From Deltaproteobacteria bacterium (lineage in GTDB: Bacteria; Myxococcota_A; Polyangia; JAAYKL01), in contig JAUVDV010000038.1 of assembly GCA_030595125.1 (NCBI GenBank), positions 1 to 48,951 on the forward strand: a DNA stretch of 48,951 bases. Direction: 5' to 3'. Positions within the stretch are counted from its first letter, which is position 1, and the number at the start of each line of letters is the position of its first letter. Both the position numbers and the translations under genes were made by a program. The notes under the pieces are model-generated. The model searched no databases. It was not told where the DNA came from and worked only from the letters and a program-made list of their open reading frames with translations. This document shows, one piece after another, positions 1-48,951 of this stretch.

Positions 1-136
1 GGTTATTTGTCAAGCTAATTGCGCATTATTACATGGCTACACTTTTCCGCTTAAACTGATATGGCAGCAGTGTTTTCTCGTGTTCTTTCATGGGTTTTCT
101 ACGCCAAGAAGGGCTCAGACTTCCGGGAACTTCTGG

Positions 137-1639
137 TTAATGTCTTATTCTGGCGACAAACACATCGTGGTGACCGGCGCTGACAAGTGGACCGTTTCCG
201 AGATCGATCCAGTCCGAAAACGATCCGCAGACCAGCACATCTCCGCCGGAATCGAGAGCAATTCCGCCGGGAAACCGGAGAGAGCCGCCCTCGAAACTCC
301 GGCTCCACACATGCGCACCTGCGCCGTCGAGTTTGGCCATGAACGCCCCGTCATTGGATGTTTCGGATACGAGCGGCTCGCCACCGAAATCGATGTTTCC
401 CCCCATAAACTGGCCGGCGATGTATGTATTTCCTTCCCCGTCGACAGCAAGGCCGGAAAGATACTGGTACCTGCCGCCACCGAAGTTTCGACTCCACAGG
501 TGTCTTCCCTCGGGATCCAGGGCGGCGACGTAGATATCCGACATGGATCCGCTTTTTATCTCCTCGCCGCCGAAGTTCACTGTTCCGCCGAAAGACCCGG
601 CCACAACAATATCCCCATAAGGACCGAGGGCTACCTCCGTGTGCAGGTTGTCACTGCCGCTTCCGAAACGTTTGCGCCACATGCGCTTTCCCGATGTGTC
701 GTACCTGGCCACCACCACGCCGAGATCCGCCATGCGATCGATCCGCTTCATGCGTTTGCCGGTGAACTCCACAGTGGGATCCGAACCGCCCCCGTAGATA
801 AGATCCCCGTTCGCGGCGTGCGCCAGCCCGGGCATCGCGTAGTCGAAGATATGGCCAAACTGCTCACTCCATACACGCTTACCCCCGGCATCGAGCCGGC
901 CCACGAAGGCGGCCTTGTCGGGATAGCTACGGTGGGGCTTGCCTCCGAGATTGACGACGCCGCGAAAATATCCGGCCAGAAAAACTCCCCCGTCGCCCGA
1001 GGGAAGCGGTCGCAGGCAAATCTGATCCTGCCCGTCGCCGTATGCCCTGCTCCACAGGTAGTTGCCATCCCCGTCCAGCTTGGCGACAAACACATCGTGA
1101 ACACCTCGACACCGATGCGTCTTTCCGCCGAAATCTATCTTCTCCATGAACGAACCGGTGATGAATACATCTCCCGAGGCGTCGACAACTACATGGTCCG
1201 CGTAGTCGTGGCTCTTGCCTCCAAAGCTCCTGCTCCACAGGGGATCGCCTTCCCTGTCGAGTTTCATAAGAAATACATCTTCGAGTCCTGCACTTTTATG
1301 TGTGGTTGCGGGCCCAATATCCATGGTTTGTGAGAATTGCCCAAGAACGTACATCCCCCCATCCGGGGTTGCTGCAATCGAGACACCCATGTTCGAGCCG
1401 ACCCCGCCGAAACGCCTGGACCATAGAGCATGTCCCGGGGCCGGTTCGGATTCGCCCGGAATGCCCTCCCGAAAGGCGGGTCGGTCCTTTGGAGTGGTTT
1501 TCTTTGACAATACAGGCCGCGCTGGACCCTCGTCGCCAACGGCGATCCTGGCCACGGGCTGAACCGGCGCAACGTCCATGGTGCCGCAGGCAAAAAGAAA
1601 AACCGCAATAACGAGTATTGGAAATGTTCTCATGGTCAT
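137..1639 (-). CDS. Lipoprotein with SBBP-type beta-propeller repeats
   Basis: The N-terminus is a short hydrophobic signal ending in a lipobox (LFAC, about residue 18), so the protein should be lipid-anchored at the envelope. The remaining ~450 residues are seven or eight repeats of about 50 residues, each with a core like LWSRSFGG followed by a D-V-F-V-A-K-L-D strand. This is the pattern of SBBP beta-propeller repeats common in surface proteins of deltaproteobacteria. No catalytic motif is seen, so a binding or scaffold role is most likely. Two ATGs lie six bases apart at the 5' end (1639 and 1633); neither has a strong ribosome-binding site. The gene is transcribed away from the AT-rich region at 1640-1855, which it shares with a divergent gene. 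Family confidence is high; the ligand is unknown. Confidence 0.8.
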   Translation of the reverse strand: MTMRTFPILVIAVFLFACGTMDVAPVQPVARIAVGDEGPARPVLSKKTTPKDRPAFREGIPGESEPAPGHALWSRRFGGVGSNMGVSIAATPDGGMYVLGQFSQTMDIGPATTHKSAGLEDVFLMKLDREGDPLWSRSFGGKSHDYADHVVVDASGDVFITGSFMEKIDFGGKTHRCRGVHDVFVAKLDGDGNYLWSRAYGDGQDQICLRPLPSGDGGVFLAGYFRGVVNLGGKPHRSYPDKAAFVGRLDAGGKRVWSEQFGHIFDYAMPGLAHAANGDLIYGGGSDPTVEFTGKRMKRIDRMADLGVVVARYDTSGKRMWRKRFGSGSDNLHTEVALGPYGDIVVAGSFGGTVNFGGEEIKSGSMSDIYVAALDPEGRHLWSRNFGGGRYQYLSGLAVDGEGNTYIAGQFMGGNIDFGGEPLVSETSNDGAFMAKLDGAGAHVWSRSFEGGSLRFPGGIALDSGGDVLVCGSFSDWIDLGNGPLVSAGHHDVFVARIRH

Positions 1640-1715
1640 TTCATTCGAACGAATTGGCGGACCGTTGATTCAAATGCATCGCATGCAAACATCTATTTGA
1701 TTCACTCAACACCTC

Positions 1716-1828
1716 TTTTAACTAAATTATAGCAACAATGCACAATTCTTTAGTTAATTGACAAAATTCTTGTTGTTTTATAAGCTTTTAACTAAATTCA
1801 AAGAAAATCAGAGTTATTCTTAGTTAAT
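1716..1828. promoter_or_regulatory. Duplicated operator-like module in divergent intergenic region
   Basis: The core TTAACTAA occurs four times in alternating orientation: forward at 1718-1725, reverse (TTAGTTAA) at 1750-1757, forward at 1788-1795, reverse at 1820-1827. The forward copies share TTTTAACTAAATT. Offsets are 32, 38 and 32 bp, so the arrangement is one inverted pair repeated 70 bp later. The region is much richer in A+T than the genes on either side and lies between divergent genes, as expected for a regulator-binding region. No cognate regulator is evident nearby. Confidence 0.6.
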
Positions 1829-1855
1829 ATCAACTCAGAAGATGGGAATATCAAA

Positions 1856-2869
1856 GTGGATTACGAAAACATGAACTCCGAACAGACAAGAGTTCTCACA
1901 AACGCGATCCAGTTATTTCAGGCGTTGGAGAAACACAGGGAATCCGACGGGCGCTTTGCCGGCTCGATGCACTGGAAACACATCAGCGGTCGAGACTATC
2001 TGTATCGCGGATTCTCCGGCGGCAGGAACCACTCGCTGGGTCTACGGAATCGAGAGACGGAGGAGATCAAGCAGCGATTCGAGGCAGGCGCCAGGGCTCA
2101 CAAGAAGCGAACCATGGAGTTGCTTGCCCAGGTGAAGATTCACTCCGGGTATGTCAAGGTCAACCACCTCAACCGATTTCCGATCTCCGGCGCGAGGATT
2201 CTTCGAGCTCTGCAAAAGGCCGGCGTTCCCAACAGGGTGATAGGAACCAACGCGTTGTATGCATACGAGACAGGAGCCGGCGTGCTGTTCATGCCGGATC
2301 AACTCGCGACCGACGACATTGACCTTCTGATGGACGCACGTCAGAGTGTTAAAATTACGGCCAACCTCAAAAAAAGGACCCTACTTTCCTTGCTCAAGGA
2401 CACCGACAAATCATTCAAGCGCCTGTCAGATTCCCCGTATGAATTCGCTGCATCAAACGACAAGGGGTACAGGGTTGAGTTCATCACGCAGGGCAACAAG
2501 GATCCGATGCTGCCGAGTGATTTTTCGCGGCTCCTGAAGCAGGGGGATCTGCAACCGATCGGGATCGATTCGCTCAAATGGTGTGTCTCCTCACCACGCT
2601 TCACGGAGATTGTTTTTGATACTCGTGGCATGCCCTTGACTGTGGATACTGTGGATCCCAGAGCCTTTGCGCTGCATAAATGGCACGTGAGCCAGCGGTC
2701 CGACAGACATCCGAGAAAACGCAGACGAGATGAGGCGCAGGCGCGGGCGGTGGCTGCGGTAGTATCGAGGGAGCTTCGTCATTTGCCGGCCACCGAGGTA
2801 ATAACCAGGCTGTTTCCATCTTCTGTCGTGAACCGCGATTCGCGTAGCGAAGACGAATTTTCGATTTAA
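1856..2869 (+). CDS. GSU2403-like nucleotidyltransferase-fold protein
   Basis: A 337-residue soluble protein. The central part reads like a nucleotidyltransferase fold: GTNALYAYE (about residues 129-137) followed by TDDIDLLMD with the paired acidic residues expected for metal binding. This resembles the GSU2403 family of nucleotidyltransferase-fold proteins, whose substrates are largely unknown. The N-terminal ~100 residues are helical and basic; the C-terminus is Arg/Lys-rich. The listed start is GTG at 1856; an in-frame ATG lies five codons on (1871), and neither has a clear ribosome-binding site. It sits directly downstream of the fourth TTAGTTAA site, so it may be controlled by that module. 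It could be the enzymatic half of a MNT-type toxin-antitoxin or a stand-alone RNA/protein-modifying enzyme. The fold call is fairly firm, the function is not known. Confidence 0.7.
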   Translation: MDYENMNSEQTRVLTNAIQLFQALEKHRESDGRFAGSMHWKHISGRDYLYRGFSGGRNHSLGLRNRETEEIKQRFEAGARAHKKRTMELLAQVKIHSGYVKVNHLNRFPISGARILRALQKAGVPNRVIGTNALYAYETGAGVLFMPDQLATDDIDLLMDARQSVKITANLKKRTLLSLLKDTDKSFKRLSDSPYEFAASNDKGYRVEFITQGNKDPMLPSDFSRLLKQGDLQPIGIDSLKWCVSSPRFTEIVFDTRGMPLTVDTVDPRAFALHKWHVSQRSDRHPRKRRRDEAQARAVAAVVSRELRHLPATEVITRLFPSSVVNRDSRSEDEFSI

Positions 2870-2963
2870 TCGGATGGATTTTCCGTTTTGGCAGGACAAG
2901 CTTCCTCCCAGGAAGTATGATGCGTGCCTGCGACACGCGTCGCAGTAGCATCAGGAGACCCAC

Positions 2964-3341
2964 ATGAGCTGGACATACGGCTGCCCCCACTGCAACGCTG
3001 TGCTGAACCCCGACGAAACGGTCACCCTGGTAGCCCATTGCGGCTCCATGAGATTTCTCATCGGTTTTCACCCACAGCCGGGAAACTACACCATCTACCT
3101 CCCCTCGGGAATCGACCTCGACAGCGGATCGGTCTTCGTTTTTCTGTGTCCGATCTGCCAGACCAATCTTACTGCGGGAGGCAACAACAACCTCTCCACG
3201 CTTGACGTCTGGCAGGGCCACACCCGCAGAAAGATCCTGTTCTCCAACATAGCGGGAGAACACGCGACCTACGTGGTCAAGGACTCCGGCGTCGAGGCGA
3301 AGCACGGCACGGACTCCAGCCAATACAACGGAAAGATCTAA
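2964..3341 (+). CDS. Small zinc-ribbon protein of unknown function
   Basis: 125 residues. Two Cys pairs are visible, CPHC near the N-terminus (residues 7-10) and CPIC about 55 residues later, with beta-rich sequence between them, which suggests a structural zinc ribbon. No enzymatic motif is seen. An AGGAG-like ribosome-binding site (caggagaccc) precedes the ATG. The gene ends two bases before the proposed CTG start of the D-amino-acid enzyme gene, so the two are probably co-transcribed and perhaps translationally coupled. I do not recognise the family. Confidence 0.65.
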   Translation: MSWTYGCPHCNAVLNPDETVTLVAHCGSMRFLIGFHPQPGNYTIYLPSGIDLDSGSVFVFLCPICQTNLTAGGNNNLSTLDVWQGHTRRKILFSNIAGEHATYVVKDSGVEAKHGTDSSQYNGKI

Positions 3342-3343
3342 AC

Positions 3344-4444
3344 CTGAACATCACCCGCCCCACCCTTGTTCTGGACAAAAGCAAGTGCAAGGAAAACATC
3401 CGAGCGATGCTGGCAAAGGCCACGGCATGCGGTGTGCGGTTGCGTCCTCACTTCAAGACTCACCAGTCCATCGACATCGGACGGTGGTTCGCGCAGGACG
3501 GGGTGGACGCCATCGCCGTCTCCTCGGTTGCCATGGCGGAGTACTTCAGTGAGGGAGGTTGGCGGGACATCACCATCGCATTTCCTGTCAATGTGCGGGA
3601 GATGAAACGGATCGATCGTCTTGCGGAGGTGGCTTCACCGGGTTGCCTGGTTGAATCCGTCGAAGCTGTTCTCGCCCTGCACGCAGGCCTTTCCCACAAT
3701 GTGAACATATGGCTCAAGGTGGACACCGGATACGGAAGAACGGGAGTCCCATGGGACGACACCAATTCTTTCGACCGCATCATCGAAGAGGTGAAGAAGA
3801 GCCCGAGGTTGACAGCGCGAGGTCTCCTCACCCACGCGGGACATTCCTACGCGGCGGATACCACCGACGAGATCGTCGCCGTGAACGCGCAGACCGTCGC
3901 CAGGATGACAGAGCTTCGAGATCAGCTCGCGCCAGAAGCCGGCGATCTGGAGATCTCCATCGGCGATACCCCGTGTTGCAGCGTCGCGAACGATTTCGAC
4001 GGAGTAGACGAGATGCGACCGGGCAACTTCGTCTTTTACGACGTCATGCAATCCGCTCTGGGCTCGTGCACCCACGCGCAGATCGCGGTGGCCCTGGCAT
4101 GCCCGGTGGTCGCCGTGCACGAAAAGCGAAACGAAATCGTGGTTCACGGAGGAGCGATTCACCTCTCCAAGGAACACCTGTTAAACGCGGACGGTTCCAG
4201 GATGTTCGGACAGGTGGTCACGATGGACGATAACGGGTGGGGACCGCCGGTAGACGGGGCCTACGTGGGATCGCTCTCCCAGGAGCACGGGGTGATCTCG
4301 GCGCCCAAAGATCTGATCGAAAGGATCGAAATTGGAGATCTGCTGGGCGTGCTGCCGGTCCACTCATGTCTCACCGCAAACCTGATGGGCGGATACACAA
4401 CACTGGACGGCAACTTGATTGATCACATGTCATGCTCGACCTGA
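3344..4444 (+). CDS. PLP-dependent D-threonine aldolase / D-serine dehydratase-like enzyme
   Basis: A fold-III PLP enzyme of the alanine racemase N-terminal / D-serine dehydratase-like family. The PLP lysine is in RPHFKTH (K38 in the numbering used here). A Gly/Ser-rich phosphate-binding stretch follows, and near the C-terminus EHG and HSCLTANL supply the His/Cys metal ligands typical of D-threonine aldolases and DSD1-type dehydratases. The first ATG is at 3407, but the conserved first strand (PTLVLD, then KCKENI) is encoded upstream of it. The only plausible in-frame start is CTG at 3344, with GGAAAG about ten bases upstream. No in-frame ATG, GTG or TTG lies just upstream. The 3' end overlaps the helicase gene by 13 bases. 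The enzyme class is confident; the substrate is not. Confidence 0.8.
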   Translation: MNITRPTLVLDKSKCKENIRAMLAKATACGVRLRPHFKTHQSIDIGRWFAQDGVDAIAVSSVAMAEYFSEGGWRDITIAFPVNVREMKRIDRLAEVASPGCLVESVEAVLALHAGLSHNVNIWLKVDTGYGRTGVPWDDTNSFDRIIEEVKKSPRLTARGLLTHAGHSYAADTTDEIVAVNAQTVARMTELRDQLAPEAGDLEISIGDTPCCSVANDFDGVDEMRPGNFVFYDVMQSALGSCTHAQIAVALACPVVAVHEKRNEIVVHGGAIHLSKEHLLNADGSRMFGQVVTMDDNGWGPPVDGAYVGSLSQEHGVISAPKDLIERIEIGDLLGVLPVHSCLTANLMGGYTTLDGNLIDHMSCST

Positions 4445-6597
4445 ACAAAGACCTCAACGACAGGCAGGTCGAAGCGGCGAAACACGTGGAGGGGCCTCTC
4501 CTGGTCATCGCAGGCGCCGGCTCGGGAAAGACCCGCGTCATCACCTACAGAATAGCCAACCTGGTAAAGAACCACTCCGTCGACCCTCGAAGGATAATGG
4601 CGGTCACCTTCACCAACAAGGCGGCAAAGGAGATGGCCCAACGGGTGGAGCAACTCCTGGGCTACGGAGCAAACTGCTGGGTCTCGACGTTCCACTCCAG
4701 CTGCGCCCGGCTTCTTCGCAGATACGGGGACGCCGTGGGAGTGGACCCCAGGTTCACTATCTACGACGACCAGGATCAGAAGGCCATGGTCTCCCGCGTT
4801 CTCAAGGAGCTCTCCTTCAGCGAAAAACAATTCGCTCCAAAGGCAATCCAGAACGAAATCAACCGGGCAAAACGCGAGCTGGTGGGGCCGTCCGACTACC
4901 CGGGAAACGACTATTATCGAGAGCGGGTCAAACGAGTGTACGAACTCTACGACCGGCGTATGAGCGACGCGAAGGCCCTCGACTTCGGCGATCTCCTCTA
5001 CCGCACGGTCCGCGCCATGCAAGACGACGAGGGACTGGCCGCAGAGATCTCCGGACTCTTCGATCACGTCCATGTAGACGAGTTCCAGGACACCAACCAC
5101 GTTCAACTCGAGCTGGTGCGGCTCCTGGCACCCCACCGCAACATCTGCGTCGTGGGAGACGACGATCAATCGATCTACTCTTGGCGCGGAGCCGACGTGA
5201 GCAACATCCTGGATTTCGAGAAAATCTTCGAGGGCGCCGCCGTGGTGACCCTGGATCGCAACTACCGATCAACGGGCAATATCCTGAAGGCCGCCCACGG
5301 GGTGGTGAGCAAGCTCGACGGCAGGCGGCCCAAGGAGCTGTGGACCAGCAACGACGAGGGCGAAAACATCTTCCTTTTCGCCGCCACCGACGAGCGCGAG
5401 GAGGGCCGGCTGGTGGCGAGGGCCGTTCGAGATCTCCGGGACGACGGATTCCCCTTTTCGCGGCAGGTCGTGTTCTACCGGACCAACGCCCAGTCGAGGG
5501 TATTCGAAGAGGTGTTCCGGGCCCTGAACATCCCCCACCGGGTCGTAGGGGGAATGCGTTTCTACGAACGGGCGGAGGTAAAGGATCTGATCGCCTACAT
5601 GCGCCTCAACCAGAACCGGGCCGACCACACCGCCTTCATCCGAATCGTCAACACGCCCGCCCGCGGCATCGGCAAGACCACCGTCAACAAGCTCGTCGCC
5701 TTAGCGGCCCAGAGGAACATCTCCGCGTGGGAAGCCATCGAGCACGCGAGCGAAGCCGGGATCACCGCGGGGGGGGTCAGAAAGCTCCTGGCGTTTCGCA
5801 ATATGGTGGAGTCGTGGCAAAACGAGTTCTCGCGGGGCCCCGCTCACCTGGCCGGCCGCATCATCGAGGACACCGAGTACGTGGATCGTATGGAGCTGGA
5901 GAACACTGCGGAGGCGGACGCGAAGATCGAGAACATCAAGGAACTCGTCGGCTCCATCGAGGATTTCGAGGCGGACGCGCAGGAGCCCACCCTGGACAGC
6001 TACCTGGAACTCGTGGTCCTGCAGTCCGACGTCGATGCCGCAAGGTTCGACGGCGAGGAGGTCACCCTGATGACGGTGCACTCGGCCAAGGGGCTGGAGT
6101 TCGACGTGGTGTACGTCACCGGCATGGAGGAAGGCCTGTTCCCGTTTCGCAAATCGGAGGACGCAATATACGGAAGCGCGCCGGAGGCAATGGACGAAGA
6201 ACGACGGCTGGGATACGTGGCGATGACACGGGCAAAGCAGCGGTTGTTTCTCACCCGGGCTCAGAGTCGCAAGCTGTTCGGGTCAAGCAGGTCCAATCCT
6301 CCGTCCCGTTTCCTGTCGGACGTTCCGTACGAGATAATAAAGGATCTGAGCCCGGATCCTCCTGCGATCTCGCTGTTGCGCCGCCAACCAAAAAGAGAGA
6401 CGCAAGATGTGTGGGTGGACCGCAGTTTCGATCAATCATGCGAATCCATCTCCGTGCAACCCGGTCAAACCGTACGTCATCCCAAATTCGGACAGGGACG
6501 CGTCATCACCGTTCATCCGGGGGATACGCCCAAGGTCGAAGTGGAGTTTCCCGCCTTTGGGAGAAAGCGTATACTTCTTTCCTATCTCGAGTTTTAA
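4432..6597 (+). CDS. uvrD: UvrD/PcrA-type SF1 DNA helicase
   Basis: A 721-residue superfamily 1A 3'-5' DNA helicase for nucleotide-excision and mismatch repair and for clearing stalled forks. Visible motifs are the Q-motif region LNDRQVEA, Walker A GAGSGKT (about residues 27-33), motif Ia TFTNKAA, Walker B DEFQDTN, motif III GDDDQSIYSWRGA, motif IV LDRNYRS, motif V TVHSAKGLEF and motif VI VAMTRAKQRL. The C-terminal tail (PGQTVRHPKFGQG, then a short beta domain) is the Tudor-like RNA-polymerase-binding domain of PcrA/UvrD, so the protein is complete. Its ATG lies inside the end of the preceding gene, and its TAA shares a base with the ATG of the exporter gene. The gene contains a run of eight G at 5769-5776. 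Confidence 0.95.
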   Translation: MLDLNKDLNDRQVEAAKHVEGPLLVIAGAGSGKTRVITYRIANLVKNHSVDPRRIMAVTFTNKAAKEMAQRVEQLLGYGANCWVSTFHSSCARLLRRYGDAVGVDPRFTIYDDQDQKAMVSRVLKELSFSEKQFAPKAIQNEINRAKRELVGPSDYPGNDYYRERVKRVYELYDRRMSDAKALDFGDLLYRTVRAMQDDEGLAAEISGLFDHVHVDEFQDTNHVQLELVRLLAPHRNICVVGDDDQSIYSWRGADVSNILDFEKIFEGAAVVTLDRNYRSTGNILKAAHGVVSKLDGRRPKELWTSNDEGENIFLFAATDEREEGRLVARAVRDLRDDGFPFSRQVVFYRTNAQSRVFEEVFRALNIPHRVVGGMRFYERAEVKDLIAYMRLNQNRADHTAFIRIVNTPARGIGKTTVNKLVALAAQRNISAWEAIEHASEAGITAGGVRKLLAFRNMVESWQNEFSRGPAHLAGRIIEDTEYVDRMELENTAEADAKIENIKELVGSIEDFEADAQEPTLDSYLELVVLQSDVDAARFDGEEVTLMTVHSAKGLEFDVVYVTGMEEGLFPFRKSEDAIYGSAPEAMDEERRLGYVAMTRAKQRLFLTRAQSRKLFGSSRSNPPSRFLSDVPYEIIKDLSPDPPAISLLRRQPKRETQDVWVDRSFDQSCESISVQPGQTVRHPKFGQGRVITVHPGDTPKVEVEFPAFGRKRILLSYLEF

Positions 6598-7685
6598 TGA
6601 TCGGAAGCGCAATGATTGCCTGGCTAGTCGTCGAAAACACCCTGATGATTACGGCCTTCGTCACCATGATGATGCTGGTCATCGAGTACACCAATGTCCT
6701 TTCGGGCGGAGCGTGGACCACCAGGCTGGCCGCGAGACCATGGGGGCAGTACCTGATGGGAGCATTGTTGGGCGCGATCCCCGGTTGCCTGGGCGCGTTC
6801 GCAATGATCAGTCTTTATTCCCATCGATGCGTTTCCATCGGCGCCATCGTGGCCACCATGATCGCCACCAGCGGTGACGAAGCGTTTGTAATGCTGGCCA
6901 TGTTCCCGCGCACCGCGGTGCTTATCTTTGGCGGGCTCATGGTCCTGGGAATTGGAGCCGGCTGGTTAACCGACAAGATCTACTCCGGCTCCGACAACAC
7001 CCGGATAGATCCCGATTGCGGTTTTCATGCCCACGAGAACGAGTGGGCCGGCGCCATATTTCCAAGGGGAAAGATCATCGATCAGTGGCGCCACCTGTCG
7101 GCTACCCGGGCCATCCTTTCCGCAGGTCTGGGGCTGCTCCTGATTCTTCTTTTTGCCTACAAGTTCGGGTTCATCGCTCACGGAGAGATCATTCACTCCG
7201 AGAATACACACAGCGGCGGGGACATAGGCTGGGGTTGGATTACCCTTACCGGGTTGACACTGTTCGGGCTCTTCATCGTGAGCACCGTATCGGATCATTT
7301 CCTCGACGATCATCTGTGGAGCCACGTGCTGAAGATTCACCTGCCCAGAATCTTCTTGTGGACTCTCGGCGCCCTCGGCGCGATCGCGTTGCTCGATCAT
7401 TTCATGGACGTGGAATCCCTGGTCAGGGGCAATATCTGGATCGTGCTCCTCATCTCCGTGGCGGTCGGCCTCATCCCCAACTCCGGACCTCACCTCGTTT
7501 TCGTGTCGCTGTTTGCGTCCGGCGCTCTACCGTTGAGTGTGCTGGTGGCCTCAAGCGTGGCTCAGGACGGACACGGGATGATCCCCATGCTGGCGCATTC
7601 CCGCAAGGATTTCCTGATTGTAAAAGGCATCAACGCCCTTATCGGCCTCGCCGTCGGCGCCGCCATGCTCACTTTAGGCTGGTGA
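6597..7685 (+). CDS. Putative 10-TM heavy-metal (manganese) exporter, ArsP_2-like
   Basis: A 362-residue integral membrane protein with about ten hydrophobic segments. The pattern GALLGAIPGCLGAF in the first half and VGLIPNSGPHLVF plus LVASSVAQDGHGMIPMLA in the second half fits the putative 10-TM heavy-metal exporter family (ArsP_2), often annotated as a putative manganese transporter. A His/Asp-rich stretch between the halves may bind metal. The ATG at 6597 uses the last A of the helicase stop codon (TAATG). The reading frame stays open far upstream inside uvrD, but that part is antisense-like noise and not part of this protein. The substrate is inferred only from the family. Confidence 0.8.
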   Translation: MIGSAMIAWLVVENTLMITAFVTMMMLVIEYTNVLSGGAWTTRLAARPWGQYLMGALLGAIPGCLGAFAMISLYSHRCVSIGAIVATMIATSGDEAFVMLAMFPRTAVLIFGGLMVLGIGAGWLTDKIYSGSDNTRIDPDCGFHAHENEWAGAIFPRGKIIDQWRHLSATRAILSAGLGLLLILLFAYKFGFIAHGEIIHSENTHSGGDIGWGWITLTGLTLFGLFIVSTVSDHFLDDHLWSHVLKIHLPRIFLWTLGALGAIALLDHFMDVESLVRGNIWIVLLISVAVGLIPNSGPHLVFVSLFASGALPLSVLVASSVAQDGHGMIPMLAHSRKDFLIVKGINALIGLAVGAAMLTLGW

Positions 7686-7764
7686 TGGGGCTGGGGGATA
7701 ATGGGGATCGTGGAGGAGGGGAAGTGAGAAAGAAACTCCCGTCATGAAAAAGGATATAGAAAAT

Positions 7765-8673
7765 ATGAAAGCAGTTATATGCACTAAATACGGACCGCCA
7801 GAAGTTCTTCAGCACAAAGAGGTGGAAAAACCTATTCCGAAGGAGAATGAAATACTGATAAGAATATTTACAGTAGTTGTAGCAACAGAGGATCCTCTAC
7901 AACGAAAGGGTAAACCGTATTTTGCAAGAGTTATTATTGGTTTTACAAAACCAAAAAAATCAATACTTGGAACTGAATTTGCTGGAGAGATTGAAGCAGT
8001 AGGCAAAGATGTAAAGCTATTTAAAAAAGGTGACCAAATTTTCGGTTCCACTGGTTCAAATTTTGGTTGTTATGCCGAGTACGTATGTATTCCTGAAGAG
8101 GGGCTTTTATCAATCAAGCCACCAAATATAACCAATGAGGAAGCCACCCCTGTCTGTTCGGCATTGACAGCATGGAATTTCCTTAGAACTAATGCAGATA
8201 TTCAGAGCGGACAAAAAATTCTCATTAATGGTGCTTCCGGAAGTGTTGGTTCAGCTGCAGTACAGATTGCCAAAGCGTTTGGGGCGGAAGTTACCGGAGT
8301 ATGCAGTACCGCAAATCTGGAAATGGTAAAATCCTTGGGCGCTGATAGAGGAATTGATTACACTAATGAGGACTTTACAAAAAACGGACATGTTTATGAT
8401 ATTATTTTTGATGTGGCAGGTAAGAGTACATTTTCAAAATGCAAAAACTCTCTTAAACAAAAAGGAATCTATCTTAATCCTGTTCTTAAGCTTTCAATTC
8501 TTCTTCAAATGTTTTGGACTGGCATATTCAACAGTAAGAAAGTAATTTTTTCGGCTACAGGGCTCCGACCACTTCCAGAGCGTCTGGCCAATCTCAAAAA
8601 GATTATTAAACTTTTCGAGGACGGAAAGCTAAAAACAATCATAGGGCGTTCGGGGTCAAAACCCTCCACTTGA
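7765..8673 (+). CDS. Zinc-type alcohol dehydrogenase / quinone oxidoreductase, C-terminus truncated
   Basis: An MDR-superfamily NAD(P)H-dependent oxidoreductase. The N-terminus MKAVICTKYGPPEVLQ, the GTEFAGEIEAVG strand and the Rossmann nucleotide-binding motif INGASGSVGSAAVQIAK are all present; the catalytic zinc Cys is absent, as in quinone oxidoreductases. ATG 7765 is preferred over ATG 7744 because AAAAAGGATA lies just upstream and homologues begin at MKAV. The gene is strikingly AT-rich against GC-rich neighbours, indicating recent transfer. Homologues continue after KTIIGR with a last helix and a strand of about 30 residues. Here the frame leaves the family at about 8650 and stops after eight unrelated residues, part of which (8652-8673) is a sequence also found at 36393. 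It is probably a broken gene. Confidence 0.8.
   Translation: MKAVICTKYGPPEVLQHKEVEKPIPKENEILIRIFTVVVATEDPLQRKGKPYFARVIIGFTKPKKSILGTEFAGEIEAVGKDVKLFKKGDQIFGSTGSNFGCYAEYVCIPEEGLLSIKPPNITNEEATPVCSALTAWNFLRTNADIQSGQKILINGASGSVGSAAVQIAKAFGAEVTGVCSTANLEMVKSLGADRGIDYTNEDFTKNGHVYDIIFDVAGKSTFSKCKNSLKQKGIYLNPVLKLSILLQMFWTGIFNSKKVIFSATGLRPLPERLANLKKIIKLFEDGKLKTIIGRSGSKPST
8652..8673. repeat. Scar-like 22-bp sequence shared with 36393-36412
   Basis: The stretch ending AACCCTCCACTTGA at 8660-8673 matches 36399-36412 exactly over 14 bases. The preceding bases also correspond (GGGGTCAA here, GGGATCAA there), with a 2-base difference in length between the blocks. Here it supplies the last codons and stop of the truncated dehydrogenase gene. 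Its occurrence at the edges of two accessory modules suggests the end of a mobile element. The identity of that element is unknown. Confidence 0.45.
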
Positions 8674-8731
8674 CATATAGAAGCCAATGATATCCGCCGG
8701 ATAGCCGTTCTTTAAGGTCGTGACGGGTCCA

Positions 8732-8748
8732 GCGTCCATTCAGGACGC
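8732..8748 (+). terminator. Possible terminator downstream of truncated dehydrogenase
   Basis: GCGTCC (8732-8737) and GGACGC (8743-8748) form a perfect 6-bp stem with a five-base loop. The following plus-strand sequence is GGGG then a T-rich tract (TTCTATTTGTTTT). It could terminate transcription entering from the dehydrogenase gene before it runs antisense into the group II intron remnant. Confidence 0.35.
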
Positions 8749-8779
8749 GGGGTTCTATTTGTTTTCCATACCTCCGGGT

Positions 8780-8846
8780 GGCCGAGGGAGGTTACCCTCC
8801 CCCGGCTCCCACAGACCCGTACGTGCAGATTTCCCGCATACGGTTC
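8780..8846 (-). ncRNA. Group II intron domains V and VI
   Basis: Domain V is at 8814-8846 on the minus strand: GAACCGTATGCGG, a GAAA-containing tip, then CTGCACGTACGGGTC, pairing as the usual 33-34 nt hairpin. It begins one base after the RT stop codon. Domain VI follows at about 8780-8810 as a CCGGGGGAGG / CCTCCCTCGG stem around a GTAA loop. Domains I-III are absent, so this RNA cannot self-splice in cis. Confidence 0.75.
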
Positions 8847-8847
8847 C

Positions 8848-10080
8848 TCAGGAGAGAGGGTTCGCTGCATACGGTAGTGGAAGTGTCTGCCCATATATCG
8901 AGTGAGGTATCCGCGCTTTGGGAAGTGGGTATCGTGAGAGAAGGCGTACGAAACGTTTCCACGGCATTGAATTTTCACGGTTCCGCCGGTCGAGCCACTT
9001 GCGCCAAACGCGCCTGACCTCTTGAATGAAGTTTTTCAGTGACCTGATATTCCCGGTAACTCCGTAGTAGTTTATGTGTCCGGTTATCATCCTACATAGA
9101 TGCTCATGCTGCTCCCGGACTTTCCTGTGTAGGTTCCTCCGGCACCAGCTCGACACATTTTTCACTGCACGGTTCAAGCGCTTCTTTGACGTCTTCTGTT
9201 TCACTATCCACTTGTTGTTGCGCGATCTCCCCCAGTGATGGGTAAATCCCAGGAAGTCGACGCTGTTCCTTCCTCGTTTGTCCCTGAGCCTGGGGCGTAG
9301 AAATTCCACCAGTCTCGTCTTGTCGGGATGTGTCTCCAATTTGTATTTGGCAAATCTCTTGTGGAGTACACTCAGTACCTTCCGGGCGTCTCGAAGACTG
9401 CGAAAGACGATGACAAAATCGTCCGCAAAGCGGACTATTCTCGCCTCCGCCTCCAGCCGCGGACGCACCACTTCTTCGAACCACTTATCCAGTACCTCGT
9501 GAAGATAGATATTTGCCAAGATCGGCGACACAACCCCGCCTTGGGGACTGCCTTTCTTGGGATACCAGACACTACCCGACTCCATCACTCCGGCTTTCAG
9601 CCATTTGTGAATGGTCCGGCGTATCACTCCGTCTTGCACCCGTAGGTCGAGAATCTCCTTGATCACCTTGTGGGATAGACTTCCAAAGCAGTCCGAAATA
9701 TCTGCTTCGAGAACATAGCCTCCTTTCATTTCCACGATGTCATCCCGCAGTTTCTTCACTGCCATATGCGGACTCTTACCCCGACGGAAACCATACGAGA
9801 ACTCCTTGAAATCTTCCTCGTACACCGCTTCCAACACCATCAACACCGCTCGTTGGAGAATCTTATCCTCAAACGTCGGTATCCCGATTGGACGCGTCTT
9901 TCCGTCTCCTTTGGGGATATTCACTCGCTTTACCGGCGGCGCGCGATATGTTCCACGCTTGAATTTACTCAACAGCATGGACAGATTTTCCTCCAGATTT
10001 GCCGCATATTCTTCGGCTGTCTGGCCGTCCACTCCGCTGGCTCCGTCCTTGCGGGTTCGCCTGTACCCATCACATGTCAC
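8848..10080 (-). CDS. ltrA: Group II intron reverse transcriptase/maturase, N-terminally truncated
   Basis: 410 residues. The RT domain is intact from its first conserved block ([14 protein letters not shown]) onward: [11 protein letters not shown], the YGFRRGKS block, DISDCF in the palm, [10 protein letters not shown], and the catalytic FADD at residues 218-221. The maturase X domain (GHINYYGV region) and basic C-terminus follow; there is no HNH endonuclease domain, as in class C introns. Intact homologues carry roughly 30-60 more residues before YRRTRK. Here only an arbitrary GTG and a few unrelated codons precede it, so translation from its own start is doubtful. Key catalytic residues are conserved, so inactivation was recent or the protein is still used in trans. 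Confidence 0.85.
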
Positions 10081-10086
10081 TTGAGA

Positions 10087-10467
10087 TCAGGGCGAGGCAT
10101 TTTCCCCATCCATCGAAACATCCAGGGCGTTCTGAACGGCGTTCATGATTACACGGCTGGAGTTGGTTGCGCCCGAGACGGCGTCGACGTCGGCTCGCTG
10201 GGCTTCCACGATCATCCCGGGGATCTTTTCAGCGGCAGGTCTGCCCCGGCTCGATGCGCCGTGTTTCAACATCTCCACTTCGGTAATCTTGCCGTCGACG
10301 ATGATCACCTTGACCTTTGCGGAGTTGGGAAAGCTCTTGAATTTGCCTTCGAACTCCCCGTCGCTCAGCCCCTCGGAGCGAGCCCGGTTACCCAGCAATG
10401 GCGCGGGCGAACAGGCTACCACCAGAGCGACGATGACGATCCATGGCATGACTTTTTCCGGAGACAT
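10087..10467 (-). CDS. FMN-binding domain lipoprotein
   Basis: 126 residues with a signal peptide and a lipobox LVVAC (Cys19), so it is anchored outside the cytoplasm. The C-terminal part is an FMN-binding domain, with VDAVSGATNSSR near the end. The Thr of SGAT (residue 101) is the expected attachment site for FMN through a phosphoester bond made by an ApbE flavin transferase. Such proteins carry electrons in Rnf/NQR-type or extracellular electron-transfer chains. No apbE gene is seen in the window. A strong ribosome-binding site (GGAGGTGAAG) precedes the ATG. The stop codon lies a few bases from the truncated intron end, yet the domain is complete. The gene diverges from the CotH-type lipoprotein gene. 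Confidence 0.85.
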   Translation of the reverse strand: MSPEKVMPWIVIVALVVACSPAPLLGNRARSEGLSDGEFEGKFKSFPNSAKVKVIIVDGKITEVEMLKHGASSRGRPAAEKIPGMIVEAQRADVDAVSGATNSSRVIMNAVQNALDVSMDGENASP

Positions 10468-10557
10468 GACTTCACCTCCATATTATTCTTCAAATACCCC
10501 CGTTTTACGGGTCAAACAAAAAAAGATTGAGAAATACGTTATCCTGAAAGCTAAACC

Positions 10558-12411
10558 ATGACGACACAGCAAATCACATTCATTACAATTGTGTTGGCGG
10601 TAATCTGCGCCCACGCGCTCGTAGCTTGCGACAACGGAAGCTCGGCAAACGATCCGGACGCCTCGACGACGGATTCTGACACGGACACGGACACGGGAGA
10701 CGACCCACTCGACGGGTTCTTCAGCCTCGACGCCGTTCACGACATCGAGATCCAGGTGAACCAGGGCGCGTACGATTCGCTGGTGGACAACCCCAAGACC
10801 TACGTGCACGCCAGCGTCAGGATAGATGATGTGGAGTTCGAGGACGTGGGGTTGAGGCTCAAGGGAGGTTTCGGATCGTTCACCCCCATCGACGAGAGCG
10901 AGTCCCCGCCATGGGGGAACAGCGCGCCGGGCAAGTCGGGGTTCATCGTCGACTTCAACAGATACGTGGACGGGCAGAATTTCCTCACGTTGAAGAAGCT
11001 CACCCTCAATAACATCAAGCAGGATCCCTCCGGGATACAGCAGTATCTCGGATACGAGCTCTTCAGGGCGGGAAATGTGCCGGCGAGCCGTTCCGGTTTC
11101 GGTCGCATTACATTCAACGGGATTGACAAGTATCTCTACGCCCTGATCGAGACGCCGGACAACGACGAGTTCCTGGAGAAATGGTACGGAGCCGATGACG
11201 GCAACCTGTACGAGGGAGAGGGCTCGGATCTCACCGGCGACTCGTTCGACTACTTCGATCAGGACAACGGGGATGACACTTCCAATGACGATCTGCTGAA
11301 AGTAGCCGCAGCGCTGGACGCCATCGGGCCGGGCGACGATATCATGGCCGCGCTGGGAGAGTACCTGGACGTGGAGGAATACCTCACCTTCGCCGCCACG
11401 GAGATGTACCTGGCCCACTGGGACGGCTACGGCTGGTCCACCAACAACTTCATGATCCACCACGCCCTCGCCGACGATACCTGGACCTTCCTCCCCTGGG
11501 GAATCGATCAACTCTTCGACTCGGAGGAACTGCTCGGGAGCTACGAAGGTGTCATGAAATCTCCAGGCCCATCCTGGGAGTCACCGAAATTCGGTCTGGA
11601 CGCAATGTTCAGCGGCGGTCGGGTGCACGCCCTGTGCATCGATTTCGAGGAATGCTCGGAACTGCTTCATCAGGCGTTTCTGGATGTGATCGATCGGGCG
11701 GAGGAGATCGATCTGTGGAGCATTGCCCTGGACGCCCGGATCCTTGTGGAGCCGGTCATGAACGAGGAGGCGCAGGAGTTCGGGGATCCGGCCACCGTGG
11801 ATTACTATATGGATCAAGTCCTCGACTTCATCGAGGGTCGCGAAGAGGCGCTGTCACAATGGCTCCCATGTCTCGTCGGTGAGTTCGTGGACAACGACTT
11901 GGACACCTTCAACGCCTGCACTGAAGATTGCAACGATCTCGAGCCGAGCGTTCATCCGGGCGCAATCGAGGTGTGCAACTACCGGGATGACGACTGCAAC
12001 GAGGTTATCGACGACGACCCCGGATGCCCGGACTGCATCGACGTGACGGGAAATGACACGGAGAGCTACTTTCTGTGCTTTCACGAGGCCTCGTGGAGCG
12101 ACGCCCGCCAGTCCTGCATCGACAAGGGCCTGGAGCTGGCATCCATCCACGACGAGGCGACGGGAACCCAACTCGTCCATGAACTCATAGGAAACACCGG
12201 CATCTACGAGAGCTGGATTGGGCTCAACGATATCGCGCAGGAAGGGACCTTCACCTGGACCGATGGATCGCCGCTGGACTGGGAGAACTGGATCATCATC
12301 TTTCCACCCGAGTGGGCGGAGTACCTGGATTGCGTCTCGTATCACGCAGTGCTCGGCTGGATGACCTACCCATGCGACGAGGAGAGAGCCTTCATGTGCA
12401 AGGCGCCATGA
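10558..12411 (+). CDS. Lipoprotein: CotH kinase domain, MopE-type motif and C-type lectin domain
   Basis: 617 residues with a modular build. The signal peptide ends in a lipobox (LVAC), followed by a short DSDTDTDTG linker. Residues ~60-430 are a CotH-like protein kinase fold: LKGG, LTLNNIKQDPS, the conserved DGYGWSTNNF with IHH, and LPWGIDQ with the metal-binding Asp. Residues ~445-490 are a Cys/Asp-rich MopE-type putative metal-binding motif (DCNDLEPSVHPGAIE, then DDDCNEVIDDD). Residues ~500-617 are a C-type lectin-like domain with WIGLND, FTWTDGSPLDWENW and paired Cys. CotH kinases phosphorylate secreted or coat proteins; here the kinase would act outside the cell, tethered to the envelope and equipped with a binding domain. 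The domain calls are confident; their combination is uncommon. Confidence 0.85.
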   Translation: MTTQQITFITIVLAVICAHALVACDNGSSANDPDASTTDSDTDTDTGDDPLDGFFSLDAVHDIEIQVNQGAYDSLVDNPKTYVHASVRIDDVEFEDVGLRLKGGFGSFTPIDESESPPWGNSAPGKSGFIVDFNRYVDGQNFLTLKKLTLNNIKQDPSGIQQYLGYELFRAGNVPASRSGFGRITFNGIDKYLYALIETPDNDEFLEKWYGADDGNLYEGEGSDLTGDSFDYFDQDNGDDTSNDDLLKVAAALDAIGPGDDIMAALGEYLDVEEYLTFAATEMYLAHWDGYGWSTNNFMIHHALADDTWTFLPWGIDQLFDSEELLGSYEGVMKSPGPSWESPKFGLDAMFSGGRVHALCIDFEECSELLHQAFLDVIDRAEEIDLWSIALDARILVEPVMNEEAQEFGDPATVDYYMDQVLDFIEGREEALSQWLPCLVGEFVDNDLDTFNACTEDCNDLEPSVHPGAIEVCNYRDDDCNEVIDDDPGCPDCIDVTGNDTESYFLCFHEASWSDARQSCIDKGLELASIHDEATGTQLVHELIGNTGIYESWIGLNDIAQEGTFTWTDGSPLDWENWIIIFPPEWAEYLDCVSYHAVLGWMTYPCDEERAFMCKAP

Positions 12412-12422
12412 TGCGAGAGCCA

Positions 12423-12442
12423 GGCGATTACATGGAATCGCC
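12423..12442. terminator. Possible bidirectional terminator between convergent genes
   Basis: GGCGATT (12423-12429) and AATCGCC (12436-12442) form a perfect 7-bp stem around a six-base loop, in the 32-bp gap between two convergent genes. A short T-run follows on the plus strand (CTACTTTTCC). Stem and position fit a terminator; the U-tract is weak. Confidence 0.4.
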
Positions 12443-12443
12443 C

Positions 12444-13718
12444 CTACTTTTCCGCTACGAGGCTCAACCCCACTGTCAGTTCGTCGTCCGCGAGTTCGGC
12501 CATCACGACTTTTGAAACCATCTTCTGACCCGCCACTTTGAACTTCATTTCGGAGGAGGCCTTCTTCGACATCTTGATGGCGTCCTTCCACAGGGCATAG
12601 AACCACACGCTGGCCTTGGTAAACACCGATGCGTCAACATTCTCTACCTTCGCGTCGGTCGCCTTGATCTCCACCTTGTCGCCATTGACCGACACCTTCG
12701 CGTTTGCCCCCATATCCACGCGCATGCAGGGCTTGTCCAGATCCCACAGATAAATCTTCATGGGGCGCTTGCCGGGGACCCAGTCCAGACCAGGGCGCAG
12801 CTCCCCGTCTTTCCTGGGTTTGCCCTTCTTGTCGTATCTGTCGGGCACCAGCCCCTTCGCCATCGCCCAGTTGGCCGTCTGTGCCAGGGTGGACCCGGAA
12901 GTACGGACGCCAATGAGTCCGTCGGGGAGCAACGTGGGCTTCTCGTCGTCAGGGACGATGCCCTTGCGCACGGGCAGATCGGTGACGATAAGGAGACGCA
13001 GGCCTCCGCCACCCTCACCGAACGAACGAATAGTGAGCTTGCGAGCCGGGACGTCCGGCAACTGGAACTCCAATCTGCTCAAGTCCCCCATCTTCGGCAG
13101 CAGCTTGTCCTTGAAGGTTTTGTAAAAACTCGAAACGAGGAAAGAGACCACGCTTCCGGCCGCCTTATCCACGAGTTTGCGAGGAACGAACATGCGCGCC
13201 GCTTTGGGAACCTTTTTGTAGATGAGCCCTCCCAGGTCTTTTTTGGCGCCCTTTGACATCCTGGGTTTCACTGACTTGAGATCTTTGGGACCGAATCCTA
13301 TGACCACAATCCCCTTCTCGAGATCGATCTTGGGCTTGATCTCCGTATCCACCGACATCCTGAACACCTTCTTGCCGCTTTCCCGCACGTCGAACTCGAG
13401 GCGAAGTCCCACGTGGTTTTCTCGCGCCGCTCGGAGTTTCACCCTCCGCGGCTTGATGCTCAGCTTGCCGAAATAGGAGCCGAGATTTCCCATCCCGGGA
13501 ACGTCGATGTCCATGGACTTCATTTTCGAGACCTGGCGGCTGATCAAGTCATCGGCCGTGGCGAATGGAATCGTCACCTCGATGTGGGTATCTTCGTTGA
13601 CGGCCACGCGTTCGAGGTACTTTTTGCGATCTTTCTCAATGCGATCGCACGTCGCGCCGCAACCGGAACCGAGAAGGGCAAGGATCGCGAGTGAGGCTGT
13701 CAATAGAGTGTCGCGCAT
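12444..13718 (-). CDS. Lipoprotein of unknown function
   Basis: 424 residues from ATG 13718. The frame continues upstream, but that extension lacks a signal and is not credible. The protein begins with a signal peptide and a lipobox (LLGSGC, Cys20). The mature part alternates amphipathic beta strands with Lys-rich segments; it contains KPRRVKLRAARENHVGLRLEF-like strands in the first half and a hydrophobic helical stretch (about residues 190-215, AAGSVVSFLVSSFYKTF). The second half carries a Gly-rich turn (EGGGGLRL) and a repeated strand pattern. The overall shape recalls elongated beta lipid-binding or transport proteins, but I see no diagnostic motif and assign no function. It is convergent with the CotH-type gene. 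Confidence 0.7.
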   Translation of the reverse strand: MRDTLLTASLAILALLGSGCGATCDRIEKDRKKYLERVAVNEDTHIEVTIPFATADDLISRQVSKMKSMDIDVPGMGNLGSYFGKLSIKPRRVKLRAARENHVGLRLEFDVRESGKKVFRMSVDTEIKPKIDLEKGIVVIGFGPKDLKSVKPRMSKGAKKDLGGLIYKKVPKAARMFVPRKLVDKAAGSVVSFLVSSFYKTFKDKLLPKMGDLSRLEFQLPDVPARKLTIRSFGEGGGGLRLLIVTDLPVRKGIVPDDEKPTLLPDGLIGVRTSGSTLAQTANWAMAKGLVPDRYDKKGKPRKDGELRPGLDWVPGKRPMKIYLWDLDKPCMRVDMGANAKVSVNGDKVEIKATDAKVENVDASVFTKASVWFYALWKDAIKMSKKASSEMKFKVAGQKMVSKVVMAELADDELTVGLSLVAEK

Positions 13719-13794
13719 CTGTTTAGTAAAACACGCAAGCGGACGGGTGTAAAAGCGAGATCGGCCTTCAAGCTCCATGCAAATGGAATTATTG

Positions 13795-13823
13795 TTGACG
13801 TGGCGCGAAGTTCGACCTAAATT
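13795..13823 (+). promoter_or_regulatory. Sigma70-like promoter for the 58-residue gene
   Basis: TTGACG at 13795-13800 and TAAATT at 13818-13823 are separated by exactly 17 bases. The expected transcription start near 13830 leaves a leader of about 40 bases before the ATG at 13872, which contains the AGGAGG ribosome-binding site. Confidence 0.6.
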
Positions 13824-13871
13824 GCCTCCCGCTTTGCCGGCCCACATGGATCCGGCCGCCAGGAGGGTGTC

Positions 13872-14048
13872 ATGACTTCGCCGACCAAAAAAATGAAGAT
13901 GATCGCCAAGCGAAAGAAAACCAGATCGGGCTACACTCGCAAGCGCGCCACAGCAGCCGGAACCACTCCGAGGTTCCCCGTGCACGTGGAAGACGCCCCG
14001 GATTGCGAACTGCCGCAACCTCCCGGAACCGACCCCACTGAAAAGTAG
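13872..14048 (+). CDS. Small basic protein, 58 residues, unknown function
   Basis: The frame begins MTSPTKKMKMIAKRKKTRSG and ends in an acidic, Pro-rich tail (DCELPQPPGTDPTEK). The N-terminal half is strongly positive and could bind nucleic acid or ribosomes; nothing more is recognisable. It counts as a real gene because a perfect AGGAGG (13861-13866) sits five bases before the ATG, and a sigma70-like promoter with ideal spacing lies 50 bases further up. It is monocistronic: the next gene is convergent, ending 18 bases beyond. It is short enough to be missed by default gene-length cut-offs. Confidence 0.65.
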   Translation: MTSPTKKMKMIAKRKKTRSGYTRKRATAAGTTPRFPVHVEDAPDCELPQPPGTDPTEK

Positions 14049-14065
14049 GGACCCGTTTCCCCGCC

Positions 14066-15133
14066 CTAGTGATTGCTCTCATCGTTTTTCGGGACATTGG
14101 CCAAATCGTGAAAGCGCGGTCTGAACTCGCGGATGGCATCGTTGTCCCTGCTCGGATGAACCCGGTTGGTGAGCAACGCCACTGATAACCCGACGTCGGG
14201 ATCCACCCACAGGGAACAGCCTGTGAACCCGAGATGCCCAAAAGTCCTCGCCCCCATGAGGTCTCCCGCCATCGATCCCGAGGGGCTCTTGAGATCCCAT
14301 CCCAGGCCCCTGCCCAGAGGACGCCGTGCGATGGACCGCGCGGCCAGCTCCTGCGACAGCCACGCTCCCGTCTCAAGTGACTCCAGCCAGGCCACGCCAA
14401 ACCCCGCCACATCCCCGGCCGTGGCAAAAAGACCCGCGTGCCCGGCCACGCCGCCCATGGTCCAGGCGTTATCGTCGTGAACCTCTCCAGAAATCACCCT
14501 GCCCCTCCAGGGACAGTCTTCGGTTGCGGCGACCGCCCCTCGCACGGGCGCAGATCGGACGCTCGTCAGGCGCAGAGGACCGGCGATCTCCGCCGCGATT
14601 ACCTCATCCAGCAACCGCCCGCTCTTTCTCTCCAGAATCTCGCCGAGCAGGATGTATCCCAGATCCGAGTATGCGGCTTCCTCACCCGGACTCCGGGCGG
14701 TGGGGTGATTCATGATCATGCGGATCATCTCCCGCCGGGCCCCGGAGGTTCCCCTGTCCTTTCGTTCGATTCTCTCGAAGAACGGAGCCCACGGCTCAAA
14801 ACCGGCCTCGTGCGCCATTAATTGCGCAAGGGTCGCGTTCCCTGCAGGCCCGCCGTTCAGTTCCTCGAGAATCTCCTGTATGGGCGCGTTCAGATCCAGC
14901 TCGCCGCGATCCACCATCCGCAGCACCGCCGCACCGGTGAACACCTTGGTGATAGAAGCTATATCAAACAGGGTTTCGCGCCCCACCTGGGAACCTTCAC
15001 GAAAAGACGTCGTCCCGGCGCAGACGGTCAGGGGAGATCTCCCGCGTCGGGCAAGGGTCGCCTGCGCCCCGGAGAAGACCTTGTGTCGAACTCCCCACAG
15101 CAGAAGATCTCGTATGGGGGTCATGTCTTTCAT
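14066..15133 (-). CDS. Serine hydrolase, beta-lactamase/DD-peptidase (class C-like) family
   Basis: 355 residues from ATG 15133; a TTG three codons upstream is possible. The catalytic SxxK is in DIASITKVFTG (S60, K63), and the second-motif Tyr is in YSDLGY. The third motif sits in HLGFTG, where Gly/Thr replace the usual KTG, as in esterase/EstB-like members. There is no signal peptide, so the enzyme is probably cytoplasmic. Family members hydrolyse beta-lactams, D-amino-acid peptides or esters; the substrate here cannot be read from sequence. It lies between the small basic gene (convergent) and the TolQ/TonB operon (divergent). Confidence 0.85.
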   Translation of the reverse strand: MKDMTPIRDLLLWGVRHKVFSGAQATLARRGRSPLTVCAGTTSFREGSQVGRETLFDIASITKVFTGAAVLRMVDRGELDLNAPIQEILEELNGGPAGNATLAQLMAHEAGFEPWAPFFERIERKDRGTSGARREMIRMIMNHPTARSPGEEAAYSDLGYILLGEILERKSGRLLDEVIAAEIAGPLRLTSVRSAPVRGAVAATEDCPWRGRVISGEVHDDNAWTMGGVAGHAGLFATAGDVAGFGVAWLESLETGAWLSQELAARSIARRPLGRGLGWDLKSPSGSMAGDLMGARTFGHLGFTGCSLWVDPDVGLSVALLTNRVHPSRDNDAIREFRPRFHDLANVPKNDESNH

Positions 15134-15204
15134 TATTATCAATGATCCGGCACCTCGCCCTGCGTGTCAAAAATAAGAAGTTCAAGGGTTTTGTTGCGGA
15201 ATTC

Positions 15205-15230
15205 GATGAATGAGTTAGATGAATGGGTTA
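15205..15230. repeat. 13-bp tandem duplication upstream of exbB
   Basis: GATGAATGAGTTA (15205-15217) is followed directly by GATGAATGGGTTA (15218-15230), one mismatch. It lies 35 bases upstream of the exbB start, in the leader or promoter region of the TonB operon, and may be a small regulatory site or a replication-slippage product. Confidence 0.5.
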
Positions 15231-15264
15231 GATTTCTGCGCTTCGGAAGAAAGAGGAAAAACAT

Positions 15265-15909
15265 ATGAGCATTACCGAGTATTTCAAGGGATTTTCACAT
15301 CTGGGCGCCGAGTGGGTGATGTGGGTTCTGGTGGTCCTGTCGCTGGTGTCGATCTCCATCATGATCGAGCGAGCCATTTTCTTCTTCGGACTGCGACCGA
15401 ACGTGGCCGCCCTGATAGACGACCTGCGCAAGCTGCTCCTCGACGGAGATGTCGAGGGCGCTCGCAAGCACGTCGCAACAATGAAGGGTGTCGCGCCGGC
15501 CGTTGCCCGCATCGCACTGGCAAACGCCGAGCGGGGCCCGATCTCGGTGGAGGAGGCGGCGGCTAGCGCGATGATCCGCGAGAAGCTTCGACTGGAAAAG
15601 AACCTGGCCTATCTGGGAACGGTGGGCAACAACGCGCCGTTCGTCGGCCTCTTCGGAACGGTCATCGGCATCATCAACGCCTTCAATGATCTCTCCATGA
15701 ACGCCACGGGCGGAGCATCGACGGTGATGGCAGGGATCTCCGAGGCCCTGGTGGCGACCGCTGTGGGTCTGCTGGTCGCGATCCCGGCGGTGGCCGCGTT
15801 CAATGTCTTCCAGCGCAGGATCAAGGCCCTCCTTGGTGACGCCCAGGCGCTGATCCACGCCATCCTCTCGGGGCTCCACAAAAACAGCGCCCCTGAAATG
15901 AGGGAGTAA
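15265..15909 (+). CDS. exbB: TolQ/ExbB/MotA-family proton channel
   Basis: 214 residues with three transmembrane segments in the MotA/TolQ/ExbB arrangement: one near residues 15-35, then a large cytoplasmic loop, then two near the C-terminus. The conserved block LGTVGNNAPFVGLFGTVIGIINAF and the later VATAVGLLVAIPAVAAFN are typical. With ExbD it forms the inner-membrane stator that converts proton-motive force into work on TonB. A GAGG-type ribosome-binding site precedes the ATG. It is the first gene of a four-gene operon with exbD three bases downstream. Confidence 0.9.
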   Translation: MSITEYFKGFSHLGAEWVMWVLVVLSLVSISIMIERAIFFFGLRPNVAALIDDLRKLLLDGDVEGARKHVATMKGVAPAVARIALANAERGPISVEEAAASAMIREKLRLEKNLAYLGTVGNNAPFVGLFGTVIGIINAFNDLSMNATGGASTVMAGISEALVATAVGLLVAIPAVAAFNVFQRRIKALLGDAQALIHAILSGLHKNSAPEMRE

Positions 15910-15912
15910 GTC

Positions 15913-16326
15913 ATGGCAGGCACTTTCAAACACGATGACGACGATATTATTTCCGACATCAACGTGACGCCTTTCGTTGACGTAACACTGGTGTTGCTCA
16001 TCATCTTCATGGTCACGGCAACCTACATCGTCGCCCAGTCGATACCCATCGACCTCCCGGAGGCCGGAACCGGCGAAGACGTGGTGACAACCCTCGCCAT
16101 CATGATGACCGAAAACGGCGATGTTTACGTGGACGGGGTCAAGACCGACGACGCGGGAATCAAGAACGTAATAATCAAGACAAAAAAAGAAAACAGCGAC
16201 GTTCGGGTTGTCATCGCAGCAGACAAGAAGGTCGAGCACGGCCGGGTTATCGGAATCATCGATCTGGTGAGGAAACTCGGAATCGCCAAGTTCGCCATCA
16301 ACATCGACTCCGCCAAGAAAGAATAG
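15913..16326 (+). CDS. exbD: ExbD/TolR-family biopolymer transport protein
   Basis: 137 residues: a short cytoplasmic N-terminus, one transmembrane helix beginning INVTPFVDVTLVLLIIFMVTATYIV with the essential protonatable Asp in PFVDV, and a periplasmic domain. It pairs with the upstream ExbB-type channel. The gaps to its neighbours are 3 and 6 bases, so it belongs to the same transcript. Confidence 0.9.
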   Translation: MAGTFKHDDDDIISDINVTPFVDVTLVLLIIFMVTATYIVAQSIPIDLPEAGTGEDVVTTLAIMMTENGDVYVDGVKTDDAGIKNVIIKTKKENSDVRVVIAADKKVEHGRVIGIIDLVRKLGIAKFAINIDSAKKE

Positions 16327-16332
16327 CCATAG

Positions 16333-17154
16333 ATGAAGGCTCGGAACACAGGCCGCCATTCCACGGCGTTCGTCGTTTCCATCGCGATACACGCCGGACT
16401 CGCTATTGCCCTGGCGTTGATCCCCAAAGAGAGGATCAAGGTCTGGGACATTGTGGACATGGCCGTGGAAAATCCGGAACCCGAGCCCAGGCCGGAACCG
16501 GAGCCCGAACCCGAGCCCGAACCCGAACCCGAGCCCGAGCCCGAACCCGACAAACCAAAACCAAAAACCAAACCCAAACCAAAGGCCACGGAACCTGAAT
16601 CGTCGCCGTCTCCACCGCCGCCACCCCAGCCGAAACAACCGGAGCCGCAGCACGAGGAAAAAAAAGAAGAGGCGCCCCCTGTTTTCGATCTCGGCGACAA
16701 CTCTTTCGCAACAAAGGGCCAGAACGCCGGCTGGAAGCTCGCCCGTTCCGAGGGCAACACCAAGTTCGGAGCCGTGGCGAAACGCGGAGAGAAATCCAAA
16801 CGCTCCACCACAGCCAGAGGTGATGAGGGTGGCAAACCGGAAGGAACCGGGTTTTCTGCGGTCAGCGACAAAAACCTGTCCAGACGTCCCAAATCCATCA
16901 ACAACATTGAAGTTCCGGCGTACCCAATCGAGGCGAGACGCGAGGGGATCGAGGGGAAAGTCATTCTTCAGGTCTTCATCGGCAAGGACGGCAAGGTGAA
17001 AAAAATTCGCATTGTGAAGGATCCGGGTGGTGGTCTGGGGCCGGTGGCGAAGAACGCGATGCTCAAGGAACGCTGGAAACCCGCCCGGGACCGAAGCGGC
17101 AAGACGGTCGATACCGTCATTACCTACATATATAGATTCATACTAGATGGTTGA
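16333..17154 (+). CDS. tonB: TonB-family energy transducer
   Basis: 273 residues. An N-terminal membrane anchor (about residues 13-33, ends ALALIPKE) is followed by an extended periplasm-spanning region of Glu-Pro and Lys-Pro repeats encoded by short DNA repeats around 16475-16590. A Lys/Ser-rich stretch comes next. The C-terminal ~90 residues are a TonB domain (YPIEARREGIEGKVILQVF, with the WKPARD turn). It couples the ExbB/D motor to outer-membrane receptors. No TonB-dependent receptor is in the window, so its partner may be the downstream OmpA-like protein or a distant receptor. Confidence 0.9.
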   Translation: MKARNTGRHSTAFVVSIAIHAGLAIALALIPKERIKVWDIVDMAVENPEPEPRPEPEPEPEPEPEPEPEPEPDKPKPKTKPKPKATEPESSPSPPPPPQPKQPEPQHEEKKEEAPPVFDLGDNSFATKGQNAGWKLARSEGNTKFGAVAKRGEKSKRSTTARGDEGGKPEGTGFSAVSDKNLSRRPKSINNIEVPAYPIEARREGIEGKVILQVFIGKDGKVKKIRIVKDPGGGLGPVAKNAMLKERWKPARDRSGKTVDTVITYIYRFILDG

Positions 17155-17226
17155 ATACGGAATTGAAGTTCGCAATAGTCCGTGTCATACTCCACCTCAA
17201 ACCATGGCCAAACGAGAGAAAACCTG

Positions 17227-19341
17227 ATGCAGCACCGTTTTTGGGAACAATCTAACCTCTCCATGTATTACAGAGCGATTGCGTTCATTACCGTTCTACT
17301 GTTCTGCGGTGCGGGATGGGCTCAACAACCAAATAACGACACCACATTCGGCGTAAACCTGTTCGAGCCGGCCCCGGGTCCTTCCAATTTCTTTTCCGTA
17401 GAGTCCCCGGCTCTGGGCGACAACATGAAACCCTCGGTGGGGTTTGTTTTCTATTACCAGCATCGACCGTTCGTGATTCTCAACTGTGACGAGAACAACA
17501 ATTGCGGAGACGATCTTGGTGACGGCAGCCTGGGAACCATAAACGTGGTGGAGAACCTGATGGCGGCAGACGTCATGGGGAGCTTCAACTTCTTCAAGCG
17601 GTTCCAGGTGGGCCTCGCGGTACCTATCTACATCTGGCAGAGGGGCGACGAGTTTTTTTTCGAGAACGACACGATGGGCAACGAGTGGCTGGTCAACGAG
17701 AACCACCAGTACAACTCCTACGGCACCATCGGAGATATTCGACTACACCTCAAGGTCCGCATACTGGGCAAAGAAAAGAAAGACGGGCCCATGCTCTCCG
17801 CAGCCGTGATCCCCGCGTTCCCGATCTCCGGATGGTCGGGCATGGGAGATGGCTACAGCGGCGACGGTTTCCTGACGGTCACAGCTCCGAGGATACTCGC
17901 AGGATACAAGTTTGGACCCCTGCGTTCGGGCATCAGCATCGACGTCCTGTGGCGCGAGAAATCCGAGATACTCTCGGCCCAGCTTGGTCACACTCTCCGA
18001 TACGGAGGAGCGGTGGGGTATTCGATCGTCCCCGGGGTTGAGATACTGGCCGAGATCTACGGACAGAAGTCCCTTGTGGCAGAAAACTTCGCGGACATGG
18101 AAAGCGCGCCGTTGCTCTTCTTGGGCGGCGGACGCTTCAGAGCCAAGGACTTTGTGTTCAGCGTGGGCGGCGGCGGCGGAATCATCAGCGGTATCGGCGT
18201 ACCCCAGTTCCAGGTTATCGGCAGCGCGGCATGGTCGCCCGAGGACGAAGCAGTAGAAGAGGAAGAGAAAACCTGGGGCACCAAGTGGGACGTTGACGGA
18301 GACGGCATCGACAATGACGTCGACGAGTGCCCGGAACAGCCCGAGGATCTGGATGGATTCCAGGACGAGGACGGTTGCCCGGACCTCGACAATGACAACG
18401 ACGGGATCAACGACGGCTACGATTCCTGCCCCGACGAGGCAGAAGACAAGGACGGGTTCCGCGATGACGACGGCTGCCCGGATCTGGATCACGACGAGGA
18501 CGGCATCAAGGAACCGGCCGACAAGTGTCCGGACAAGGCGGAGGACTACGACGGTTTCGAGGACGAAGACGGTTGCCCGGAGGACGACAACGACGGCGAC
18601 GGGATCAAGGACGAGGATGATTACTGTCCCGATTTGGCCGAGGACAAGGACGGGTTTGAGGACGAAGACGGTTGCCCCGATCTCGACAACGACAACGACG
18701 GCGTGCCGGACGACAAGGACAAGTGCCCGAACAAGCCCGAAACCCTCAACGGATTCAAGGACGATGACGGATGTCCCGACAAGGGCCGCGCGCTGGTGAT
18801 TGTCACCGAGGACAGGATCGAGATCAAACAGAAGATCATGTTCGAGACCGGATCTTCCAAGATCAAGGGCGAAAAATCCTTCGAGGTGCTGGACATCATC
18901 GGCAAGATCCTGGCGGGTAACACGGCGGTTCGCGTATCCATCGAGGGTCACACGGACAACCGCGGCAAGGCCGACAAGAATCGCACCCTGTCCAAGGACC
19001 GCGCCGAGTCGGTCAAGTCCTACCTGAAGGACAAGAGCGTCGATGAAGAACGGCTCGAGACCGTGGGGTGGGGACCGGACAAGCCCATCGCCAGCAACAA
19101 GAAGCGCCACGGCCGCAAGGCGAACCGACGCGTCGAGTTCATCATCATCAAACCCGAGAAGACCGTCATCACCCCGGAAGCAGCGCCCGCGCAAGGCGAC
19201 AAGGTCGAGGACGAGGGATCCATGGACTTCACCGCCGGTGAGAAAAAGGACGAGGGCGAGGGCTCCATGGACTTCACCATCGAGGAAGAACCCGCGGACG
19301 AATCAATGGACTTCACTGCGGAAGAGGACGACGGGGAATAA
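17227..19341 (+). CDS. OmpA-family outer-membrane protein with TSP3 calcium-binding repeats
   Basis: 704 residues from ATG 17227, which has a GAGAG-like site upstream; GTG 17182 and ATG 17263 are alternatives. A signal peptide (ends GAGWAQQ) is followed by a ~300-residue beta-barrel-like region. Residues ~355-518 hold about six thrombospondin type-3 repeats (DxDxDGxxDxxDxCP), which bind Ca2+ and act as a rigid spacer. Residues ~522-645 are an OmpA/Pal peptidoglycan-binding domain (IEGHTDNRG, then NRRVEFIII). The last ~50 residues are acidic and repeat SMDFT three times, which I have not seen as a standard OmpA tail. Last gene of the exbB-exbD-tonB operon; it probably links outer membrane to cell wall. 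Confidence 0.9.
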   Translation: MQHRFWEQSNLSMYYRAIAFITVLLFCGAGWAQQPNNDTTFGVNLFEPAPGPSNFFSVESPALGDNMKPSVGFVFYYQHRPFVILNCDENNNCGDDLGDGSLGTINVVENLMAADVMGSFNFFKRFQVGLAVPIYIWQRGDEFFFENDTMGNEWLVNENHQYNSYGTIGDIRLHLKVRILGKEKKDGPMLSAAVIPAFPISGWSGMGDGYSGDGFLTVTAPRILAGYKFGPLRSGISIDVLWREKSEILSAQLGHTLRYGGAVGYSIVPGVEILAEIYGQKSLVAENFADMESAPLLFLGGGRFRAKDFVFSVGGGGGIISGIGVPQFQVIGSAAWSPEDEAVEEEEKTWGTKWDVDGDGIDNDVDECPEQPEDLDGFQDEDGCPDLDNDNDGINDGYDSCPDEAEDKDGFRDDDGCPDLDHDEDGIKEPADKCPDKAEDYDGFEDEDGCPEDDNDGDGIKDEDDYCPDLAEDKDGFEDEDGCPDLDNDNDGVPDDKDKCPNKPETLNGFKDDDGCPDKGRALVIVTEDRIEIKQKIMFETGSSKIKGEKSFEVLDIIGKILAGNTAVRVSIEGHTDNRGKADKNRTLSKDRAESVKSYLKDKSVDEERLETVGWGPDKPIASNKKRHGRKANRRVEFIIIKPEKTVITPEAAPAQGDKVEDEGSMDFTAGEKKDEGEGSMDFTIEEEPADESMDFTAEEDDGE

Positions 19342-19344
19342 TAA

Positions 19345-19392
19345 CCCCATCCCGGCCTTCCCCTGTAAAAGGGGAAGGGGAATTTGATGGGG
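19345..19392. terminator. Nested hairpin, bidirectional terminator between convergent operons
   Basis: CCTTCCCC (19356-19363) and GGGGAAGG (19371-19378) form a perfect 8-bp stem with a TGTAAAA loop. It is enclosed by an outer pair, CCCCATC (19345-19351) and GATGGGG (19386-19392). It fills the gap between the OmpA-like gene and the convergent LptF/G gene. A true U-tract is lacking. Confidence 0.6.
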
Positions 19393-19399
19393 GCCAGCA

Positions 19400-20419
19400 C
19401 TAAATCCTCCGCAGGCCTACCCTGATCATCAGCCCAATCGCAAGGATCGCAAACAACCCGGGAACGCCGATGGACACTGTCGCGCATGGCCACGATCCCA
19501 TCGAGGCTCCGTTCCACGCCGTGGCCAAAACCAGCCAGTAAACCGCCGCGACGGCGATCGAGAGAGGCACGAGCCGGGTGGCCCGAATCGAGCGCGACAG
19601 CATGCCGAGAAGCAGACCGAGCAACGGGACGATCAGGCACGCGGATGAGAGGGCGGACCGCAGGACAGTCTGCGCTCGTAGCGGAAAGGAATTGAGCCCG
19701 TGATCCTCCAGCTTTTCGGCCGTCTCTTCCAGCTCGGCATTGGTGAGAGACGCGCCCACCAGACCGAAGGCTCCCGCAACCGGGGTAACCGAGAGATCCT
19801 CGTTCGAAAGCTCGGTGGGATGTGCGTTATCGTCCGCCCAGCCCTGCCCGCGACGCCAGCTCGCGGACTCTCCATGCGCGTTGGAGAGCGACCACACGTC
19901 CGCCCTTCCCTCTCGATCGCGACCGATGGCCAGGCTCGTCCCCCGCTCGTTTCCGCCGGATCTGCGGATCAACCACCCGTCTTCCCTGAACCATCCGCGC
20001 CGCTCGGTCTCCACCGACTCTGGCACCGTGCGCGACTCGTAGACCGCAAGGAGGGCCGGCGCGAGGCTCCCGGTAAACGGAACCGAAAGTATTGTGACCG
20101 CCAGCGGCACGATCATCAGCGCCGTCGCAAGCCGGAGGGGCGACAGCCCAACGAGCAGCATGGCGTCCCACTCCCCCGCGCATGTCAAATGGGAATACGA
20201 GAGCAGTGCGCCGAGTGCCACAGCGAGCGGGAGTATGTGAGTTACTATGGACGGGATCTTGAACGGGTACGCGCCAAGGCCGTCAATTCCGCCGGACCGG
20301 GCGATGGATGTCGTCTCCACCATGTCTATCGAAATGTAGATTACGAGCAGGAGCGCGAGGGATCCGACAAACCTCTTGAGGGTGATGGAAACCAGGTAGC
20401 CTAAAAGCCGCGGCGCCAA
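19400..20419 (-). CDS. LptF/LptG-family permease (YjgP/YjgQ)
   Basis: 339 residues if translation starts at TTG 20419, ten bases past the methyltransferase stop. The frame is open further upstream, but that part overlaps the methyltransferase and is implausible. The protein has the LptF/G layout: N-terminal helix, SIDMVE after it, two helices (PLAVALGALLSY and the LSPLRLATALMIVPLA region), a periplasmic domain of about 150 residues, and three C-terminal helices. LptF/G with LptB lift LPS from the inner membrane. Only one permease is encoded here; the partner must be elsewhere. The protein is slightly short for the family, and the start codon is the main uncertainty. Confidence 0.75.
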   Translation of the reverse strand: MAPRLLGYLVSITLKRFVGSLALLLVIYISIDMVETTSIARSGGIDGLGAYPFKIPSIVTHILPLAVALGALLSYSHLTCAGEWDAMLLVGLSPLRLATALMIVPLAVTILSVPFTGSLAPALLAVYESRTVPESVETERRGWFREDGWLIRRSGGNERGTSLAIGRDREGRADVWSLSNAHGESASWRRGQGWADDNAHPTELSNEDLSVTPVAGAFGLVGASLTNAELEETAEKLEDHGLNSFPLRAQTVLRSALSSACLIVPLLGLLLGMLSRSIRATRLVPLSIAVAAVYWLVLATAWNGASMGSWPCATVSIGVPGLFAILAIGLMIRVGLRRI

Positions 20420-20426
20420 TTCGAAA

Positions 20427-22076
20427 TTACTTTCGCCGCTCCGCGACGATGATGATCTGAGAGGAGTCCGGGCCGAAGAACGCGCCCGGGGTTGCGTAAT
20501 GGCCGGACACTTTCTTGACTGCAAACCCAACACTGTGAAGGAGCTGGCCGATCTCGTGCAGGGAATAGAGGCGCAGCGAGATCTCATGTTTCGCCTGTCG
20601 CTCGCCGCCGTTGATTATTAGCTGCCGGGTAACGACCAGCCTCGAGCTGATGTAGTTGAAATCGGTCTCCTCCATGGAGATCACGTTTTCCATCTCGAAC
20701 CACATGAGATTCGGCTGCTTGGTAGTCACGAAATCGCGATTGGCGATCTCGAGGAGGAATTGCGCCCCGGGCTTGAGAGCCTTGTACACGCCATCGAGCA
20801 CCTTGAGATTCGTCGCCTCGTCGAAGTACCCGAAACTCGTTCCGAGGCAATAGATCCCGTCGAAGGTACTGTCGAATCCAAGATCCCGCATGTCCCCATG
20901 AATGAGATTTATTTTCTGGCCCGCCTCCTGGGCCTGATCTCCTGCGAGGGCCAGCATTGACAGGGACAGGTCGACTCCCACGACCCGGTAGTTCTTCTTT
21001 GCCATGGCCACCGCGTGACGGCCGGCACCGCAGGCCAGGTCGAGCACGAGGCCCTCGGGTGGAAGATCGAGGTTGCTCTTGATGAAATCAACCTCCCGGC
21101 GAGTGTCCCGCTTGGCGTACTTGGGCAACAGGAGCATGTAGTCGTCGTCGAAGATCTGTTTCCACCACTCCTTCTTCAACTTTCGTCGTTTTCGACGTTT
21201 TCGAGGTTTTGCGCCCTGGACGCCGGTGGCGGCTTTCTTGAGAAATGTTTCGGACATGGGCGTGAGGTCGGTCAGATCCTCTGCGTCGGTCAGGTCGATT
21301 TCCACATCGATAGACTCACCACCCTCAGCCTCGTCGGACTCCTCCTCGAGTTCGTCTTCACCTAGCTCCTCGAACTCTTCCTCTTCTTCTCCCTCTTGTC
21401 CTTCATCGACACCTGCGGAATCGAACACCATCTCCGGTGTCCCGAAATCGAAGGGGTGCGCAACCTGAGCGCCGTCCTCCTGTTCATCCGTCCCCGCTGC
21501 CGCCTCACCGCCCTCCTCTACTATGTGATCCTCGCCCAGATCTATTGGCTCTTCCTCGGATTCCTCCGCGGGTTTCTCTTCCTCGGGTTTCTCCTCGGGA
21601 TCTTCCTCGGATTTCTCCTCCTCGGGCTCTTCCTCCTCGGGCTCTTCCTCCTCGGGCTTTTCCTCAGGCTCCGATTCGTCCGCAACCACCATCTCTTGCC
21701 CCAACTCCAGTACCTCGTTCGTCCCTTCCGCCTCTATAGACTCCCCGTCATCGGGCTCGTCCTCTTCCTCTCCCAGAGTACGTATCGTAGATGTGACCAC
21801 TGCATCCGAGGAGCCCATGGGTACAAACACGGAATTCGAATCGCTCTTCTTTTCCGGTGTATAAGAGGTACGACTTTCGCGTCGCTCCTTTTCACCGCGA
21901 GGCGCCACAAGCAATGTGAACGGACTGGCAGGCGGCGCAGGCGTGGAGGCACGCAGATCGTGAGGTTCCGCCATCGAGGTCATATCCTCAGTGAGGTCGA
22001 GGACGTCGTCTTCTTCGACATCGTCTTTTTCGACATCATCTTCTCGGATTTCGTCTTCTTGGTGTTCGTCGCTCAT
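20427..22076 (-). CDS. SAM-dependent methyltransferase with long acidic N-terminal region
   Basis: 549 residues in two halves. Residues 1-~275 are low complexity, dominated by Glu and Asp with Pro/Ser (runs such as EEEKPEEE), and probably disordered. A sharply basic segment (RKRRKRRKLKKEWW, about residues 295-308) marks the junction. The C-terminal ~250 residues are a class I methyltransferase: motif I VLDLACGAGRHAVAMA (about residue 340), VVGVDLS, LIHGDMRDL, CLGTSFGYF and LKPGAQFLLEIAN. It has the Methyltransf_25/11 type fold, with no clear substrate motif. It starts one base after the psd stop and ends just before the LptF/G start, so it belongs to an envelope-lipid operon. Whether the acidic half recruits a membrane or basic partner is open. 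Confidence 0.85.
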   Translation of the reverse strand: MSDEHQEDEIREDDVEKDDVEEDDVLDLTEDMTSMAEPHDLRASTPAPPASPFTLLVAPRGEKERRESRTSYTPEKKSDSNSVFVPMGSSDAVVTSTIRTLGEEEDEPDDGESIEAEGTNEVLELGQEMVVADESEPEEKPEEEEPEEEEPEEEKSEEDPEEKPEEEKPAEESEEEPIDLGEDHIVEEGGEAAAGTDEQEDGAQVAHPFDFGTPEMVFDSAGVDEGQEGEEEEEFEELGEDELEEESDEAEGGESIDVEIDLTDAEDLTDLTPMSETFLKKAATGVQGAKPRKRRKRRKLKKEWWKQIFDDDYMLLLPKYAKRDTRREVDFIKSNLDLPPEGLVLDLACGAGRHAVAMAKKNYRVVGVDLSLSMLALAGDQAQEAGQKINLIHGDMRDLGFDSTFDGIYCLGTSFGYFDEATNLKVLDGVYKALKPGAQFLLEIANRDFVTTKQPNLMWFEMENVISMEETDFNYISSRLVVTRQLIINGGERQAKHEISLRLYSLHEIGQLLHSVGFAVKKVSGHYATPGAFFGPDSSQIIIVAERRK

Positions 22077-22077
22077 T

Positions 22078-22947
22078 TCAGATCCCAGACCCTCGCTTCT
22101 TCTTCCGCTTTCCCTTTGCGCCCGTCGCTCCCATGCGCTGCCCCTGCGTTACTCTGCCGATTTGCAAGCCCTCGTCCATTTTGGCTGCGTCGGCCGTCCA
22201 TAATAGCACGACCGTTGACCCGAGGCGAAACGCGCCAAGCTCATCTCCCCTGGCAATCGAAACCGCAGGATCGATCTCCCTGGCAGTGGGATAGTCCCTT
22301 CCGATCGGGGGCGCGTACTTCGTCTCGATGTTTGCGACTCCAAACGCCGCGACCATGACAAGCGACAACGCCCCGCCTCCCGCAAGAGAGAAATCAAAAA
22401 CCATTCTCTCGTTTTTTTCGTAGATGCCGTCGATCCTCTTTGCAGACCACGGTGCGACCGAGAAACGCGCTCCTGGAATATGCCTGACATTCCGGAGATC
22501 TCCGTCCACGGCAGAATGAACCCGGTGGTAATCCCGTGGGCTCAGGTAGATCACCATGAATCCGCCCCCCGAGTATTTTTTGGACGCGTCCCGCTCTCGA
22601 AGAAGCCGGTCGATGCTGTAGGTGTCCCCCTTGATTGTGAAGGTCGATTCCGCTCCGTCCGTAACTTCCCCGAATCCGACGATCTCCCCGTCGGAGGGGC
22701 TGACCATCGCACCCGGATCCTCGCACACGGGCCGTGCCTCAGGTTTCAGATGCCTGGCGAAGAAATCCCCGAAACAGGCGAACCCGCCGGGTGGCTCCAA
22801 GATGTCGGTCTCGTCCACGCCCATCCCCAGGATGTACGCATTGATGATCGGACGGAGCAATGCCCCGGGAACACGCACATCTCCCGCGACGCCGATGGCG
22901 CGATTCACATATCCGGCAAACCGCGAATTGAACAGCCTTTCCACCAT
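22078..22947 (-). CDS. psd: Phosphatidylserine decarboxylase proenzyme
   Basis: 289 residues. It converts phosphatidylserine to phosphatidylethanolamine at the inner membrane. The self-cleavage motif LGST is at residues 242-245, giving the pyruvoyl group on Ser244. The catalytic Asp (SPSDG, residue 86) and His residues (YHRVH, 140-144) are present. The C-terminus beyond the motif extends into a Lys/Arg-rich tail. A strong GGAGG precedes the ATG, and a sigma70-like promoter lies at 22990-23019. It is the first gene of a minus-strand operon with the methyltransferase and LptF/G genes. Confidence 0.95.
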   Translation of the reverse strand: MVERLFNSRFAGYVNRAIGVAGDVRVPGALLRPIINAYILGMGVDETDILEPPGGFACFGDFFARHLKPEARPVCEDPGAMVSPSDGEIVGFGEVTDGAESTFTIKGDTYSIDRLLRERDASKKYSGGGFMVIYLSPRDYHRVHSAVDGDLRNVRHIPGARFSVAPWSAKRIDGIYEKNERMVFDFSLAGGGALSLVMVAAFGVANIETKYAPPIGRDYPTAREIDPAVSIARGDELGAFRLGSTVVLLWTADAAKMDEGLQIGRVTQGQRMGATGAKGKRKKKRGSGI

Positions 22948-22989
22948 CTTTTCCTCCGTGACCGAACCTGAGGGTTTTTAAGGAAATGT

Positions 22990-23019
22990 ATTATAGACAT
23001 CAAACAGTACGAGTTTCAA
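22990..23019 (-). promoter_or_regulatory. Sigma70-like promoter for psd operon
   Basis: On the minus strand TTGAAA (23019-23014) is followed after 18 bases by a perfect TATAAT (22995-22990). The expected start leaves a leader of about 35 bases to the psd ATG with a GGAGG site. This is the clearest promoter in the window. Confidence 0.65.
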
Positions 23020-23072
23020 TGGTCCTTGCGTTCCGAACTCGCGGTATTGTTCGGATCAAGCGATGGGCTCAC

Positions 23073-23375
23073 ACATGCCGAAGGGGGGGGCTCACACATC
23101 GATTATCCTCTCCCTTACATGCCGTAGTACCGGCCCGGTGATCGATGAGACGTGCCTCTCACACGCCGTAGTGCCGGTCTCCTGATCGATGCGACGTGTT
23201 TCTCACATTCCATCGTACCGGTTCCGTGATCGCCTTGACGTGTCTGACATATGCCGAGTTACCGGTCCGGTGATCGATAAGCTCCCCACTCCCACATGGC
23301 AGCGTAATGGCACCCTGATATTAACGACGTGTCTCTCGCATGCCTACTTACCGGTCCGGTGATCGATCAGGAAGT
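23073..23375. repeat. Degenerate 44-bp tandem repeat, about seven units
   Basis: Units start near 23073, 23117, 23161, 23205, 23249, 23294 and 23338, a period of 44 bp (one step is 45). A typical unit runs ACATGCCGTAGTACCGG, then CCCGGTGATCGATGAGACGTGYCTCTC. The most conserved parts are TACCGG, GGTGATCGAT and GACGTGTCTCT. Every unit has diverged by many substitutions, including the first and fifth, which keep only parts of the pattern. The last unit runs over the stop codon (23367-23369) of the minus-strand gene. The rest of 22948-23072 holds the psd promoter; no gene is seen in this interval. Confidence 0.75.
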
Positions 23376-24065
23376 AGCTTCGATCTCTTTTCGGCGGTAA
23401 CGGGGACGCTTGAAATTGCGTGTGACCGAGTAAAACTTGGATTGCTCGGGCGGAAGGAGGATGCGGGCTACCCTGGCGAGCTGCTTGCACAACACGTAGA
23501 CCTCGCCCTTGGCGAACTGCATGTCGGCGGCCTCCTCGGGCATGTTGGACATGGCCTTGCCCTGCTTTTCGCGGGACGTAGTCAGATTGTCGAGCAGGTC
23601 TTTGCCGCGAGCCGCGAAGTCGGGACCCGCACCGAACGGCGCAAGCTCCCCGGCGTGTCGCTCGGCCAGGCCCGTGTATGTTGTCATCGCGCGGACCAAC
23701 CTCTTCACCGACGTCCCGGGCGTGGGCTCGGAAGTGAAAGAGTCGACAGTGTCGCTGCCGTCGAAAGCATTCATGGACGCCACCTGGAGCACCCGGATCC
23801 AGCGCTTGGACTCTTTTTGCACGGCGCGCACGCCCATGCCTTCCTGGGCGATAGAGTGCTCGGAGCCTCCGAACTTTCGGTAGCTTTCCTCGACGACGTC
23901 GACCTTCGCGGACAGCTCCTGGTGCTTTTGCTCACCGAAACCCATCGGCGCCAGCGCCTCCATGTCCTCCTCCCAGACACCCAGAATCTTGTGGCCGCCG
24001 TCGATGATCGCCGGAGCGCCCGCGCGCGATCCAATCTCAATAAAATCCTCACGAGAAAACCCCAT
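23367..24065 (-). CDS. Conserved-looking protein of unknown function, 232 residues
   Basis: A soluble, mostly helical protein without signal peptide, preceded by a perfect AGGAGG. It begins MGFSREDFIEIGSRAGAPAI and contains a helical core with Glu/Lys pairs (residues ~45-200), consistent with coiled or four-helix-bundle packing. The C-terminus is Arg-rich (KRPRYRRKEIEATS) and is encoded by DNA that merges with the last unit of the 44-bp repeat. I recognise no family; bundle-forming structural proteins of phage-like particles have comparable lengths, but nothing ties it to them. It diverges from the C25 peptidase gene across a palindrome-rich region. Confidence 0.6.
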   Translation of the reverse strand: MGFSREDFIEIGSRAGAPAIIDGGHKILGVWEEDMEALAPMGFGEQKHQELSAKVDVVEESYRKFGGSEHSIAQEGMGVRAVQKESKRWIRVLQVASMNAFDGSDTVDSFTSEPTPGTSVKRLVRAMTTYTGLAERHAGELAPFGAGPDFAARGKDLLDNLTTSREKQGKAMSNMPEEAADMQFAKGEVYVLCKQLARVARILLPPEQSKFYSVTRNFKRPRYRRKEIEATS

Positions 24066-24162
24066 CTTTTAAATCCTCCTGCGGTGTATCGCCGCTGCTC
24101 GTCAGGCGCCCGAGAGCCTCTTCCCGAGCGACCGTGCACTGTTGATTGGCCGAAAACGCTAT

Positions 24163-24228
24163 TCTCGCCCGGCGAGAGTGTCAAGATATTTTGCCAAGGC
24201 AACGAGCGGTGATGTGCATCCACCGCTC
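24163..24228. promoter_or_regulatory. Three palindromes in a divergent intergenic region
   Basis: Within 66 bases are TCTCGCC-C-GGCGAGA (24163-24177), TTGCC-AA-GGCAA (24191-24202) and a strong hairpin (24204-24228: GAGCGGTGATG against CATCCACCGCTC, one bulge, loop TG). They lie between the divergent genes ending at 24065 and starting at 24355. A TACAAT at 24301-24306 could be a -10 element for the peptidase gene. Otherwise the interval 24066-24354 shows no coding content. Confidence 0.45.
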
Positions 24229-24354
24229 ACGAAAAACGCCCCAGTCCGCAGTTTGTCTCTTTTCCCGAATTCAATCCTTTCACCTTTTCAGGTCTATCGG
24301 TACAATAATGATTCGCGAAACAAGTTTCCAGCCGACGAAAGAAAAGTGGGCGAA

Positions 24355-27300
24355 ATGTCCATGAGAACAATGGTAATAGTAATTTCCGTGCTTTTCTGTG
24401 CGAGCTTTGCATCCGAGACACAAGCCCATGACTTTGTCCACAGTGATCCGGTGTGGGTTGTCGACGAAGGCGATTCGGTGTCCTGCCCTTCCGGGACACA
24501 AGCCATGCTGGAGCAGAGCGAGGGATCGGGATATGTGGACATCCAATATTCCGCGTGCGGCCATTTCGAACAGCAAGTATTCGTGGGCGATGATGAGTAT
24601 ACGCGTCTATTTGTTCCCGGCTTGGTTGAAACCGGTCTGGTAGGCGGCCCGTCTCTTCCGTCCATCGGAGTTCTCGTTGAGATACCTCGTGGTTCCGATC
24701 CGACAACAGCTGTTACGTATTCTCAATTCAGTTCTCTTACTTTGAGTTCACCTGTTTTCCCTCGACAACCGGATTTCTTCGAAACAGAACCCGAGCCTCC
24801 TTTCTACATTGATGAAGTTCTCTACGGAATAGACGACTTCACTCCTTTGGAGAATGCAGAACCGGGGGAGACCGGTTATGCGCGTGAAAAACGATTGGCC
24901 AACACGATCATCAAACCAGTTCAAAACAACCCGGTTACAGGCACGACAAGAATCTATTCTGACTTGGTTGTAAGAGTGGAGGTTTCTTCTATTGACCCGC
25001 CGTTGCCTCCGCCGCCGCCTTTTTCGAGTTCCGGTGCACAGTATCTGATCATTGTCGAGGACACCATATACAGTTCCTGCGACGTACTTGGAATGACAAA
25101 AAACCGATTGGATGTGTTTGCGGATTGGAAGATACAAAAAGGATATTCAACAGGGATAGTTTTGACATCTACCATTTCCGCCAGTTTTCCAGGCGACTTG
25201 AGTAATGCTATTCAAGATTATTTGATCGATGCCTACTCAAATTGGGATATAAAACCGGAGTATGTGCTCTTGGTGGGCGATCCCCCGGCAGTCCCAAGTT
25301 GGCATATAACAAGAACGATTAGTGGAGATACTCATCATTACTATTCAGATTTGATATATTCCCTTCTTGATGGTTCAGACACATTCCCAGATTTGTATCT
25401 TGGACGTTTGCCGGTGAGCAATGGGCTGGATTGTGGGGCAGCGATACAGAAGATTCTCAAATATGACCGTTCACCTGACACCAGTGGAACAGTGGGCAGC
25501 GAGTCATGGTACGATAGATCTCTCTTCATGAGCTTCTTTCAAGATGATCATAGGATTGTAATTGATAGCTCTGATTCGTGTGATGCTGATGCCGATTGCG
25601 GCCCAGCGTCCGTTTGCGCAAATGCAAATATTGTAAATTCTGGTGATAGTAGCCTTCACACTGAAGTAAAGGCATGTTCGTGTATAAACAATTTAGATTG
25701 CAACCCTCCATTCACCTGCAATGCAGTTGGCCTTGTGCAGGCATGTTTGCTACCGTGCATTTCAGACTGGGATTGCATAACCGGCTTGGGATGCATTAAT
25801 AACTTTTGCCAAAACCCATGGAACTGCAAGGCTGACAGGCCGTATTTGGATGTATTTGAAACGATTCATGACTATTTCGATGCGAACGCCAGAACTACAT
25901 ACACCGTTTTTTCCACCGATCATTATTCAGAAGGTGATTATTGGTGCAACAATCATCCATCAGGTAGCGTTGTTAACGATTACTACAGCACATGTTCAAA
26001 TGATTGGCATACGGTAGATGATAGGTATATCGGTTCGACTTTGCGGTACAATGACGATTCGGATTATATAATGTGGGACTTTATTGATGGTCAGCATGGC
26101 CAGCGAGATAAGATAGACGACTATTTGGAAATCGTAAATGTTGGATTTGCAGTCCACAGGGATCATGGGACAGGACACGTAGGCGGTACCACAACATGGT
26201 GGGATCAACCCCGTTATTCCATTAGCGATGCAAGCAATGTATTAAATAGTTATAAAACTCCTTTGTTGCTGAGTTTTGATTGCTCCACCGGAAAGTTCTA
26301 TTCATGGGATCCTGACAGCATCCCTCCTGGAGAGGCGCAGCATACTAGCATAATTGAGGCATTCATCAACAATCAGTATGGAGCGGTGGCGGCAATCGGT
26401 CCTACCTTCCCGACAAATGGCACCACAAACAATTTCATGCTTCACGGAGCAATATCCAGCCTTTGGCCTGGTTATAAAAACGCATTAGCATCATCGATCG
26501 ATAATCCCACAAAACGCCTTGGGCAACTTCTTCAAGACACCAAGGATTATTTGCTTATTTACCAGCCATTGTCAGTACATACTGATACTCACCGCGAAAT
26601 GTACCATCTCTTCGGCGACCCGGAAATGTATTACCGTCCGTCCAGACCGCTGAATCGAGACAGTGAATTTGTACACAACACAGATATTATGACCACCGGC
26701 CCAGGTATATTTACTATTGATTCGAATATTTCCGATCCTTCGGACATACAATACGCGCTTGCGTCTTTGAGCAGGGTAAACGATAGCGGCGAAATAGTAC
26801 AAGTGGGCACCGGTGAGTTTGGTAACGGTACCGCGGACATTTTTTTACCGCCGGTGACGGAGTCCGATGTCTGGAAGCTGACTATCACTCATTACAGCAT
26901 GACGCCATATGTGGTTGATATACCCGTATGCATTGTTGCGGGTGACTGTGATGACGACGGCGTGCCTGACTGGGCAGACAATTGCTTGACCGAACCCAAT
27001 AACAACCAGAATAATTGTGACGGTGATGAATACGGCAACGTATGCGACAATGATGTGTGCATATGGTTTGATAAGGTTTGGGATCAGCATATAACAGTGA
27101 AGAGTTCCGGTACAGGTCCCACCGGGACTACATTTCTATATGTTTGGACGCCTTCTTATATCAGGGTGGATTACCGCGCGTACGGCGCCGCGCTCGATGA
27201 GTACGGAGGCGTGGCATCGCCGGAGGCGCACTCAGTGCAGCTCAGGTGGTGTAGTTGCGAGTATAGCGCAGATGAGGATGAGTGCGAGGACGATTACTGC

Positions 27301-29943
27301 ACCAAAGGCGAACCGGGGAATAGTGTAATAACACATTACGGCCACGAAGACTGGCACCTGGTCTCCACTCAGCCTCCGCCGGGAATGCTCACGTTGTTGC
27401 CGCCCCCCGAACCCCCTCACTGCACCGGCGGGCTGGAGGACTACTATCCCTCAATGTCGTGCGACCGGGATTCCTCGTGGAGCACGTGGGGGCCGGACGA
27501 GGTGGCCACCAACAAATGCTCGTTCCACTGCAGTCCAGAAACAACGGTTTTCAAGAATCCCCAGAGTTCGGTAAGTCCGGTAACGCAGCAATCCCTATAC
27601 TGGAACTGGGACAAGGAGCTCTGGTGGCCGGTGATCGACTCGAGCAATTACAACGACTTCGTAGGTAAGCCCGAGGCCCTTAAAGACGAGCTGACGGGAG
27701 TTACGGATCAGTATAACCCCGAGGAGCCGGTCTGGGGGTTCCTCTGGCTCCGCCCGGAGGGGCCTGACGAGGGCGGGCGACTATGGGCGGACGACGGTGT
27801 CAACAAGTACGCCGAGTTCCATCTCGAACCCTGTCACATTGAAGAAGACTTCCACGGAGATGGTATCCAGCTTGACATTTGGTTCGATTGGCCGCCGATC
27901 ATTCTCTTTGACTCTCCCCCCCCCCCGCCTAACAATATGCCGGACCCGCGCGTGGATCCCACGATCGCTCAAGCTCTGCCCCATGTCGATACGGCCAGGT
28001 TCGGAATCGAACTGTTGTCGCCGGACGTGGGGGCCGAGGCCGGCGATTTCAAGTATGCGGACAACCTGGCAGGGTCGGACACGGCCATCGGCGGATTTAT
28101 GGTTTCCTTCATTAGCGGGTACAGTCTGGACACCGAGGTGATGGGGTACTCCACCGGCTCCTCGGCGGGCTCGGTGCCGTCAACCATCGGGTTCGCCTCC
28201 GCCATGTACGGCTGGACTGAAGACGTCGGGAGCGCGCACGGTCTGGCGGTGTTCGGCGGCCAATCGGCGAGTGGCGTAAAGGCGGGTAACATCTGGTTGG
28301 GTCAGTTCGGCGGGGTGAACGATAACGGTGTACCCTTCTTCAACTGGCACGACGCGACACCGTTGTCGGGTGAGATGCCGCCGCCCCGCACGGGGGCCGC
28401 GATGGTTTTCGACGAGAACAATAAGCGTCTTCTAATGTTCGGCGGAACCATGGAGCGGAATCAGGTCGCCGAGGACATCTGGGAGTACGATCTTGTCAAC
28501 GGGAATTGGAATCAACTCGACTACGGCTTCGTCGGCCTGACGGATTTTGCGGTCGTTCAGACGAAGAGCAGCGTCTACGTGGCCGGCGGTCGTGACGTGA
28601 ACGGCGGCATCAGCACGGCCGTCTATCGGATGAAACTGGAGACTCCCGTACCCGAGCTGATAGCCGACATGGCGAACGGGCCGGGCGAGAGAGAGCGAAT
28701 GACAATGGGATTCGACTCTTCGTTCGCGGGAGGCTTGATCTTCTTCGGAGGGGCGGATGCTTCCGGAACGGACAGGAACGATCTGTGGAAGTTCGACCTC
28801 CAAAACTCAGCATGGTCGCAGACGGTGTCAGACTGCGCGGACGAAACCTGCCCACAGCCCGGCGAACCCGCTTTTGTGATAACGGGTCGGGCCGGACGGA
28901 TAGCCGTTCATACGGTTATCGACGAGAACGGCGACAATGTGTTCAACCTGGACCAGAGCGGAGCGTGGACGGGAAACCGTTCGTCCGTTCCGCCGATGAC
29001 AGGCGCGATGGACTGCGACGGCGACGGCATAAGAGAGCAGGAAACGGCGCTGGCGTGCAGGAACTCGAACGAGTGGTATGCGGAGGTCGGGAAGATGCAA
29101 TGCGCGGAGCCGGGCGATAGCGATCTCCTGGAGTGCGGCGCGGAGGATCCGGAAGCTATGACGCTCTCCGGATCGTGGAGCCCGAGCGGCTGGGAGTGGA
29201 TAGTTGACCTGGCCGAGGGACCGGACGACTACACTTACGTGCTGACCGACGATACCCTGTACACCTTCGACACGCTCGACCTGTCGGGTGGACTGTATCC
29301 CATCGATTCGGATGAGCTTATCGTGCCGGGCTCGTGCTGGTTCTGCGGCGGGCCGGACTGGAGCTTCGACGTGGAGGTTCACGGGGACAACGCGTACGTG
29401 GCGTCGTGGAGCGGCGTGCACGTATTCGACCTTTCCGATCCGGAGGCGCCTGTCGAGGTGGGTCACTTCGCGAGCTACGCGCCGGTTAGAGATATGGCGT
29501 TCTTCCACGGGATCGCGTACCTGGCGGACGGCTTCGGTATTACGGTGGTGAGCGTGGTGGATCCCGTAGCGCCGATAGAGATAGAGAGGGTGCCGCTCGG
29601 AACGCCGGTGAAAGCCGTGGGAGTGAACGAGGAAGCGTTGAGGCTGATGGCGCTCACGCCGGGAAGCCTGCGCAAGTTGAGCATTGGCAGTAACCCGTTC
29701 AAGCCGACCGAAACGGGAAGCGTCGGCGTCGCCGGATGGTCCTTCTACGAAATGAAGGTAGAGGGCAGGTGGACCTACCTGAACGGAATCTGGACACAGA
29801 CCGTGCTCGACGAGGGCGCGGGCGGGCTCTCCATCCAGGGGACGCACGATCTTCGCGCCTGGGTCATGGGAAGGATCCTGCGAGAGGACCGAGCGCAGCG
29901 GGTCAGGTGGTTGTTCAACGAGTTCCAGGTGTGGGAGGAGTAG
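24355..29943 (+). CDS. Giant secreted gingipain-type (C25) cysteine peptidase with Kelch and LVIVD repeats
   Basis: 1862 residues from ATG 24355, followed by a signal peptide (ends ETQA). A propeptide-like region is next (LPSIGVLVEIPRG), then a C25 caspase-like fold: YLIIVEDTIYSSC, PEYVLLVGDPPAVPS, FPDLYLGRLPVSN. Catalytic candidates are His604 in HRDHGTG and Cys643 in LLSFDCSTGKF, 39 residues apart. A Cys-rich insert (about residues 405-495, repeats like CxxDADC) interrupts the catalytic domain. Beyond it are a TSP3-like motif (~862-902), Kelch-type repeats (~1340-1510, AAMVFDENNKRLLMFGG) and LVIVD-type repeats (~1670-1755). The first half is visibly more AT-rich than the second, suggesting a mosaic origin, and a run of 11 C sits at 27916-27926. 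Its substrate is unknown. Confidence 0.85.
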   Translation: MSMRTMVIVISVLFCASFASETQAHDFVHSDPVWVVDEGDSVSCPSGTQAMLEQSEGSGYVDIQYSACGHFEQQVFVGDDEYTRLFVPGLVETGLVGGPSLPSIGVLVEIPRGSDPTTAVTYSQFSSLTLSSPVFPRQPDFFETEPEPPFYIDEVLYGIDDFTPLENAEPGETGYAREKRLANTIIKPVQNNPVTGTTRIYSDLVVRVEVSSIDPPLPPPPPFSSSGAQYLIIVEDTIYSSCDVLGMTKNRLDVFADWKIQKGYSTGIVLTSTISASFPGDLSNAIQDYLIDAYSNWDIKPEYVLLVGDPPAVPSWHITRTISGDTHHYYSDLIYSLLDGSDTFPDLYLGRLPVSNGLDCGAAIQKILKYDRSPDTSGTVGSESWYDRSLFMSFFQDDHRIVIDSSDSCDADADCGPASVCANANIVNSGDSSLHTEVKACSCINNLDCNPPFTCNAVGLVQACLLPCISDWDCITGLGCINNFCQNPWNCKADRPYLDVFETIHDYFDANARTTYTVFSTDHYSEGDYWCNNHPSGSVVNDYYSTCSNDWHTVDDRYIGSTLRYNDDSDYIMWDFIDGQHGQRDKIDDYLEIVNVGFAVHRDHGTGHVGGTTTWWDQPRYSISDASNVLNSYKTPLLLSFDCSTGKFYSWDPDSIPPGEAQHTSIIEAFINNQYGAVAAIGPTFPTNGTTNNFMLHGAISSLWPGYKNALASSIDNPTKRLGQLLQDTKDYLLIYQPLSVHTDTHREMYHLFGDPEMYYRPSRPLNRDSEFVHNTDIMTTGPGIFTIDSNISDPSDIQYALASLSRVNDSGEIVQVGTGEFGNGTADIFLPPVTESDVWKLTITHYSMTPYVVDIPVCIVAGDCDDDGVPDWADNCLTEPNNNQNNCDGDEYGNVCDNDVCIWFDKVWDQHITVKSSGTGPTGTTFLYVWTPSYIRVDYRAYGAALDEYGGVASPEAHSVQLRWCSCEYSADEDECEDDYCTKGEPGNSVITHYGHEDWHLVSTQPPPGMLTLLPPPEPPHCTGGLEDYYPSMSCDRDSSWSTWGPDEVATNKCSFHCSPETTVFKNPQSSVSPVTQQSLYWNWDKELWWPVIDSSNYNDFVGKPEALKDELTGVTDQYNPEEPVWGFLWLRPEGPDEGGRLWADDGVNKYAEFHLEPCHIEEDFHGDGIQLDIWFDWPPIILFDSPPPPPNNMPDPRVDPTIAQALPHVDTARFGIELLSPDVGAEAGDFKYADNLAGSDTAIGGFMVSFISGYSLDTEVMGYSTGSSAGSVPSTIGFASAMYGWTEDVGSAHGLAVFGGQSASGVKAGNIWLGQFGGVNDNGVPFFNWHDATPLSGEMPPPRTGAAMVFDENNKRLLMFGGTMERNQVAEDIWEYDLVNGNWNQLDYGFVGLTDFAVVQTKSSVYVAGGRDVNGGISTAVYRMKLETPVPELIADMANGPGERERMTMGFDSSFAGGLIFFGGADASGTDRNDLWKFDLQNSAWSQTVSDCADETCPQPGEPAFVITGRAGRIAVHTVIDENGDNVFNLDQSGAWTGNRSSVPPMTGAMDCDGDGIREQETALACRNSNEWYAEVGKMQCAEPGDSDLLECGAEDPEAMTLSGSWSPSGWEWIVDLAEGPDDYTYVLTDDTLYTFDTLDLSGGLYPIDSDELIVPGSCWFCGGPDWSFDVEVHGDNAYVASWSGVHVFDLSDPEAPVEVGHFASYAPVRDMAFFHGIAYLADGFGITVVSVVDPVAPIEIERVPLGTPVKAVGVNEEALRLMALTPGSLRKLSIGSNPFKPTETGSVGVAGWSFYEMKVEGRWTYLNGIWTQTVLDEGAGGLSIQGTHDLRAWVMGRILREDRAQRVRWLFNEFQVWEE

Positions 29944-29947
29944 TGAA

Positions 29948-31210
29948 ATGAAACTCCTATTTATTATTCTGGCTCTTCTCCTCAACGGTTGCTCTGGCTG
30001 TTCTTCAAACAGCGCCGCGAAGGATGCCGGGTCCGATACGAACACGGGCGCCGATACGGATTCGGACGCGGATTCAGATACCGACACGGATTCGGACACC
30101 GATACCGATACGGATTCGGATACAGACACCGCCGGATTCGTAGCGGACGCGGGCCCTTGGGAATGGACGGACCTGCCCGTCGCCGGCGACTGCGGCCAGG
30201 TCGGCTGCAGACAGCTCACGTTCTCAGATGAGGTGAAAGTACTGGAGTGGGACGTTTGGGATGATTTGCTAACGTTCAAGGACGAAACTAAAAATACACT
30301 GGTTGTCAATCATCAACAGGAAAAACAGCTCGTGCTGCCGAATGTTTACCCGCATGTAGGAATAGGACCTTCCATGGGCTCAGCGAATTTCTTCCCAGCT
30401 ACAGTATTTGAACAAACTGTGTGCTACGGAAAGAAGGTATATGACAACCCAGATTTCGGCGATGTCATTTGTGCGGATCTAGAAGCAGAAATACAAACGT
30501 TGATTTACCATCGGATGGAAGAAGGTGGCTTATCTCCCAAACCCGCCAAGTACTCCGATCTCTATGGAACCCGTTTCGTCTCCATGGGCGGCTGTGGCGC
30601 CGAAATGGACTCGTGGCCTCTTTGCGTCTTCGACTTGGAGTTGCCGGGAGCCTTCGAGGAGATCGCCCCCCATTACTACGGCTTTTACAACAGCATCTGG
30701 GGCGATGTCGTCGTGTTCAATACAACAGACATGCTAAGCGACGAAATACGAGGCTACGATTTCTCGACGCAGCAGTTCATCGAGATTACCAACGATCCGC
30801 AGACACAGTTGTTCCCCAGAATTCACGGCGATCGCGTCGTCTACCAGGACCTTAAACTGGGCACCAGCGACAGCATGGGCGACTGGAATCACGCGGCGAT
30901 CTTCATGTACGAGATTTCTACAGGCACAACAACCCAGATCACCGATGGTACTTGTATAGCTTCCTACCCGGATGTTCATGATGACATAATCGTCTGGGCC
31001 GACTACCGCGACAGCACGAATTGCAACAACAAAAACAGTTTTATGGGCGTGCAGATCTGGGGCTACAACATAACCACATCCACCGAGTTCCAGATTACGA
31101 ACATCCTCAACCGCCCCAAGACCATGCCCCGCATCTGGGGCGACAAGGTCTTCGTCGACATGGCCAAGACAACGGGCGGCAACGCCATCTACATGTTCGA
31201 CCTTCCGTAA
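29948..31210 (+). CDS. Lipoprotein with Ser-Asp/Asp-Thr linker and TolB-like beta-propeller
   Basis: 420 residues. A signal peptide and lipobox (LLLNGC, Cys15) are followed by a ~40-residue acidic linker made of Asp-Ser-Asp-Thr units. The rest reads as beta-propeller blades of the TolB/periplasmic-repeat kind (ITNDPQTQLFPRIHGDRVVY, IWGYNITTSTEFQIT, RPKTMPRIWGDKVF), ending in a final strand. Several Cys may pair outside the cell. It starts four bases after the peptidase stop, so the two are one transcript and may interact at the surface. Confidence 0.75.
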   Translation: MKLLFIILALLLNGCSGCSSNSAAKDAGSDTNTGADTDSDADSDTDTDSDTDTDTDSDTDTAGFVADAGPWEWTDLPVAGDCGQVGCRQLTFSDEVKVLEWDVWDDLLTFKDETKNTLVVNHQQEKQLVLPNVYPHVGIGPSMGSANFFPATVFEQTVCYGKKVYDNPDFGDVICADLEAEIQTLIYHRMEEGGLSPKPAKYSDLYGTRFVSMGGCGAEMDSWPLCVFDLELPGAFEEIAPHYYGFYNSIWGDVVVFNTTDMLSDEIRGYDFSTQQFIEITNDPQTQLFPRIHGDRVVYQDLKLGTSDSMGDWNHAAIFMYEISTGTTTQITDGTCIASYPDVHDDIIVWADYRDSTNCNNKNSFMGVQIWGYNITTSTEFQITNILNRPKTMPRIWGDKVFVDMAKTTGGNAIYMFDLP

Positions 31211-31274
31211 GAATGAAAACCATTCAGCGTGTAAGCGCTGTTCCATTCAGGCGCGTTCTGGTAAGTTCTGCGCC

Positions 31275-31670
31275 ATGCAATGGCTTCATATCCTGTCGCT
31301 CGCTGCCATCTGGCTACGCAAGTACGCCGTGACCCTCGCACTCATTGTGACGCTGGTGGCGGCCATGGCGGGCGCGGCCCTCTTCGGCGCGGGTCCCATG
31401 CCGCAGCAGCCCCCGCAAGGCTACGTGGCGGAACGTGGGCGGGTTTCTCTCTCCTGGAGCAAGGGCACCCGCGAGGAGCCCATCACGCTGCAGATCTCCA
31501 TAGAAGATCCCGACTTCTTCAACCCCATTGTCGACAAGAAGATGAATACCAATTCACACAGCGTCACCAAGCTCGAACGCGGCGCAACCTATTACTGGCG
31601 CCTGATACAGGGCGGCAACGCGAGCCCCACTGCGCATTTCGAGGTGTCGAGGTACAATGCCAGGTTCTGA
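31275..31670 (+). CDS. Small membrane-anchored protein with beta-sandwich-like domain
   Basis: 131 residues: one N-terminal transmembrane helix (about residues 18-40, LALIVTLVAAMAGAALFGAG) and an exported domain of ~90 residues. The latter (RVSLSWSKGTREEPITLQISIED, then GATYYWRLIQGG) resembles a fibronectin type III or carbohydrate-binding beta sandwich. It overlaps the following gene by 14 bases, implying coupling. I do not recognise a specific family. Confidence 0.6.
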   Translation: MQWLHILSLAAIWLRKYAVTLALIVTLVAAMAGAALFGAGPMPQQPPQGYVAERGRVSLSWSKGTREEPITLQISIEDPDFFNPIVDKKMNTNSHSVTKLERGATYYWRLIQGGNASPTAHFEVSRYNARF

Positions 31671-34179
31671 AAATATCGCGATCGCGAGGTATGGAAAGAT
31701 CCGCCGTCTGAGAAGATGGATGGCCGCCGTGATCGGCTGTTACGGGCACTTGCTGCTCCCGGCGACCGCCTCCATTCTGACCCTTTGCTCCACCTGGATC
31801 ATCCTCGGACCGGTGCTCAACCGATCGGGCGACAACATCTACCACCTGGCTACCGAGTATGCTCTTCTCCACGGCATTCAATCGGGCGACAACCCACTGG
31901 GCCCCATCGGGATGGACTTCGGACAGCCCATACTCCGCTTCTACCAGGCGCTGTACTACCTGCAGAACGTGGCGCTCCATATAGTGACGCGATTGGACCT
32001 GATGTTCCTTCACAACCTCACAATCGTCGTCTGCTTCGCCCTGTCCCCGTTCTCGTACACCTACTTCCTGAGAAAACTCGGGCTCAATCGGTGGGCGGCG
32101 GGACTCGGCGGCATGCTGTCGATGATATCCGTGGCGGCTTTCGGCAACTCGTTCGAGGCCTACCACCAGGCCGGTATCGTGACCCAGTCAATGGGCGGCC
32201 TGTTCTTTCCGTGGTTTGCAGGCAACTTCATCGGCATGTTGCGAGGGGAGAACCGCGCCTCGTCCACAGCCATGCTCTTCGCCCTGGCATTTCTATCCCA
32301 CGCCATAATGTCCGTGTTCGCCGTTTTTGCCGGCGTGCTCTATTTTCTGGTTTCACAGGCGGGCCTGAAACACAACCTCAAGCGTCTTACGGTCTTTGCG
32401 CTCATCGGATCCGCTCTGGTCGCGTTCTGGGTCTTTCCCTTCATCGAGCACACCAACGAGAAGCGCGCCGTGCCGGATTCGGTCACCCGTGGCAAGGGCG
32501 TACACTGGTTCACCAGCGTCTCCACGTCCGAGATGAACATGATCCTCACGACGGGGCGCCTGCTCGACGACCCGCCGGTGAAAGGAGATGTCCGGGATTC
32601 GAACGACCGGTTCATGGACAAGATCAGCATCATCGGAACGCTCAAGACCAGGCCCAGGGCCTTCACCATCCTGACCGCCCTAGGCATCCTGGTCGCCCTC
32701 GGAGGGATCCGGCGAACGTCCAGGCGATTCCTCCTGGGGGGGTTTGCGTTCTCCCTGATGCTCTTCGCCGGGCCTGACGATTTCCGGTGGCTCGCGTATT
32801 TGCCGTTCATTAAACACATTCAGACTTTCCGGTGCACTTATCTCATCGAGTTCTTCGCGTTCGGTCTGTCGGCGGTGGGGCTGGAAGGTGTCCTGGGAAC
32901 CGCGTTCAACCTGGCCATTACGAGGCGAAGACGCCTCGTGGGCTACCCGTTGACCATTGTCTGGGCAGTGGTCGTCGCCGCAGTGATCGGCCTTATAGGA
33001 TCGGAGATCATCCTCCTGGGCCAGGCCCATCTGCGCGTGAGGGACCACAGATCACTGGATCGGATGGTGGACGCGTGCTCCTCGCTTCCCATGAGCGGAT
33101 ACCCGTACCGGATCTCTCCCAAGTACAAGGGTCGGTTCAAGATCCGTCACGGCTGGCTCTCCAAGTATATGTACCATCCGTATTGCACGCACTGGAAGGG
33201 AGTGGGACCGACCACTATCTACAACCTGTGCATGTCCCTGGGGGGGCCAAAGAGAAACGGCGCCCTTCACGCATTGGCCGGCATTCGATGGTTCACCGGA
33301 CACGGCGACAGGATGGATCCCCTGTTCAAGGCAAGGGACAAGAGCGGCACCCGGCTCTTTCACCATTTGCCCAACGGGAAGGACCGAAATAACCGGCCTT
33401 ACAGGAATCACCGCCTGCTCGATATGGGCCACGACCACTTCCTGCGCCCCCTCGCAGGAGTGCCCATGCCCGTGGTCTGCAACGACAAGCAATGGATCTG
33501 GCTGTCCAAGAGCTGGACGACCAGATACCGCAATCGATTATGGAACGAAAAGACTCCGATACCCATGCGCGTGCCGGCGGGTTCCCTCGGAGGCAGCGGC
33601 CTTCTAAGCGACGCCATGGCAGTCTTCTACATGGATCACGATGCAGTGGATCTCGACGAGGAGGCCCTCGCCGGTTTCACGGTAAAGGGGGGCATTGTGA
33701 TCTCCCCGGTGGACATCAAAGGGGTGGACGAAATCCTTCTGGAGCAGAGGAGCGCATGGGATCTCCTCCCCGAGAATATGAAACCGATAGTGGGCCTCAA
33801 CCGGGAGGAGGAACGCGAAGAGCTGGATCCGGGAATCGAGATCGCCGACATCGAAATGATCATGCCGAGGGGACCGACCTACCAGCATTTCGTTTTCGAC
33901 GTGGACAACATCGAACCCATCGTCGCGGTGCTGCCCATGGAGGAGGTTGACGGTTGGTCCGCCGTCCTCGACGAAAAGTCGATCCCCACCTTCGCAACGG
34001 GGCCGGACTTCGTCGGCGTGTACCTCCCACGGGGCGCCCACCGCCTGTCATTCATCTGGAAGATGCCCACGCGCCACTGGGTGATGGTCTTCGTCTCCCT
34101 TGCGACACTGCTGTTCGTCGCCGGCGTCTGGATCCACGCGTTTTGGAGACGCGCCACCGGCAGGAGAACCTTGTCATGA
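31657..34179 (+). CDS. Large multi-pass membrane protein, PTPS-related / GT-C-like
   Basis: 840 residues. The N-terminal ~430 residues hold about ten to twelve transmembrane helices, and a long exported C-terminal domain ends with one more helix near residue 815. The segment NRSGDNIYHLATEYALLHG, then GMDFGQPILRFYQALYYLQN, fits the integral-membrane 'PTPS-related' family and GT-C glycosyltransferases, which use polyprenyl-linked sugars and a periplasmic acidic residue. It is followed with a 4-base overlap by a second GT-C-like gene. A role in modifying surface glycans or the neighbouring secreted proteins is inference. Several ATGs are possible at the 5' end. Confidence 0.7.
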   Translation: MPGSENIAIARYGKIRRLRRWMAAVIGCYGHLLLPATASILTLCSTWIILGPVLNRSGDNIYHLATEYALLHGIQSGDNPLGPIGMDFGQPILRFYQALYYLQNVALHIVTRLDLMFLHNLTIVVCFALSPFSYTYFLRKLGLNRWAAGLGGMLSMISVAAFGNSFEAYHQAGIVTQSMGGLFFPWFAGNFIGMLRGENRASSTAMLFALAFLSHAIMSVFAVFAGVLYFLVSQAGLKHNLKRLTVFALIGSALVAFWVFPFIEHTNEKRAVPDSVTRGKGVHWFTSVSTSEMNMILTTGRLLDDPPVKGDVRDSNDRFMDKISIIGTLKTRPRAFTILTALGILVALGGIRRTSRRFLLGGFAFSLMLFAGPDDFRWLAYLPFIKHIQTFRCTYLIEFFAFGLSAVGLEGVLGTAFNLAITRRRRLVGYPLTIVWAVVVAAVIGLIGSEIILLGQAHLRVRDHRSLDRMVDACSSLPMSGYPYRISPKYKGRFKIRHGWLSKYMYHPYCTHWKGVGPTTIYNLCMSLGGPKRNGALHALAGIRWFTGHGDRMDPLFKARDKSGTRLFHHLPNGKDRNNRPYRNHRLLDMGHDHFLRPLAGVPMPVVCNDKQWIWLSKSWTTRYRNRLWNEKTPIPMRVPAGSLGGSGLLSDAMAVFYMDHDAVDLDEEALAGFTVKGGIVISPVDIKGVDEILLEQRSAWDLLPENMKPIVGLNREEEREELDPGIEIADIEMIMPRGPTYQHFVFDVDNIEPIVAVLPMEEVDGWSAVLDEKSIPTFATGPDFVGVYLPRGAHRLSFIWKMPTRHWVMVFVSLATLLFVAGVWIHAFWRRATGRRTLS

Positions 34180-35639
34180 AAGGCCTCGGAGCTGTGCGGC
34201 TCCCGCAGGCGGCCCTCATCTCGGCGGGCTTCGTCCTGGTCCTCGGAACACACCTGAGCCTGTGCATTTACTATCTGAATTACGGATTCATGGGCGCTGA
34301 CGAGGGTTTCTACGCCATCGCAGCGCGCAGCGTCATGGAAGGCAAATTACCGTACCGTGATTTCGCCTACACCCAGATGCCCCTCCTTCCGTACCTCAAC
34401 GGCCTGGTGATGGAGATCGTGGGCTACACCATGACTACCCAGCGGGCGGTCAACATTGTCTGGTCAACGATTGGACTGGTGGCGATGATCCTCGCTCTGC
34501 GCCAGCGCCTGGGAAGATGGGAACCCGGACTGGTCGCGGCCTTCTGTGTCGCGGCATCACCTCACTGGGTCACCCTGCAGGCCATCGGCACGTCGCACGG
34601 GGCGGCCGGCATGTTCCTCTCGTTGAGCGCCGCAACCGTCCTGTCCACCTTCCCCCACATGCGCCGCGTCATCGCGTTCGCCCTGTTTGCGACCATGGCG
34701 GTGGGGTGTCGGCTTTCCTGCGCTCCGGTGGTCATCCCCCTTGTTCTCGCCCTCGCCCTTCAAACCCGCGAACGGTATCGACGCCTGGCGGCGCTGGCCA
34801 TCCCACTCGTAACTACCGTCGTGGTCTTCTTGCCGTTTTTTATTAGTGCCCCACAGAACATGATCTTCAACGTGTGGCAGTACCACATGGGATCCTCGCT
34901 CAATCGCCGTGTCCTGGGAAACTGTATCCAGTGGTGGCAGATAGCTCCTGCGGCGATCGTCGTCCTTGCGGCTGGACTGACAACTGTGCCTGAGTTGATC
35001 AAGAACAGGCGCTGGACGCTACTCCTCCTGCTGCTCTCGGGTCTCATCGGTGTAACCGTCACGATGATCCCCAAAAGTTCCTACGGCCTCTACATCGCCC
35101 CGGCGGTGCTCATCGCGGCGGCGGCCGGGATCGCGGCGGCATGGTCGACGGTGCAAGCGAAGGGGAGCCACTTTCGACACGTTGTCTGGCTTCTGCCCTT
35201 GCTGACCCTGTACCACGATCTCCCCGTGACCGAGGACCGTGAGGTAGATGTGGACATCGTCGAGGCGGCGCAATACCTCGAGGAGAATGCCCCGTCGGGA
35301 CCCATCCTCACACCACTTCCGATCGTGGCCGTGCAGGCGGGTCGCGACGTGATCCCCAGCACCGAGATGGGCATGTTCTGCGCGTTGCACAAAAAAAAAC
35401 GAACCCTGGCCCAACGCCTGAGAATGACAACTGTCAGAGATCTCACAATCACGGTAAAAAAGAAGATCCCCGCCGCGATCGTTCTGCACCGGAGAGGAGC
35501 CACCTGGAACTTTAAATGGGTCGTCCCCACCCTGCGCCGCCAGCCCAGAAAACTCCACGGACGCCTGATGAAGGCGATCAACACCGAGTACAAAAAGACC
35601 TGGGGAAACAGGACGGTGTGGGTATATTTGAGGAAGTAG
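34176..35639 (+). CDS. GT-C-type (GT39/ArnT-like) glycosyltransferase
   Basis: 487 residues from ATG 34176, overlapping the previous stop as ATGA and preceded by CAGGAG. About ten transmembrane helices. The first periplasmic loop has GADEGFYAIAARSVMEGKLPYRDFAYTQMP, with the conserved Asp-Glu and the PYRD/QMP block of dolichyl/undecaprenyl-phosphate mannosyl- and arabinosyl-type transferases. The C-terminal exported domain (~130 residues) is basic. It should move a sugar from a polyprenyl phosphate to an acceptor outside the inner membrane. Last gene of the block beginning with the peptidase. Confidence 0.8.
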   Translation: MKGLGAVRLPQAALISAGFVLVLGTHLSLCIYYLNYGFMGADEGFYAIAARSVMEGKLPYRDFAYTQMPLLPYLNGLVMEIVGYTMTTQRAVNIVWSTIGLVAMILALRQRLGRWEPGLVAAFCVAASPHWVTLQAIGTSHGAAGMFLSLSAATVLSTFPHMRRVIAFALFATMAVGCRLSCAPVVIPLVLALALQTRERYRRLAALAIPLVTTVVVFLPFFISAPQNMIFNVWQYHMGSSLNRRVLGNCIQWWQIAPAAIVVLAAGLTTVPELIKNRRWTLLLLLLSGLIGVTVTMIPKSSYGLYIAPAVLIAAAAGIAAAWSTVQAKGSHFRHVVWLLPLLTLYHDLPVTEDREVDVDIVEAAQYLEENAPSGPILTPLPIVAVQAGRDVIPSTEMGMFCALHKKKRTLAQRLRMTTVRDLTITVKKKIPAAIVLHRRGATWNFKWVVPTLRRQPRKLHGRLMKAINTEYKKTWGNRTVWVYLRK

Positions 35640-35662
35640 GGTCCCGTGCGACAGATTCGGAC

Positions 35663-35690
35663 TTGACTAGTCTGACCATGTGGTTATTAT
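35663..35690 (+). promoter_or_regulatory. Promoter of the toxin-antitoxin pair, probably leaderless
   Basis: TTGACT (35663-35668) and TATTAT (35685-35690) are 16 bases apart. The predicted transcription start coincides with the antitoxin ATG at 35697, and there is no ribosome-binding site, so the mRNA is likely leaderless. The palindrome GACTAGTC (35665-35672) overlaps the -35 element and is a candidate autoregulatory operator. Confidence 0.5.
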
Positions 35691-35696
35691 TCAATT

Positions 35697-35972
35697 ATGA
35701 CTGAAGAACGCTACTCCACCTATGAAACCAAGGCCCGGCTGAGCGAGATCCTGCGCAAGGTGCGACGCGGCCGCGAGGTCATCATAAGCAGCCGCGGTGT
35801 GCCCGTGGCGCGTATCGTCCCTTATGAAAAGGAGCGCGAAGATCACGAGGAACGGCTCGATCGGCTCGCCGCTTCCGACGTCCTCGGTCCGGCTCGCGGA
35901 CGACTCGAGGCTGTGGCGCCCCTCGGCGAGCGCCCCGGGGCGCTCAAACGGTTCCTCGACGATCGGGACTGA
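35697..35972 (+). CDS. Type II antitoxin, Phd/YefM family
   Basis: 91 residues. The N-terminal fold is the Phd/YefM type: YSTYETKARLSEILRKVRRGREVIISSRGVPVARIVPY, which dimerises and binds DNA. The C-terminal third is charged and would wrap the toxin. It precedes the toxin gene by three bases, as in most such operons, and carries a palindrome over its promoter for autoregulation. Phd-type antitoxins paired with PIN toxins are well known. Confidence 0.9.
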   Translation: MTEERYSTYETKARLSEILRKVRRGREVIISSRGVPVARIVPYEKEREDHEERLDRLAASDVLGPARGRLEAVAPLGERPGALKRFLDDRD

Positions 35973-35975
35973 TCG

Positions 35976-36374
35976 ATGGTCGTCGCCTATGTTGATACGT
36001 CGCTGGTCGTGGCGCTGGCGTTCGATGAGCCGTCTGTGGCCGGGTTTTCCGATCGACTCGGTCGCATCGACCGCCTCTGCTCCTCAACGCTGCTCGAGGC
36101 CGAGCTGCTCGCAGCAGCAGAGCGTGAGGGGTTGAGGTCCGGGGCGCGGCGTTTCATCGAGCCGATCCACTTTGTTTTCCCCGATCGCCGGCTCTCCAAC
36201 GAGATCGACGCTGTCCTGGCCTGCGGATACATCCGCGGCGCGGATCTTCACCACCTCGCAACGGCGCTGTTTCTGTTCGACAAACCTGCCGGAGCGTTCT
36301 TCCTTACCCTCGACACACAGCAAGATCGGTTCGCAACCGCGCTCGGTTTTTCCGTGCTCGACGACCTCGGCTGA
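35976..36374 (+). CDS. Type II toxin, PIN-domain (VapC-like) ribonuclease
   Basis: 132 residues. The PIN-domain acidic centre can be read: the first Asp in AYVDTSLVVAL (residue 7), Glu in LLEAELLAA (about 42), Asp in RGADLHHLATAL (about 92), and a last Asp in LDTQQDRFA (about 109). Such toxins cleave tRNA or rRNA under Mg2+ until the antitoxin binds. It is complete in length, so the pair is probably functional. Confidence 0.9.
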   Translation: MVVAYVDTSLVVALAFDEPSVAGFSDRLGRIDRLCSSTLLEAELLAAAEREGLRSGARRFIEPIHFVFPDRRLSNEIDAVLACGYIRGADLHHLATALFLFDKPAGAFFLTLDTQQDRFATALGFSVLDDLG

Positions 36375-36392
36375 TTTCCCCTCGAAAAGAAA

Positions 36393-36412
36393 GGGATCAA
36401 CCCTCCACTTGA
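36393..36412. repeat. Scar-like 20-bp sequence shared with 8652-8673
   Basis: GGGATCAACCCTCCACTTGA matches the block at the end of the truncated dehydrogenase gene, with one substitution and a 2-base indel. It sits between the PIN toxin stop and a run of ten C (36417-36426). Confidence 0.45.
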
Positions 36413-36473
36413 ATAGCCCCCCCCCCGGTAATGATCCCCACTCCTTATGCGGAATTGCCCATTTAAACCACCC

Positions 36474-36502
36474 TTGCAAACCGTAACGTTATGGTTTATG
36501 GT
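36474..36502 (+). promoter_or_regulatory. Fic gene promoter with 20-bp palindrome in the spacer
   Basis: AAACCGTAACGTTATGGTTT (36478-36497) is a 20-bp inverted repeat with a single mismatched pair, centred at 36487/36488. It fills the gap between TTGCAA (36474-36479) and TATGGT (36497-36502), which are 17 bases apart. This is the position where MerR-family dimers bind. The predicted transcript begins at or close to ATG 36509. Confidence 0.55.
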
Positions 36503-36508
36503 TTTGCC

Positions 36509-37483
36509 ATGATCTTTGATCGGCTTACAGAAAAGAAGAAGATGCTGGACAGCTATAAACCGCTGCCAGATTCTCTTGTTCGCAATCTTGATGACTGGTT
36601 TCGAGTCGAGCTCACCTACACCAGCAACGCCATCGAAGGAAACACCCTGACTCGCCTGGAAACCGCGCTTGTTGTTGAGAAGGGACTGGCGGTGGGGGGG
36701 AGGTCCCTCGCCGAACATCTGGAAGCCACCAACCACGCTTCTGCATTGGCCTGGGTGAGCGACCAGGCGAAACGCAAGCCCTCCACACTGAGACAGGACG
36801 ATATCCTGCATATCCACAGATTGATCCTCAGAGGAATCGACGATGAAAATGCAGGCCGCTACCGCAATGTGCCCGCAAGGATCTCCGGGTCACGCGTCGT
36901 GCTGCCAAACCCCAGGAAGGTACATTCCCTGATGAAAGGCCTGGAGAATTGGCTCGCCGAGCCCGGTGACCTGCACCCGGTGGAGTTCGCCGCCGAAGCT
37001 CACCTCAGGCTGGTTACAATTCACCCTTTTGTCGATGGAAACGGCAGGACCGCCAGGCTGCTAATGAACATGATCCTGCACATGCTCAATTACCCCGCCG
37101 CCATCATTCGCAAACGGGATCGGCTGGCCTACATCAGCGCCCTGGAAAAATCACAGATCGGTGGACCCAAGGACGACTATCTAAAAATCATCGTCAAGGC
37201 CGTCGGTTGTTCCCTGGATATACATCTGAAAGCAGTCAGGGGCGAAGACGCAAAACCGCCTGATGACGACAAATTACTCAAAATAGGTGCCCTGGCGAAA
37301 CAGGTCGGCGAGAGCAACTCCACCATCCGGCATTGGACAAAGGAAGGCCTGCTTGACGTCGCCGAGATTACCGAAGCCGGATACCAACTCTACTCCGCCG
37401 ACATGGTCGAACGAGTTAAACGGATCCACGCTCTCAAAGAGCGTCGCCTGACGCTCAAAGAAATCCTGGGCCACCTTAAATAG
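36509..37483 (+). CDS. Fic-domain protein fused to a MerR-type DNA-binding domain
   Basis: 324 residues from ATG 36509 (ATG 36491 is also in frame but lies inside the palindrome). Fic proteins transfer AMP or another nucleotide to protein hydroxyls. The core motif HPFVDGNGRTAR is intact (catalytic His172). The inhibitory helix motif TSNAIEGN lies N-terminally, so the enzyme is of the self-inhibited class. After a short linker, residues ~256-324 form a MerR-type winged helix: LLKIGALAKQVGESNSTIRHW, TKEGLL, then GYQLYSADMVERVKRIHALKERRLTLKEIL. Many Fic proteins end in a different winged helix; a MerR domain is less usual. No antitoxin-like partner follows. It probably represses or activates its own promoter through the palindrome. 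Confidence 0.85.
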   Translation: MIFDRLTEKKKMLDSYKPLPDSLVRNLDDWFRVELTYTSNAIEGNTLTRLETALVVEKGLAVGGRSLAEHLEATNHASALAWVSDQAKRKPSTLRQDDILHIHRLILRGIDDENAGRYRNVPARISGSRVVLPNPRKVHSLMKGLENWLAEPGDLHPVEFAAEAHLRLVTIHPFVDGNGRTARLLMNMILHMLNYPAAIIRKRDRLAYISALEKSQIGGPKDDYLKIIVKAVGCSLDIHLKAVRGEDAKPPDDDKLLKIGALAKQVGESNSTIRHWTKEGLLDVAEITEAGYQLYSADMVERVKRIHALKERRLTLKEILGHLK

Positions 37484-37504
37484 GAGTTTTCTGTCAAGGA
37501 AACT

Positions 37505-37521
37505 GGGTCAGGCACTGCCCC
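37505..37521. repeat. REP-like imperfect palindrome next to truncated gene end
   Basis: GGGTCAG-GCA-CTGCCCC folds into a 7-bp stem with one mismatch. Sequences of the type GGGGCAGTGCCTGACCC are, from memory, seen beside REP-associated (RAYT) transposases, though I cannot verify this. It lies 11 bases beyond the stop of the surface protein gene. Confidence 0.35.
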
Positions 37522-37532
37522 TATTCTTCAGG

Positions 37533-38819
37533 CTAGATCAGGGATAGGATCGCTTTGAGAATGGAGCCGTTGCGGGAAACGCCTGCCATACCGCAGTTGC
37601 AGCCGTCGTTTGTGAGGTTCAACGAGTCGGAATCGGAATCGGAATCGGAGTCGGAATCGGAATCGGAATCGGAATCGGAATCGGAGTCGGAATCGGAATC
37701 GGTGTCGGAATCGGTGTCGGAATCGGTGTCGGAATCGGTGTCTGTATCCGATCCGGTCTCGGTGCAGGTGGAGGGTTCGCCGGTGCAGTCCCAGCCGTCT
37801 TCGACATCACAGTTGTCATCGCAGCCATCGCCGGTGGCAGTGTTCAGATCGTCGCACTCCTCGGGAGGGCAGATGAATCCGTCGCCGCAACCGGTCTCCA
37901 CCGCAGAGCAGTCGCCGTGACATCCGTCGCAGTCGACGGTGTTGGTGTCGTCACACCCCTCACCGGCGGTGGTGTTGGTGGTGCCGTCACCACAGACCAT
38001 CGCGGTGCAGTCGGCGTCGCAGGTGGCGGACTCACCGGAGTCGTCGCAGTCCTCGCCGGCGGTGGTGTTGGTGGTGCCGTCACCGCAGGCCACCGCGGTG
38101 CAGTCGGCGTCGCAGGTAGCGGACTCACCGGAGTCGTCGCAATCCTCGCCGGCGGTGGTGTTGATGGTGCCGTCACCGCAAGAGACGAAAGTGCAGTCGG
38201 CGTCGCAGGTGGCGGACTCACCGGCATCGTCGCAGTCCTCGCCGGTATCGGTGGTGCCGTCGCCGCAATAAGGACCAGTGACGTACTGCACCTCTACCAG
38301 CGAATAGGAGCTTGTCTCTGTCCAGAGATCTTGAGCGGGCGTGGTGTTGAGATTGTACTGCATTCCAAGTCTGTGAAGGGTAACCGCCTGGCTGTCGATG
38401 GTGGTGGCATATGTATCTGACCCTCCATATGGATTGCTCATGGAACTTGTGCCGCGAGCTCCCAGGATGCCGATGATGTCTCCTGTGAAGATGTCGATAT
38501 CGCACGCGATCCAGCCGGTGCCTGCCACATTGGTCCATCTGCCGAGAGAAGTGAAATCGTTTGAAGTGGAGGAGTAGACAGGTACGGGTGTGTTGAACAG
38601 CACGATCTCAATGTTCTGCACGCCGGTACCGGCTTCAACCGGGACTCTCAAACCCGTGATATTGAAATCAACGGGCGATATGAAGTGGTAGCCTCTGGTA
38701 GTACTGCCGGTATAGTTGGTGCTCCACGACCCCACATTGATTTCGGCGGCCTCAATAGAGCCGACCGCCGACAGTACGATCAGGGCACCGAACATTGAAA
38801 CAACGATTCGTTTTCTCAT
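37533..38819 (-). CDS. Surface protein with DUF4215 Cys-rich repeats, Ser-Asp linker and shortened C-terminus
   Basis: 428 residues from ATG 38819, which has GGAGA just upstream (ATG 38831 is less likely). A signal peptide (ends SIEA) is followed by a ~170-residue beta-rich domain. Next are five Cys-rich DUF4215-type repeats (CGDGTTNTTAGEDCDD units), encoded by nearly identical 93-bp DNA repeats. A ~45-residue Ser-Asp run made by a hexanucleotide repeat follows. The end reads DGCNCGMAG, then SILKAILSLI and stop. This resembles the MYXO-CTERM anchor (Cys motif, transmembrane helix, Arg cluster) but stops partway through the helix with no Arg. Anchoring to the surface may therefore be lost. Confidence 0.8.
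   Translation of the reverse strand: MRKRIVVSMFGALIVLSAVGSIEAAEINVGSWSTNYTGSTTRGYHFISPVDFNITGLRVPVEAGTGVQNIEIVLFNTPVPVYSSTSNDFTSLGRWTNVAGTGWIACDIDIFTGDIIGILGARGTSSMSNPYGGSDTYATTIDSQAVTLHRLGMQYNLNTTPAQDLWTETSSYSLVEVQYVTGPYCGDGTTDTGEDCDDAGESATCDADCTFVSCGDGTINTTAGEDCDDSGESATCDADCTAVACGDGTTNTTAGEDCDDSGESATCDADCTAMVCGDGTTNTTAGEGCDDTNTVDCDGCHGDCSAVETGCGDGFICPPEECDDLNTATGDGCDDNCDVEDGWDCTGEPSTCTETGSDTDTDSDTDSDTDSDTDSDSDSDSDSDSDSDSDSDSDSDSDSLNLTNDGCNCGMAGVSRNGSILKAILSLI
37620..37746 (-). repeat. Hexanucleotide microsatellite encoding Ser-Asp linker
   Basis: About twenty units of TCGGAA/TCGGAG/TCGGTG on the plus strand, read as alternating Ser and Asp codons on the minus strand. Unit gain or loss keeps the frame and changes linker length. 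Confidence 0.8.
37980..38255 (-). repeat. Tandem 93-bp repeats encoding DUF4215 modules
   Basis: The block beginning GTGCCGTCACC recurs at 37981, 38074 and 38167, exactly 93 bases apart, with very few differences. The near identity points to recent duplication or gene conversion within the coding sequence. Confidence 0.75.
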
Positions 38820-38930
38820 GGTATTCTCCATTTATCGAACGTCCGCTTTGGTGCCATCGCTATCCTGCTTATACTACAAAAAGAATCTATATTTCAGGCT
38901 TTCAGGCTGATCACCCCCCTGGCGGCGACC

Positions 38931-40064
38931 CTACAAACACTCCTCAAGAATTGCCGCCACTCTTTTCCCCACGCCCGGCGGACCGAGAGAATCGGTCACT
39001 TTCTTCAGCTCGGCCCGCTGGGATTTTGCGACATCGGGTTGTAATAAATTACGCGCCGCGTCGAAGATCGATTGGCCTGTAACCCGGTCCTGCAACAACT
39101 CCGGAACGATTGCGCGCCCGGCGATCCAGTTGGGCAGTCCGATATAGGGAATGTCCATCGCAAACTGAGCGACCGCCCAGCTCACGCGATCGATCTTGTA
39201 TACTACGGCCATGGGCGCCCCCTCCAGCGCCGCCTCGATGGTAACCGTGCCCGACGCCACGATCGCCGCGTCGCAGGCCCCGAGAAGATCTCTCACCGTG
39301 ACGTCACAAGGCAATACAACGCACCCGGCGGAACGAGCGGCGGTAATTGCCTGCGGACTGGCCGCACGGGGAGCCGGCGCGAAGACCGAGCATATCCCCT
39401 CCCTGACCAACCTCAACCCGGCCTCGGTCATCGGTCCGCAAAGGGACTCTACCTCGCTGGTCCGCGACCCGGGCAAAAGCGCCACAAGGGGAGTCCCCTT
39501 CGCCAGGTGCAGCCGCTTTCGAACGGTTGACCTCGGGGCCGAGGGTTCCTCGTCGAGGACGGGATGTCCGACGCATGTGGCCTTCACCCCGGCTCGTCGA
39601 TAAATGTCCTCCTCGAACGGGAGAACCAGAGCAACGTGATCCGTGCGCTCTTTCAGAAGTCGAAGACGCCCCCTGCGCCAGGCCCAGACCTGGGGCCCCA
39701 CGTACTGAACCACCCTGATCTTCTTGTCGCTCAGCACACGCGCAAGCGGAAGATTCACGTCCGGAGCGTCCACCAGCAACGCCACCGCAGGCCTTCGACG
39801 ATCGATATGCTCGCGAAGCCGTGCCCAGGCGGAGCACCACGCGCCAAACCTCCCCACGGACTCGGCGATTCCCAGAGCTGTAAGATCCCCGATATGGGCC
39901 ACCAGATGGACTCCGGCCGCCGCGAGATGGTCGCCGCCAATCCCGAACACTTCGCGTTCGCCGAAAAGATCGAGCGCCTCTACCACCCGTGCCGCAGCTC
40001 GATCTCCCGACGGCTCGCCGGCCACTACCAGCACCCCCCCCGCGCTTGTTTCACCTGTGTACAT
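38931..40064 (-). CDS. lpxB: Lipid-A-disaccharide synthase
   Basis: 377 residues, the usual size. It condenses UDP-diacylglucosamine with lipid X to make the tetraacyl disaccharide of lipid A. Motifs: AGEPSGD at the N-terminus, VLLPGSR-like VALLPGSRTSEV (about residue 195), ASGTVTIEAALEGAPMAVVYK (about 265-285, the GT-B nucleotide-binding region) and PNWIAGRAIVPELLQD. The 5' end contains a run of eight C (plus strand 40034-40041) within the first ten codons, a possible slippage site. It diverges from the DciA-like gene. Confidence 0.95.
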   Translation of the reverse strand: MYTGETSAGGVLVVAGEPSGDRAAARVVEALDLFGEREVFGIGGDHLAAAGVHLVAHIGDLTALGIAESVGRFGAWCSAWARLREHIDRRRPAVALLVDAPDVNLPLARVLSDKKIRVVQYVGPQVWAWRRGRLRLLKERTDHVALVLPFEEDIYRRAGVKATCVGHPVLDEEPSAPRSTVRKRLHLAKGTPLVALLPGSRTSEVESLCGPMTEAGLRLVREGICSVFAPAPRAASPQAITAARSAGCVVLPCDVTVRDLLGACDAAIVASGTVTIEAALEGAPMAVVYKIDRVSWAVAQFAMDIPYIGLPNWIAGRAIVPELLQDRVTGQSIFDAARNLLQPDVAKSQRAELKKVTDSLGPPGVGKRVAAILEECL

Positions 40065-40132
40065 GGCCTCCTGAAGGTATCTTCATTCGCTCGTCGTTGC
40101 CAGACTCGACGCTACATCATAAACTCCCGGCG

Positions 40133-40456
40133 ATGAAAAGACTCAAGAGAAGCTCCGAAACCTCTCCCATCCACGCCGAAGTGACTTCGGTTCTGCGGGA
40201 GATGTGCCGCCGCAATAGATCGGTCCACCCGGAGATATGGGCCCACTGGCCCGAGATAACAGGACCAGAGATCAGCGCCCGTGCATTTCCGCACTCCCTG
40301 AAGGCCAAGATCCTCACAGTGGGGGTCGTGAACTCGACCTGGCTTCATGAGCTGAGCTTCCTCAAGAACGACCTGCTCGATAGGATCGCCGACAAGGTAG
40401 GGCCGGGTGTAGTAGTGGAATTACGGCTGGTCCTGGACACGAAAAGACCGGAATAG
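40133..40456 (+). CDS. DciA/DUF721-family protein
   Basis: 107 residues from ATG 40133. The DUF721/DciA pattern is visible: a basic start, then VTSVLREM, HPEIWAHWPEITGPEISARAF and ILTVGVVNSTWLHELSFLKNDLLDRI. DciA-type proteins load the replicative helicase DnaB in bacteria lacking DnaC. The frame continues open upstream over lpxB but that part is not credible. The gene is convergent with the pseudo-receiver gene. Confidence 0.75.
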   Translation: MKRLKRSSETSPIHAEVTSVLREMCRRNRSVHPEIWAHWPEITGPEISARAFPHSLKAKILTVGVVNSTWLHELSFLKNDLLDRIADKVGPGVVVELRLVLDTKRPE

Positions 40457-40467
40457 GAGATCTGCTC

Positions 40468-42363
40468 TTATTCCTCTTCTTCCTCTTCTTCCTCTTCGCC
40501 GTCTTCATCGCCTGCCAGCTCGTCGAGAAGCCCGGCCGCAATTTCCATCGCCTGCCTGGCCTTGGCGACGACGGTGTCGTTGCGCTCGATGATCTCATTG
40601 GCCTCGTCGAGTTCCCCTTCAAGCTCAGTGATCCGCCCGCCCCGCTTGCTGCAATCTTCCTCGAGTTGATCACCCCTGTCCTTGGCAGAACTCAACTCCG
40701 CCTTGACGGACTCGTTCTCGGAGGTCAATGACTCCAGCTTCTGCTCGGCCTCCTTGAGCGCGCCCCTGGATTCCTGCAGCTCGTTGCTCCTCTCGTCGAG
40801 CAAAGTCTGGGTTGCCGCAAGCTCCTCCCTTGCCTCCTCCAGATTTGTCTTGGTCTCTTCGAGATCCACCTCCATGGCGCGAGTCTTTTCCTCGTTATCG
40901 TAGAGCTTGCTCTTGTACTCGCCAAGGGCCTGGTTGTGAGCCTCTAGCACCTCTTCGGCCTTGCTCTTGTTCTGCTCGTCTTGCTCGTCGAGGGCAGTCT
41001 GCTTTTCGAGCTCGAGTTTCTCACCAAGCTCCTCCGAAGCCGCCTCATGCCTTATCCGCTGCTCCGTGAGATCAGTCTCGCGTGCCTTCTCGGCCTGTTC
41101 GTTGAGCTCTTTTTCCTGCTCCTCGAGGGCCGTGTTTTTCTCTTCCATTAGCTCGCCGCGCAGATCCCGTAGTGCAGACTCCTTCTCCTCGTCCTTCTCG
41201 CCTCCCAGCCTATTGCACTCCTCGACCTTCTCCGCCTCGAGCCTCTCAACGTCGGCCTTGCGCTCGGTCTTCTCGTTGTCGAGATCGCCCTCGAGCCCGT
41301 CGATCTTGCTCTGCTGGGCTTCCACTCTCTGCTGAAGATCGTCGGCTTTCTTGCCAAGGATTTCCTTGTCGGACGTGAGGTTATTCACCTTGTCCTCAAA
41401 ATCGGCGATCTTCTTCTCTGCCGCGATGTTCTTGTCTTCCAGGTCGGCGCTCGCCCGTTCGAGATCCGTCAGGCGTTCCCGCGTCTCGAGAAGTTGCTTC
41501 TCCTTGTTGTTGACTCCGTCCTTGAGATCGAGCAGATCCCGATCTTTCTTGTTCAGGAGCTCGCGCAGATCCAGAAATTCACGGCTCGAAACGCCTCCAC
41601 CTTTGGAGGTTTTGGCCTCGGCCACCTCTTTCTCCAGACGCGCAACTTGTTCCTTGTAGCTGTCGTTGTCACGGGTCAGCTTGGCGATCTCTTCGCTATC
41701 TCCGGCAGCTTGTGGAACGGGGACGGCCTCCGGCTCAGGTTCCGGCTTCTCCTCTTCTTCATCTACCGAAATCGCATCGAAGGCTGATTCGGTGAAAGAA
41801 TCAACCTCATCATCCACTTCGATCACGTCCTCCGCATCGTCGGCCTCCACCTCCTCGATCTCCTCTAGCTCCTCTAGTTCTTCTATCTCTTCCATCTCCT
41901 CGATATCGTCGATGACCACATCGTCGTCGTCGTCTTCTTCTATGACCAGTTCGTCATCGTCATCTTCCACAACGAGTTCTTCTTCTTCCAGGCCGAGGAG
42001 CCCGGCCATGGCAGAGAAAAGAGCCGCCGCGTCAAAGGGCTTCAGTAGATATTCGTCCGCGCGCACTTTGAGTTTTTTATGTTTGTCAAAGGTCTCCTGG
42101 TTCGCCTCCGCCGAGGTGATAACCAGAGGAATCCCTTTTGTGGCCGCATTTTTACGCAGCTTGTTGCACACGGAAAAACCGCTGATGCGAGGTAATTCGA
42201 TGCACAAGTAAATGAGGTCATGGGTTCCGGTCACGGCTCGCTCGAGGCCCTCCGCTCCATCAGACACGACTTCCACGTCAAGTCCGCGCGCACCCATATC
42301 GTCGTTGAGCATCTGTGCGTATACTGGATCAGGTTCGAACGCGAGGATGTGTTTTCCCGACAT
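40468..42363 (-). CDS. AglZ-like protein: pseudo-receiver domain plus long coiled coil
   Basis: 631 residues. Residues 1-~125 form a response-regulator receiver fold close to the N-terminus of Myxococcus AglZ (PRISGFSVCNKLRKN, PLVITSAEA, FDKHKKLKVRADEYLLKPF). The phosphoacceptor Asp is replaced by Cys54 (YLCIELP), whereas the conserved Lys108 and Ser/Thr remain, so it cannot be phosphorylated in the normal way. Residues ~126-190 are extremely acidic (Glu/Asp runs). From ~215 to 605 is a heptad-rich coiled coil, and the tail is poly-Glu. AglZ is a polarity and gliding-motility scaffold. A GGAG ribosome-binding site precedes the ATG. It follows the TolQ-TolR-OMP genes in the same direction. Confidence 0.8.
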   Translation of the reverse strand: MSGKHILAFEPDPVYAQMLNDDMGARGLDVEVVSDGAEGLERAVTGTHDLIYLCIELPRISGFSVCNKLRKNAATKGIPLVITSAEANQETFDKHKKLKVRADEYLLKPFDAAALFSAMAGLLGLEEEELVVEDDDDELVIEEDDDDDVVIDDIEEMEEIEELEELEEIEEVEADDAEDVIEVDDEVDSFTESAFDAISVDEEEEKPEPEPEAVPVPQAAGDSEEIAKLTRDNDSYKEQVARLEKEVAEAKTSKGGGVSSREFLDLRELLNKKDRDLLDLKDGVNNKEKQLLETRERLTDLERASADLEDKNIAAEKKIADFEDKVNNLTSDKEILGKKADDLQQRVEAQQSKIDGLEGDLDNEKTERKADVERLEAEKVEECNRLGGEKDEEKESALRDLRGELMEEKNTALEEQEKELNEQAEKARETDLTEQRIRHEAASEELGEKLELEKQTALDEQDEQNKSKAEEVLEAHNQALGEYKSKLYDNEEKTRAMEVDLEETKTNLEEAREELAATQTLLDERSNELQESRGALKEAEQKLESLTSENESVKAELSSAKDRGDQLEEDCSKRGGRITELEGELDEANEIIERNDTVVAKARQAMEIAAGLLDELAGDEDGEEEEEEEEE

Positions 42364-42497
42364 TTCTTATCTCCTTCGTGAGGCGCGAGCACCCCGCAAC
42401 CATCCGACTTTCCGTCAATACTGGCAGACTAGGAGATAACTCCGCTTTGGTCAACGCCGCCGCGTCAAACAGCAGGTCAGACATATGCTTCGGGTGC

Positions 42498-43226
42498 TCA
42501 TATATGCACGATGAAGCTGCCGTTCATCCCACCGATAGTTCCGTAGGCACCCTCGTAATCTCCGGTAAAGGAGAAAAAGCCGAAATATCCGTTGGCGCTC
42601 ACCGACAGCCACGAGGTCACTGAAAACGCCAACCCGATCCCCACATCTCCAGCAAAACCGGACCCGGAATCGATGGCCCTTCCCATCAACAGCGGCCCCT
42701 CGTCCAGGTAGAGTACACCGATGCGCGTCTGGAAGTTGAGTTCGATGCGCCCAATGGGAAGGCCGTACTTGATCTGGGCCATGACGCGATGCAGATCGAT
42801 GGTGCCCGAATCGAGGAACTTTCTGCCGGTAGCCCTGTTCTTCTCCGGCCTGTAACGGTATCGCTTGGAATAGCCATCCATGGTCACGGAATCCCAGACA
42901 TAAGCCCCCCCGAGCGACAGGGAAAAAAGCTTGATACCGGCGGAGGCTCCCAGGGAGAACCCGGCGCCCGCGAAATATGCCTTGCGCCCGACCGAGCCCT
43001 GAACCTCGTTCGGATCCACGGCGCTCCAATCGTCTTCTATATCGTCATCGGGATCGTCGTCCCCGGAGGTAATGAAGCTCTTCTCTATTTCCAGAGTCTT
43101 CACGGTAACTCGGCTGAAACCGACGAGTGGCTCCAGGTAGAAACCAACACCTTCAACCGCGCGTGCGCCGTTACAAAATACCGTTATGCCAAGCAGGAAT
43201 ACAAACGGGAATATCGACTTCTTCAT
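42498..43226 (-). CDS. Predicted outer-membrane beta-barrel protein
   Basis: 242 residues with a cleavable signal peptide (ends NGARA). The mature part alternates hydrophobic beta strands (VGFYLEPLVGFSRV, AGAGFSLGASAGIKLF, LSLGGAYVWDS, IELNFQTRIGVLYLD, VGIGLAFSVTSWLSVSANGYFGFFSF), matching an 8- to 10-strand barrel. An acidic loop (DDDPDDDIEDDW) lies near residue 60. The last residue is Ile rather than the common Phe. It sits 16 bases after the TolR-like gene and is probably co-transcribed. No specific family is recognised. Confidence 0.7.
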   Translation of the reverse strand: MKKSIFPFVFLLGITVFCNGARAVEGVGFYLEPLVGFSRVTVKTLEIEKSFITSGDDDPDDDIEDDWSAVDPNEVQGSVGRKAYFAGAGFSLGASAGIKLFSLSLGGAYVWDSVTMDGYSKRYRYRPEKNRATGRKFLDSGTIDLHRVMAQIKYGLPIGRIELNFQTRIGVLYLDEGPLLMGRAIDSGSGFAGDVGIGLAFSVTSWLSVSANGYFGFFSFTGDYEGAYGTIGGMNGSFIVHI

Positions 43227-43242
43227 GCCATATCACTCGACA

Positions 43243-43671
43243 TCACTCGACTTCCCCCGAGGGCGTCCTTGCCTTGATCGCGATCGCCAGCTTTCCAAAC
43301 CCGATCCGTTTGGCCAGGTCCATCACTTCGACTACGCGTCCGTGACGCGACCCTTCATCCGCCCTGACCACCACGACAGCATCCTCACTCTGCGCGTATT
43401 CACTACTCAGGATCCCCTCGAGTCTCTCCAGTGTCACAACCACATTATTGTATCGCAGCTCGCCGTCCGCCCTGATCGCGATAGTGAAATCCTTCTGGTG
43501 ATTGGCGACCTGATCCACGGAAGCCTTCGGCAGGCTGATATCGAGGTTGGGATTTTTTACATATGTCGCCGTGAGCAGGAAGAAGATCAGCAGCAGGAAA
43601 ACGACATCAACCAGGGGAGTTATCTCCAGCGCCGCTATTCCCTTGGAGCTTGCCTTGCTGCGGAAGTTCAT
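43243..43671 (-). CDS. exbD: ExbD/TolR-family protein (second copy)
   Basis: 142 residues. The single transmembrane helix begins ITPLVDVVFLLLIFFLLTATYV, with the essential Asp in LVDVV. The periplasmic domain ends in KARTPSGEVE. It overlaps the upstream channel gene by four bases (ATGA). It differs clearly from the ExbD at 15913 and forms a separate motor with the partner at 43668. Confidence 0.9.
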   Translation of the reverse strand: MNFRSKASSKGIAALEITPLVDVVFLLLIFFLLTATYVKNPNLDISLPKASVDQVANHQKDFTIAIRADGELRYNNVVVTLERLEGILSSEYAQSEDAVVVVRADEGSRHGRVVEVMDLAKRIGFGKLAIAIKARTPSGEVE

Positions 43672-44327
43672 GAAGCCTCACTGTCCTTCGCGCCATCTGT
43701 GCCTCCTCCAAGGGGAGCGAGAGAACCGACAAGCCGCAGAGCCCCTTCCTCCATTGCCAGGGAGTGGCGAACGGTTCGGGACAGGAGATAGCGATAGCCC
43801 ATGAAGGCGATGATGGCCACGCTGAGTCCCGCGGCTGTTGTGATCAGGGCCTGCCAGATACCGTTGGCAAGCTGACCGGGATCCACCGCGCCCGATCTGG
43901 ATGTGACAACCACCTTCTGAAACACCTGTATCATTCCGGTGACCGTTCCAAGGAGCCCCAGCAGCGGCTCGATGCTCGCCGTGGTGCCCATTGCCTCGAT
44001 GTTGCGCTCCATGCGGGAGATCTCCTGCTTGCCCACCTCCTCGAAGAGCCCTTTGATGGCCTCGCGATCGGCGCCCTTGGCCTCCACGCCCGCCAGCATC
44101 ACGCGACCCATCGGGCTGTTACTCCGCAAGCACTCGTCACGTGCCGTCCCGAAATCACCGTCGTTGACGAGCTTCACTACTCTATCCACCAGGCCGCCGG
44201 GGATTATCCGACTCTTCTGCAGGGCCCACATCCGCTCCAGGAAGATCGCCAGGGCGACGACCGAACCGAGCGCTATGGGGATCATTACTACGCCGCCTCG
44301 GGACAGATATTCGAAAACCTCTTTCAT
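43668..44327 (-). CDS. exbB: TolQ/ExbB/MotA-family proton channel (second copy)
   Basis: 219 residues from ATG 44327, preceded by GAGGAG. Three transmembrane helices: residues ~12-30 (VVMIPIALGSVVALAIF), then IEPLLGLLGTVTGMIQVF and ALITTAAGLSVAIIAFMGYRYLL. It is the first gene of a four-gene minus-strand cluster ending in the AglZ-like protein. In Myxococcus a MotA/TolQ-type channel with two TolR-type partners powers gliding, so this could be a motor for cell-surface movement or envelope work; that is inference. Confidence 0.9.
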   Translation of the reverse strand: MKEVFEYLSRGGVVMIPIALGSVVALAIFLERMWALQKSRIIPGGLVDRVVKLVNDGDFGTARDECLRSNSPMGRVMLAGVEAKGADREAIKGLFEEVGKQEISRMERNIEAMGTTASIEPLLGLLGTVTGMIQVFQKVVVTSRSGAVDPGQLANGIWQALITTAAGLSVAIIAFMGYRYLLSRTVRHSLAMEEGALRLVGSLAPLGGGTDGAKDSEAS

Positions 44328-44427
44328 ATTCTCCTCATACACAGGCCGGAAAAACACGATGCATATCTTCCGTCCGGCCGCTCAAGAACCAATCGTTGCC
44401 AAAGACCCCTTTAATGTCAAACGTGTT

Positions 44428-45354
44428 ATGCTCCTTTTCGCAGTGCAAAGACGAGTAAGAAATCACCTCATCTACTTTTTCGCCCGTGCGGCCATCGCCG
44501 TTCTAGGTCTTGCGCCTTCCTTCGCGGCGCGACGAGCAGGACTGATCCTGGGCGCCCTCGGCCACACCCTGGCAGGCGCGGAACGCCGCCTCGCCCGTAG
44601 CCAGATCGCCACGGCTCTGGATCTAGACAAGAACTCGAACCGCGCGACGCTCCTCACCAGAGGTGTCTTTTGCCACCTGGGCGTGAGCGTTGTCGAACTC
44701 TGCCGCATCTTGCGCTCGAGCAACAACTCGCCCAACGTCGTTATTCCGCCCTCCAGCCGCCGGACCCTCGATGATGCGCTGGGACAGGGGCGGGGTGTTA
44801 TTTTCGTCACCGGGCACATGGGCAACTGGGAGCTCATGGCCCGCTTCCTCGCCACCGAGGGGTACCCCATCTCTACCATGGCCGCGAAGAGCTACGACCC
44901 CCGGTTCACCAGGCTTCTCGAACGTGGACGGGCGCAGTTTGGAGTTGATGGTATCTACCGGGGCCAGCCGGGTTCGTCTGCAAGAATGCTGCGCGCTCTG
45001 CGAAACAACCGCGTCCTGGGAATGCTGATCGACCAGGATACGAGCGTTCCCAGCGTGTTCGTCCCCTTCTTCGGCAAGCTCGCCCACACCCCCGTCGGCG
45101 CGGCTTCTCTCGCTTCACGAACCGGCGCGTCCATTGTCGTGGGCTCCATGAGACGACGATCCGACGGAACCCACATTCTGGAAATGGAGCCGTTCGCTCT
45201 CGCCGATGACGACCTCAAATCCACCGCGGCCCTGACCCTGGCTCTCGAAAGGAGAATCAGGCGGCACCCCAGCCAGTGGGTATGGTTTCACAAGCGATGG
45301 AAGACACGACCCGACTTAACATCGGACACTGCGCATCGGAAGAGAGCCGCATGA
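44428..45354 (+). CDS. LpxL/HtrB-family lipid A acyltransferase
   Basis: 308 residues from ATG 44428; the frame continues upstream over the divergent exbB gene but that is not credible. Motif GHMGNWEL carries the HxxxxE catalytic dyad of late acyltransferases, and LIDQDTSVPSVFVPFFGKLAHTP and the VWFHKRW end motif are typical. An N-terminal hydrophobic segment anchors it to the inner membrane. It should add a secondary acyl chain to the lipid A made via lpxB. It overlaps the next gene as ATGA. Confidence 0.85.
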   Translation: MLLFAVQRRVRNHLIYFFARAAIAVLGLAPSFAARRAGLILGALGHTLAGAERRLARSQIATALDLDKNSNRATLLTRGVFCHLGVSVVELCRILRSSNNSPNVVIPPSSRRTLDDALGQGRGVIFVTGHMGNWELMARFLATEGYPISTMAAKSYDPRFTRLLERGRAQFGVDGIYRGQPGSSARMLRALRNNRVLGMLIDQDTSVPSVFVPFFGKLAHTPVGAASLASRTGASIVVGSMRRRSDGTHILEMEPFALADDDLKSTAALTLALERRIRRHPSQWVWFHKRWKTRPDLTSDTAHRKRAA

Positions 45355-45839
45355 GCAAAGACCTTAAGGCGCATTTGCGGCAGGCTACGAGCGATCCGGC
45401 ACAAATCCGGGAGCTGATCTCCATGGAGGCCGAGCGACTCGCCGAGGAAGGCATGGGTCCCACGGTGCTGGTTGACGCCCTGGTATCCGAAGATCTGGCC
45501 GGACTGGCGCCGCTGGCCGCCGAGCGACACTTCCACGCATTCTATCGGCGTCTAGAAGACAAGCAAAGCGAGTACCTCGCCGATCATTCCCCGGTCTTCG
45601 ATCTCGCCGACAAAACGCTTGTCGCCGCGCCGGTAGGAAATCTGGGACAGGAAGGTTTTGCCCGGTTTTGCGACCGGGTGCTCACGAGGGTTCTGATGAC
45701 AAACCCCAAACGCGTGCTGATCGTAACTGAAGGACTTGCACCGTACGACGGCCTCGAAGATGATGTGACCGCCCTTACCGACGATCTAAAACGGCAGGGC
45801 GTTAAAACTAGCACACGCGCAGTTGGGGCGATCAAGTAG
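45351..45839 (+). CDS. Small protein of unknown function, possibly STAS-like
   Basis: 162 residues from ATG 45351, preceded by GGAAGAGAG. The N-terminal half is helical (RELISMEAERLAEEGMGP), and the C-terminal ~75 residues read as alternating strand/helix (LVAAPVGNLGQEGF, RVLIVTEGLAPYD, LKRQGVKTSTRAVG). This recalls a STAS anti-anti-sigma-like domain or the sensor part of RsbR-type proteins, but the match is weak by eye. The gene overlaps the acyltransferase stop by four bases and shares its last base with the uvrA GTG, so it is probably translationally coupled to both. Confidence 0.55.
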   Translation: MSKDLKAHLRQATSDPAQIRELISMEAERLAEEGMGPTVLVDALVSEDLAGLAPLAAERHFHAFYRRLEDKQSEYLADHSPVFDLADKTLVAAPVGNLGQEGFARFCDRVLTRVLMTNPKRVLIVTEGLAPYDGLEDDVTALTDDLKRQGVKTSTRAVGAIK

Positions 45840-48691
45840 TGGACTATCTAAGAATTCGGGGGGCGAGGACCCACAACCTCCGTGAAGTCGATGTAGATAT
45901 CCCGCGCAACTCGTTCGTTGTGATCACCGGACCGTCCGGCTCGGGCAAGTCATCCCTGGCCTTTGACACCATCTTCGCCGAGGGCCAGCGCCGGTATGTG
46001 GAATCCCTGTCTCCACACGCCAGACAGTTTCTCGGACAGATGGCCAAACCGGATCTGGATTCCATCGACGGTCTCTCCCCTACAATCGCCATCGACCAAC
46101 GTTCCACCGGCAGGAACCCGCGTTCCACCGTGGGAACGGCCACGGACATTTACGATTTCGTCAGGCTGCTCTTCTCCCGGGCGGGCCAACCTCACTGCCC
46201 GAAATGCGGAAAACCAATCAACCCCATAACCGTGGATCAGATGGTAGATCGAGTTCTCGATCTCCCCGTGGGCGCCAGGTTCAGTGTCCAGGCCCCGGCC
46301 ATTCGAGGAAGGAAGGGCGACCTCTCCGGGATACTCAAGCGCCTCAAGCGTGACGGGTTCGTGCGCGTCCTCATCGATGGTGATCTCCACGACCTCAATG
46401 ATCCGATACAACTGGACGCCCGCAAGAAACACGATCTGGACATCTACGTGGATCGCCTCGTCAACGAGGGCTCCATTCGCAACCGCCTGGCTGACAGCAT
46501 CGAACTCGCGCTGAAGGAAGCCTCGGGGCTGGTGATCATCTCCCCGATCGAGGGGGAGGACATGACCTTCACCGACAGCCATTCCTGCGCGGACTGCGGA
46601 GTGACCATGGGCACGCTGGAGCCGGCCGCCTTCTCATTCAACAGCCCGGCGGGTGCGTGCGAGACTTGTGGCGGCCTCGGGGAAGTGCTCTTCTTCGACC
46701 TCAACCGCATCATTCCCGATTCGAATCTCACTCTTCGAGACGACGCCGTCGCCCCCTGGGCCCGGCGGAACGCAGCCTACTATCAGCAGCTGCTCGACGC
46801 CGTGACAACCAAGTACCAAATCGATCCCTTCACCAAGTGGAAAGACCTTTCCGAGTCGCACCGGGATCTGCTCCTGCACGGCACGGATGAGGAGGTAGAG
46901 TTCACGGTCATGAAGGACAACAGCAAGTTGTCTTTCAAACGCGTCTTCGAGGGAATCATCCCCAACCTCGAACGAAGGCTCCACGAGTACAACCGCAGAA
47001 AGAAGGAGGGCGGCGGCGATTCCAGTGATTTCATCACCGATGAGTTTCAGCGATACATGGGCGCGGAACCCTGCTCCGCTTGCGGTGGTTCCAGGCTCAA
47101 GAAGACCAGCCTGCAAGTGACCATTGGCGGCAAGAACATCGACGATGTCTCGCACCTGACGATCAGCGAGTGTCTCGAGTTCCTGTTTGGACTGGATCTG
47201 CCCGGCCCCCGGGCGGAGATCGCCGATCCGATCCTCAGGGAAGTACGCAACCGGCTCGGGTTCCTTGAAAAAGTCGGGCTCGAATACCTGACGATGAATC
47301 GCCCCACGTCCTCCCTCTCCGGCGGCGAGGCACAACGGATCAGGCTCGCAACACAGATAGGATCGGCCCTGGTGGGCGTGACATACGTACTCGACGAACC
47401 CTCCATCGGGCTCCACCAGCGCGACAACCAGCGGCTCATCGATACCCTCAAGAGCCTCCGCAATCGAGGAAACTCGGTGATCGTCGTGGAGCACGACGCG
47501 GACACTATCCTGGCGGCGGATCATCTGATCGACATGGGGCCGGGCGCGGGAATAGCAGGCGGCACTGTGGTAGCCCAGGGCACGCCGGCCCAGGTCAAAC
47601 GCAACAACAAATCCCTCACCGGCAAATACCTCAGCGGCAAGCGATCCATTTTTGTTCCCACTCGGCGCAGAATAGCCGGCTCCGCGGCCGTCACCATAAC
47701 CGGCGCCCGAACAAACAACCTCAAGAAAATCACAACAAAGATCCCCATGGGCCTGTTCGTTGCCGTGACGGGAGTTTCCGGCTCGGGAAAGAGCTCCCTC
47801 ATTGTCGATACGCTCCTGCCGGCGGTCAAACACGAACTCCACCGAACCCCCGGCAACCCGGCGATCTTCGATTCGATAAAGGGGCTGCATCATGTAGACA
47901 AGGTCATCGCTATCGACCAGAGCCCTATCGGTAGAACTCCACGTTCCAACCCGGCCACGTTCACCGGGGTGTTCACACTCATCAGAGATCACTTCGCCAC
48001 ACTCCGGGAATCCAGGGCTCGCGGCTACCAGCCGGGAAGATATTCATTCAACGTCAAGGGCGGCAGATGCGAAGCGTGCCAGGGAGACGGCCTCATCAGG
48101 ATCGAGATGAACTTCCTGCCCGATGCGTTCGTGACTTGCGAGGTCTGCGGAGGGCGTCGATACAACCGCGAAACCCTGGAGGTCAAGTACAAGGGAAAAA
48201 ATATCGCCGACATCCTGGACATGACCTGCAACCAGACATACGACTTCCTCAACAACCACACCAAGATTCGCCAAAAACTGGCGACGATTCGGCAAGTCGG
48301 CCTGGGCTATCTCAAGCTCGGACAAAACGCGGTAACCCTCTCGGGTGGTGAGTCGCAACGATTGAAACTCTCCAGGGAGCTATCGAAAAAATCCACGGGT
48401 CGAACCCTCTACGTGCTGGACGAACCGACCACCGGACTCCACTTCGATGACGTCCGGAAACTCATGGAGGTGCTGGACCGGCTGGTGGAACAGGGAAACT
48501 CGGTGGTAGTGATCGAGCACAACCTGGACGTTATCAAGCGAGCGGACTGGGTCATCGACATGGGGCCGGAGGGCGGCGATGGTGGTGGAAAGATCGTCGC
48601 GACCGGCACCCCGGAGGATATCGCCAGAGCCAACACTCACACCGGCAGCTATCTCAAAAAAGCCCTCGCGGAAGCGAGGAGGCGAAAATAG
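45839..48691 (+). CDS. uvrA: Excinuclease ABC subunit A
   Basis: 950 residues from GTG 45839. DNA-damage recognition ATPase of the UvrABC repair pathway. Both ABC modules are present: Walker [13 protein letters not shown] (about residue 31) and [15 protein letters not shown] (about 645). ABC signatures LSGGEAQRI and LSGGESQRL, with Walker [10 protein letters not shown] and VLDEPTTGL, are intact. The CPKC, CADC and CETC motifs and the C-terminal CEAC/CEVC zinc finger are also there. With uvrD in the same window, two DNA-repair genes lie 39 kb apart. The start codon is the G of the preceding stop. Confidence 0.97.
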
Positions 48692-48777
48692 TTCCCATTC
48701 CAGGGGTACCATTTTTCATCGATTCATCGTAGGGCCGTGGTTTACTCACGGTTGTAAACAGCGGGCTTCACACTACT

Positions 48778-48831
48778 CTCGGAAGGCTCACAAGAGTCCT
48801 AGTCCTCGGAAGGTTCACAAGAGTCCTAGTC
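48778..48831. repeat. Perfectly abutting 27-bp tandem repeat
   Basis: CTCGGAAGGCTCACAAGAG-TCCTAGTC at 48778-48804 is followed without gap by the same 27 bases with one C-to-T change at 48805-48831. It lies in the ~240-bp non-coding interval between uvrA and the gene at the right edge. The rest of that interval holds a CCGTG/CACGG hairpin near 48735-48752 and no gene. Confidence 0.75.
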
Positions 48832-48929
48832 ATTATTCCCTCTGATTTTGCCTCATTTTTCACCCGTTTCTGACGATTTCAGGCAACTGCCGGCTCAAAC
48901 GACCGATTACAGGGGTAAAGGAGGCCCCA

Positions 48930-48951
48930 TGGCAAAACGACCAAGATGGCT
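48930..48951 (+). CDS. Start of a gene cut by the window edge
   Basis: Only seven full codons are visible, MAKRPRW, preceded by an AAAGGAGG ribosome-binding site five to six bases upstream. A short basic start like this is common in REP-associated (RAYT) or other small transposases, and the tandem repeat just upstream would fit, but the evidence is too short for a call. Confidence 0.55.

Follow-up and report, generated by a model that had tools for sequence, protein, structure and literature searches.

A Fic–MerR fusion enzyme that very probably represses its own promoter through an operator conserved across bacterial phyla

Described self-regulating Fic enzymes and the fic-merR locus

CccR of Yersinia pseudotuberculosis, a class II Fic protein with a C-terminal helix-turn-helix (HTH), represses its own promoter via inverted repeats near the −35 and −10 boxes, and dimerisation is required for this repression (PMC9755527). 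For CbFic2 of Coxiella burnetii, conversion of a monomeric AMPylase to a deAMPylating dimer by DNA-induced dimerisation has been proposed (PMC10628234). Human FICD (HYPE) switches between a deAMPylating dimer and an AMPylating monomer; it dimerises through a surface containing Leu258, the relay formed by Asn236, Glu242 and Lys256 keeps the dimer in the AMPylation-off state, and the same dimer surface has been reported in other bacterial class II Fic proteins (PMC6826200).

The fic-merR gene studied here lies in a window of 48,951 bp, i.e. the whole stretch of DNA that was analysed. Its product resembles CccR in being a class II Fic protein with an N-terminal inhibitory helix, a C-terminal HTH and an inverted repeat over the −35/−10 region of its own promoter. 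However, the HTH of CccR is not described as MerR-type, its repeats are 10 bp long and 26 bp apart whereas fic-merR has a 20-bp palindrome and a third half-site, and its authors likened it to SoFic rather than to FICD, the nearest fold of the fic-merR protein; CccR is also described as a T6SS-secreted effector, of which there is no evidence for fic-merR. With CbFic2, the protein shares the class II Fic domain with a C-terminal HTH, and the coupling of DNA binding to activity proposed for CbFic2 is the one on which the first-pass annotation of this DNA had speculated. CbFic2 differs in its DUF4172 N-terminus, its DeoR-type HTH and its target, host histone H3, and it bound random DNA in vitro, its operator not being known, whereas fic-merR has a conserved predicted operator. 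FICD and BtFic (PDB 3cuc) have the same inhibitory-helix and dimer-relay residues but no MerR domain, and FICD in addition contains TPR repeats and resides in the ER.

Among DNA-binding proteins, MerR, CueR, ZntR and MtaN share the MerR-type winged HTH domain and the palindrome between −35 and −10; in fic-merR, unlike in these regulators, the MerR domain is C-terminal on an enzyme, without a long dimerisation helix or effector domain, and all relatives have a 17-bp spacer rather than one of 19–20 bp. A further likeness is to Phd-Doc-like type II toxin-antitoxin systems, which likewise combine a Fic-fold toxin with a compact, autorepressed locus, whereas fic-merR is a single gene with the inhibitory helix, the enzyme and the predicted operator binder in one chain; no separate adjacent antitoxin gene, and no conserved neighbour family beyond a phage-specific set, was found at the fic-merR loci.

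The first-pass annotation had presented the locus as a new twist on Fic regulation. That a Fic enzyme can serve as its own transcription factor, and that DNA binding may be coupled to activity, are concepts already published (CccR in 2022, CbFic2 in 2023), but the MerR version with a conserved operator and the single-gene mobile form appear undescribed; no description of a Fic-MerR protein was found in the open-access literature searched, subscription papers being outside the scope of the search. Judged from sequence, the gene almost certainly switches itself off, and the family would be a new and widespread variant of a type of self-regulating Fic enzyme known from two bacteria.

HTH-Fic enzymes have so far been studied in single species. 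The present family offers about 80 natural enzyme–operator pairs from about 13 phylum-level groups, with a predicted operator defined to the base pair and with culturable hosts, including Kordiimonas aquimaris, Leucothrix arctica and L. pacifica. Whether AMPylation and DNA binding are coupled through the oligomeric state of a Fic enzyme, a link proposed for CbFic2 and shown, without DNA, for FICD, thereby becomes directly testable. The family also illustrates how a toxin-like enzyme could spread on its own, with enzyme, inhibitor, predicted repressor and operator in a putatively leaderless gene of ~1 kb.

Architecture of the gene and its promoter

The open frame extends from 36491 to 37483 (330 aa). 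The best start is the ATG at 36509, giving 324 aa with the stop at 37483 (Table 1): it aligns with the conserved start of the relatives, and the ATG at 36491 falls within the palindrome, between the two promoter boxes. Above the Pfam gathering scores, the protein matches Fic (PF02661, E = 2e-23), MerR_1 (PF13411, E = 5e-15) and MerR (PF00376, E = 1.5e-07), the latter two at residues 264–325 of the 330-aa frame, and all three families are matched in 62/62 aligned relatives, which bears out the C-terminal MerR-type HTH noted in the first-pass annotation. In the AlphaFold model, the MerR domain is complete, with a helix-turn-helix, a two-strand wing and two helices; the chain ends, at residue 324, with the second helix after the wing, and neither the long MerR dimerisation helix nor an effector-binding domain follows in the model.

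The modelled Fic fold is closest, among solved structures, to human FICD (6i7i; Z = 32.2, rmsd 1.8, 241 residues, 37% identity) and next to BtFic, the FICD and BtFic matches ranging over Z 30–32 and 31–37% identity; the fold search was uninformative on the MerR part, the match list being filled by the Fic domain. The inhibitory motif (S/T)xxxE(G/N) is present, N-terminal to the Fic core, as SNAIEGN, with Glu43, Gly44 and Asn45 invariant in 62/62 relatives. The catalytic histidine, which had been correctly named His172 (in 324-aa numbering), is likewise kept in all 62, and two relatives have changed or masked residues in the motif. By these domain matches and the model, the window protein combines a FICD-like Fic enzyme of class II with a complete MerR DNA-binding domain in one chain.

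Table 1 Features of the fic-merR locus in the window.
Feature	Position	Strand	Sequence	Basis or remark
Conserved promoter-operator element, 31 bp	36474..36504	+	TTGCAAACCGTAACGTTATGGTTTATGGTTT	PWM built on homologues
−35 box	36474..36479	+	TTGCAA	TTG conserved in 66–73 of 80 relatives
Near-perfect palindrome, 20 bp, formed by half-sites A and B; predicted operator for a dimer	36478..36497	.	AAACCGTAACGTTATGGTTT	9/10 pairs complementary
Half-site A	36478..36485	+	AAACCGTA	Homologue motif, consensus AAASYRTA
Half-site B, inverted copy of A	36490..36497	-	TATGGTTT	Homologue motif, consensus TAYRSTTT on the other strand
Half-site C, direct repeat of B with 7-bp period, overlaps −10	36497..36504	-	TATGGTTT	TAYRSTTT consensus in 80 relatives
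−10 box	36497..36502	+	TATGGT	17 bp from −35
fic-merR gene	36509..37483	+		324 aa; predicted leaderless mRNA; AlphaFold model pLDDT 91.3
Class II inhibitory helix motif	36623..36643	+	SNAIEGN	Residues 39–45 of the 324-aa protein
Fic catalytic motif	37022..37057	+	HPFVDGNGRTAR	Residues 172–183; fits HxFx(D/E)GN(G/K)RxxR
MerR DNA-binding domain	37280..37465	+		Residues 258–319 of the 324-aa protein; Pfam PF13411/PF00376 and model secondary structure

The 20-bp palindrome reported in the promoter is real, and only three 20-bp windows in the 48,951 bp reach 9/10 complementarity. It had been described as filling a 17-bp spacer: the spacer is indeed 17 bp, which is a normal promoter spacing, but the palindrome slightly overfills it, overlapping the −35 box by 2 bp and the −10 box by 1 bp. 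The spacer length is fixed in all relatives (the motif being gapless). A single half-site occurs in three copies in the element, the third of which (C) coincides with the −10 box. The motif position pairs 5–22, 6–21, 10–17 and 12–15 are nearly invariant; pair covariation is weak (7–20, 7–27 and 11–16, in addition to the two-fold symmetry) and leaves the pairing open to A/B or A/C, A being able to pair with either. Pairing of A with B is preferred because of the 13-bp separation of these half-sites, which is the geometry of MerR operators. The fifth position of the −10 box is C or G in 79/80 relatives and never the A of TATAAT; an A there would make a better −10 box, which suggests that the operator constraint limits promoter strength.

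Because the ATG lies only 7–8 nt past the −10 box (7 nt in the window), and 7–10 nt past the last −10 base in most relatives, the mRNA is probably leaderless, with transcription starting at or beside the ATG. In one alphaproteobacterial group (L060, L062, L063, L071, L073–L077, L080 and L085), the ATG is 29–43 nt from the −10 box, and a fourth half-site, AAAACYRTAAGGTAA, located upstream of the gene just before the ATG, could double as a Shine-Dalgarno-like AAGG.

A MerR-type domain predicted to sit in the −35/−10 spacer would occupy the standard position of an activator, and the statement of the first-pass annotation that the palindrome is "exactly where MerR dimers bind" implied activation of the gene's own promoter by MerR-type DNA distortion. 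As stated, this is not supported: MerR activators rely on abnormal spacers of 19–20 bp (PMC11049809, PMC1526738), whereas every fic-merR relative has 17 bp, the boxes are already well spaced and the third half-site sits on the −10 box; furthermore, positive feedback on an enzyme that may be toxic would make for an unstable loop. Activation was therefore rejected as the leading reading owing to the spacer, and we regard it as quite unlikely. Repression is likelier because the spacer is fixed at 17 bp between good boxes, and, from the sequence comparisons taken together, the protein very likely binds the 31-bp element and represses its own gene. Under autorepression, the MerR domains, paired by the Fic-domain dimer in place of the dimerisation helix that they lack, would bind the A/B palindrome between the −35 and −10 boxes, with half-site C on the −10 box itself; the bound protein would block RNA polymerase, such that the protein made from the leaderless gene would shut off its own synthesis. 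The sequences show the fusion, the operator and its restriction to fusion genes, its fixed place on the promoter core and its single occurrence in the home genome; that the MerR domain is the binder, that its binding represses, that the Fic dimer provides the pairing and that the enzyme is active we infer.

Distribution of the promoter-operator element

The scan of the genome collection yielded 80 relatives, nearly all full-length fusions. The hosts belong to Pseudomonadota (including Rickettsiales), Verrucomicrobiota, Planctomycetota, Acidobacteriota, Bdellovibrionota, Myxococcota, Hydrogenedentota, Dadabacteria, Chloroflexota and several candidate phyla; IMG/VR contained five phage or prophage fusions and two Fic proteins with other C-termini. 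A position matrix fitted to the upstream DNA of the relatives gave a gapless 31-bp element, TTGMAAACCRTAACGTTAYRSTTTAYRSTTT (37.6 bits), which scored above 15 bits in 82/87 promoters, from about 13 phylum-level groups and from phages, and above 25 bits in 80/87 (75 distinct sequences), compared to a maximum below 0 bits in shuffled regions. The check for the palindrome upstream of homologues, as proposed in the first-pass annotation, was thus run and was positive for 82 of the 87 promoters. Locus L096, omitted from the matrix fit, also carries the element. The relatives that bear it mostly share 54–76% protein identity and have unrelated flanking sequences, and the information content fades to about zero on the upstream side of the element and declines steeply on the downstream side. 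No element was present in the scored upstream DNA of fusions L061 and L107, fusion L098 has a partial one, and the remaining exceptions, L122 and L123, have different C-termini. L123 is a viral Fic whose C-terminus is MerR-like but different, and upstream of position 4001 the half-site of the Fic-MerR operator occurs there in another arrangement, as inverted tandem copies (TACTTTATAGTT ... AACTATAAAGTA).

In the loci and genomes compared, the element is tied to the fusion. None of the 57 Fic loci without a MerR domain has it (whole loci, both strands; best score 6.0 bits). Exact operators occur in 5/280 genomes of the class (G000, G017, G097, G086 and G040), and the same five encode the fusion by protein search, split over contig ends in G097 and frame-broken in G040. 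In the home genome (5.39 Mb), the single site at up to 3 mismatches is the fic-merR promoter itself, and no regulon was found at that threshold. Since the operator is conserved with the fusion, absent without it and the sole such site in the genome, the fusion protein very probably acts as the transcription factor of its own gene, as the first-pass annotation had proposed. The frame-broken copy (L010, G040:C3) has a frameshift within the catalytic motif and an intact operator, a natural inactivation or a sequencing error.

Operators regulating other genes were also considered. The viral scan recovered five Fic-MerR contigs and, apart from these, two sites that fall within unrelated genes or close to them. 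In the class, single-mismatch sites of the form AAAGTGTnnAGTGACACTTTACACTT occur in unrelated contexts in four genomes that do not encode the fusion (L164, L165, L167 and L169); these two viral and four class sites were judged to be chance matches or sites of other regulators. One of the four precedes a ferredoxin/FAD reductase-like gene and is possibly another regulator's site.

Such single-mismatch sites would fit a reading in which the element is bound by a host regulator or sigma factor, with the MerR domain acting elsewhere or in protein contacts, and the conservation is partly plain promoter constraint, given that C coincides with the −10 box and A overlaps the −35 box. However, the same factor would be needed in all of the phylum-level groups and in phages, the element tracks the fusion and not the host, MerR-less Fic genes are without it, and the spacer, normally free in promoters, is conserved about as well as the boxes. 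Recognition by a host factor thus appears very unlikely compared with binding by the fusion protein itself.

Dimerisation, recognition and mobility

The residues Asn236, Glu242, Lys256 and Leu258 of FICD have counterparts N45, E51, K/R65 and L67 in the fic-merR family (position 65 is Arg in the window protein and Lys in 61/62), so it is natural to suppose that a dimer of Fic domains brings the MerR domains together. Related FICD-like proteins of bacteria that lack the MerR domain keep these residues just as well, and their conservation was rejected as a fusion-specific signature; it is compatible with a DNA-binding Fic dimer, but is neither proof of one nor evidence of selection for one. The enzyme is presumably active and would most likely AMPylate a cellular target, and the inhibitory Glu43 may allow deAMPylation by the same enzyme. 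Feedback between enzyme activity and DNA binding is plausible. More tentatively, the gene could be a one-protein toxin-antitoxin-like module, in which operator-bound dimers would be AMPylation-off (deAMPylating) and repressing, whereas monomers, which a low protein level or ATP would favour, would be active AMPylases with the promoter open, the module spreading across phyla and in phages together with its leaderless promoter-operator; we consider this extension of autorepression possible but rather doubtful.

In the recognition helix, residues 276, 277 and 281 (330-aa numbering) show associations with bases 7, 16 and 20 of the operator, which are striking in the raw counts. With G at operator position 20, Ser277 is found in 25/25 and Asn276 in 23/25 cases, and with G at position 7, Asn276 is found in 0/17. 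The association is not significant on independent tree branches (2–7 supported pairs), and the Fic-domain columns Q92 and M194 correlate with the operator bases as strongly as the recognition helix does. Coevolution between the recognition helix and the operator is therefore not claimed, the independent changes being too few to tell it from descent.

The gene tree mixes phyla, to which metagenome binning errors may contribute, and the fic-merR loci have no conserved partner gene except in a set of related phages carrying the gene. Within the window's genus, the fic gene is 97–98% identical between the window and G097, compared to 87–90% for the flanks. The phd/YefM antitoxin gene and PIN-domain (VapC-like) toxin gene directly upstream in the window (35697–36374) also occur in G097, whereas G017 lacks them and has the fic gene after the glycosyltransferase-like gene. 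The phyla-mixing tree, the unconserved neighbours and the comparison of G097 with G017 point to a solitary gene carrying its own operator.

MerR-type domains occur in IS607 transposases, and the element might accordingly mark an end at which a mobile cassette recombines or inserts, with the MerR domain assisting a recombinase. The scatter of the gene over phyla and phages would fit, as would the homology between the window and G017, which resumes 3 bp before the −35 box, and a second, near-identical operator in Leucothrix arctica (L109:5010–5040), right after the fic-merR stop and before a cytochrome b561-like gene. Nevertheless, the G017 border reflects the presence or absence of the upstream phd-vapC pair, the second copy was found at one locus only, there is neither a recombinase domain nor a conserved neighbour, and the element has promoter anatomy and a fixed distance to the ATG, such that a role as a recombination end is extremely improbable and the element is best read as the operator of a self-repressing gene.

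Downstream of the gene in the window, the minus strand (37533–38831) encodes a seemingly secreted protein in which Cys-rich CGDG repeats are accompanied by a long Ser-Asp repeat; it is missing at the same place in G097 and present in G017. Loci L117–L121 and L040 are related alphaproteobacterial phages or prophages that carry fic-merR as cargo amid similar phage genes. L040, L069, L076, L078 and L096 each have another Fic gene, seemingly a DUF4172-type one, within about 4 kb of fic-merR.

Follow-up and report, generated by a model that had tools for sequence, protein, structure and literature searches.

A TolQ-TolR pair, a small outer-membrane barrel and a FrzS-type scaffold form a probable gene unit in an uncultured Myxococcota family

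The genes for a TolQ-TolR pair, a small outer-membrane barrel and a FrzS-like scaffold protein probably form a real unit in one uncultured family of the Myxococcota. They were found side by side in a 48,951 nucleotide stretch of DNA, referred to here as the window. The reading that we tentatively favour, suggested by synteny, is that a FrzS-type scaffold may have become linked to another TolQR motor, in a coupling separate from that of AglZ and governed by polarity control of the MglA type.

The locus and its genes

An earlier note on this DNA had described a proton channel, a stator, an outer-membrane barrel and a pseudo-receiver coiled-coil protein encoded in the same direction. All four were found in the place claimed for them, all on the minus strand, and, as that note also held, they are not part of the ExbB-ExbD-TonB operon, which the window carries at 15.2-17.2 kb. 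The genes of the locus and its flanks are as follows.

38931..40064, minus strand: LpxB, lipid-A-disaccharide synthase (PF02684, 229.7 bits; TIGR00215, 199.6 bits, above cut-off)
39989..40456, plus strand: DciA/DUF721 protein (PF05258, 54.3 bits), convergent with the FrzS-like gene, true start not fixed
40468..42363, minus strand: FrzS/AglZ-family protein, 631 aa (PF00072, 50.5 bits; match to FrzS 2gkg)
42498..43226, minus strand: small beta-barrel of the outer membrane, 242 aa, signal peptide probable (AlphaFold2 fold)
43243..43671, minus strand: TolR/ExbD-type stator, 142 aa, one TM segment with a conserved Asp (PF02472, 105.3 bits)
43668..44327, minus strand: TolQ/ExbB-type proton channel, 219 aa from ATG (PF01618, 101.4 bits)
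44359..45354, plus strand: LpxL/HtrB-type lipid A acyltransferase (PF03279, 131.8 bits), divergent from tolQ, start not fixed and frame taken from 44359

The tolR and tolQ reading frames share 4 bases (43668-43671). There is an alternative GTG start for tolQ at 44357, where the frame is open too. The membrane Asp of TolR is present in all 49 lettered rows of an alignment of 50 relatives. No genes for TolA, TolB, Pal or TonB were identified among the scanned neighbours in the window, and there is no transducer of the TolA/TonB type in the locus.

A simple scan of the region gave nothing resembling a promoter, and nothing resembling a terminator between the barrel gene and the FrzS-like gene. 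The spacing between these two genes is 91-203 bases across the family of the window genome, and at family loci without the barrel the spacing from tolR to the FrzS-like gene is 106-219 bases. Because of these gaps, co-transcription of tolQR and the barrel gene with the FrzS-like gene is putative.

The barrel protein has no match in Pfam or NCBIfam. There is a hydrophobic stretch at its N-terminus, and its AlphaFold2 model has eight long strands forming a barrel (mean pLDDT 78.7, pTM 0.69). The PDB folds nearest to this model include OprG, NspA and the OmpA barrel, with TM-scores of at most about 0.45 by query length. Members of this barrel family are present in 9 of 59 genomes, with every copy at this locus only.

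The FrzS/AglZ-family protein

The receiver protein of the window is a member of the FrzS/AglZ family. It consists of an N-terminal pseudo-receiver (approximately residues 1-125), an acidic linker, a long coiled coil, and a C-terminal helix motif, and its closest PDB sequence is the FrzS pseudo-receiver 2gkg (E 2.4e-16). The phospho-acceptor Asp is replaced by Cys in the window protein; in the 13 family rows this position is Cys in 7 and Ser in 6. The Asp is also missing in 26 of 28 rows from other families, one of these (L055) being truncated by the end of its contig and two (L069 and L075) having a best ORF that is probably not FrzS-like. Residues 225-600 (376 residues) contain no Pro and have a hydrophobic period of 3.5 residues, which was matched by none of 500 shuffles. 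The C-terminal motif is present in 8 of the 13 family rows and 19 of the 28 other-family rows, compared with 20 of 4100 shuffled tails.

In 13 of 14 family genomes the FrzS-like protein is present once, scoring at least 189 bits against at most 77 bits for any other receiver. The duplication that separated FrzS and AglZ is placed in the Cystobacterineae, and the single copy of relatives is described as more FrzS-like, in passages of PMC4546325. AglZ proper would be a product of that duplication and be accompanied by a second FrzS copy elsewhere in the genome, and neither applies to the window protein. Since it is the sole copy in its genome and the duplication has been published for the Cystobacterineae, the name AglZ was rejected for it; the likeness to AglZ drawn below rests on the published description of that protein.

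Conservation of the arrangement

A contig scan gave 25 loci, 12 of them from the family of the window genome, all from uncultured MAGs. TolQR adjoin the FrzS-like gene in each of the 12 family genomes holding both, so the arrangement is not a matter of chance, and the conserved synteny for which the earlier note had proposed to look is present within the family. This adjacency persists even where TolQ identity falls to 59% and receiver identity to 51%, while the lpxB/dciA flank is retained in only 7 of the 12 loci where it could be assessed. The barrel is absent from 3 of the 12 loci with TolQR and the FrzS-like gene, and one genome of the family (G006) keeps the FrzS-like gene with dciA and lpxB and has no close TolQ. 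It follows that neither is indispensable to the other.

Beyond the family, the 28 FrzS-like loci taken contain no TolQR, three of these loci being of doubtful identity or cut. Occurrence of the AglZ-like gene elsewhere without the pair, which the earlier note had named as counting against it, is thus seen in these 28 loci as well as in G006.

Relationships of the motor pair

In the best trees the window pair appears to lie apart from the AglR-type TolQ, an exclusion that is statistically not firm. Window TolQ belongs neither to the AglR-type clade nor to the Tol-Pal clade in the full (91 rows) and trimmed (84 rows) TolQ trees, and the TolR tree agrees, with the window pair among other one-TolR pairs and apart from the AglR-type triads. 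Gene order, rather than a comparison with AglR, AglQ, and AglS of M. xanthus, served to identify the AglR-type rows. When the window pair was forced to group with the AglR-type set, the AU test gave p 0.006 for 91 rows versus 0.114 for 84 rows. Seven rows were dropped from the trimmed tree (two of L004 and one each of L005, L237, L143, L142, and L233), six of which were flagged as long branches, the second L004 row being unflagged.

Grouping of the window pair with the Tol-Pal TolQ, which the earlier note had named as an outcome that would count against it, is not seen (AU p 0.00015 and 5e-6). The pair is thus rejected as the housekeeping Tol-Pal motor, by the tree tests and because a different pair of the same genome, on contig C68, groups with E. 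coli TolQ.

According to Table 1 of Luciano 2011 (PMC3169522), AglRQS is encoded as one TolQ and two TolR homologues in a row. The window locus has a single TolR, and its flanks are lpxL, the barrel, dciA, and lpxB; genes of the glt core, such as those for TPR proteins or GltG, are not linked to it. The Agl/Glt core cluster of the same genome is on contig C2, where one TolQ and two TolR (22260-23889) adjoin a TonB_C-like protein and three TPR proteins. Because the AglRQS-type triad and its TPR neighbours sit on contig C2, the window pair is rejected as the AglRQS motor proper. A search for GltJ (NF033761) in 140 genomes of the phylum gave weak matches, none above cut-off, with a model that gave a certain positive in none of the genomes to which it was applied; at E 1e-60 there was none in 26 genomes of one order, and no control matched in this second search either.

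The proposed coupling and its alternatives

According to the favoured reading, TolQ and TolR would form a 5:2 motor driven by protons, and the small barrel would be its dedicated outer-membrane partner where it has been kept. The pseudo-receiver coiled-coil protein would be a FrzS-type cytoplasmic scaffold, placing or switching the motor under the MglA/MglB polarity system in a role like that of AglZ with AglRQS, with a motor of another branch. This supposes that the four proteins act jointly, that the scaffold would contact TolQ, and that MglA would bind to the scaffold. In its favour are the adjacency in all 12 genomes, the single FrzS-like copy, the confinement of the barrel family to this locus and the loss of the phospho-acceptor. 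A roadblock (MglB-type) protein is present in 14 of 14 family genomes, as is PilT, and in the window genome an MglA-like GTPase gene adjoins the roadblock gene. Both FrzS and AglZ are bound by MglA in M. xanthus, as reported in passages of PMC2907295 and PMC4546325. Points against it are the gap next to the FrzS-like gene, the three loci without the barrel, the lack of a close TolQ in G006, the retention of lpxL beside tolQ, and the absence of a TolA/TonB-type transducer from the locus. With a motor that appears to be of another branch, such a coupling would be a separate recruitment rather than an ancestor of Agl.

The chief rival of this coupling is hitchhiking in a lipid A gene island, a possibility to be taken seriously without being a probable one. 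Here the FrzS-like gene would have entered an island of lpxL, tolQR, the barrel, dciA, and lpxB once in the family ancestor and stayed there, serving, like FrzS, type IV pili and MglA polarity, while TolQR does something else. The lpxL gene is beside tolQ and divergent from it in 12 of 13 tolQ-bearing family loci, nearly as faithful as the scaffold adjacency. The dciA/lpxB side is kept at 7 of 13 loci, dciA lying close to the FrzS-like gene. The retention of the FrzS-like gene with dciA and lpxB in G006 fits this explanation, as does the presence of PilT in all 14 family genomes. It is also supported by the different surroundings of the FrzS-like gene in other families of the class, where it is commonly found between an ECF sigma/anti-sigma pair and hflX, the conserved neighbours being ECF sigma, zf-HC2, and HflX. 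However, the adjacency of TolQR to the FrzS-like gene outlasts a broken lpxB/dciA side in five loci (L040, L044, L047, L048, and L049), in one of which, L047, no lpxL was found either.

It is unlikely that the pair is instead an accessory energiser, in which TolQR would drive the upkeep of the outer membrane or the handling of lipid A/LPS through a transducer of the TonB/TolA type whose gene lies elsewhere, with the barrel as the target and the FrzS-like protein as at most a placement factor. The flanking lpxL and lpxB are consistent with this, as are the themes of envelope and division seen where the same TolQR branch occurs in other families, near DivIC and a GGDEF protein or near an M15-type peptidase (of 51 TolQ relatives from outside the family, listed with scores above about 148 bits, 39 were taken, some cut by contig ends). 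A TonB-linked pair of the same genome (G000, contig C88) is in the same TolQ clade as the window pair, but on a long branch (1.68) that was flagged as unreliable, and TonB and TolA genes are absent from the window locus.

The reading of the earlier note, in which the locus would be a small-scale relative of the Agl gliding motor or its ancestor, is very improbable: a FrzS/AglZ-family scaffold does adjoin a TolQR motor and an outer-membrane barrel, and grouping with the AglR-type TolQ is not rejected once the seven rows are dropped, but the full set rejects it, the best trees place the pair elsewhere, its single TolR has no Glt-type TPR genes alongside, no GltJ match exceeds the family cut-off in the 140 phylum genomes (with a model lacking a sure positive), and the AglRQS-type triad with Glt-like genes is on contig C2.

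A bolder form of the coupling is doubtful. In it, the scaffold family would have been harnessed to TolQR twice, as AglZ-AglRQS in the Cystobacterineae and independently here with another TolQR branch and a new small outer-membrane barrel, giving a compact, MglA-steered envelope motor. Most of what is known of the joining of a Ras-like polarity switch to a proton motor through the envelope comes from one system, AglZ-AglRQS. If the bolder form holds, the locus would be a natural test case for the capture of a proton motor by a polarity scaffold, and a second, independent pairing of only four genes would show which properties of the two partners are required. It would also offer a small unit for study outside Myxococcus and suggest that FrzS-type scaffolds are general adaptors rather than motility-specific parts.

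Comparison with known systems

Like FrzS and AglZ of M. xanthus, described in passages of PMC4546325, the window scaffold has an N-terminal receiver fold without a phospho-acceptor and a long coiled coil; unlike them, it occurs as a single copy, with TolQR and lipid A genes as its neighbours. The pair shares with Tol-Pal TolQR and ExbBD the channel and stator families PF01618 and PF02472, but is below the tolQ, tolR, exbB, and ExbD equivalog cut-offs (TIGR tolQ/exbB). It differs further from Tol-Pal in being outside that clade, with no tolA, tolB, or pal among the scanned neighbours, and, as regards ExbBD-TonB, has no TonB gene at the locus, though the TonB-linked pair on contig C88 falls in the same clade on its long branch. 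With AglRQS of M. xanthus it has in common a proton motor of the TolQ/TolR type thought to be tied to a scaffold of the FrzS/AglZ family, whereas the window locus has one TolR rather than two, a TolQ on another branch of the best tree, and no Glt genes.

Gene content and conservation of the locus

Four minus-strand genes are present at the position where the earlier note had described a TolQ-TolR-outer membrane protein-AglZ-like cluster, and the locus is a real, conserved gene unit.

43668-44327, minus strand: TolQ (PF01618, 101 bits)
43243-43671, minus strand: TolR (PF02472, 105 bits)
42498-43226, minus strand: barrel gene (AlphaFold2 eight-strand barrel)
40468-42363, minus strand: FrzS-like receiver-domain and coiled-coil protein (PF00072; FrzS of Myxococcus xanthus is the nearest solved relative)

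The TolQ and TolR genes overlap by 4 bases and the TolR Asp is intact. In a profile search both proteins fall well under the equivalog cut-offs of the tolQ, exbB, tolR and ExbD models. The barrel protein has no Pfam or NCBIfam family match. Its AlphaFold2 model, made with nine relatives as input, has eight long strands and a mean pLDDT of 78.7; compared with solved folds using Foldseek, it matched general outer membrane barrels only, OprG and NspA being among the better-overlapping ones.

The draft genome containing the window is 5.39 Mb and its near relatives are uncultured Myxococcota MAGs. A family sample of 14 genomes was analysed, 13 of which have a close TolQ (G006 is the exception) and 13 the FrzS-like protein (the exception being G003, where the contig stops just past tolR). 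All 12 genomes with both have TolQR and the FrzS-like gene neighbouring and co-directional, with the barrel gene between them at 9 of the 12 loci. No occurrence of the barrel family was found outside this locus in 59 genomes. Identities within the family are as low as 59% for TolQ and 51% for the receiver, indicating that the gene order is old. There is a gap of 91 to 219 bases ahead of the FrzS-like gene in the family loci, and a simple site scan of the region identified no promoter-like site.

The lpxL gene is divergent from tolQ at 12 of the 13 tolQ loci, and dciA and lpxB are past the FrzS-like gene at 7 of 13 loci; one of the 13 (L045) cannot be judged. The main rival explanation for the association is that the FrzS-like gene merely rests in this lipid A island.

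Elsewhere in the window, the plus strand carries a toxin-antitoxin-like pair (35697-36374), made up of a Phd/YefM antitoxin (PF02604) and a PIN protein (PF01850), and a Fic protein with a MerR-type HTH at its C-terminus (36491-37483). A minus-strand gene (37533-38831) encodes a protein that is probably secreted; it has CGDG repeats rich in Cys (weak DUF4215) as well as a long Ser-Asp repeat.

Relatives in other families

For the distant TolQ relatives in the class, 39 loci were fetched of the 51 listed above about 148 bits, and none of the 39 has a FrzS-like gene beside TolQR. Receiver proteins were seen at L127 (592 aa, approximately 7 kb from TolQR, opposite strand) and, as short ORFs of 140 to 161 aa on the opposite strand, at L130 and L131. 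Within the TolQR branch of the window, the genes that follow the pair in family f7 (loci among L119-L146) encode the septum protein DivIC and a GAF-GGDEF protein, and in family f5 (L109-L112) the neighbour of the pair is an M15-type peptidase. A hybrid histidine kinase neighbours TolQR in part of family f8.

For the best receiver match in other families, 28 loci (L050-L077) were fetched, out of 45 non-family genomes. None has TolQR near the FrzS-like gene, three of them (L055, L069 and L075) being cut or of doubtful identity. Commonly the gene here comes after an ECF sigma gene (in 20 loci) and a zf-HC2 anti-sigma gene (in 14), and hflX follows it (in 16).

The FrzS-like protein and a proposed working

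Among solved structures, the receiver domain (PF00072) is closest to M. xanthus FrzS (E 2.4e-16); in the window protein a Cys replaces the phospho-acceptor Asp. A long coiled coil is well supported, since residues 225-600 contain no Pro and have a 3.5-residue hydrophobic period that was reached by 0 of 500 shuffles. A short helix motif in the C-terminal tail occurs in 8 of 13 family rows and 19 of 28 other-family rows, versus 20 of 4100 shuffled tails. The whole protein, beyond the receiver alone, therefore seems to be homologous across families. Given its single copy per family genome (189-216 bits, versus 77 bits or fewer for the next receiver) and the account of Guzzo and others (PMC4546325), who put the FrzS/AglZ duplication in Cystobacterineae and describe the single copy of relatives as more FrzS-like, FrzS-like is the most fitting name for the scaffold, which would place it outside the AglZ lineage. 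A passage in section 8 of PMC12204202, citing a paper on CglB, names AglZ a secreted vWA protein; this contradicts PMC4546325 and looks like a name slip.

According to a passage of PMC12204202, TolQ and TolR form a proton-driven pentamer:dimer motor. The coiled-coil scaffold may gather this motor at a pole or another site, and the barrel would receive its work at the outer membrane. A TolA/TonB-type transducer is missing from this mechanism. MglA binds FrzS and AglZ, as stated in part of PMC2907295. Roadblock protein and PilT are each present in 14/14 family genomes, and in the window's genome an MglA-like GTPase gene is immediately downstream of the roadblock gene. With these genes present, the protein may also have a FrzS-type role, acting with MglA and pili.

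Relationship to the Agl machinery

In the TolQ tree of 91 rows, the branch with the window TolQ (97/98) consists mostly of pairs with one TolR. Separate from it are the Tol-Pal/Exb clade (100/99) and the AglR-type proteins (100/95), which were named by gene order from triads of one TolQ and two TolR. After removal of 7 rows, six of which had been flagged as long branches, a single clade each is formed by the AglR-type (100/93), the family (100/99) and the Tol-Pal (100/99) sequences. The TolR tree (88 rows) has the same groups, with the window family, AglQ type, AglS type, Tol-Pal and Exb each a single clade. Joining the window family with Tol-Pal TolQ was rejected (p 0.00015 and 5e-6). When the family was made to join the AglR type, the full set rejected the arrangement (p 0.006), whereas the trimmed set did not reject it (p 0.114), nor did it reject a union of the AglR type with the wider window group (p 0.148). 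A sister relation between the window TolQ and AglR is therefore only disfavoured by these comparisons. A TonB-linked pair from contig C88 of the same genome, on a long, flagged branch inside the window TolQ branch, complicates the grouping.

Gene content firmly rules out the window pair as AglRQS. The AglRQS-type set is instead on contig C2 (14000-30000, L238) of the same genome, within an Agl/Glt-type core cluster, assigned by gene order, domain and length with the M. xanthus sequences themselves outside the comparison. The suggestion that the window cluster is an Agl ancestor was a misreading.

Full-text search of the open-licence PMC literature found no description of such a locus in titles or displayed abstracts. 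What keeps the locus of interest is that it may be a second case of a FrzS/AglZ-type scaffold paired with a proton motor. Besides a TolQ of 225 aa and two TolR of 169 and 191 aa, the C2 cluster encodes three TPR proteins (771, 1215 and 475 aa) and a 510 aa protein with a weak TonB_C match. Its gene content is like that of the Agl/Glt core as listed in Table 1 of PMC3169522, where GltD is 1191, GltE 471, AglR 245, AglQ 162 and AglS 194 aa.
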